Source of the DNA: Dehalococcoidia bacterium
Lineage (GTDB): Bacteria; Chloroflexota; Dehalococcoidia; Tepidiformales; Tepidiformaceae
Direction: 5' to 3'
Length of the DNA: 35,488 bases
NCBI GenBank assembly: GCA_020847765.1
Contig: JADLBJ010000033.1
Span: forward strand, 1 to 35,488
The first letter of the stretch is position 1. Each line of letters opens with the position of its first letter. Position numbers and translations under genes: made by a program. Below the pieces are notes generated by a model. That model did not search any database. It was given only the letters and a program-made list of their open reading frames with translations, and was not told the DNA's origin. Positions 1 to 35,488 of the stretch are shown in pieces.

Positions 1-488
1 AGCGGATAGGTGCCCTCGGATTCGATCGGGTTCTGGGTGGCGAGCACGAGAAAGGGGTCGGGCACGGGGAAGGTGCGGTGGCCGATCGTCACCTGGCGCT
101 CCTGCATCACCTCGAGGAGCGCGGACTGCACCTTCGCTGGCGCGCGGTTGATCTCGTCGGCGAGGAGGAGGTTGCAGAAGACCGGACCGGTCTCGACGTC
201 GAAGCTGGCCGTGTCCGGCCGGTAGACGCGCGTGCCCACCAGGTCGGCGGGGACGAGGTCGGGCGTGAACTGGATGCGCTGGAAGGTCCCGCCGAGCACG
301 TCGGCGACGGTCTTGATCGTCAGCGTCTTGGCGAGACCGGGCACGCCTTCTATGAGGACGTGGCCGTTGGAGAGAAGGGCGATGAGGACGCGCTCGAGCA
401 TCGCCTCCTGCCCGACGATGACGCGCTTTATCTCGAACATCGCCGCCTCGAAGGCGGCATGGGCGTCGTTGACCTGCTGCTGATCCAT
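1..488 (-). CDS. MoxR-family AAA ATPase, C-terminus cut off by the window edge
   Basis: Minus-strand reading from ATG at 488: MDQQQVNDAHAAFEAAMFEIKRVIVGQEAMLERVLIALLSNGHVLIEGVPGLAKTLTIKT...LLLADEINRAPAKVQSALLEVMQERQVTIG...ATQNPIESEGTYP. Typical MoxR Walker A/B and sensor motifs. Confidence 0.93.
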   Translation of the reverse strand, partial: MDQQQVNDAHAAFEAAMFEIKRVIVGQEAMLERVLIALLSNGHVLIEGVPGLAKTLTIKTVADVLGGTFQRIQFTPDLVPADLVGTRVYRPDTASFDVETGPVFCNLLLADEINRAPAKVQSALLEVMQERQVTIGHRTFPVPDPFLVLATQNPIESEGTYP

Positions 489-588
489 GTAACGGGCTCC
501 GGTGCGGCGGGTGTCCGCCCGAACACACGGTGGGGCCACTGCGCGAAATCCACGGTAAAAGGTACGGGGGCGGTATGTTGGGGTGCGA

Positions 589-1233
589 CTAGGAGGCGCT
601 CTCGGCGAGGCGGTAGCTGCATACCGGCGCGCCTTCGAGGCGCCACGCCGTGCGCTCCACCGCACGGGTAGGAAGGACGTCGGCGAGTGCTGCTGCCTCG
701 GCCGCGCACGCCCCCGAGAAGCGGCGGACAAGGCCATAGACCGGGCAATGGAAGAAGGTCAGGCTGGTCGCCTCGCCGTCCTCGGCCACCTCTGGCAGGA
801 AGTTCATTGGAGCGAGGAGATCTATCAGCTCGCCGACCTGAACGGCGAGTGGCCGGCCGACCATGCGTGGCGCGGCGCGCTCCACGAACCGGCGGCGCTG
901 CTCCTCAACGAAATGGTCGAGCAGCCCCGGGGCTTTCTCCTCCAGGTGCTCGCCCAGGCGCACGAGGACGGCTTCGTACCCGGTGGGAAAGAGCTGCTCA
1001 CCACCGGCGCTCAACGAGTAGAGGCGGCGCCGGCGGCCCGGGCCGTGCCCCACCTCACGATAGCCCACGAGGCCCTCGCCTGTGAGTCGGCCGAGGTGCT
1101 GCCGAATCGCGCTCACCGTGATGAAGAGCATCGCCGCGAGGTCGGCCGCTGAGGCCTCTCCCCGCTTCTTGAGAATGACGATGATCTGCCGGCGGGTTGA
1201 GGGAAAGGATTCGAGCCAGGGATTCTGTGTCAT
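589..1233 (-). CDS. Winged-helix transcriptional regulator, SufR/DeoR-like with C-terminal cysteine cluster
   Basis: MTQNPWLESFPSTRRQIIVILKKRGEASAADLAAMLFITVSAIRQHLGRLTGEGLV (wHTH); C-terminal FHCPVYGLVRRFSGAC...PVC. Start taken at ATG 1233 rather than the 1362 ORF start. Confidence 0.8.
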   Translation of the reverse strand: MTQNPWLESFPSTRRQIIVILKKRGEASAADLAAMLFITVSAIRQHLGRLTGEGLVGYREVGHGPGRRRRLYSLSAGGEQLFPTGYEAVLVRLGEHLEEKAPGLLDHFVEEQRRRFVERAAPRMVGRPLAVQVGELIDLLAPMNFLPEVAEDGEATSLTFFHCPVYGLVRRFSGACAAEAAALADVLPTRAVERTAWRLEGAPVCSYRLAESAS

Positions 1234-1268
1234 GGCGTCAACCTTTCGGACAGCGAAGATAGCACGAT

Positions 1269-1282
1269 ACGAGATATCTTGT
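1269..1282. promoter_or_regulatory. Palindromic candidate operator upstream of the SufR-like regulator
   Basis: ACGAGATATCTTGT: AC-N-AGATATCT-N-GT symmetry with a perfect 8-bp core, 36 bp upstream of the ATG at 1233. Confidence 0.35.
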
Positions 1283-1422
1283 CGTTGCTCCTGCCTGCCC
1301 ACGGATCGTCCCGCTGACGCGGCCGGCCGCCCAAGTTTGAGGACTGCCCGGCCGCGTCTCATTTCTGCGCGGGGGCAGGCTGCAAGGGGCGAGCTTTTTA
1401 CACGCGGGCGCGGCTTCAGGCG

Positions 1423-1452
1423 TTGACTTGCGTTCGCGGCGGTGCCTACAGT
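1423..1452 (+). promoter_or_regulatory. Possible sigma70-type promoter
   Basis: TTGACT (1423-1428), 18-nt spacer, TACAGT (1447-1452), followed by GGAGG and ATG at 1479. Confidence 0.4.
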
Positions 1453-1478
1453 CCCCCACCCTGATTGGAGGTGCCTTC

Positions 1479-2063
1479 ATGGAACAAACTTCGGCAACCA
1501 AACCGCACACGCCGGGCCGGAGGAAGTTCATCACCGCCGGCGCGGCCCTGGCGGCGGGATCGGCCGCGCTCGTCGGCTCCAGCGCCGTCGCCTCGGCGGG
1601 CGGCGGCGACCCGTCCATGCAGCAGCTGCTCGACGAGGCGCAGATCAAGCAGCTCGCCATCAACTACGCCCTCGCCACGGACATGATCGGCCGGGGCAAG
1701 CGGGCCGAAGGCCTCGCCCTCTACCGCGCGACTTTCACGCCGGACGCGCCCATCCAGGCTGGAAGCTCGCCCACGCTGATCGGGCCGGAGGCCTGGGAGG
1801 AGTACGTCTACAACGCCCTCAAGAACTTCTCGGCGACGCAGCACCTGATCGGCACACAGAACGTGACGCTGCCGCAGGGCGGCAACCCCAAGACCGGTCA
1901 GGCCAGCAGCTACCTGCACGCCACGCACGAGTACAGCCCCGGGGGCAACATCCTCGTCGTCCTCGGCACCTACTATGACGACGTCGTCCGCACCAAGAAC
2001 GGGTGGCGCATCAGCAAGCGCACGCTCGTCTTCGTGTCCGTCGAGCTGCGTACGCATCCCTGA
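1479..2063 (+). CDS. Tat-exported SnoaL-like / NTF2-fold protein
   Basis: N-terminus MEQTSATKPHTPGRRKFITAGAALAAGSAALVGSSAVASA is Tat-like; the mature part has an NTF2-like pattern (QLAINYALATDMIGRG...WRISKRTLVFVSVE). SD GGAGG before ATG 1479. Confidence 0.75.
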   Translation: MEQTSATKPHTPGRRKFITAGAALAAGSAALVGSSAVASAGGGDPSMQQLLDEAQIKQLAINYALATDMIGRGKRAEGLALYRATFTPDAPIQAGSSPTLIGPEAWEEYVYNALKNFSATQHLIGTQNVTLPQGGNPKTGQASSYLHATHEYSPGGNILVVLGTYYDDVVRTKNGWRISKRTLVFVSVELRTHP

Positions 2064-2075
2064 CGCCGGGCTCGC

Positions 2076-2115
2076 ACGGGCGAGGGCGCAGGCGCGGCGC
2101 CTACCCCTCGCCCGT
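2076..2115. terminator. Hairpin between convergent genes (candidate terminator)
   Basis: Perfect 11-bp inverted repeat ACGGGCGAGGG (2076-2086) / CCCTCGCCCGT (2105-2115), spanning the gap between convergent stops; no T tract. Confidence 0.45.
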
Positions 2116-2793
2116 CGGCAGGCGCACGTCCTCGCTGCGCCAGAGATACCAGCAGGCGACGGTCGCCCAGGGACGCCAGGGGGCTCCGACGCGCTGGACC
2201 TCGGCCGGCGACGGCATCGCCGGCAGGCCGTACTGGCGCATGATGGCGCGGTTGACGCCGAGGTCGTTGACCGGGAGCACGTCGGGCCGTCGCAGGTGGA
2301 ACATCAGGAACATCTGGGCGCTCCAGACACCGATGCCCCGCACCCGCGTGAGGTGGGCGATCACCTCGTCGTCAGACATCCGGGTGAACTGCTCGTGCCC
2401 GAGCTCGCCGCTGGCGAAGTGCTCGGCCAGACTGCGCAACGCTGCCGTCTTCTGACGTGAAAGGCCGGCAGCGCGGAACTGGTCGTCCGTCAGAGCGAGC
2501 ACGGCGGCCGGCTCCGGGAATGGTTCTGCCAGGGGCGACCAGTCGGGGTCCGAACGCGACAGGAGGGGCGCACCGTCCTCGCCGGCCGGGTCGAAAAGGC
2601 CAACGAAGCGGCGATAGATCGTAGCCGCCGCCTTGCCGCTCAGCTGCTGGTAGACGATTGCGCGGGCGAGCGAGCGGAAGGGGTCGTCGCCGTCGGCGCG
2701 CATGGCGAAGGGCCCGGTGGCGGCGATGATCCGCGCCAGCACGGCGTCGGCGGCGCACAGGTGGGCGACGGCTTCTTCGGGCTCGATCTGCAT
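2101..2793 (-). CDS. alkA: DNA-3-methyladenine glycosylase II, HhH-GPD family
   Basis: HhH-GPD signature LTRVRGIGVWSAQMFLMFHLRRPDVLPVNDLGVNRA; AIVYQQLSGKAAATIYRRF. Confidence 0.88.
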   Translation of the reverse strand: MQIEPEEAVAHLCAADAVLARIIAATGPFAMRADGDDPFRSLARAIVYQQLSGKAAATIYRRFVGLFDPAGEDGAPLLSRSDPDWSPLAEPFPEPAAVLALTDDQFRAAGLSRQKTAALRSLAEHFASGELGHEQFTRMSDDEVIAHLTRVRGIGVWSAQMFLMFHLRRPDVLPVNDLGVNRAIMRQYGLPAMPSPAEVQRVGAPWRPWATVACWYLWRSEDVRLPTGEG

Positions 2794-2891
2794 GCCCCAA
2801 GGGGACGGCAAAGGCGTGCCCCTGGCAAGCGGCTGGGGCGTTCGCCCGTCTGCCCTTTCCCATCCGCGCGCCGGCGCCTAGCCTCACGCCT

Positions 2892-3644
2892 ATGGACGAT
2901 CCCTTTTCGCTCATGGGGCGCACTGCGGTGGTGACGGGGGGGTCGCGCGGCATCGGCTACGCGATCGCCCGCGCCTTCGTCGGCCGCGGCGCACGCGTCG
3001 TCGTCACGGCCCGGGGCGAGGGGGCGCTCCGCGAGGCCGCGAGCTCCCTCGGCCCCAACACCATCGCCCTTCCCTGCGACAACGCGGACCCGGCCGCGAT
3101 CGCTGCCATGGTGGGCGAGGCCTGGCGGCTCGGCCCGATCGACGTCCTCGTCAACAACGCCGGCATCAGCCCGTTCTACAAGCGCGCCGAGCACGTGACC
3201 GTCGCCGAATGGGACGCCGTCGTCGACGTCAACCTGCGCGGCGCCTATTTCGCGAGCGTGGAGGTGGCGCAGCGCATGTTCGCCGCCGGGCGGGGCGGGA
3301 GCGTCGTCAACGTCAGCTCGGTGGGCGGCATCGTGCCGCTCGAGCGGCTCGCCGTCTACAGCGCCACCAAGGCCGGCCTCCACCAGCTGACGAGGGCCTT
3401 CGCCCTCGAATGGGCGGACCGCGGCGTGCGCGTCAACGCCATCGCCCCGGGCTGGACCGAGACTGACTTCACCGGCGACCTCTTCGCCAGCCGCCACGGC
3501 GAGCAGCTGCGCGGCGACGTGCCCATGGGCCGCTTCGCTGTGCCGGACGACATCGTCGGTGCGGCTGTCTTCCTGGCCAGCGACGCCAGCCGTTATGTCA
3601 CGGGCGCCATCCTCCCCGTCGACGGCGGGCGCGCCCTCCGCTGA
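2892..3644 (+). CDS. SDR-family NAD(P)-dependent oxidoreductase
   Basis: TGGSRGIG cofactor motif, NNAG, YSATK catalytic motif, C-terminal GAILPVDGG. Confidence 0.95.
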   Translation: MDDPFSLMGRTAVVTGGSRGIGYAIARAFVGRGARVVVTARGEGALREAASSLGPNTIALPCDNADPAAIAAMVGEAWRLGPIDVLVNNAGISPFYKRAEHVTVAEWDAVVDVNLRGAYFASVEVAQRMFAAGRGGSVVNVSSVGGIVPLERLAVYSATKAGLHQLTRAFALEWADRGVRVNAIAPGWTETDFTGDLFASRHGEQLRGDVPMGRFAVPDDIVGAAVFLASDASRYVTGAILPVDGGRALR

Positions 3645-3848
3645 CGTGGCCGCGCGCTGGCAAGACGACGCTTGCCCGGGCAGTCGGCCGAACTGGCAGA
3701 ACGCCACCTCCGACGACTTCCGGGCGAGTGTCGGGGCCGCCCTGCACGCCAGTCCCACCACCGGACGATAGCCGGGCGGCTCGCAAACCTGGTCGCGGTC
3801 CTTTACTCTCCTGCCGAGGTCCGTGCGTATCTTCGCGCCGCCGCCCGG

Positions 3849-4280
3849 CTAGAGGCTCCTGGTCGTCTGGGTCGCACCCGGCTCGAGGCGATGCTCGCAG
3901 ATACGCCATTCGCCGTCATGGCGCACGAGCTCGTCGTGATAGGTGGCCCAGAGCGTGAGCGTCGTATCCGGCTGGGCGGCGAGGACGTGCGTGGCCTGCA
4001 CGTAGGTGCGCAGCGTCGCCCTGTCGCCCTGGAGCTCGACCACCTGGTTGCCGAGAAGGTGCTGGGTCGCCTTGAAGCGCTGCAACGCCTCTGTGACGTA
4101 GGCGAGGAAGGCCTCTCGCCCGTGCATCGGCCCCGGGCCGAAGCCGCTGACCGCTACGTCCTTCGTGAAGCACGAGGCGTAGCGCTCCATGTCCCGAGCG
4201 TCCACGGAGGTGGCATAGCGGATCATGACGTCCTGCACGGCCAGGCGGTCGGCGATCTCGGCAGCAGTGGCAAGTGACAT
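3849..4280 (-). CDS. SnoaL-like / NTF2-fold protein
   Basis: IADRLAVQDVMIRYATSVDARDMERYASCFTKDV...WRICEHRLE, typical SnoaL-like domain. Confidence 0.8.
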   Translation of the reverse strand: MSLATAAEIADRLAVQDVMIRYATSVDARDMERYASCFTKDVAVSGFGPGPMHGREAFLAYVTEALQRFKATQHLLGNQVVELQGDRATLRTYVQATHVLAAQPDTTLTLWATYHDELVRHDGEWRICEHRLEPGATQTTRSL

Positions 4281-4401
4281 GGCGGAACCTCCGCGCGCAT
4301 TCTACGCGGACGGTCCACGCCTCGCGCCTGCAACGCCGGCGGGGCCGCCCGAGGCCCGGAAGGCACGGGGCGCCTCGCCGCGTACGCGCGCTTTCGCGGG
4401 T

Positions 4402-4941
4402 TCACGCGCTCTTCGTCAGCTCCGCATCCAGGCTGAGCCGGACCGTGTCGCCGACGAGCACACCGCCGGCGTTGAGCGGGACGTGGAACTCGAGGCCGAA
4501 GTCCTTGCGGTTGACCTTCGTCTCTGCGCTGACGCCGATCTTGGCGTTGCCCCACGGGTCCTCGATTGGGCCGGCGACCTCGCCCTCGAAGACAACCTCT
4601 CGGGTCACGTCCTTAATTGTCAGGTCGCCGACGATTCGGTACTCGCCGTCGCCGCGCGGCTCCAGGCGGCGCGTGGCGAAGGTGATGCGCGGGTACCTTT
4701 CCGCGTCGAAGAAGTCGGCGCTGCGCAGGTGGGCGTCGCGGTCGGCCGCACCGGTGTCGACGCTCGCCGTGTCGATCGTGATGGTGGCGCGCGAGCGGCT
4801 GAGGTCGGCTTCGTCGACGTCGGCGTCGACGGTGAAGTCGCGGAAGGTGCCTTTGACGGTGCTGACCATCATGTGCTTGACGCCAAATTGCAGGGAGGTG
4901 TGAGCGGGATCGAGCTGCCAGGCCATTGTGTGTTCCTTCAT
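4402..4941 (-). CDS. YceI family protein
   Basis: WQLDPAHTSLQFGVKHMMVSTVKGTFRDFTV...DLTIKDVTREVVFEGE, YceI/lipocalin-like signature. Start at 4941 or 4926. Confidence 0.92.
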   Translation of the reverse strand: MKEHTMAWQLDPAHTSLQFGVKHMMVSTVKGTFRDFTVDADVDEADLSRSRATITIDTASVDTGAADRDAHLRSADFFDAERYPRITFATRRLEPRGDGEYRIVGDLTIKDVTREVVFEGEVAGPIEDPWGNAKIGVSAETKVNRKDFGLEFHVPLNAGGVLVGDTVRLSLDAELTKSA

Positions 4942-4952
4942 TCTGTATTCCT

Positions 4953-4969
4953 TCGTAGCCCTGCTACGA
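4953..4969. promoter_or_regulatory. Inverted-repeat candidate operator between yceI-like and hxlR-like genes
   Basis: Perfect 7-bp inverted repeat TCGTAGC-CCT-GCTACGA immediately upstream of the yceI-like start. Confidence 0.5.
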
Positions 4970-5076
4970 GATGTAAGCAGCATACCACCGGACCGCCTAG
5001 ATGGCAACACTTCGTAAGCGACGAGCGTGAAGTAGCCCACGTACCCGTTGTAGGGCGAAGGGAGTACACTGGAGGC

Positions 5077-5439
5077 ATGGCTACGCCCGCCCACGACAGC
5101 GCCGCTCCCCCCTCCCCTTACTGCCCCGTCTACCAGGGCGCCGTCGAGCTGATCGGTCGTCGCTGGACGGGCGCCATCGTCCGTACCATGCTCGCCGGCG
5201 CCGTGCGCTTCTCCGACATGCTCGCCGCGGTCCCCGGCCTCTCAGACCGCCTGCTCTCCGAACGACTGCGCGAGCTGGAAGCAGCCGGCATCGTCAGCCG
5301 CACCGTCTACGCCGAGACGCCTGTGCGCATCGAGTACGGCCTGACACAGAAGGGGCGGGAGCTGCAGGCGATCGTCGCGGCCATCGACGACTGGGCGGAA
5401 CGCTGGGCAGGCGTCGATGCGCACGGCGCCGCCTCCTGA
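5077..5439 (+). CDS. HxlR-family transcriptional regulator
   Basis: YCPVYQGAVELIGRRWTGAIVRTMLAGAVRFSDMLAAVPGLSDRLLSERLRELEAAGIVSRTVY, HxlR wHTH signature. Confidence 0.93.
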   Translation: MATPAHDSAAPPSPYCPVYQGAVELIGRRWTGAIVRTMLAGAVRFSDMLAAVPGLSDRLLSERLRELEAAGIVSRTVYAETPVRIEYGLTQKGRELQAIVAAIDDWAERWAGVDAHGAAS

Positions 5440-5463
5440 ACCCGCCAGCCTGGTATCTCCGGC

Positions 5464-5919
5464 TTAATGGCGCAGCGGCTGCGCGGCAAGGACCCGCTCT
5501 AGAACGGCGCGCAGGCTCTCGGCCTGGGCGGGCGAAAGGTGCGCGCTGAAATGCTCGTACACGCCGGCCAGATGCGCGGGTGCGGCGCGGTGCAGCGCTT
5601 CCCGGCCAGCCGCTGTCAGCGCCACAAACCGCCCTCGCCGGTCCGACTCGCACGCTTCACGGGCAACGAGCCCGGCCGCGCACATCCTGTCCACCAGCCG
5701 CGTCAGGCCCGCCCGGCTGAGGAGCACGGCCCGCGCAAGGTCGTGCATGCGCAGCCGCCCGGCCTCGCTCTCGTCCAGCTGGACGAGGACGTCGTACCAG
5801 CCGAGGGGAAGCCCGGCCGCTTCCTCCAGCTCCTTCTCCAGCGTCTCGGTCACGCGCGCATGGGCCGCCAGGAAGGCCCGCCAGGCGGCGAGCTCGGCAG
5901 CGTTCGGTGTGCGCGTCAT
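5464..5919 (-). CDS. MarR-family transcriptional regulator
   Basis: LPLGWYDVLVQLDESEAGRLRMHDLARAVLLSRAGLTRLVDRMCAAGLVAREACESDRRGRFVALTAAG, canonical MarR wHTH and wing. Confidence 0.93.
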   Translation of the reverse strand: MTRTPNAAELAAWRAFLAAHARVTETLEKELEEAAGLPLGWYDVLVQLDESEAGRLRMHDLARAVLLSRAGLTRLVDRMCAAGLVAREACESDRRGRFVALTAAGREALHRAAPAHLAGVYEHFSAHLSPAQAESLRAVLERVLAAQPLRH

Positions 5920-6003
5920 TCTGTGATTGTATGGCGCCCGCCCGTCCCGAGCAGCGAGCCCAGCCTGGTCCGGGCATTGCAAGAGCGACGGCTGGGCAAT
6001 ACT

Positions 6004-6023
6004 ATAGTTGCACTGGCAACTAT
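6004..6023. promoter_or_regulatory. MarR-type palindromic operator
   Basis: Perfect 8-bp inverted repeat ATAGTTGC-ACTG-GCAACTAT between divergent marR-like and pirin genes. Confidence 0.75.
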
Positions 6024-6034
6024 CGGAGGCAGCG

Positions 6035-6772
6035 ATGACCACCCTTCTTCAGCCCACGATCGACGTCCGCCGCGGGGGCGAGCGCTTCGTCACCCGCCTG
6101 GACTGGCTCGACTCGCGCCATTCCTTCTCCTTCGGCTACCACTACAACCCGGGGAACACGCACTTCGGCCTCCTCCTGGTGAGCAACGACGACGTGATCG
6201 AGCCGGGCACGGGCTTCTCCACGCACCCACATCGCGACATGGAGATAGTCACCTGGGTGCTGGAGGGCGAGCTGGAGCACAAGGACTCGGAGGGCCACAC
6301 GGGGCTCATCTACCCCGGCCTCGCCCAGCGGATGAGCGCCGGCACGGGCATTCTCCATTCGGAGATCAACGCGACCAAGGATGGCCCCGTCCACCTCGTG
6401 CAGATGTGGGTCGTGCCCGACGAGGAGCGCGTCCGTCCCTCGTACGCCCAGCTCGACATCAACGGCGAACTGGGGCGCGGCGGTCTGGTGCCCGTCGCTT
6501 CCGGCCGGGGCCACGACGCGGCGATCGCCATTCGCCAGGACGGGGCCGTGCTCTGGGCCGGCCGCCTGGGCGCGGGCGAGCGCGTGACGCTCCCGGATGC
6601 GCCGTTCCAGCACCTTTACGTGGCAAGAGGCGACGTGGCGATGGAAGGCTTCGGCCGCCTGGAGAGGGGCGACGCGGCGCGTTTGGCCGGCGTCGGGCGG
6701 CTTGGGGTGACAGCAGGGGCGGACGGTGCTGAGGTCCTCGTCTGGGAGATGCACGCCCGGCTCGCCGCCTGA
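6035..6772 (+). CDS. Pirin family protein
   Basis: DWLDSRHSFSFGYHYNPGNTHFG...GFSTHPHRDMEIVTWVLEGELEHKDSEGHTGLIYPGLAQRMSAGTGILHSE, pirin cupin metal-binding motifs. Confidence 0.94.
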   Translation: MTTLLQPTIDVRRGGERFVTRLDWLDSRHSFSFGYHYNPGNTHFGLLLVSNDDVIEPGTGFSTHPHRDMEIVTWVLEGELEHKDSEGHTGLIYPGLAQRMSAGTGILHSEINATKDGPVHLVQMWVVPDEERVRPSYAQLDINGELGRGGLVPVASGRGHDAAIAIRQDGAVLWAGRLGAGERVTLPDAPFQHLYVARGDVAMEGFGRLERGDAARLAGVGRLGVTAGADGAEVLVWEMHARLAA

Positions 6773-6789
6773 TCGCCTCTGTCACAAAA

Positions 6790-6826
6790 GCGGCCGCCCG
6801 CGCGATTTCGTCACGAGGGCGGCCGC
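6790..6826 (-). terminator. Intrinsic-type terminator hairpin, possibly bidirectional
   Basis: Perfect 10-bp inverted repeat GCGGCCGCCC (6790-6799) / GGGCGGCCGC (6817-6826); on the minus strand it is followed by CTTTT. Lies between convergent genes. Confidence 0.65.
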
Positions 6827-6841
6827 GCGTCCTCTGGTCGT

Positions 6842-7630
6842 CTATTCGACGAGCCAGCCGCCGTCCACCGGCAGGTAGACGCCGGTGATGAAATCGGCCA
6901 TGCCGGAGGCGAGAAAGAGGCAGGCCTTGCCGACCTCGATCGGCTGGCCCCAGCGCCCGAGGGGTATCCGGGCGATGCGCGACGCGACTGTGTCGGCGAG
7001 GGCGTCGCCCGTGGGGGGCGGCACCACACCCGTGAGCGGCGGCGCCGGCATGTCCATCACCCAGGTAGCGCCGGGGGCGACGGCGTTGACGTTGACGCCC
7101 TTCGGCCCGAGCTCTAACGCAAGCGAGCGCGTAATTTGCAGGACCGCGCCCTTCGAGCCGTCATACGTGACACCGACGCCGGGGGAGACGGACTGAGTCG
7201 AGGCGATGTTGATAATGCGCCCGCCGCGGCCGCCGGCGACCATTATTCGGGCAGCAGCACGGCAGCAGTAGAAGAGGCCCTCGACGTTGACGGCCCAGAG
7301 CTTCTGCCACATCTCATCCGTGATGGTCGCGATCGGGCCGCCGAAGCCCCGGTAAATGCCGGCGTTGTTCACGAGGACGTCGAGCGCGCCGAACTCGCTC
7401 GCCACCCGCGCCAGTGTGCGATCGACCGCCTCGCGGTCGGTGACGTCGAGGGGGATGTTCGGCGCGCCGAGGCGGCTGGCGGTGGCGCTCCCGACCTCCT
7501 CGTTGATGTCGCTGACGATCACTTTGGCGCCGGCCGCCGAGAGCGCCTCGGCGATGCCCGCGCCGATGCCGTGGCCGGAGCCCGTGACGAAAGCGACCTT
7601 GCCGGTCAGGTCGAGCCAGTCGAGTGCCAT
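6842..7630 (-). CDS. SDR-family oxidoreductase
   Basis: TGSGHGIGAGIAEAL, NNAGIYRG, YDGSKGAV (Tyr-x3-Lys), ITGVYLPVDGGW. Start at ATG 7630. Confidence 0.94.
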   Translation of the reverse strand: MALDWLDLTGKVAFVTGSGHGIGAGIAEALSAAGAKVIVSDINEEVGSATASRLGAPNIPLDVTDREAVDRTLARVASEFGALDVLVNNAGIYRGFGGPIATITDEMWQKLWAVNVEGLFYCCRAAARIMVAGGRGGRIINIASTQSVSPGVGVTYDGSKGAVLQITRSLALELGPKGVNVNAVAPGATWVMDMPAPPLTGVVPPPTGDALADTVASRIARIPLGRWGQPIEVGKACLFLASGMADFITGVYLPVDGGWLVE

Positions 7631-7751
7631 GAACGCCTCCCGCGAAGAGCTGAACGAGCGACGCCAGTATGGGGGATGGCGCCGACGCGGGCCACCGACG
7701 CGCACGGGCTGCCCGGCGGCCGCCAGGAATGTACGCTAGGGAGACGCAAAT

Positions 7752-10700
7752 ATGTACGCACCCTTCGAGCTTCCCTTCCTCCGCCTTCTCCGTGAGCGGG
7801 TCCTCTACGCTGCCGGCCCGATCGGGTCGACGATCCTCGGCCTGCGCCCGGGGCCGAACTACGGCGGCTACGACGGCTGCAACGAGTACCTCGTCGTCTC
7901 CGACCCGGCCGTCCTGGCTGGCATCCAGCGGCGCTTCTACGCCGCGGGCTGCGACGCCGTGGACAGCGCGACGTTCGGCGCCAACGAGATCGTGTTCGCC
8001 GAATACGACCTCGTCCCGCGCGTCCGCGAGATCAACCGCCTGGCGGCGCAACAGCTGAACGCCGTCCGGGACGAGTTCAGCACACCCGGCTGGCCGCGCT
8101 ACAGCTTCGGCACGATGGGTCCGGGGACGCGCCTCCCCTCGCTCGGCCACGTCACCTGGGACGAGCTCGTCCACAGCTACCGGGAGCAGGCCCTCGGCCT
8201 GCTTGAGGGCGGTATCGACGTCCTCAAGGTCGAGACCTGCCAGGATCTGCTCCAGACCAAGGCCGCACTCGCCGCCATCGCCGACGTCTTCGCCGAAACG
8301 GGGCAACGCGTGCCGGTCATCGCCAGCGTGACGATAGAGACAACCGGGACGATGCTTCTCGGCTCCGACATCGCCTGCGCCCTCACGGTCATCGACCCGC
8401 TCGACGTGGTCGACGTCGTCGGGCTGAACTGCTCCACCGGGCCGGACATGATGGTCGAGCACGTGCGCTACCTGGCGACGCACAGCCGGCGGCCTGTCTT
8501 CGTCGGACCGAACGCCGGCCTCCCGGAGCTGGTCGACGGCCAGGCGTGTTACCCGCTCACGCCCGAGGCATTTGCCCGTTACCAGAAGATCTTCGTCGAG
8601 GAGATGGGCACCAGCATCGTCGCGGGCTGCTGCGGCACCACGCCGGCGATGTTCGAGGCCGCGATTGCCGCCATCGGCCGCCAGCGACCTTCCCCGACGC
8701 CCGGCCGGGAGCGGCCCTACGAGCCCGCCGTCGCCTCCCTCTACACGTCCGTCTCGCTCGAACAGGAAACCTCGTTCATGGTCGTCGGCGAGCGGATGAA
8801 CGCCACCGGCTCGCGCGCCTTTCGCGACCTCCTCCTCGCCGGCGACGTTGAAGGCATGGCTGCGCTCGCCACCGAGCAGGCGGCCGAGGGCGCGCACGTG
8901 CTCGACGTCATGGTCGATTATGTCGGTCGCGACGGCGTGGCCGACGCCGAGAAGCTCGTCTCGCGGCTGCGCACCCAGTCCACGCTGCCGCTCGTCTTCG
9001 ATTCGACGGAGGTGGCGGTGGTCGAGGCGGCGCTGAAGCTCTACGGCGGCAAACCGATCGTCAACTCGATCAACCTGGAAGACGGCGAGCGGAAGATCAC
9101 CACCTTGCTGCCCCTCATCCGGCGGCACGGCGCCGCCGCCGTCGCCCTGACGATCGACGAGGAGGGCCAGGCGCGCACGGCCGACTGGAAGGTCCGCGTC
9201 GCGCACCGCATCCATGACATGGCCGTCAACCGTTTCGGCCTGGAACCCGGGGACCTCCTCTTCGATTGCCTGACCTTTCCGCTCTCCGGCGGCCAGGAGG
9301 ACCTGCGGCGCGACGCAATCGAGACGCTGGAGGCCATCAAGCGGGTAAAGGCCGAGCTCCCGGGGGTGCACACGATCCTCGGCGTCTCGAACGTCTCCTT
9401 CGGCCTCGCACCGGCGGCGCGGCGGGTGCTCAACAGCGTGTTTCTCTACGAGGCGATCACCGCCGGGCTCGACGCGGCGATCGTCAACGCCCGCCAGATC
9501 CTGCCGCTCAACCGCATTCCGGAAGCGCAGCTGGCAACGGCGCGGGACCTCGTCTACGACCGTCGGCGCGAAGGGTACGACCCGCTGACCGCGTTCATCG
9601 CCCTCTTCGAAGGGGCCGAAACCCAGAGCGCCGCCAGCGCCACACGGGCCGCGCGCGCGGGCCTGCCCGTGACTGACCGCTTGCGTCAGCGGATCGTCGA
9701 CGGCGACCGGCGGGGCATCGAGGCGGACCTGGAGGAAGCGCTCGGCCTGATGGACGCGCTCAGCCTCATCAACGACCACCTGCTCGCCGGCATGCGCGTC
9801 GTCGGCGAGCTCTTCGGCGCCGGCAAGATGCAGCTCCCTTTCGTCCTGCAGAGCGCCGAGACGATGAAAGCGGCAGTGGGCTACCTGGAGCCGCACATGG
9901 AGAAGAGCGCCGGGCCGGGCAAGGGCCGTGTCGTCCTCGCCACCGTGCGCGGCGACGTGCACGACATCGGCAAGAACCTTGTCGAGATCATCCTCGCCAA
10001 CAACGGCTACACGACCTACAACCTCGGCATCAAGCAGCCGATCCAGAACGTCATCGACAAGGCCGAAGAGGTAGGCGCCGACGCCATCGGCCTGAGCGGC
10101 CTGCTCGTCAAGAGCACCGTCGTCATGCGCGAAGACCTGGAGGAGCTGAACGCCCGCGAGCTCTTCCACTACCCCGTGCTCCTCGGGGGGGCGGCGCTCA
10201 CGCGGCGTTACGTGGAGGATGACCTCCGCCGCCTCTACCGGGGCAGCGTCTTCTACTGCCAGGACGCCTTCGAAGGGCTCGCCACCCTGGAAACGGTCCT
10301 GGCCGCCGTTCGCGCCGGCGAGCCCATTCCCACCCTCACGCGGGGCGGGCAGGCTGCTGCCCCGGAGAGCGCCGCCCCGGCGAAGGGACCGACGGCGGCG
10401 CCTTCGCTATCGGAGTACGCGGTCTCAGACGTGCGGGCAGCGCCGGCTCCGCCCGTGCCCGTTCCCCCCTTCTGGGGCGCACGCGTGGTGAGGGGCCTGC
10501 CGCTGCGCGACGTCTTCCCGTACGTCAACGAGGTCGCCCTCTTCCGGGGGCAGTGGCAGTACCAGCGGGGGCAGCGTTCGGAGGGCGAGTACGCCGCCTT
10601 CATCGAGCGCGAGGTGCGGCCCGTGTTCCGGCGCTGGCAGGAGCGTGCCATTGCCGAGCAGCTGCTGGTGCCGGCGGTGGCGTACGGCTGGTTTCCCTGC

Positions 10701-11261
10701 CAGGCCGCGGGGAACGACCTCCTCGTCTGGCCGACGATGGCGGAGGGTCGGGCCGCGGGCGATCCCGTGCGCTTCCGCTTTCCCCGGCAGCCGACCGGCC
10801 GGCGGCTCTGCGTGGCGGACTTCTTCCGGCCGGTTGAAAGCGACGAATACGACGTCCTCGGCCTCTCCCTCGTGACGATGGGCCCGCGCGCGACGCCCTT
10901 CGCCCAGGAGCTGTTTGCGGCCAATGACTATCGCGAGTACCTCCACGTCCATGGCTTCGCGGTGGAGAGCACGGAGGCCCTGGCGGAGTACTGGCACCGG
11001 CGCATGCGCGAGGAGCTGGGGATCGCCGTGCACGACGCGTCGACGGTCCGTGAGCTTTTCGCCCAGGGGTACCAGGGCAGCCGCTACAGCTTCGGCTATC
11101 CCGCCTGCCCGGACCTCGAGGAGCAGGTGGGGATGGCGACGCTGCTCGAGCCCGGCCGCATCGGTGTCGAGCTCGGCGAGACGTTCCAGTGGCACCCGGA
11201 GCAGACGACGAGCGCGCTCATCGTGCACCACCCGGCGGCGAAGTACTTCGTGATCCGCTGA
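7752..11261 (+). CDS. metH: Cobalamin-dependent methionine synthase (Hcy, pterin, B12-cap, B12 and AdoMet-reactivation domains)
   Basis: Hcy domain zinc-site pattern GLNCSTGPDMM...AGCCGTTP; pterin domain VVGERMNATGSRAFRD; B12 motif RGDVHDIGKN; C-terminal activation domain HGFAVESTEALAEYWHRRMREELG...QGYQGSRYSFGYPACPDLEEQ. Confidence 0.95.
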   Translation: MYAPFELPFLRLLRERVLYAAGPIGSTILGLRPGPNYGGYDGCNEYLVVSDPAVLAGIQRRFYAAGCDAVDSATFGANEIVFAEYDLVPRVREINRLAAQQLNAVRDEFSTPGWPRYSFGTMGPGTRLPSLGHVTWDELVHSYREQALGLLEGGIDVLKVETCQDLLQTKAALAAIADVFAETGQRVPVIASVTIETTGTMLLGSDIACALTVIDPLDVVDVVGLNCSTGPDMMVEHVRYLATHSRRPVFVGPNAGLPELVDGQACYPLTPEAFARYQKIFVEEMGTSIVAGCCGTTPAMFEAAIAAIGRQRPSPTPGRERPYEPAVASLYTSVSLEQETSFMVVGERMNATGSRAFRDLLLAGDVEGMAALATEQAAEGAHVLDVMVDYVGRDGVADAEKLVSRLRTQSTLPLVFDSTEVAVVEAALKLYGGKPIVNSINLEDGERKITTLLPLIRRHGAAAVALTIDEEGQARTADWKVRVAHRIHDMAVNRFGLEPGDLLFDCLTFPLSGGQEDLRRDAIETLEAIKRVKAELPGVHTILGVSNVSFGLAPAARRVLNSVFLYEAITAGLDAAIVNARQILPLNRIPEAQLATARDLVYDRRREGYDPLTAFIALFEGAETQSAASATRAARAGLPVTDRLRQRIVDGDRRGIEADLEEALGLMDALSLINDHLLAGMRVVGELFGAGKMQLPFVLQSAETMKAAVGYLEPHMEKSAGPGKGRVVLATVRGDVHDIGKNLVEIILANNGYTTYNLGIKQPIQNVIDKAEEVGADAIGLSGLLVKSTVVMREDLEELNARELFHYPVLLGGAALTRRYVEDDLRRLYRGSVFYCQDAFEGLATLETVLAAVRAGEPIPTLTRGGQAAAPESAAPAKGPTAAPSLSEYAVSDVRAAPAPPVPVPPFWGARVVRGLPLRDVFPYVNEVALFRGQWQYQRGQRSEGEYAAFIEREVRPVFRRWQERAIAEQLLVPAVAYGWFPCQAAGNDLLVWPTMAEGRAAGDPVRFRFPRQPTGRRLCVADFFRPVESDEYDVLGLSLVTMGPRATPFAQELFAANDYREYLHVHGFAVESTEALAEYWHRRMREELGIAVHDASTVRELFAQGYQGSRYSFGYPACPDLEEQVGMATLLEPGRIGVELGETFQWHPEQTTSALIVHHPAAKYFVIR

Positions 11262-11269
11262 GGGCGGCT

Positions 11270-12433
11270 CTAACCGTAGACGAGGTCGCGCTCGATCATC
11301 GCCCGGCTAATGACGACGCGCTGTACCTGGGAGGTGCCCTCGACGATCATGAGCTGGCGCGCGTCGCGGTAGTGCCGCTCCAGCGGGTGGTCTTTCATGT
11401 ACCCCTGGGCACCGAGGACCTGGAGCGCGTCGAAGGCGACCCGGTTTGCCATCTCCGTGGCGTACGCCTTGGCGATGGAGAGGTGGTGCGCGTGGGTGCG
11501 CGTGTATTTGCCCTGGTCGACGAGGAACGCGGCTTTGTAAACGAGGTTGCGGGCGGCTTCGATCTGGATCGCCATGTCGGCGAACATGAACTGGATAGCC
11601 TCGAAGTCGATGACCTTGCTGGCGAACGCCTTGCGCTCGCGCGCCCACTCCAGCGCGTAGGCAGCCGCGCCTTCGGCGAGCCCGACGCCGCGCGCCCCAA
11701 CCGTCGGCCGCAGGCTGTTGAGCGTCAGCATGGCGGTGTTGAAGCCCTTCTCCTCCTCGCCGCCCAGCAGGTTCTCTGCCGGCACCCGCGCGTCCTGGAA
11801 ACTGAAGTGGGCTGTGGGCACGCTGCGAACACCCATCTTGTCGTCGGTCCGATCGACATGGACGCCGGGGGCGTGCGCGTCGACGACGAAGGCGCTGATG
11901 CCGCGCGCCCCGGCCCCACCCGTCCGGGCGAACACCGTCAGGTAGTCCGCCACCGTTCCGCCGGAGATGTAGACCTTGTTGCCGTTGATGAGGTACTCGT
12001 CGCCGTCGCGCGTGGCGCGCGTCTCGAGGTTGGCGGCGTCGGAGCCGTGGTCCGGCTCGGTCAGGCAGAAAGCACCCTTCGTCTCGCCCGTGGCCGCGGC
12101 CGGGAGCCAGCGTTGCTGCTGCTCGGGCGTGCCCCCGAAGACGATCGGCCGGTTCGGGAGGCCAGAGAGGACGAGCATGAGCCCGGCCCCGCACTCGTAC
12201 TTCGCTACCTCCTCGATCGCCAGGCAGAGGGGGAGGATGCCGTTCCCCGTTCCTCCCATCGCCTCGGGGATCGCCATGCCCAGGAGGCCGGCGCTGCGAA
12301 AGGCGTCGAAGAAGTCGTGCGGGTACTCGGCGGTCTCGTCGACTTCCTTCGCGCGGGGGGCGATCACTTCGCGGGCGATACGGCGGGCCGTGTCGCGGAT
12401 GAGCCGGTGCTCGTCGCTGAGCTCGAAGTCCAT
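11270..12433 (-). CDS. Acyl-CoA dehydrogenase
   Basis: MDFELSDEHRLIRDTARRIARE...AFCLTEPDHGSDAANLETRATRDGDEYLINGNKVYISGG...LQVLGAQGYMKDHPLERHYRDARQLMIVEGTSQVQRVVISR. Confidence 0.95.
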   Translation of the reverse strand: MDFELSDEHRLIRDTARRIAREVIAPRAKEVDETAEYPHDFFDAFRSAGLLGMAIPEAMGGTGNGILPLCLAIEEVAKYECGAGLMLVLSGLPNRPIVFGGTPEQQQRWLPAAATGETKGAFCLTEPDHGSDAANLETRATRDGDEYLINGNKVYISGGTVADYLTVFARTGGAGARGISAFVVDAHAPGVHVDRTDDKMGVRSVPTAHFSFQDARVPAENLLGGEEEKGFNTAMLTLNSLRPTVGARGVGLAEGAAAYALEWARERKAFASKVIDFEAIQFMFADMAIQIEAARNLVYKAAFLVDQGKYTRTHAHHLSIAKAYATEMANRVAFDALQVLGAQGYMKDHPLERHYRDARQLMIVEGTSQVQRVVISRAMIERDLVYG

Positions 12434-12510
12434 GCTGATCCCCCCATGGCCAGCGTCTCGAGGACTACCGGGCCCGGCCAGTCTAGGGGCGCGGCGGGCA
12501 AGGCGCCCGC

Positions 12511-13251
12511 TCAGCCGGCGGCGGCAGTCAGCTCTTCTTGCTCGCCCGGCTGGTCGGCGCGGAGGGGTTCTCCGGTGGCGTCGAGACGAATCCGCCGCAC
12601 GCCGACGTAACCGACGCCGAGGGCAAGGGCGATTCCCGCCGTCCCGCCGCTCGCCAGGAAACGGTTGCCCAGACGGTACGTCGCCATGGCCGTCGAGAGA
12701 GCCGCCTGGCTGTGCGCGTTCGTCGCGGCGACGAGGCCGACAAGGGCGTCGGCAACGGCCTCCGTGCGGAGAGCGGCCGCGGCCAGGTCCCAGCCGGGGA
12801 GGTCGGTGAAGGCACCAGCGCCGGCCGTCCCGCGCCAGGCGACGATCTCAGACGCCAGACGTTCGGCAGCCTGCCGGCCACCGAGGCCGAGCGGGGCGGA
12901 CGCCAGCCCCTGCACCGCTTGCTGGAGACGACGGGCGCTCTCACGCGCCGATCGGGCGGCGGCGGCGTCGCCGTTCGCTCCGTCGCGGAGGTCCTCCTTG
13001 AGGTCGTCGAGGGCGGACTGAACGGCCGCCACGGCCTGGCTGGTCGCCGAGGCCTCGCGGGTGGCCCGGCCCACCTCGTGTTGCGTGCGCAGGCCGACGA
13101 CGCTGCCGCTAACCGCCACGAGGGCGAAGACGGCCATGCTCGCCGCCAGCCAGCGCCCCGGCGCGGCATGCCAGACGCGGAGTAGCAATCCGGCTCTCAC
13201 GGTGCGGCGCCCACGATACTGCCGCGGGCTGCTTCGGGCCAAGCCGTTCAT
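12511..13251 (-). CDS. Two-TM membrane protein with a sensor-like helical extracytoplasmic region, unknown function
   Basis: N-terminal TM (WLAASMAVFALVAVSGSVVGL), about 130-aa Ala-rich predicted helical segment, second TM (GGTAGIALALGVGYVGV), short tail. Start uncertain (13251 or upstream). Confidence 0.55.
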   Translation of the reverse strand: MNGLARSSPRQYRGRRTVRAGLLLRVWHAAPGRWLAASMAVFALVAVSGSVVGLRTQHEVGRATREASATSQAVAAVQSALDDLKEDLRDGANGDAAAARSARESARRLQQAVQGLASAPLGLGGRQAAERLASEIVAWRGTAGAGAFTDLPGWDLAAAALRTEAVADALVGLVAATNAHSQAALSTAMATYRLGNRFLASGGTAGIALALGVGYVGVRRIRLDATGEPLRADQPGEQEELTAAAG

Positions 13252-13341
13252 CGTGCTGACGATCTTGCACCAAGGCGGGCACCGCGCGCTGCCGGGGGAA
13301 ACCACGAACGAGGCGTGGCGGAGCGCCCATCGCGGCGGGCC

Positions 13342-14328
13342 TCAGACTCGCTGCCAGTCGTTGGTGCTGAAGATGTCCTCGCCGAGGGGGCTCTGCTGGC
13401 CGAGGGCGAGGCGGTAGCCCGCGGCCGCCCCGATCATCGCCGCGTTGTCCGTGCAGTATGAAGGAGGAGGGATGCGCACTGGCACCGGACAGCGGCGCTG
13501 CAGCTCTTCGCGCAGGCGGCGGTTCGCGGCGACGCCGCCGGCGACGAGCACCTCGACGGCACCGAGCTCCCGCGCAAGACGGGACGTCTTCCCCGCGAGC
13601 ACGTCGACGATCGCCTCCTGGAATTCCCAGGCGACAGCGGCCGCCGGGTAGGCCCCACGTTGGACGGTATGCAGAACCGCCGTCTTCAGCCCGCTGAAGC
13701 TGAAGTCGAACGTGCCGTGCATCCAGGGCCGGGGGAGGGCGAGCGTAGAGGGCCCGCCTTCTCCCGCCAACCGGGCGACATGCGGCCCCCCCGGGAAGGG
13801 CAGGCCGAGCAGCCGGCCGACCTTGTCGAAGGCCTCGCCGGCGGCGTCGTCGCGTGTCCCGCCGATTCGCTCATACCGACCGTGGCCGCGCATGAGGACG
13901 AGGTCGCTGTGGCCGCCTGAGACGACGAGACAGAGCGCCGGGAAACGCGGTTCGGGCCCTTCGACGAGCCAGTTGGCATAGACGTGGCCCTCGAGGTGGT
14001 GGGTGCCCAGAAAGGGAAGGCCGCGGCCGTAGGCGATCGCCTTCGCCCCGTTGTAGCCCACGAGGAGGGAGCCGGCGAGCCCAGGACCGCGGGTGCCGGC
14101 CACGGCGTCGATCGCATCCAGGCTGCAGCCCGCCTGGGCGAGGGCTTGCCGTACGACGGGGGCGAAGTTCCTCAGGTGCTGGCGGCTGGCGACTTCCGGC
14201 ACGACGCCGCCATAGCGGGCGTGGAGCGCGACCTGGCTCGCTACGACGGAGGACTCCACGGTGCGGCCGTCGACCACTACCGCTGCCGCTGTCTCGTCGC
14301 AGGAGGATTCGATCGCGAGGACACGCAC
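13342..14328 (-). CDS. tsaD: tRNA N6-adenosine threonylcarbamoyltransferase TsaD
   Basis: MRVLAIESSCDETAAAVV...GTHHLEGHVYANW...LVVSGGHSDLVLM...VAGGVAANRRLREEL...YCTDNAAMIGAAA. Confidence 0.97.
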   Translation of the reverse strand: MRVLAIESSCDETAAAVVVDGRTVESSVVASQVALHARYGGVVPEVASRQHLRNFAPVVRQALAQAGCSLDAIDAVAGTRGPGLAGSLLVGYNGAKAIAYGRGLPFLGTHHLEGHVYANWLVEGPEPRFPALCLVVSGGHSDLVLMRGHGRYERIGGTRDDAAGEAFDKVGRLLGLPFPGGPHVARLAGEGGPSTLALPRPWMHGTFDFSFSGLKTAVLHTVQRGAYPAAAVAWEFQEAIVDVLAGKTSRLARELGAVEVLVAGGVAANRRLREELQRRCPVPVRIPPPSYCTDNAAMIGAAAGYRLALGQQSPLGEDIFSTNDWQRV

Positions 14329-14367
14329 AGGAACAGGGTACAGGCTCCCGGCGCCAAATGCGGTCGC

Positions 14368-15210
14368 TCAGCCGGCGAGGACGCGATCGCGCACCCAGCC
14401 GGCCGCCAACCGGGGGCGATCGAGGATGAGCTGGTGCGTGGCCCCCGGGGCGACTTCGAGCTCCCAGCCGTGGACTGCCGCGAGGGTTCTTACCCGTGCC
14501 AGCGGTGCAGTCCGGTCCCGCCCGCCGTGGAGGGCCACCACGGGTGGGCGCACGGACGCGAGATCCTCGACCACGCCGCGGAAGACGATCTCGTCCAGGC
14601 CGCCTGCGTGCGTTCCCCGGCAGTGCTCGAACGCCGCCAGGAGGTGCTCACGCTGAGCCCGTCCCACGAGGAGCGGGGCCAGTGAGCGCCACACCGGCCG
14701 TGTGTGCCGGAGGGCGACGCAGCCAAGGTGGGCTACGCCGTCGCGCTGGAGGACGGCGTGGAGGAGAGGGCCCCGCGTCCGCCCGAGCAGCTGCACCCCG
14801 TCGTGTCGGCTGTGATAGACGGGTAAGCCGATCAGGCCCACCCTCTGAAACTGGGCGGGGAGCAGCCGCGCCAGGGCGAGCGCTGCGATCGCACCCATGG
14901 AATGGCCGACGACGTGGGTCGCCCGCTCGCGGAGCGCCACGACCGCAAGGTGCTCTACCACCGCGTCGAGCGAGTATGGACCGCGGGGCCGCGGCGCGCG
15001 CCCGTAGCCGAGCAGGTCTGGGGCGACTGTCTCCGCGCCTGGGCCGAGCTCGCGGCGAACGCCGTCCCACGCCACGCGGCCGGAGAAGAAGCCGTGGAGA
15101 AAGAGGACGCGCGGCCGGCCTGCCAGCCGCCCTGTGGGAAGGGCGACGGACGAGCCGGGAAGGCTGAACGCGTGATGCAGCGTCATCTTTCGTCGCCCCG
15201 TGGTCGTCAT
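14368..15210 (-). CDS. Alpha/beta hydrolase
   Basis: VLFLHGFFSGRVAWDGVRRELGPGAETVAPDLLGYGRAP...VVGHSMGAIAAL (nucleophile elbow)...HGGRDRTAPL...GATHQLIL. ATG overlaps the obgE stop (ATGA at 15207-15210). Confidence 0.9.
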   Translation of the reverse strand: MTTTGRRKMTLHHAFSLPGSSVALPTGRLAGRPRVLFLHGFFSGRVAWDGVRRELGPGAETVAPDLLGYGRAPRPRGPYSLDAVVEHLAVVALRERATHVVGHSMGAIAALALARLLPAQFQRVGLIGLPVYHSRHDGVQLLGRTRGPLLHAVLQRDGVAHLGCVALRHTRPVWRSLAPLLVGRAQREHLLAAFEHCRGTHAGGLDEIVFRGVVEDLASVRPPVVALHGGRDRTAPLARVRTLAAVHGWELEVAPGATHQLILDRPRLAAGWVRDRVLAG

Positions 15211-16466
15211 TCCTCCCAGACGAGCTCGCTTGCTCCGAACAGGACTGTGTCGCCCGGAGCGACTCCCTCGCGACGGAGCGCCTTCGCCACGCCCCATCGT
15301 TCGAGGCGGCGGATGACCTCGTCCCGCGAACCCTCCATCTCCGTGTCCATCATCTCGACGAAGGTGACGACACGCCAGCCCTCGACGCGGAAGCGGCCCG
15401 GCTCCTCGACGTGGACAGTGAAGCGCTCCTGTGAAGCCGGCCGCAGGACCGGCACCCCTTCAGGCGGACGGGCGTCGGCCTTCGCCCGCTCCTCGCGCAC
15501 GAGGGCCATCAGCTCCGCCGCCAACGCATCCGTTCCCTCCCCCGCGAGCGCGGAAACGGTGTGGACGGGTGCGTTCGTGTGGCGGGCAAGCTCTCTTGCC
15601 GCGTCGGCGGCAGAGCGCTCGTCCAGATCCGCCTTCGTCACGGCGACGACACGCGGGATGTCGGCGAGGCCGGGATCGTAGGCGCGCACCTCGCCTTCGA
15701 TCAGCTCGAAGCTGGTCAGCGGATCCGGCGCAGACCCATCGACCAGGTGCAGGAGCACACGACAGCGGCGAACGTGCTTCAGGAATTCGAAGCCGAGCCC
15801 GTAGCCTTCGCTCGCTCCTTCGACGAGGCCGGGCAGGTCGGCCAGCGTGAAGCGGTCGTATCCGACGTTGACCACACCGAGCATCGGCTCGAGCGTCGTG
15901 AACGGGTAGGCAGCGATCTTCGGCTTCGCGCGGGAGACAGCCGCGAGCAGCGTGGACTTCCCGGCGTTGGGCAGCCCGAGCAGGCCCACGTCGGCCAGCA
16001 GGCGAAGCTCCAGACGCAGGACAACCTCCTCGCCGCCGTGTCCCTTCTGGGAGAAGGACGGCGTCTTGTTGGTGCTCGTGGCGAAGCGCTTGTTACCCCA
16101 GCCGCCACGCCCGCCGTGGGCCGCAAGCACCTGGTCGCTCGGGTGAGCCAGATCGGCGAGCAGGTCGCCCGTCTCCTCTTCGACGAGCACGGTTCCGGCC
16201 GGAACGTCAAGGACGAGGTCTTCTCCGTGGGCGCCGGTGCGGAGGTTCGGGCCGCCGTTGCCGCCGTCGCCGGCCTTGAAGCGACGCTTCGCGCGGTACT
16301 GCTCGAGCGTGTAGACGTCGTCCACCGCACGCAGGTAGACGCGGCCACCGCGACCGCCGTCGCCGCCGTCGGGGCCGCCGTGCGGCACGAACTTCTCCCG
16401 GTGGTAGCTCACGAGGCCGTGGCCGCCGGCTCCCCCAAAAACGGTGATCGTTATCGCGTCTAGCAT
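15207..16466 (-). CDS. obgE: Obg family GTPase
   Basis: Glycine-rich N-terminus GGAGGHGLVSYHREKFVPHGGPDGGDGGRGG; G1 GLPNAGKSTLL; DLPGLVEGASEGYGLGFEFLKH; C-terminal OCT domain. Confidence 0.97.
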   Translation of the reverse strand: MLDAITITVFGGAGGHGLVSYHREKFVPHGGPDGGDGGRGGRVYLRAVDDVYTLEQYRAKRRFKAGDGGNGGPNLRTGAHGEDLVLDVPAGTVLVEEETGDLLADLAHPSDQVLAAHGGRGGWGNKRFATSTNKTPSFSQKGHGGEEVVLRLELRLLADVGLLGLPNAGKSTLLAAVSRAKPKIAAYPFTTLEPMLGVVNVGYDRFTLADLPGLVEGASEGYGLGFEFLKHVRRCRVLLHLVDGSAPDPLTSFELIEGEVRAYDPGLADIPRVVAVTKADLDERSAADAARELARHTNAPVHTVSALAGEGTDALAAELMALVREERAKADARPPEGVPVLRPASQERFTVHVEEPGRFRVEGWRVVTFVEMMDTEMEGSRDEVIRRLERWGVAKALRREGVAPGDTVLFGASELVWEE

Positions 16467-16695
16467 CTCCTCTCCACCTTACAGATGTGTGTGTGAGAAG
16501 GAAGACGATGACGAGCCGCGGGGGACGAAGGGGAAACCGGCAAACAAGCCGCGATTGAATCCAGGAAACGGCCCGGGGGCATGGTCGAGGTGGCGGAAAG
16601 GTGGTGGGCTTCACCTGGGAGTTGGAGCGATTGGCACGATGGCAGGCAGGTGGCGTCTTGCCCCGGATGCCCGGCGCCGGCTGCCGGTTGTGTGG

Positions 16696-16760
16696 CCTGG
16701 CGGCGGTCCCCCCCGGCTAAGCCGCCAGGAGCCCCGCGGTTCCCCCACAGGGGGCGCCGC
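16696..16760 (-). terminator. Two tandem GC hairpins downstream of the GT2 gene (candidate terminator)
   Basis: CCTGGCGGC (16696-16704)/GCCGCCAGG (16721-16729), then GCGG-TT-CCCCC-ACA-GGGGG-CG-CCGC (16736-16760). No T tract. Confidence 0.35.
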
Positions 16761-16763
16761 CGG

Positions 16764-17726
16764 TCAATCGCGCGGATGATGCCGGCCGAGGAGGCCCGAG
16801 GGCGACGGCTCTGGCTGGCCTGCCTCGAACAGCAGGTGGCCGCTGAGCGCTGCGAGCTTGTCGAGGGCACCGAGGGCGGAGGCGCCGACCACCAGCGGCA
16901 GCGACTCGGCGCGGGCCTCCAGGCGTCCGCCCAGGCGGATGGCTATGGCGGCGAGGGCCGCCGCGAGGCGACGCTGGTAGGGCAACCGGCGGGCGGTCGC
17001 GCTCACGCGTGCGACGAGCCGGAGGTGGCCACCGTGCCAGCGCACCTGCGGGCGCTCGTGCATGAGCCGTTGCGCTCCCCAGCCATGGCAGACCTGTTTG
17101 GCGAGGAAGAGGCGCAAGTCGCGCTCGTGGGCGTGGTCGACGCGCATGGCGGGGCAGTAGGCGACCTTTGCGCCGGCAAGCTCGGCCAGCAGCCCGAGCT
17201 CGGTGTCGCCCACGCGGCGGTAGCGGTCGTTGAAGCGGAGCCCATTGAAGACGGCGGCCCGCACGGCCAGATTGCGTGTGTCGCACTCCGTGGGGGCCCC
17301 ATGGCGCAGCCGGCGGAGGTGCGCCTGGTACCGTACCTGGACCAGCCGATCGACACGGCTTGTCCCGCTGCTGCCGGAAAAGCCCTGGACGATGTCGGCG
17401 CCGCGGGCAAGGTGGCCGAGCGCGCGGGCGATCCAGCCCTTTTGCACCAGACAATCGGCGTCGGTGAAGAAGAGGACGTCCCCTGTCGCGAGAGGCAGGG
17501 CGCGGTTGCGCGCTGCATAGGCGCCCGGACGAGCCTCATCAGCCACGATGACCCCGGGCGGGAGCGCCGCGAGAGAGGCACGGAACGCGGGCGGCGAGCC
17601 ATTGTCGACGACGATCACCTGGAGAGAGGGCGCTTCCCCTTCGAGCGCGAGCACCGACGTCAGACACGCCAACAGCCGCGGGTCATCCTTGACGGGGATG
17701 ATCACCGAGACTCCGCGTTCAGCCAT
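16764..17726 (-). CDS. Glycosyltransferase family 2
   Basis: VSVIIPVKDDPRLLACLTSVLA...VIVVDNGSP...GAYAARNRAL...DVLFFTDADCLVQKGWI (DxD). Confidence 0.9.
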   Translation of the reverse strand: MAERGVSVIIPVKDDPRLLACLTSVLALEGEAPSLQVIVVDNGSPPAFRASLAALPPGVIVADEARPGAYAARNRALPLATGDVLFFTDADCLVQKGWIARALGHLARGADIVQGFSGSSGTSRVDRLVQVRYQAHLRRLRHGAPTECDTRNLAVRAAVFNGLRFNDRYRRVGDTELGLLAELAGAKVAYCPAMRVDHAHERDLRLFLAKQVCHGWGAQRLMHERPQVRWHGGHLRLVARVSATARRLPYQRRLAAALAAIAIRLGGRLEARAESLPLVVGASALGALDKLAALSGHLLFEAGQPEPSPSGLLGRHHPRD

Positions 17727-18579
17727 CGGTGGCGACTGGGGCCACGGCGGCGGTCCGGGCGTTGAGCACCTTCATGGCGGCGAGGAGCTCGGCGCCGGGC
17801 AGGCCAGTGGCAGCGGCGAAGGCACCGGCCGCCTCGAGATCCTTCGGCAGGCAACGGCCGGCGAAGGGCGTTCCCGGCCGCGTGCCGTAAGCCGGCTCGC
17901 GCACTGCCAAGGAAGCAGCGGCGAGAGCGGCGGCGGTGACCGCTGGGTCGTCGCCGTGGGCTTCCGCCCAGGCGGCGGCCGTGTTGAAGGCAGTGATCTT
18001 GAGCGCGTTCAGAAGGTTCGCCCAGAGCTTCGCTGTTTCGGCACCCGCAAAGCCGGTCCAGTGTACGGGGCAGGGGAACCGCGCGAAGACCGACGCCATG
18101 AGACACGCAGTGGCCGGCCCGTCGACCGCCGCCACGATCGCTGCCGGGGCGTCTTCCTCAGCGAGGGCGCGGCCTTCGCGACAGAAGGCGGGCTGGTAGC
18201 AGAGGCCCCGCCTGCCGGCGAGCCCGGCCTGCAGGAAGCTCTCGCAGGCACCGGGTGTGAGGGTCGAGCGGACAACTACGACCCCGTGCACGCCTCCAGG
18301 GACGGGTACTGCGGCCGCGACGGCCAGAGCGGCGCGAACGGCACTCAGGTCGAAGCCCGCGGCGGCGGCTGCCGTGCCGACGCAGACGTACACGAGGTCG
18401 CGGGCGTCGCCGTTGTCGGCAGGGAGGTCGGCCATGGCGGCGGCGACGACGTCCCGGTAGGCGACCTGATGACCTCGCCGGGCCAGGGCCGCACCCGTCG
18501 CCCTGCCGACCGGGCCGCAGCCGAGGATGAGGGCGCGCAGCGGCTCTCCGGGTGTGCCGTCGAAGGGTGAACGGGACAT
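17719..18579 (-). CDS. UDP-glucose/GDP-mannose dehydrogenase-like protein without the C-terminal nucleotide-sugar-binding domain
   Basis: GCGPVGRATGAALARRGHQV Rossmann; VVVRSTLTPG; CYQPAFCREG; GAETAKLWANLLNALKITAFN; catalytic Cys motif FAGRCLPKDLEA. Protein ends about 40 aa after the PKD motif. Confidence 0.8.
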   Translation of the reverse strand: MSRSPFDGTPGEPLRALILGCGPVGRATGAALARRGHQVAYRDVVAAAMADLPADNGDARDLVYVCVGTAAAAAGFDLSAVRAALAVAAAVPVPGGVHGVVVVRSTLTPGACESFLQAGLAGRRGLCYQPAFCREGRALAEEDAPAAIVAAVDGPATACLMASVFARFPCPVHWTGFAGAETAKLWANLLNALKITAFNTAAAWAEAHGDDPAVTAAALAAASLAVREPAYGTRPGTPFAGRCLPKDLEAAGAFAAATGLPGAELLAAMKVLNARTAAVAPVATDG

Positions 18580-18669
18580 CGTGCCGGGAAGGTAGCGGCT
18601 GCGGGGGCCGCGGTCGAGCCCGGCATGCGGACGCGCCCGTAGGAGCATGCGCGACTAGCATGACGGGTC

Positions 18670-20022
18670 ATGGACCTCGCCTTCGCAAGCGTCCGGGCGA
18701 TGGCGTACCGCCTCTCGGGCATGGTCGCCTGGGCGATCATCGGCGTCATCACAGCACGGGCGCTGAGCGTGGCGGACCGCGGTCTCTACGCGGCGACCGT
18801 GACCGCCATCGCGGCGATGGGCGGCGTCGGCTCGAACTTCGTGTCGTCTTGCGGGTACTACGTGGCGCGGCGTGGCCGGCCGCCCGCGGAAGTCGCCGCC
18901 GCCGGCTCGCTGCTGGCCGCCGCTGTGGGAACGGTGGCGATGGGGATGGCGGCCGTTGCGGCCATCCTCGTGGACGGCGACAACCGCACCATGGTCCTCC
19001 TCGGCGGGCTGGCGGTGCTACCGACTGTGGCGCGAACGGTGCTGGGGGTCGTCTTTCTGGCGACCCACCAGCTCTGGCGGTTCAACTTCGGTTCCCACGG
19101 GGCGGCCTATGTCGGCCTGGCGGCGATCGTCGTATGGGTGGTTGTGCTCGGGCATCGGACGGCGGAAGCAGCGCTCGTGGCGTGGGTGGCGGGGCAGTAC
19201 ATGTCCTGCGCCATCATGCTGTTCATGGCACGGCATTGGTGGCACGGTTTCGTGCACTGGCCGCGCGGCGAGCTCCTCCGCGGCATTGTCGCCTTCGGGT
19301 CGCTCACGGGCCTGGGGGGACTGGTCTCGCTGGCTAACCAGCGGGCTGACCTTTTCATGGTTGCCGCGCTCGACGGCAAGGCCGGTGCCGGGCTCTACGC
19401 CTCGGCGGTGGCCGTCGGCGAGGGCCTGCTCCTCTTCTCCGCCGGCATCGCGGTCGCCTCCTACCGGAGCGTCGGGTCGCTGCCGGCGGCGGAGGCGGCG
19501 CGCCTGGCTGCGGCCGGTGTGCGCCACACCCTCTTCATCGTCCTCGTCGTGGGTGCCGTTGCCTTCGCGCTCGCGCCCTACGCCGTCGAACTCCTGTTTG
19601 GGCCCCGCTACGGGGCAGCCGGCGATTCCCTGCGGGTGCTGTGCGTGGCGGCGGCGGCCTATTCGCCGCAGGGGCTGCTGGGCACCTATTTCACGGTGCA
19701 GCAGGGCCGGCCCTGGGTCTCCGTCTCACTCGGCGCCCTTTCCTGTGGGATAGACGTCGGCCTGAGTGCTCTGCTCATTCCACAGCTGGGATTCATCGGC
19801 GGCGCCTGGGCGACGCTCGCCAGCTACGCGACTGCGACGACGGTCTATCTGGCGGCCTTTCGCGCGGTCAGCGGCCTGCCGCTGGCAGACATCCTCGTCG
19901 TGCGACGCGGCGAGCTGGCGGCCTACCTCCGCTCAGCCCGGGCGCTTGCGCGCGGGGCGTGGAGGACGCGGCCGCTGCCGGCGAGCGAGTCCGGCCCCGA
20001 GGCGGTCGCCGGTGGACGCTGA
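18670..20022 (+). CDS. Polysaccharide-biosynthesis flippase-like membrane protein (MOP/Wzx type)
   Basis: Multiple hydrophobic helices; SGMVAWAIIGVITARALSVADRGLYAATVTAIA start, LVSLANQRADLFMVAAL..GAGLYASAVAVGEGLLLFS pattern typical of oligosaccharide flippases. Confidence 0.8.
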   Translation: MDLAFASVRAMAYRLSGMVAWAIIGVITARALSVADRGLYAATVTAIAAMGGVGSNFVSSCGYYVARRGRPPAEVAAAGSLLAAAVGTVAMGMAAVAAILVDGDNRTMVLLGGLAVLPTVARTVLGVVFLATHQLWRFNFGSHGAAYVGLAAIVVWVVVLGHRTAEAALVAWVAGQYMSCAIMLFMARHWWHGFVHWPRGELLRGIVAFGSLTGLGGLVSLANQRADLFMVAALDGKAGAGLYASAVAVGEGLLLFSAGIAVASYRSVGSLPAAEAARLAAAGVRHTLFIVLVVGAVAFALAPYAVELLFGPRYGAAGDSLRVLCVAAAAYSPQGLLGTYFTVQQGRPWVSVSLGALSCGIDVGLSALLIPQLGFIGGAWATLASYATATTVYLAAFRAVSGLPLADILVVRRGELAAYLRSARALARGAWRTRPLPASESGPEAVAGGR

Positions 20023-20027
20023 CGACG

Positions 20028-20909
20028 TCAGCGGCGGAGTGGGGCCGGCTGCGCGCCGGTGTCGGGCTCCTGGCGCGCGCGAAGGCGGCGCCTGAGCTGG
20101 CGGCGAAGGCTCCATTCCCGGCCGCCGGCCGCGATCTCCCGCCGTTCGAAGGCCACCAGGGCGAAGGCGAAGAGGGCGAGAGCGACCGCCAGCAGGCCGC
20201 CGGCACGCACCCAGTCGAAGCCGTGCAAGAGGACGTGACTGCCGTCGCCCCAGTAGAAGGGGGACGCACGCCGCAGGTTCGAAAGGCTCTCGACGGCCGC
20301 ACCGAGGGTGTTCAGGAAGTAGCCCGCGACGACAGCGCCTATTGTCAGGGTGGCGGCGGCCGAACGCGTGGGCAGGGCGGCGGCCAGCAGCAGCGCCAGG
20401 CCGAGGAAGACCAGCGTCACCGGCAGCATGTTCGCCATGCCCTCGGCGATGCGCCCGTAGCCCAGCGGGAAGCCGACGAACGGCTTCGAGAGGAAGAAGC
20501 CGGCGAAGCCGAGGATGCAGGCGGCGACCAGTGCGAGGACGATTCCCACCGCCTTCTCGGCCATAACCCGCCAGCGCTTCACGGGGAGGGCGAGGAGGAG
20601 GTCGAGCGTGCCGGCACTCTCCTCCCCGGCCAGCACACCCGTGCCGGCGATGATCGCGACGGTGATGAGGAGGAGGGGGATCCACGAGAAGAACTCGGCG
20701 GCGAGGAAGCCCTCCGGACTGGCGAGGGATCCTGCCTCGCCAATCAGGCCCTTGAAGACGTCCGGGTATTCGAAGTTCGCCAGCTGGTCGCGGTATTCGG
20801 GGTAGACGAAGATGTCCATCGTCGCGACCAGGGCGACGACCAGAGCAACGGAGAGGACCGCGAGCCGCAGGTCGCGCAGGGTCTTGCGGGCGATGGCGAA
20901 GCGGCTCAT
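20028..20909 (-). CDS. ABC-2 type transporter permease
   Basis: MSRFAIARKTLRDLRLAVL...GTGVLAGEESAGTLDLLLALPVKRWRVMAEK, several TM helices; overlaps the upstream ATPase by 4 bp. Confidence 0.88.
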   Translation of the reverse strand: MSRFAIARKTLRDLRLAVLSVALVVALVATMDIFVYPEYRDQLANFEYPDVFKGLIGEAGSLASPEGFLAAEFFSWIPLLLITVAIIAGTGVLAGEESAGTLDLLLALPVKRWRVMAEKAVGIVLALVAACILGFAGFFLSKPFVGFPLGYGRIAEGMANMLPVTLVFLGLALLLAAALPTRSAAATLTIGAVVAGYFLNTLGAAVESLSNLRRASPFYWGDGSHVLLHGFDWVRAGGLLAVALALFAFALVAFERREIAAGGREWSLRRQLRRRLRARQEPDTGAQPAPLRR

Positions 20910-21808
20910 GCGGCACTTTCCCGGTAGTAGCCGAGCAGTACCTCGTCGAGAGTCGGTTGCTCGGTGCGCAGGTCGAGCACGTGGTGGGGGGCGATCGCCT
21001 TGAGCAGCGCGTCGATCTCTCCCGTCACCTCGAACTCAAGCGTGGGCGGCGCGCGCCGGATCTCACGCACGCCGGGGAGGGCGAAGGCCGCAGGGGGCGG
21101 CGGCTCGCCGGCGAAGCTGACCTCCACATGGCGCAGGGCGCGCCCCTTCAGCTGGGCGACAGGTTCGACGGCCACCAGCCGGCCCGCGCGCAGGATGGCC
21201 ACGCGCTGACAGATCTGCTCGACTTCGCTCATGACGTGGGAGGAGAAGAAGACGGTCGCGCCTCGCGTCGCTTCGGCGGTCAGCAGCTGCCAGACGGCGT
21301 GCTGCATGATCGGGTCGAGACCGGAGGTTGGCTCGTCGAGCAGGAGGAGGGGCGGGCGCCCGAGGAGGGCGAGGAGGAGGCCGAGCTTCTGGCGGTTGCC
21401 CTTCGAGTAGGTGCTGACGCGGCGGTCGAGGTCGAGGTCGAGCGTCCGGGCAAGAGAGCCGAGGTGGGCGTCGTCGGCGGGGATGCCGCGCACGGCAGCG
21501 ACGAACTCCGCCGTCTGGCGCCCTGTGAGCCCGGGGTAGAGGCGCAGGTCGCCCGCCAGGTAGCCGGTCCTGGCGCGAACGAGGTGGGACTCGCGGCGGC
21601 AATCGTGGCCCAGCACGCTTGCGTGCCCCGCGCTCGGGCGGATCAGGTCGAGGAGCAGCCGGATGGTTGTGCTCGTGCCCGCGCCGTTAGGGCCGAGAAA
21701 GCCGAAGATCTCGCCGCGCTCCACGGTGAGGGTGAGGCCGCGCAGGGCCTCCTGCCGGCCATACGACTTGGCCATGCCCTCGATCAGGATCGCGTTCATC
21801 TCGTTCAT
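20906..21808 (-). CDS. ABC transporter ATP-binding protein (ABC-2 export type) with noncanonical Walker A
   Basis: GFLGPNGAGTSTTIRLLLDLIRP (Lys replaced by Thr), signature YSKGNRQKLGLLLAL, Walker B LLLLDEPTSGLDP, FSSHVMSEVEQIC. Confidence 0.9.
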   Translation of the reverse strand: MNEMNAILIEGMAKSYGRQEALRGLTLTVERGEIFGFLGPNGAGTSTTIRLLLDLIRPSAGHASVLGHDCRRESHLVRARTGYLAGDLRLYPGLTGRQTAEFVAAVRGIPADDAHLGSLARTLDLDLDRRVSTYSKGNRQKLGLLLALLGRPPLLLLDEPTSGLDPIMQHAVWQLLTAEATRGATVFFSSHVMSEVEQICQRVAILRAGRLVAVEPVAQLKGRALRHVEVSFAGEPPPPAAFALPGVREIRRAPPTLEFEVTGEIDALLKAIAPHHVLDLRTEQPTLDEVLLGYYRESAA

Positions 21809-21902
21809 GCTACGCCCGAGTTCGTGGGCAGGAGGAGCGCCACGCGGTCCCCGAAATCGCGTCCGGCGGGCCGGGAAGACTATTTGGCCGGGGCGGAAGG
21901 CA

Positions 21903-23861
21903 CTACTCCCCGCCCGCAGGCGAGGGGCTGAGTTCGCCGGTGCGGCGACGCGCGACTGCCACGTCCTCGCCCAGGATCTCGTCCGCGTGGGCGGCCCGCT
22001 CCTTTTCGTAGGTCATGCGGTAGAGGTTTGCGTAGACGCCGTTCTTGGCCAGAAGCTCGTCGTGCGAGCCGATCTCGACGACGCTGCCCCTGTCGAGCAC
22101 GACGATCCGGTCTGCCTCGCGGATGGTGGAGAGCCGATGGGCGATGACAAAGCTCGTGCGGTCTTTGAGGAGCTCGCGCAATGCGCGCTGGATGATGACC
22201 TCGGTCTGCGTGTCGACGTAGGCGGTGGCCTCGTCGAGCACGAGGATGCGGGGGGAGGCGAGGATCGCGCGGGCGAAGCTGATCAGCTGCCGCTGGCCGA
22301 CGGAGAGGTTCTGGCCGCGCTGCTGGAGAACCGTGTCGTAGCCGTTTTCCAGGCGGACGACGAAGTCGTGGGCGCCGACGGCCCGGGCGGCCGCCTCGAC
22401 GGCTTCCTGGGTCGCTTCGGGCCGGCCATAGGCGATGTTCTCGCGCACCGTGCCGCTGAAGAGGTACGGGTTCTGGAGGACGACGCCCATGTGCCGCGTG
22501 AGCGAGCGCCGTTTGACGTCGCGGATGTCATGGCCGTCGACGCGGATCGCGCCGCCCGTGACCTCGTAGCCGCGCGAGACGAGCGACGTGATCGTCGTTT
22601 TGCCGGCTCCCGTATGGCCGACGAAAGCGATCGTCTCGCCGGGGCGCACGTGCAGATCGACGTCCTGCAGGACAGGGATGCCTTCGACGTAGTGGAAGGC
22701 CACGTGGTCGAAGTCGACGCGCCCCTCGACCTGCTCGAGCTCGACGGCGTCCGGCTTGTCCTGGATGCGGGAGGGGGTGTCCAGCACCTCGAAGATGCGC
22801 TCGGCGCCAGCCATCGCGCGCTGGAACATGGTGTACTGCAGCACCAGGTCTCGGATCGGGTCGAAGAAGCGGCCGACGTAGATGGTGAACGCGGTGATGA
22901 CTGCGAAGAGGTTGGGGATGTCGACCGTGTCGCCGTTGATCGCGCGCATGCCGCCGACGATGATCACTGCCGCCGTGGCGATCGCCACCGCGAGCTCGAT
23001 CACGGGCATGACGGCGGCGCTGAGGAGGCCCGCCCAGATGTTGGCGTTGCGGTTGTCTTGGTTGAGGGCGTCGAAGCGACGGCTGTTCTCGCCCTCGCGC
23101 GACATGGACTGGACGGCGCGCACGCCGGACACGTTCTCAGCCAGCGTGCCATAGAGCGCGCTCAGCTTGACGCGCACGTTCACGAAGGCCTGGCGGGCAT
23201 GCTTCGACCAGACGACCATCACGAGCACGAGCGGCGGGATGACGACGAAGGTCATGAGCGCCAGCTGCCAGTCGAGCGCGAGGAGCACGCCAACGACGAC
23301 GACGATGCCAACGATGTTCGAGAGCGACGTCAGCGAGCCCGTGGTAAGGAGGTCCTGGACGACCTGGACGTCACTGGTCAGGCGACTGATCATGCGCCCG
23401 ACCTCCATCTCGTCATAGAAGCTGAGCGAAAGGCTCTGCATGTGTTCGTACATCTCGGTGCGGAGCTTGAGCAGGATGCGCGTTCCCATCCAGGAGGTGA
23501 CGAGCTGTTGGACGAACGAGGCGAGCCACTGGACGAAGGCGAGGCCGGCCATGACGCCGAGCAGGAGGAAGACGCGGTTCTGGTCGTGCTCGATGCCGGC
23601 TTTGACGGTTAGGCCGACGAGCAGGGGCTGGATGAAGCTGGTGGCGGCGGCGACGACCATCATCGCGAAGGCGACGATCGCGTTGACGCGGTACTCCAGC
23701 AGGTAGGGAAGCACGCGCCGGGCGACGTCGGCGTCGTAGACCTTGCCGAGGTATTCCTCGTCCCAGCCGTCGGCCGTGCGGGCGCCGCGCGGTCCGTTCG
23801 CCTGGCCGCCGAGGCCCTGGCTCCAGCCGCCGGCCCCGGCCCCTCCTCCCCAGAAGCCCAT
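21903..23861 (-). CDS. ABC exporter half-transporter (TMD-NBD), canonical Walker A/B and His switch
   Basis: Walker A GHTGAGKTT, signature NLSVGQRQ, Walker B ILVLDEATAYVDTQTE, switch IAHRLSTI. Start at ATG 23861 (MGFWGGGAGAGG). Confidence 0.93.
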   Translation of the reverse strand: MGFWGGGAGAGGWSQGLGGQANGPRGARTADGWDEEYLGKVYDADVARRVLPYLLEYRVNAIVAFAMMVVAAATSFIQPLLVGLTVKAGIEHDQNRVFLLLGVMAGLAFVQWLASFVQQLVTSWMGTRILLKLRTEMYEHMQSLSLSFYDEMEVGRMISRLTSDVQVVQDLLTTGSLTSLSNIVGIVVVVGVLLALDWQLALMTFVVIPPLVLVMVVWSKHARQAFVNVRVKLSALYGTLAENVSGVRAVQSMSREGENSRRFDALNQDNRNANIWAGLLSAAVMPVIELAVAIATAAVIIVGGMRAINGDTVDIPNLFAVITAFTIYVGRFFDPIRDLVLQYTMFQRAMAGAERIFEVLDTPSRIQDKPDAVELEQVEGRVDFDHVAFHYVEGIPVLQDVDLHVRPGETIAFVGHTGAGKTTITSLVSRGYEVTGGAIRVDGHDIRDVKRRSLTRHMGVVLQNPYLFSGTVRENIAYGRPEATQEAVEAAARAVGAHDFVVRLENGYDTVLQQRGQNLSVGQRQLISFARAILASPRILVLDEATAYVDTQTEVIIQRALRELLKDRTSFVIAHRLSTIREADRIVVLDRGSVVEIGSHDELLAKNGVYANLYRMTYEKERAAHADEILGEDVAVARRRTGELSPSPAGGE

Positions 23862-23889
23862 GGCTACCTCTTTCCTTTCGTGCGCGCGT

Positions 23890-25812
23890 TCACGAGGCGG
23901 CGCCGCCAGGGGACGGGGCCGGCCGCAGCGGCGACGATTCCTCGCGGGCCGTGCCTGTGGGGCGTTCTGCCGCCCGCTGGCCGGGGGGGACCTGGCCAAC
24001 GTAGGGCCGGGCGACGGGCCCGGACTGCGACCCGTCGCGCCCAAGGGCCTCTTCCTGGTCCTTGAGCTCCAGGTCGTAGATGCGGCGGTAGAGGCCCTCC
24101 TGCTCGAGGAGCTCGGCGTGCTTGCCGCGCTGGGCGACGCGCCCCTGGTCGAGCACGATGATCTCGTCCGCGCGCATCACCGTGCGCAGTCGCGGGGCGA
24201 TGACGAAGGTGGTGCGGCCGTGCATCAACTCGCTGAGCGCCTGCTGGATGAGGAACTCGGTCTGCGCGTCGACGCTCGCTGTCGAATCGTCGAAGACCAG
24301 GATCTTCGGGTCGAGCAGGAGTGTGCGGGCAATGGCGATGCGCTGCTTCTGCCCGCCCGAGAGTGTGACGCCGCGCTCGCCGACCCATTCGTCGTAGCCG
24401 TAGGGCAGGCTCATGATGAAGTCGTGGATGCGGGCTGCCTTCGCCGAACGCTCGATCTCCTCTTGGGTCGCCTCCGGTCGCGCGTAGGCGATGTTGTCCC
24501 GGATCGTCCCGACGAAGAGGAACACGTCCTGCTGGACGATGCCGATGCTGCGGCGCAGTGAGTCGAGGGTGAAGTCGCGGATGTCGGTTTCGTCGATCGT
24601 GATGGCGCCCGCCGTCACGTCGTAGAAGCGGGGGATGAGGTTCACGACCGTGGACTTGCCGCTGCCGGTGGGGCCGAGGAGCGCGATCACCTGCCCCGGG
24701 CGGGCGTCGATGCTGACGTCGGAGAGGACGGCGCTGACGTTGTCGTAGCCAAAGCCGACGTGGTCGAAGACGACGTGGCCCCGAACGTCGGCGAGGGGCA
24801 CGGCGCCGGGCTTCTCCTGAACGGCGGACTGCGCGTCGATCAACTCGAAGATGCGTTCTGAGGAGCTGATGCAGCGGGCGATAAACGTGATCGAGAACCC
24901 GATCGTGCGCACGGGAAGCTGGAGGAGGTTCAGCCAGAGCGTGAACGTCAGGAGGTCGGCGGCGGTGAGGTCGCCGCGCGTTATCTGCCAGGCACCGAAG
25001 CCCACGGTGATCGCGATCTGGAAGGCACTGAGCCCCTGCAGGAGGGGTGCGTTGTGGGCCATGATGCGGGAGGCCTCATAGCTCAGGTCGGCCTGGGCGC
25101 GGGAGGCGTCGGCGAACTTGGCGCTTTCGTAGTCTTCGCGGCTGAAGGCCTTGACCACGCGGATGCCCGACAGGCCCTCTTCGGCGATGCGCGTCACCTC
25201 CGCCAGGTTCTCCTGGATCTGCAGCCAGAGCGGCCGCACGGTACGCGCCATGCGGAAGGACTGGTAGGTCATAAATGGCAGGGTCACCACGCTCACGAGC
25301 GCCAGCTGCCAGTTGATGACGAACATCCCGGCTATGGAGATGACCAGCAGGAGGATGACGTAGCTCGTCCGCAGCGCCCCCATGTTCACGAACATGCGGA
25401 TGCTCTCCACGTCCTGGGTGACGCGGGACATGATCTGCCCGGTCTGCACCTTGTCGTGGTAGGCGTAGCTGAGGCGCTGGAGGTTGTCGTAGATCGCGTT
25501 GCGGATGTCGTAGGCGATGCGCTGCCCGATGGACTCGCCCAGGAACTGCTGGCCGAACTGGGTCAGGCCACGGCCGACGGCGAAGAGGACGATCGCCAGG
25601 GAGCCGAGAACGAGGAGGCCGGCGTTGCCGTCGAGAGCGACGATCTTGCCATCCGCGTCGTGCTGCGGGTCGAGCCCGAAGTTGATGGCGTAACGAATGA
25701 GCAGCGGGCTGGCCATCACGAACGCGCCGCTGAAGACGACGCTCAGGAAGGCGAGCAGCAGCTGCCACTTATAGGGCCTGAAGTAGACGAGCAGGCGGAC
25801 GAGATAGCGCAC
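23890..25812 (-). CDS. ABC exporter half-transporter (TMD-NBD) with degenerate Walker B and His switch
   Basis: Walker A GPTGSGKST, signature TLSGGQKQ, Walker B ILVFDDSTASVDAQTE (Asp for Glu), switch IAPRLRTV (Pro for His). GTG start. Confidence 0.93.
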   Translation of the reverse strand: MRYLVRLLVYFRPYKWQLLLAFLSVVFSGAFVMASPLLIRYAINFGLDPQHDADGKIVALDGNAGLLVLGSLAIVLFAVGRGLTQFGQQFLGESIGQRIAYDIRNAIYDNLQRLSYAYHDKVQTGQIMSRVTQDVESIRMFVNMGALRTSYVILLLVISIAGMFVINWQLALVSVVTLPFMTYQSFRMARTVRPLWLQIQENLAEVTRIAEEGLSGIRVVKAFSREDYESAKFADASRAQADLSYEASRIMAHNAPLLQGLSAFQIAITVGFGAWQITRGDLTAADLLTFTLWLNLLQLPVRTIGFSITFIARCISSSERIFELIDAQSAVQEKPGAVPLADVRGHVVFDHVGFGYDNVSAVLSDVSIDARPGQVIALLGPTGSGKSTVVNLIPRFYDVTAGAITIDETDIRDFTLDSLRRSIGIVQQDVFLFVGTIRDNIAYARPEATQEEIERSAKAARIHDFIMSLPYGYDEWVGERGVTLSGGQKQRIAIARTLLLDPKILVFDDSTASVDAQTEFLIQQALSELMHGRTTFVIAPRLRTVMRADEIIVLDQGRVAQRGKHAELLEQEGLYRRIYDLELKDQEEALGRDGSQSGPVARPYVGQVPPGQRAAERPTGTAREESSPLRPAPSPGGAAS

Positions 25813-25910
25813 GCGAGCGACAACCCCTTCTCTTGCGCTGTGAGGCTATCACACCTTAACGCGAGCGTGAAGTTCGAAACCGGAAAAGCTGGCTGGCCGG
25901 CCAGGCGCTG

Positions 25911-26372
25911 CTAGGCCCGCACCTCGAAGACGAACTCGACTTCCACCGGGACGCCGAAGGGCAGCTCGGCCACGCCGATGGCGATGCGGGCGTGACGGCC
26001 GGCTTCGCCGAAGACGTCGAGCAGGAGCTGCGAGGCGCCGTTGATCACCTTCGGGTGCTCGGTGAACATCGGCGCGCTCGCCACGTAACCGCCGAGGCGG
26101 ACGGCCCGGGCCACGCCGTCGAGCGACCCGAGGTGCTGCCGGACGAGGGCGAGCGCCTGGAGGGCGCACTGCCGGGCGAGCGCTGCTCCCTCTTCGATGG
26201 TAATGGACTCGCCGCATCTGCCATGGCGCAGGATCTGGCCGTCGCGCATGGGCACCTGGCCCGAGACGAAGAGGAGCGCACCCGTCTGCACCAGCGGGGC
26301 GTAGAGCCCGGCGGATGCCGGGGGCTCGGGCAACACGACGTCCAGCTCGCGGAGTCGCTCCTCCGCGCTCAC
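25911..26372 (-). CDS. RidA/YjgF family protein
   Basis: LLFVSGQVPMRDGQIL...ALQALALVRQHLGSLDGVARAVRLGGYVAS...RIAIGVAELPFGVPVEVEFVFEV; GTG start overlapping the parB stop. Confidence 0.9.
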   Translation of the reverse strand: MSAEERLRELDVVLPEPPASAGLYAPLVQTGALLFVSGQVPMRDGQILRHGRCGESITIEEGAALARQCALQALALVRQHLGSLDGVARAVRLGGYVASAPMFTEHPKVINGASQLLLDVFGEAGRHARIAIGVAELPFGVPVEVEFVFEVRA

Positions 26373-27274
26373 AGCTCGCCTCCGAGGAGCTGTTGCAGGA
26401 CGCCCTCCAGCTCTTCGCCGCTGTAGCAGTCGATCGTGATGCGCGCCCCTTTCTTCTGGGGGACGACCGTGACGCGTGTGCTGAGCGCACGGCGCAGGCG
26501 CGCTTCGATGTCGGCGAAGGTGGCGTCGCGCCGGGCGTTGGCGGCGACTCCCGGGCGTGGCGTGCTGGCTGGTGCCTCGGCGAGGGCACGGCGAACGTGC
26601 GTTTCCGTGTCGCGCACGCTCAACCGCCGGCGCACGACCTCGCGCCAGGCGTCGAGCCGTCGCTTCCCTTCGGGCAAGCCGAGGAGGGCGCGTGCGTGGC
26701 CTTCGCTGATCTCCCCGGCGACGAGGCTGCGTCGGATCTCGGGCTCGAGGGTGAGCAGGCGCAAGGCGTTGGCGACGGTGACGCGGCTCTTGCCCACCCG
26801 CCGCGCAGCCTCCTCCTGGGTGAGCCCGTACTCCTCGGTCAGGCGGCGGTAGGCCATTGCCTCCTCGATCGCGTTCAGGTCCGCACGCTGGATGTTCTCG
26901 ATGAGCGCGAGCTCGAGCAGGTTGGCGTCGGCTGCCTCGCGGACGATGACGGGTCCGGTTTCGAGACCTGCCAGGCGAGCGGCCTGGAGGCGCCGCTCGC
27001 CCGCGATCAGACGGTAGCCGCCGCTCTCGTCGCGGCTGACGACGAGCGGCTGGATGATGCCATGGACGCGGATGGAGTCGGCCAGCTCACGCAGCCTTTC
27101 AGGTTCGAAGTGGGTGCGCGGCTGCTCCGGGTTGGGCGCTATGAGGTCGATGTCGAGCGCTTCGGGGCCCGGCCGGCGGCCGCCAGTCGGCGGCTCCGGT
27201 GGTGGAGCCGCGGGTGGTGTGGCGGTGATGAGGGCGTCGAGCCCACGTCCCAGTCCTCGCTTTGGCTGCGTCAT
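26369..27274 (-). CDS. parB: Chromosome-partitioning protein ParB
   Basis: RGLGRGLDALI; IDLIAPNPEQPRTHFEPERLRELADSI..HGIIQPLVV; GERRLQAARLAGL CTPase motif; LALIENIQRADLNAIEEAMAYRRL; EEAARRVGKSRVTVANALRLL HTH. Confidence 0.97.
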   Translation of the reverse strand: MTQPKRGLGRGLDALITATPPAAPPPEPPTGGRRPGPEALDIDLIAPNPEQPRTHFEPERLRELADSIRVHGIIQPLVVSRDESGGYRLIAGERRLQAARLAGLETGPVIVREAADANLLELALIENIQRADLNAIEEAMAYRRLTEEYGLTQEEAARRVGKSRVTVANALRLLTLEPEIRRSLVAGEISEGHARALLGLPEGKRRLDAWREVVRRRLSVRDTETHVRRALAEAPASTPRPGVAANARRDATFADIEARLRRALSTRVTVVPQKKGARITIDCYSGEELEGVLQQLLGGEL

Positions 27275-28041
27275 GCCAGCACCCCCACGCGTGACAGGAG
27301 CTCGACGGCCAGCGCGTCGTACGCGGAAGCTGCCCGCCCGCCCGGGTCGTAACGGAAGATGGAGCGCCCGTGGCTCGGGGCCTCGCTCAGGCGCACTGCT
27401 CGCGGGATGATCGTCGCGAACGCCTCCGGGAAGTGGCCGCGCACTTCGTCCACTACTTGCTGCGAGAGGCGGGTGCGCGCGTCGAACATCGTCAGAACAA
27501 CGCCGAGGACGCTCAGGCCGGGGTTCAGGTTCCGGCGTACCAGATCCAGCGTCTCCACGAGCCGGCTCAGCCCCTCCAGCGCCATGTATTCGCACTGCAC
27601 AGGAATGACGACGGCGTCGCTCGCCGCCAGCGCGTTTATCGTCAGCAGCCCGAGCGACGGAGGGCAGTCGACGAAGATCCAGTCGAAGCGCTCGCGCAGG
27701 GGGTAGAGAGCGTTCGCCAGGCGTCGTTCGCGCGCCATCACGGGCACGAGCTCGACTTCCGCCCCGGCGAGTGCCGCGCTGGCGGGGAGGACGCTGATCT
27801 GCTCCTCCGGCACCTCGACGAGGCAGCTTTCGGCCGCTGTCTCTTCGAGCAGCGCCTCGTAGACGCCGTCGCGTTCGCGGCCGTCGACCCCGGCGGCACT
27901 CGTCGCGTTCGCCTGCGGGTCGAGGTCGACGAGCAGGACGCGCTGTCCCCGCCGGCCGAGCGCGGCGGCGAGCGAGACGGCCGTTGTCGTCTTGCCGACG
28001 CCGCCCTTCTGGTTGACGAAAGTCACCACGCGTGCGCCCAT
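27271..28041 (-). CDS. parA: Chromosome-partitioning ATPase ParA
   Basis: VVTFVNQKGGVGKTTTAVSLAAAL deviant Walker A; LLVDLDPQANATSA; WIFVDCPPSLGLLTINAL. Confidence 0.97.
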   Translation of the reverse strand: MGARVVTFVNQKGGVGKTTTAVSLAAALGRRGQRVLLVDLDPQANATSAAGVDGRERDGVYEALLEETAAESCLVEVPEEQISVLPASAALAGAEVELVPVMARERRLANALYPLRERFDWIFVDCPPSLGLLTINALAASDAVVIPVQCEYMALEGLSRLVETLDLVRRNLNPGLSVLGVVLTMFDARTRLSQQVVDEVRGHFPEAFATIIPRAVRLSEAPSHGRSIFRYDPGGRAASAYDALAVELLSRVGVLA

Positions 28042-28928
28042 CAGGCGGCCTCCGCCAGGCGGGCGACGAGGGCGGCGCGGGTCGGGACGGCGGCCAGCCC
28101 GCGTGATTCGACGGCGATGGCGCCGGCGGCCAGCCCCCAGCGGACTGCTTGCGCCAGGTCCCGCGTCTCGGCATAGCGCACGGTCAGGGCGGCGGCGAAG
28201 CAGTCGCCCGCGCCCGTGGGCTCGAGCGGCGTCGCGGGAAAAGCCGTCCATTCGCGCACCCCGTCGCGGGTGTACACGGCGACGCCGCGCTCACCGCGGG
28301 TAAGGGCGGCGACAGCGCCGGCGTCTGCAAGTGTCGCGGCGAGGGCCCCGGGGTTCGTTGCGTCCTCTTCGCTGAAGACGAGGAGCGCCCCCGGCCGGAC
28401 GAAGCCGGCCACCGCGGCGCGCGCGTCGCCGATCGCAGCGACGCGGCCGTCTGCCAGGCGCCGGCGAAGGACGCCCTGCAGACAGGCGGCGAGCACCGGC
28501 GCGCCGAATGTGGGGAATCGATCGTTGGCAGGGCGTGCCGTTGCCGTGGACGGGGCCATGCCGGCGATTTCGTGGAAGGCAGGGCAGGCCAGAACTGCGC
28601 CCGGCGGCTGCTTGTCGAACCGGCGACCGAGGGTTTCGAGCAGCCTGGCGCTCGCCAGGGCGCCGCCTTCGCCCAGGAGGCGCTGCGTGCGCCGTCCGCA
28701 GGCGTCGACGCGGTTTTCGTAGCGCGGTGGTTGGGCTTCGCCGGCGAGGAGGACCTCTATCCCCGCCAGGTGGGAGCGGTCATAGCCGGCGGCGAGGTTC
28801 GTGACGAGCACAGGGTGTGCGCCGAGGGCACGGACGGTCAGTGCGGCGTAGAGGGAGGGACCGCCAGGGACGGACCGCCCGTCTTCCAGCAGGTCCTCCA
28901 CGACGTTGCCGAGAACGAGGATCTCCGT
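28041..28928 (-). CDS. PfkB-family carbohydrate kinase; proposed noncanonical start at 28928 (GTG at 28901 is the first canonical codon)
   Basis: GGPSLYAALTVRALGA...LVFSEEDA...ALTRGERGVAVY...TPLEPTGAGDCFAAAL anion-hole motif. Upstream in-frame codons read (ACG)EILVLGNVVEDLLEDG with GAGGAGG 5 nt upstream of ACG. Confidence 0.85.
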   Translation of the reverse strand, partial: TEILVLGNVVEDLLEDGRSVPGGPSLYAALTVRALGAHPVLVTNLAAGYDRSHLAGIEVLLAGEAQPPRYENRVDACGRRTQRLLGEGGALASARLLETLGRRFDKQPPGAVLACPAFHEIAGMAPSTATARPANDRFPTFGAPVLAACLQGVLRRRLADGRVAAIGDARAAVAGFVRPGALLVFSEEDATNPGALAATLADAGAVAALTRGERGVAVYTRDGVREWTAFPATPLEPTGAGDCFAAALTVRYAETRDLAQAVRWGLAAGAIAVESRGLAAVPTRAALVARLAEAA

Positions 28929-28942
28929 GGCGTCCTCCTCTG

Positions 28943-29986
28943 CTACGCTCGCGTACTTATGACAACTTTGCGGTTGTCCCCTTCACCGATGCTGTTGGTT
29001 TCGAGCTCGGGATCGTCGGCGAGGGCGAGATGCACGAGGCGACGTTCGGCGGCCGACATCGGCTCGAGGGTGATGGGCGCGCCCGTCTGGCGGACACGGT
29101 CGGCCATGCGCTGCGCGAGGGACACGACCTGCTCCTCGCGGCGATGGCGGTAATGCTCCACGTCGATGGATACGCCGCCCTTGCCGGGATGGCGCGCGGA
29201 GACGACGAGGTTGACCAGGTACTGGAGGGCGAGGAGCGTCTCGCCGCGGCGGCCAATCAGGAGGCCAAGGTCGTCTCCGCTTATGTCGATTACGGCGCGC
29301 ACCATGCCCAGGCCGTCGCCAGGCGTGACTGGTTCGCGGATCGTCAGCTCGGTGGGTATGTCGAGGACGCGCAGGATGTCGTCGACGACGTGGGCGGCGA
29401 GCTCGACCTCTTCGGCGTTGATGTCGGGAGCGACCTGGGGCTCGTCGTCGCGGCGGCGTCGCTCGCGCTGCTCCCGTGGCTGGCTCGCGGGTGCGGAAGG
29501 ACTGCGCTCGCTGCGACCGCGGGCACGGCGGCCGCCGTTGCTCGTCGCCGCCGCCGGTGCGGGCTCGACGCCGACCTCCTCGTCGTAGCTTGGCGGGCGC
29601 AGGAAGTCCTGCTCAGTGAGCTTGGGCGCGGCCTGTTCCAGCGTGCCCCGGCTCGCGCCTCGGCCGGCGCGGTCGCGCCCTCCACGCGGGCGGCCTCCCT
29701 GATCACCTCGGCGCTGGGTGTTGGACTGGGGCTGACGGACTGTCCGGGGCTGGCCGCCAGGGCGGGCCGCTTCGGGTGTCGCGGCTGTGGGGCTTGGCGC
29801 CAGACGTTCGACGCGTACGAGGGCGTCGCGCGCGCCCACGCCGAAGAGCGCTCCCTTCCGTCCTTCGTCCAGGACGACGAACTGAACGCGTTCGGAATCG
29901 ACGTCGTCGCGGGTGGCGCCGATCATGGCGAGCGCGCGCCTAAGGGCGTCGTCGACGGTTTTGCCGCTTGCTTCGGCCTGGTCCAT
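28943..29986 (-). CDS. jag: Jag/KhpB RNA-binding protein (Jag-N, KH, R3H)
   Basis: EASGKTVDDALRRALAMIGATRDDVDSERVQFVVLDEGRKGALFGVGARDALVRV; KH GDDLGLLIGRRGETLLALQYLVNLVV; R3H MSAAERRLVHLALADDPELETNSIGEGDNRKVVI. Confidence 0.96.
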   Translation of the reverse strand: MDQAEASGKTVDDALRRALAMIGATRDDVDSERVQFVVLDEGRKGALFGVGARDALVRVERLAPSPTAATPEAARPGGQPRTVRQPQSNTQRRGDQGGRPRGGRDRAGRGASRGTLEQAAPKLTEQDFLRPPSYDEEVGVEPAPAAATSNGGRRARGRSERSPSAPASQPREQRERRRRDDEPQVAPDINAEEVELAAHVVDDILRVLDIPTELTIREPVTPGDGLGMVRAVIDISGDDLGLLIGRRGETLLALQYLVNLVVSARHPGKGGVSIDVEHYRHRREEQVVSLAQRMADRVRQTGAPITLEPMSAAERRLVHLALADDPELETNSIGEGDNRKVVISTRA

Positions 29987-30842
29987 TGGCGGTCCTCAAT
30001 TCTCGAGCAGTTTCGGTGTGCGCTGCGGTGCTGCCGCGGCTCCCCTGGGGGGGCGAGCCGGCGCGCGCAGCGTTGCCTTCGGCTTCCTGACGCCGCGCGG
30101 CCGCAGCCGGCGTCTTCGGTTTGAAGATCGGCTCGATCTTTAGCAGCGGGAAGCCGTAGGTGGAGATGTTGAACGCGATGCCGACGAGCGAGTTCACGAC
30201 CCAGTAGAGGCTGACCCCGCTCGGAAAGCTGAGCGCGAAGAACGCGAACATCAGCGGCATCATGTAGGTCATCATCTGTTGCTGGGCTTTCGCCCGTTCG
30301 TCGGTGCTCACCGAGACCGTCGTCTTCGTCTGCGCCCAGGTCGTCAGGCCGACGAGCACCACCATCAGGAGGTTGGTGTCGCGCAGGTCCATCCCCAGGA
30401 AGGTGTCTTTGAGGGGGACGGCGTTCTGGATAAAGCCCCAGGAATACAGATGGGTGGAGAGGTTCTCGAGCGCTTCGGGTGATTCGGGAAGCGTCTGGCG
30501 GATTGAGTAGTAGAGGGCGATGAGGATGGGGAACTGGAGAAGCATCGGTCCCAGGCAGCCGAGCGGGTTCACGCCCGACTCCCGGTAGATCTTCATCATC
30601 TCTTCCTGGCGGCGCTTCGGGTCGCTGTACTTCTTGTTCAGCTCCTGGACGCGCGGCTGGATAGACTGCATGGCGCGCGTCTGGTGGAGCTGCCGCAGCG
30701 TGAGCGGGAACGTGATCAGGCGTATGACGATGGTGAAGGCGATGATCGCCAGCCCGAAGCTGCCGAAGAGCACGTTGTTGAGGATGATCAGGAAGTTGAT
30801 CATCGGGTTGATGAGGACGAGCGTGAAGATCTCCCCGATCAC
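29940..30842 (-). CDS. yidC: YidC/Oxa1 family membrane protein insertase
   Basis: GSFGLAIIAFTIVIRLITFPLTLRQLHQTRAMQSIQPRVQELNKKY...QEEMMKIYRESGVNPLGCLGPMLLQFPILIALYYSI...FFALSFPSGVSLYWVVNSLV. GTG start. Confidence 0.97.
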   Translation of the reverse strand: MIGEIFTLVLINPMINFLIILNNVLFGSFGLAIIAFTIVIRLITFPLTLRQLHQTRAMQSIQPRVQELNKKYSDPKRRQEEMMKIYRESGVNPLGCLGPMLLQFPILIALYYSIRQTLPESPEALENLSTHLYSWGFIQNAVPLKDTFLGMDLRDTNLLMVVLVGLTTWAQTKTTVSVSTDERAKAQQQMMTYMMPLMFAFFALSFPSGVSLYWVVNSLVGIAFNISTYGFPLLKIEPIFKPKTPAAAARRQEAEGNAARAGSPPQGSRGSTAAHTETARELRTANGPGRSKRQNRRRRP

Positions 30843-32014
30843 TGCTTCGGTCCTCCGACGACCACTTCCGTGGCAATGCCCGTCGTGGGGTCGGCTTCGA
30901 ACAGTTTGCCGCTAGTGGTGAGCACGAGGGGCTTGCCGTCGTGGGGCACGACAGCCGCCCGCACGGTCCCGGCATTGGCCAGTTTGAAGCTGTTCTTGGC
31001 GGCTGCGCCCGTATTCAGGTCGATGAAGTGCACCTGCGGCTCGCGTGTGGCCACGACCAGGACGTTGTCGACGATCGCAGGTGCGGCTTTCACCTTCGAC
31101 TTTGCATCATACGGCCGTTGCCAGGTGCTCTTCAGCTGCAGCGTAGTTATGTCGAGTGCATAGACGTTGCCGGAGAAGTCGCCGTAGTAGGCGACGTTGT
31201 CCTTGAAGGCGGGCGTGGTCCAGACCCAGTCGCCGGCGCCGAAGCCGTCGGGGTTCCTGGCGGTGCCGTCGCTCGTGTTCACGAGGTAGACGTTCTTGTT
31301 GAGGCTGGGGACGAAGAGGAGGTCGGGGGTGAGGAGGGCCAGGTCGGCGATCGCCCCGGACACTTTGAAGGGCTGGGACCACACTTCCGAGCCGTCGGCG
31401 AGGCTGAGCTTATAGAGACGGCCGCCCATGGTGGCGACGTAGAGGTACTCCTTGCCGTCGGTGCCCTTCTGATAGACGGGAGGTGACCAGATGCCGTCGG
31501 AGAAGGTTCTGCCGTCGGGCGGCCAGCCGGGAGCGGGGGTGAAGCCGATCTTGTCGAGGACGTAGAGGTGGCCGTCGGTGGTGCCGAAGGCGAGCTTGTC
31601 GCCGGCCAGGGCCGGGCCGCCGGTGACGCTGCCCTTGATGGCGGTGAAGGGCGTCTGGGCGAGGGTGCCGTCGCGGCGGTCGACGGCGAAGAGCTTGCCC
31701 TGGTAGTCGAGGAAGTAGAGAGTGTCGCCGTCGATTACCGGGTCGCCGTAGCCGGCCTTGAGGGAGACGTCTTTCTGGCCGGGCTTGTTCTTGTCGGGGA
31801 AGTTCCAGAGGAAGGCAGCGGGGCCCTGGCTGGCGATGGTGATGGCGGTGAGGTGGTCGTGTTTCTGGAAGTAGTAGGTGGTGTCGCCGTCGAGGCGAGG
31901 AGCGGCCCAGCCCTCCGGATTCTTGATCCCGCCACAGGCGGCGGTGAGGACCAGGATCGCGGGGAGGAGGAGGCCCGCCGCGGTTTTGCGGGGGATCTTC
32001 ACGCCTTCGAGCAT
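30839..32014 (-). CDS. PQQ-like beta-propeller lipoprotein
   Basis: Lipobox LVLTAACGG; repeated propeller blades (GDPVIDGDTLYFLDYQGKLFAVDRRDG, GPALAGDKLAFGTTDGHLYVLDK, TPAFKDNVAYYGDFSGNVYALDI). Confidence 0.88.
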   Translation of the reverse strand: MLEGVKIPRKTAAGLLLPAILVLTAACGGIKNPEGWAAPRLDGDTTYYFQKHDHLTAITIASQGPAAFLWNFPDKNKPGQKDVSLKAGYGDPVIDGDTLYFLDYQGKLFAVDRRDGTLAQTPFTAIKGSVTGGPALAGDKLAFGTTDGHLYVLDKIGFTPAPGWPPDGRTFSDGIWSPPVYQKGTDGKEYLYVATMGGRLYKLSLADGSEVWSQPFKVSGAIADLALLTPDLLFVPSLNKNVYLVNTSDGTARNPDGFGAGDWVWTTPAFKDNVAYYGDFSGNVYALDITTLQLKSTWQRPYDAKSKVKAAPAIVDNVLVVATREPQVHFIDLNTGAAAKNSFKLANAGTVRAAVVPHDGKPLVLTTSGKLFEADPTTGIATEVVVGGPKQ

Positions 32015-32067
32015 AGCAGGACCGGCGCTATGCGATAGGAAGCGGCAGAGCGTGCGCAGGCGAGGGC

Positions 32068-32149
32068 AGTTTCACGCGAAACATGACGGTGAAACGCACC
32101 CGATTGAATGTTTCACGGGAAACTGGACGGTGAAACAGATTCTCGCGAC
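32068..32149. repeat. Two-unit 41-bp tandem repeat with near-consensus parS palindromes
   Basis: AGTTTCACGCGAAACA (32068-32083) and TGTTTCACGGGAAACT (32109-32124), each 14/16 to TGTTTCACGTGAAACA; GACGGTGAAAC repeated at 32085-32095 and 32126-32136. First 28 nt of the units share 24 positions. Confidence 0.8.
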
Positions 32150-32545
32150 CATGGCGGCGTGGAAAATGTCGAACCACCGCCACTGGGCGACCTCGCCACC
32201 GGCTACCTGCTCGGCCTCCTCGCTGGCGAGGGTCATTTTGGGGGCGACGGCCGGCAGGCGCACGTGACGCTGCGCATGCACACGCGCCACGAGCAGCTCT
32301 TCCGCTGGCTCGAGGAGGCGATCCCCGGGAGCCGGCTCTATGGCCCCTACAGCCACGGGGGCCGCTCCTACTACCAGTGGATGGTCCGCGGGCGCGCCCT
32401 CACTGAAACCATCGCACCTCTCGTCGCTGCCCACCTGGACCTCCTCGACGACCACGTTGCCGGCCGGTTCCTCGATATGTGCAGCCGCTACGGCCTCTCT
32501 CTCCCAGAAGCCCCTGAGCATGTGCCAGGCAGGGACGCGACATAA
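32108..32545 (+). CDS. Free-standing LAGLIDADG-like (homing endonuclease fold) protein
   Basis: Single motif ATGYLLGLLAGEGHFG followed by QAHVTLRMHTRHEQLFRWLEEAIPGSRLYGPYSHGGRSYYQWMVRGRALTETIAPLVAAHLD. Start at ATG 32108 or GTG 32159. Confidence 0.7.
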   Translation: MFHGKLDGETDSRDHGGVENVEPPPLGDLATGYLLGLLAGEGHFGGDGRQAHVTLRMHTRHEQLFRWLEEAIPGSRLYGPYSHGGRSYYQWMVRGRALTETIAPLVAAHLDLLDDHVAGRFLDMCSRYGLSLPEAPEHVPGRDAT

Positions 32546-32548
32546 CGA

Positions 32549-32761
32549 TCAGTCGGGGACGGGATCGTAACCGCTCCCGCCGCCCGGACGACAGCGGGAG
32601 AGACGCCGCAGCGCCAGCCAGCCGCCGCGGAAGACGCCAAGCCGGTCGACCGCTTCGTAGGCATAGGCGGAGCAGGTGGGCTGGAAGCGGCAGGAGGGGG
32701 GCAGCACCCGCGAGAAGGTCGCCTGGTAGAACTGAATCAGCCAAAGGAGCGGGTACTTCAT
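32549..32761 (-). CDS. yidD: Membrane protein insertion efficiency factor YidD
   Basis: [65 protein letters not shown]. Confidence 0.96.
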
Positions 32762-32764
32762 CGC

Positions 32765-33127
32765 TCAAGCGTCGGGCGCCGCCGGGGCAGGCGCTTCGCG
32801 CAGCAAGCGTGCCCGTGTGAGCGCCCGCTGGATTGCCACCTGGAGCGAGGCGAAGTCCGCCTCGAGTGCCCCCTTCCGTGCGGTCACCACGAGATCTACC
32901 CCGTCCACGACACCGAGCTGCCGTGCCGCCTCCCGTAGGCGACGGCGGACGCGGTTGCGGGCGACGGCGCTCCTGGTCAGCCGCTTGCCGACGGCGAAGC
33001 CCCAGCGCACACCCGGGCCGCCCCGCGGCCGGTACCGCACAACGAGAAGGGGACCGCTCACTGCGGTCCCCTCGCGGTAGGTCTGGTCGAATTCGTCGCC
33101 CTTGCGGAGACGCCGGGCGCGTTCCAT
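32765..33127 (-). CDS. rnpA: Ribonuclease P protein component
   Basis: RRLRKGDEFDQTYREGTAVSGPLLVVRY...RWGFAVGKRLTRSAVARNRVRRRLREAAR, RNR motif. Confidence 0.95.
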   Translation of the reverse strand: MERARRLRKGDEFDQTYREGTAVSGPLLVVRYRPRGGPGVRWGFAVGKRLTRSAVARNRVRRRLREAARQLGVVDGVDLVVTARKGALEADFASLQVAIQRALTRARLLREAPAPAAPDA

Positions 33128-33132
33128 CGAAG

Positions 33133-33276
33133 CTACACGACGGTGAGGCGCTTGCGGCCCTGGCGGCGGCGCGCCTTCAGAACGAGCCGGCCGGCACGCG
33201 TCGACATCCGCTCCCGGAACCCGTGCGTGCGCTTTCGCTTGAGAACGTGGGGCTGGTAGGTGCGCTTGGTCGCCAC
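33133..33276 (-). CDS. rpmH: 50S ribosomal protein L34 (GTG start; below the ORF-track length cutoff)
   Basis: Minus-strand translation [48 protein letters not shown]. Confidence 0.96.
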
Positions 33277-33355
33277 GGCGTCTCTCCTCGGATGGGTGAA
33301 GGTTCAGCGTAACAGGCGGTCCGACTGTGGCCAAAGCGCTCGTGCGCTTCGCCTG

Positions 33356-35488
33356 CTACTGGCCCGCCCAGGCCTTCAGGTAGCGAGCGTAGTGCTCGAG
33401 GATAGAGGTGACATAACCCTCGGTCTCGGGGATGTCCACGGCGGCCACGAAGTCGGCTGCGTCTTGCGCGCCGGCCGCCGTGGTCCAGCGCTGGGCGTTG
33501 CCCGGGCCCGCGTTGTAGGCGGCCAGTGCCTGGTAGGCCGTACCGAAGTGGCGCAGCTGACCGGCAAGGTAGTAGGAGCCGAAGCGCAGGCTCACTGCCG
33601 GCCGGAACAAGTCCTCGGGCCTGAACCCCTGAAAGCCGAGAGCCTCTGCGATCGCCTCGCCGGTGGGCGGGATGACCTGTGTCAGCCCGAGCGCGCCAGC
33701 CGGCGACCCCGCCGTCGCGTCCCAGAAGCTCTCCTGGCGGATGACGGCGGCGAAGAAGAGCGGATCGAGGCCGTTCTGCTTCGACTGCTGGTCGAGCATG
33801 TCGACGTAAGCGAGGGGGTAGGCGAGCTGGAGCAGGGCGACCGGTCCGGCGTCGACGCTTGCCAGGCTGACAGCGGCCGCGAGCCGGAAGGCCAGTGTGG
33901 CGCCGGCGTCGGGCAGGCCGAGCTCTGTCGCCTCGCGCGCCCGCTGGAACAACCGCCAGGCGTCTGCTGAGTCGGCGCCGTCGAGGAGCGCGTCGCGGGC
34001 GCGGTCCGTAAGCCCGACCGCGAGCAGGTCGGCAGCGGCGGTCGGGGCGGGCAGGGGCGCGGACCCGCCCAGCCGGGCGGCCAGCCACGCTCCGAGGGCC
34101 GGCCAGTCGACGCCGCGGAAGAGCGGGCGGGGGCGATAGCTTACGTCGAGCGCTGGTCCGGCGTTCGCCCGGCGCGCCGCCTCGAGGCCCCAGAAGCCAA
34201 GGGGTGCGGCGTCGAGAGCGGCGGCGAACCCAGCCCGCGCTGCGGCCATGTCGCCCTCCCGCTCGCGGGCCCGCGCCTCCCAGTAGAGGAGGCGCGCGTC
34301 GCGGTTGGCGCCGAGCTGCGCCCATGTGTCCAGCGCAGACGCGGCATTGCCGGCCCGGTAGAGGGTGTAGCCCGCGCGGAAGGCTGCCTCCCCGGAGAAT
34401 TCGCCGGGCGGTCCATTGAGAGCGAGCTGGAGGTAGCGGGCAGACGCGCCCGTCGCGTTTCCGAGGCTCTCTGTCACACGAGCGGCCCAGTACTTCGCGC
34501 GATGGGTGTAGGGCGAGGAGGCGTCGTAGCCTGCCGCCCGGTCGTATTCGCGGACGGCGTCCGCCAGCTTTCCCCCGTCTTCGAAGGCGGCGGCGAGGTA
34601 GAACGTGCGGAAGGCGAGGTCGGCGGCGTCGGCGAGAGTGTCATGGGAGGCAGGCTCTAAGACGAGTCGTGCGCCGACGTAGTCGCCACGGCGATAGGCG
34701 ACCAGCCCTTCGAGTCCCGGATCGACCGCAAGGCCGGCGTCGTGCAGGGCGGCAACGGCGAGCGTGGCGTAGCGGGAGGCGGGCGTGGTCGCGAGGATCG
34801 TGCGCAGCTGGCTGGCGAAGGTCGCCTGGTCGTCCAGGCGGCGGGCGGCGAAGGCGAGTGCGTAGCGGGCGGAAGCGCCACCGCCGGCGTTGACGAGCTG
34901 TGCCAGGGCGGCTGACTCTGCAGGGCCGTCGCCCGCGGCCGCCGCAGCCGCTGCCTGTTCGCTAAAGGCCAGCCGCCGCAGGTCGCCAGGAAGGGCGGGC
35001 GACGCGAGGAGCCGGGCCCATACGGCGCTGGCGGTCTCGCCGTCGCCCGCACGTGCGGCCGCTCTCGCGTACTGGGCCAGGATCTCCTGCTGGAAGGGGC
35101 CGTCGCTCGCGGCCGGACCGGCGATCGGGGTGAGCACGGTTTGCGCCTCGGCGAAGGCGCCGGCTTCGTTCAGCCGGTAGCCGAGGAGGTAGGCGGCGCG
35201 GCGGGCAGCGGGGCTGTCGGTGGGAGCTGCCGCCAGCGCATGGCGGAGCGACGCGAGCGAACCGGCGGCGTCGCCGGCGTTGAACTGCGCGACGCCGGCG
35301 CCGAGGAGCGCCACAGCCCGCGCGGACCCGTCGCCGCTGTGCGCCGCCTGCAGGTAGGCTTCGGCTGCCTCCTCGAAGCGCCCGTCACGCAGCATCGCGT
35401 CGGCCGTGGCCAGGGACGGCGCGGCCGGGACCGGGGTGGGCGTCGCCGTAGCGGTCGCCGTCGCCGTCGCCGTCGCCGAGGGGGTGGC
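33356..35488 (-). CDS. Lytic murein transglycosylase (TPR-like helical region plus C-terminal SLT domain), N-terminus beyond window
   Basis: SLT motifs DPLFFAAVIRQESFWDATAGSPAGALGLTQVIPPTGEAIA and FGTAYQALAAYNAGPGNAQRW; the frame stays open to the window end through an Ala/Thr-rich linker. Confidence 0.92.
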   Translation of the reverse strand, partial: ATPSATATATATATATPTPVPAAPSLATADAMLRDGRFEEAAEAYLQAAHSGDGSARAVALLGAGVAQFNAGDAAGSLASLRHALAAAPTDSPAARRAAYLLGYRLNEAGAFAEAQTVLTPIAGPAASDGPFQQEILAQYARAAARAGDGETASAVWARLLASPALPGDLRRLAFSEQAAAAAAAGDGPAESAALAQLVNAGGGASARYALAFAARRLDDQATFASQLRTILATTPASRYATLAVAALHDAGLAVDPGLEGLVAYRRGDYVGARLVLEPASHDTLADAADLAFRTFYLAAAFEDGGKLADAVREYDRAAGYDASSPYTHRAKYWAARVTESLGNATGASARYLQLALNGPPGEFSGEAAFRAGYTLYRAGNAASALDTWAQLGANRDARLLYWEARAREREGDMAAARAGFAAALDAAPLGFWGLEAARRANAGPALDVSYRPRPLFRGVDWPALGAWLAARLGGSAPLPAPTAAADLLAVGLTDRARDALLDGADSADAWRLFQRAREATELGLPDAGATLAFRLAAAVSLASVDAGPVALLQLAYPLAYVDMLDQQSKQNGLDPLFFAAVIRQESFWDATAGSPAGALGLTQVIPPTGEAIAEALGFQGFRPEDLFRPAVSLRFGSYYLAGQLRHFGTAYQALAAYNAGPGNAQRWTTAAGAQDAADFVAAVDIPETEGYVTSILEHYARYLKAWAGQ
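35442..35478. repeat. Hexanucleotide GTCGCC microsatellite inside the transglycosylase gene
   Basis: cgtcgccgtagcggtcgccgtcgccgtcgccgtcgccg; encodes (Ala-Thr)n on the minus strand. Confidence 0.8.

What the first reader, a model, noticed from the sequence alone, without database searches (positions are those of the whole stretch)
32068..32149. 41-bp tandem repeat carrying paired near-parS palindromes and extra half-sites
Two palindromes, AGTTTCACGCGAAACA and TGTTTCACGGGAAACT, each match the widely conserved bacterial parS TGTTTCACGTGAAACA at 14/16 positions. They are exactly 41 bp apart (about four helical turns). Each is followed by an exact inverted half-site, giving GTTTCAC-N13-GTGAAAC twice (32069-32095 and 32110-32136). 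ParA/ParB are encoded about 5 kb away. The repeated composite (degenerate full palindrome plus perfect distal half-site) is not the usual isolated 16-mer and may be a specialised ParB nucleation or regulatory site.
Basis: partly seen in the sequence, partly recalled or inferred. Interest (0 to 1): 0.8.

Follow-up and report, generated by a model that had tools for sequence, protein, structure and literature searches.

The report
Remodelled bacterial centromere with LAGLIDADG partner
In many unrelated bacteria the usual DNA tag for chromosome segregation (parS) is replaced by a rebuilt 29-base version that sits beside a small, undescribed gene shaped like a homing endonuclease, which suggests a fourth component in a machine thought to have three.

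Summary
The repeat is real and is more than a degenerate parS pair. Each copy is a 29-bp composite: two parS half-sites exactly 20 bp apart (canonically 7) around a conserved 13-bp core ending in ACG. Its model has the LAGLIDADG homing-endonuclease fold (pLDDT 92, PDB matches), and no Pfam or NCBIfam family matches. Homologues occur in about ten phyla, mostly beside chromosomal parA/parB; 75 of 82 loci have the composite directly upstream. In the window's family, relatives without the ORF carry canonical parS arrays in the same yidD-lipoprotein gap; the three with it carry composites instead. In an actinobacterial class, 0/12 ORF+ genomes have parS versus 88/137 ORF- (p=1e-5); 11/12 versus 2/137 have the composite. 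The protein tree implies at least two acquisitions in the window's family. I infer a hybrid centromere/operator read by ParB and the LAGLIDADG protein; binding and nuclease activity are not shown. The 41-bp period is not conserved (39-145 bp). No paper in the searched library describes this pairing.

The parts
32068..32096 (+). composite copy 1: AGTTTCAC-GCGAAAC-ATGACG-GTGAAACG (half-sites A, B degenerate, C)
32109..32137 (+). composite copy 2: TGTTTCAC-GGGAAAC-TGGACG-GTGAAACA; its A+B 14-mer is the reverse complement of the core of the EMSA probe for T. thermophilus chromosomal parS
   Evidence: PMC4409726
32159..32545 (+). LAGLIDADG-fold ORF (128 aa, GTG start chosen; an in-frame ATG at 32108 would overlap copy 2), GEG acidic motif intact
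32549..32761 (-). yidD (convergent with the ORF)
32765..33127 (-). rnpA
33133..33276 (-). rpmH
30839..32014 (-). PQQ/BamB-like beta-propeller lipoprotein, first gene of the divergent cluster leading to parAB
29940..30842 (-). yidC
28943..29986 (-). jag/khpB
27271..28041 (-). parA
26369..27274 (-). parB (ParB_N, HTH_ParB; residues equivalent to Caulobacter R173 and G201 present)
   Evidence: PMC7383237

Best explanation
The repeat is a remodelled chromosomal parS (centromere) that also serves as the operator of a LAGLIDADG-fold gene beside it. SHOWN: a 29-bp composite, with parS half-sites GTTYCAC and GTGAAAC 20 bp apart around a core GTnnnnCnTGACG, lies upstream of this gene in most lineages examined; it sits where relatives have canonical parS; and canonical parS is missing from genomes with the gene in the two groups tested. 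INFERRED: ParB, whose DNA-reading residues are unchanged, still reads the half-sites. A dimer of the LAGLIDADG protein reads the central core (CGT-N8-ACG) and helps or gates ParB loading on a site whose palindrome has been weakened or split. Because the composite ends a median 17 bp before the start codon, occupancy also represses the protein's own gene. The module reached the window's lineage horizontally and replaced the resident parS array.
For: Linkage: 75/82 loci have the composite within 330 bp upstream; 108 hits in 28.6 kb upstream versus 5 in 577 kb elsewhere in the same loci; the half-site distance is 20 bp in 106 cases, 7 bp (canonical) in 9, other in 2. Positions outside the selected arms are conserved: G9 .94, C15 .93, A19 .94, C20 .98, G21 .92, A29 .96 (over 74 distinct centres; orientation was chosen by the ACG end, a slight bias). 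Context: the gene is next to parA/parB, or the rpmH-yidD-yidC-jag cluster, in most loci across phyla. Replacement: same yidD-lipoprotein gap as canonical parS arrays in relatives; exact parS in 0/3 gene+ versus 30/35 gene- in the family; 0/12 versus 88/137 in an actinobacterial class, p=1e-5; composite 11/12 versus 2/137, and 3/3 versus 3/390 in the own class, those 3 lacking the ACG core. Fold: AF2 pLDDT 92, Foldseek E 4e-5, prob 1.00 to I-OnuI and others. The predicted DNA-facing strands hold most invariant residues. ParB HTH residues equivalent to R173 and G201 are kept in gene+ genomes. dN/dS 0.07-0.26 in most close pairs.
Against: No binding data for either protein. In Solirubrobacterales the middle half-site is GTTTTTC, so ParB would have to use half-sites 20 bp apart, a spacing for which I know no precedent. 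Some Elusimicrobia carry the gene beside a multi-site parS-like array and without parAB within 4 kb. The acidic residue of the active-site motif is kept in 80 of 81, which a pure DNA-binding role does not require. A test of association between loss of the ACG core and changes at the protein's conserved residues was not significant (p=0.19).
Confidence: 0.55

Rival explanations
1. The gene is an active, selfish homing endonuclease that spreads by cutting parS, one of the most conserved intergenic sequences in bacteria. Carriers lose canonical parS because it is cut; the composite is the resistant allele that ParB can still use.
For: LAGLIDADG fold with conserved acid; cross-phylum patchiness and horizontal transfer (window protein 70% identical to an acidobacterial one whose ParB is 44% identical; at least 2 acquisitions in the window's family); exclusion of exact parS from carriers.
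Against: Five Bacillota loci have a composite containing an exact 14-bp parS next to an intact gene (L072, L091, L112, L117, and the second composite of L107), and L073 has an exact parS 252 bp from it. The composite core is conserved beyond what resistance needs. Vertical descent in Solirubrobacterales and purifying selection in close pairs. Not found in phage, plasmid or viral collections.
Confidence: 0.25
2. The composite is only the operator of the LAGLIDADG gene; its likeness to parS half-sites reflects descent, and ParB nucleates elsewhere or at a divergent parS.
For: Position immediately upstream of the start codon (median 17 bp) and one orientation in 102 of 108 copies.
Against: Copies also lie away from the promoter (L107 +880, L103 -784, L074 +429 and +746). 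Half-sites are perfect parS halves and ParB DNA-reading residues are unchanged. Carriers such as G400, G403 and G397 have no other parS at up to 2 mismatches.
Confidence: 0.13
3. Two ordinary, slightly degenerate parS sites; the extra half-sites are chance or decayed parS.
For: T. thermophilus chromosomal parS was assayed with TGTTTCCCGTGAAACA (PMC4409726), the same core as copy 2 reversed, so A+B alone may bind ParB.
Against: The third half-site at exactly +20 bp and the ACG core recur across about ten phyla with one gene family.
Confidence: 0.05

Closest known systems
Chromosomal ParABS with 16-bp parS (Bacillus, Caulobacter, Thermus)
   Same: parA and parB near rpmH-yidC-jag; half-sites GTTTCAC/GTGAAAC; same intergenic place as parS arrays of relatives; ParB specificity residues kept
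   Different: half-sites 20 bp apart with a conserved 13-bp core; canonical parS absent; almost always a neighbouring LAGLIDADG-fold gene
LAGLIDADG homing endonucleases (I-OnuI, I-CreI, I-Vdi141I, I-TnaI)
   Same: fold, GEG acidic motif, single-motif size that suggests a homodimer, horizontal spread
   Different: not inside an intron, intein or coding gene in the loci read; no hit to any Pfam or NCBIfam model; linkage to parAB and to one non-coding site; vertical inheritance in some orders
WhiA (DUF199)
   Same: bacterial protein with a LAGLIDADG domain and a link to chromosome segregation (regulon)
   Different: WhiA has lost catalytic residues and binds DNA (GACAC motif) through a separate HTH domain (PMC3781837); this family has no HTH and keeps the acid
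Noc/NBS
   Same: ParB-family site derived from parS; copy 2 has one NBS-like half (GGGAAAC)
   Different: no Noc-type residues in the window's ParB; the site is split and asymmetric, unlike NBS

Membership tests
chromosomal ParABS centromere (parS) | 16-bp palindrome TGTTTCACGTGAAACA with adjacent half-sites | tested here: not met
   14/16 match with a third half-site; in many relatives A+B is not a palindrome
chromosomal ParABS centromere (parS) | near parAB and the rpmH-yidC-jag cluster, in the place of parS of relatives | tested here: met
chromosomal ParABS centromere (parS) | ParB with intact parS-reading residues | tested here: met
chromosomal ParABS centromere (parS) | ParB binds, spreads and segregates the locus | not testable with these tools
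   needs ChIP-seq, EMSA or CTP loading assays
LAGLIDADG homing endonuclease family | alpha-beta-beta-alpha-beta-beta-alpha LAGLIDADG fold | tested here: met
LAGLIDADG homing endonuclease family | catalytic acid at the end of the LAGLIDADG helix | tested here: met
   E24 in 80/81; lost in Svornostia L119
LAGLIDADG homing endonuclease family | site-specific DNA cleavage and homing | not testable with these tools
   no assay; horizontal transfer inferred from the tree only
LAGLIDADG homing endonuclease family | recognised by Pfam/NCBIfam LAGLIDADG models | tested here: not met
   no match for any of 76 members
[quoted passage not shown]
   absent from the 128-aa model
Noc/NBS | Noc-type residues at 173 and 201 and a symmetric NBS site | tested here: not met
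   the single ParB hit at E<=1e-30 in the assembly has ParB-type residues; sites are asymmetric

The most novel reading that the evidence does not exclude
A LAGLIDADG homing endonuclease family has specialised on the bacterial centromere: it invades ParABS loci across phyla, eliminates canonical parS, installs its own 29-bp split centromere, and has been domesticated as a fourth, possibly catalytically active, component on which ParB loading depends.
Probability: 0.3. Interest if true: 0.95.

Novelty: new variant of a known kind. Interest (0 to 1): 0.87.

Why it matters
ParABS is treated as a three-component system with one of the most conserved sites in bacteria. A parS replaced by a split half-site element tied to a homing-endonuclease-like protein, recurring in about ten phyla, would give chromosome segregation a new component. 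It would also explain why parS scans fail in groups such as Conexibacter, and offer a case of a selfish-type nuclease fold captured at, or preying on, the centromere. It makes direct tests possible: can ParB-CTP load on half-sites two helical turns apart, and does it need a partner?

Tried and rejected
The tandem-repeat reading (41 bp, four turns) was dropped because copy spacing varies. Altered ParB specificity as the reason for degenerate sites was dropped: the residues are unchanged. Phage or plasmid origin: no homologue in IMG/VR, PLSDB or INPHARED. Defence or phage families: only a weak PHROG match annotated HNH endonuclease, E 0.03, and nothing in PADLOC. Sequence search of the PDB gave nothing credible. 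Association of ACG-core loss with changes in the protein was not significant; R39K is found only in two loci that also lack ACG (L106, L114), too few to weigh. Nei-Gojobori ratios for distant pairs were discarded because synonymous sites in high-GC genes are compressed. Literature: no paper found links LAGLIDADG proteins with ParABS/parS apart from WhiA; the library holds open-licence PMC papers only.

Full report
OBSERVATION. The window is a whole contig of a draft genome (78.7% complete, 288 contigs). A search of that assembly at up to 2 mismatches found only these two sites and one distant 2-mismatch match. The window carries rpmH, rnpA and yidD on one side, and lipoprotein-yidC-jag-(kinase-like ORF)-parA-parB on the other.

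SYNTENY WITH PARS. Of 60 related genomes, 44 have a parS core at up to one mismatch. In family members these are mostly clusters of two to six sites. Where the locus was long enough to judge, they lie in the gap between yidD and the lipoprotein/yidC genes, and sites in several more distant members of the class lie in the same gap. The window's repeat occupies exactly that gap. By position it is parS.

A MISSED GENE. Between the repeat and yidD is a plus-strand ORF (32159-32545) without a Pfam hit. Only two other family members have it, G001 and G013. Both lack exact parS and carry instead two copies of the same composite: TGTTTCACGTCAAACATGACGGTGAAACA and TGTTCCACGGGAAACGCGACGGTGAAACA in G001, and TGTTCCACGGGAAACATGACGGTGAAACA twice in G013. 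Among 393 genomes of the class, the gene is found in 3. The GTTYCAC-N13-GTGAAAC pattern is found in those 3 plus three that lack the ACG core.

ACROSS BACTERIA. A scan of 84,980 species genomes returned 80 loci (the cap) from Acidobacteriota, Dormiibacterota, Chloroflexota, Actinomycetota, Elusimicrobiota, Deinococcota, Bacillota, Gemmatimonadota, Armatimonadota, Planctomycetota, Myxococcota and others. Most have parA/parB or the rpmH-yidD-yidC-jag cluster within 4 kb; the exceptions are some Elusimicrobia and Armatimonadota (L053, L061, L071, L073, L077, L081, L083, L085). In 75 of 82 loci (80 plus the window and G013) a composite with at most one arm mismatch lies within 330 bp upstream. Of the seven misses, L048 and L049 have it with more arm changes, and L067, L069 and L071 start at or near a contig end.

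ANATOMY. Consensus TGTTYCACGTGAAACMTGACGGTGAAACA. Half-site A (2-8) and half-site C (22-28) define the search. Independently conserved are G9, C15, A19-C20-G21 and A29 (the ACG end was used to choose the orientation, a slight bias). The middle half B is degenerate: GTGAAAC-like in most phyla, GTTTTTC in Solirubrobacterales. The distance between GTTYCAC and GTGRAAC upstream of the gene is 20 bp 106 times, 7 bp 9 times, other twice. CGT (8-10) and ACG (19-21) form a short inverted repeat with an 8-bp gap, a plausible core for a homodimer; that step is inference. Copy number is one in 43 loci and two in 31; two-copy spacing is 39-145 bp, so the 41-bp period in the window is incidental.

MUTUAL EXCLUSION. 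Exact parS: family, 0/3 gene+ versus 30/35 gene- (p=0.007). In the actinobacterial class of Conexibacter, the relaxed parS GTTYCACGTGRAAC is in 0/12 gene+ versus 88/137 gene- (p=1e-5), and the composite in 11/12 versus 2/137 (p=7e-14). Genomes related by descent are not independent, so these p-values overstate the number of events, but the pattern holds in two phyla. Carriers such as Conexibacter S30A1 (complete chromosome) have no parS-like site at up to two mismatches, yet keep parB with unchanged parS-reading residues.

THE PROTEIN. 76 homologues align with a conserved core GLL-GEGHFGGDGRQ-VTLRMH-RHE...PGSRLYGPY-HGGR-YYQWM-RG. AlphaFold2 gives mean pLDDT 92 and a LAGLIDADG topology; Foldseek finds I-OnuI, I-TnaI, I-Vdi141I and I-CreI. 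No Pfam or NCBIfam model matches any member, and no PADLOC model matches the window's protein. The acidic residue of GEG is present in 80 of 81. Close pairs are mostly under purifying selection (dN/dS 0.07-0.26; one near-identical pair 0.44 on few changes). The tree separates G013 from the window and G001 and needs at least two changes of the label. The window's protein is 70% identical to an acidobacterial one whose ParB is 44% identical, while G001 is 65-68% for this protein and 80% for ParB. Horizontal transfer is therefore likely, followed by vertical descent in groups such as Solirubrobacterales.

MECHANISM. Shown: linkage, position, replacement of parS, predicted fold. Inferred: ParB reads the half-sites, the protein reads the core, and occupancy represses the protein's own gene (composite ends a median 17 bp from the start codon). 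Copies away from the gene's promoter (L107 +880, L103 -784, L074 +429/+746) argue that the composite is more than an operator. Exact 14-bp parS inside composites of L072, L091, L112, L117 and L107, and near the gene in L073, argue against a protein that simply cuts parS. The window's second A+B palindrome has the same core as the probe used for T. thermophilus chromosomal parS, TGTTTCCCGTGAAACA (PMC4409726), so ParB may bind A+B there unaided.

LITERATURE. Searches of open-licence papers found no description of a LAGLIDADG protein associated with ParABS or of a split parS. The nearest is WhiA, a LAGLIDADG-derived regulator with an HTH domain (PMC3781837). Subscription papers and preprints outside the library were not searched, so prior description cannot be excluded.

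Noticed in passing
L119 (Svornostia abyssi), gene at 3956-4294: The acidic motif GEG is changed to SAG, and the composite core has CCG in place of ACG while both outer half-sites stay perfect; a possible natural active-site-dead carrier.
   Followed up: partly
L073, L077 (Elusimicrobia), upstream of the gene: The gene lies beside an array of several parS-like sites (GTTCCAC and ATGAAAC variants) with a composite at its edge and no parAB found within 4 kb.
   Followed up: partly
L105 (Meiothermus sp. SKYG110), around 4001-4354: The homologous reading frame meets a stop near the match start in my extraction; possibly a decayed copy, with only one irregular composite.
   Followed up: no
L032 (G012, genus g13 of the window's family): Most parS sites are the asymmetric GTTTCACGTGGAAC rather than the perfect palindrome, in an array of about eight sites at up to 2 mismatches.
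   Followed up: no
L107, +880 from the gene start: A second composite containing an exact 14-bp parS, TGTTTCACGTGAAACCTGACGGTGAAACA, lies beyond the gene, away from its promoter.
   Followed up: no
window 28041-28901: A PfkB-type kinase-like ORF sits between jag and parA in the minus-strand cluster (recognised by eye from the translation, not tested).
   Followed up: no
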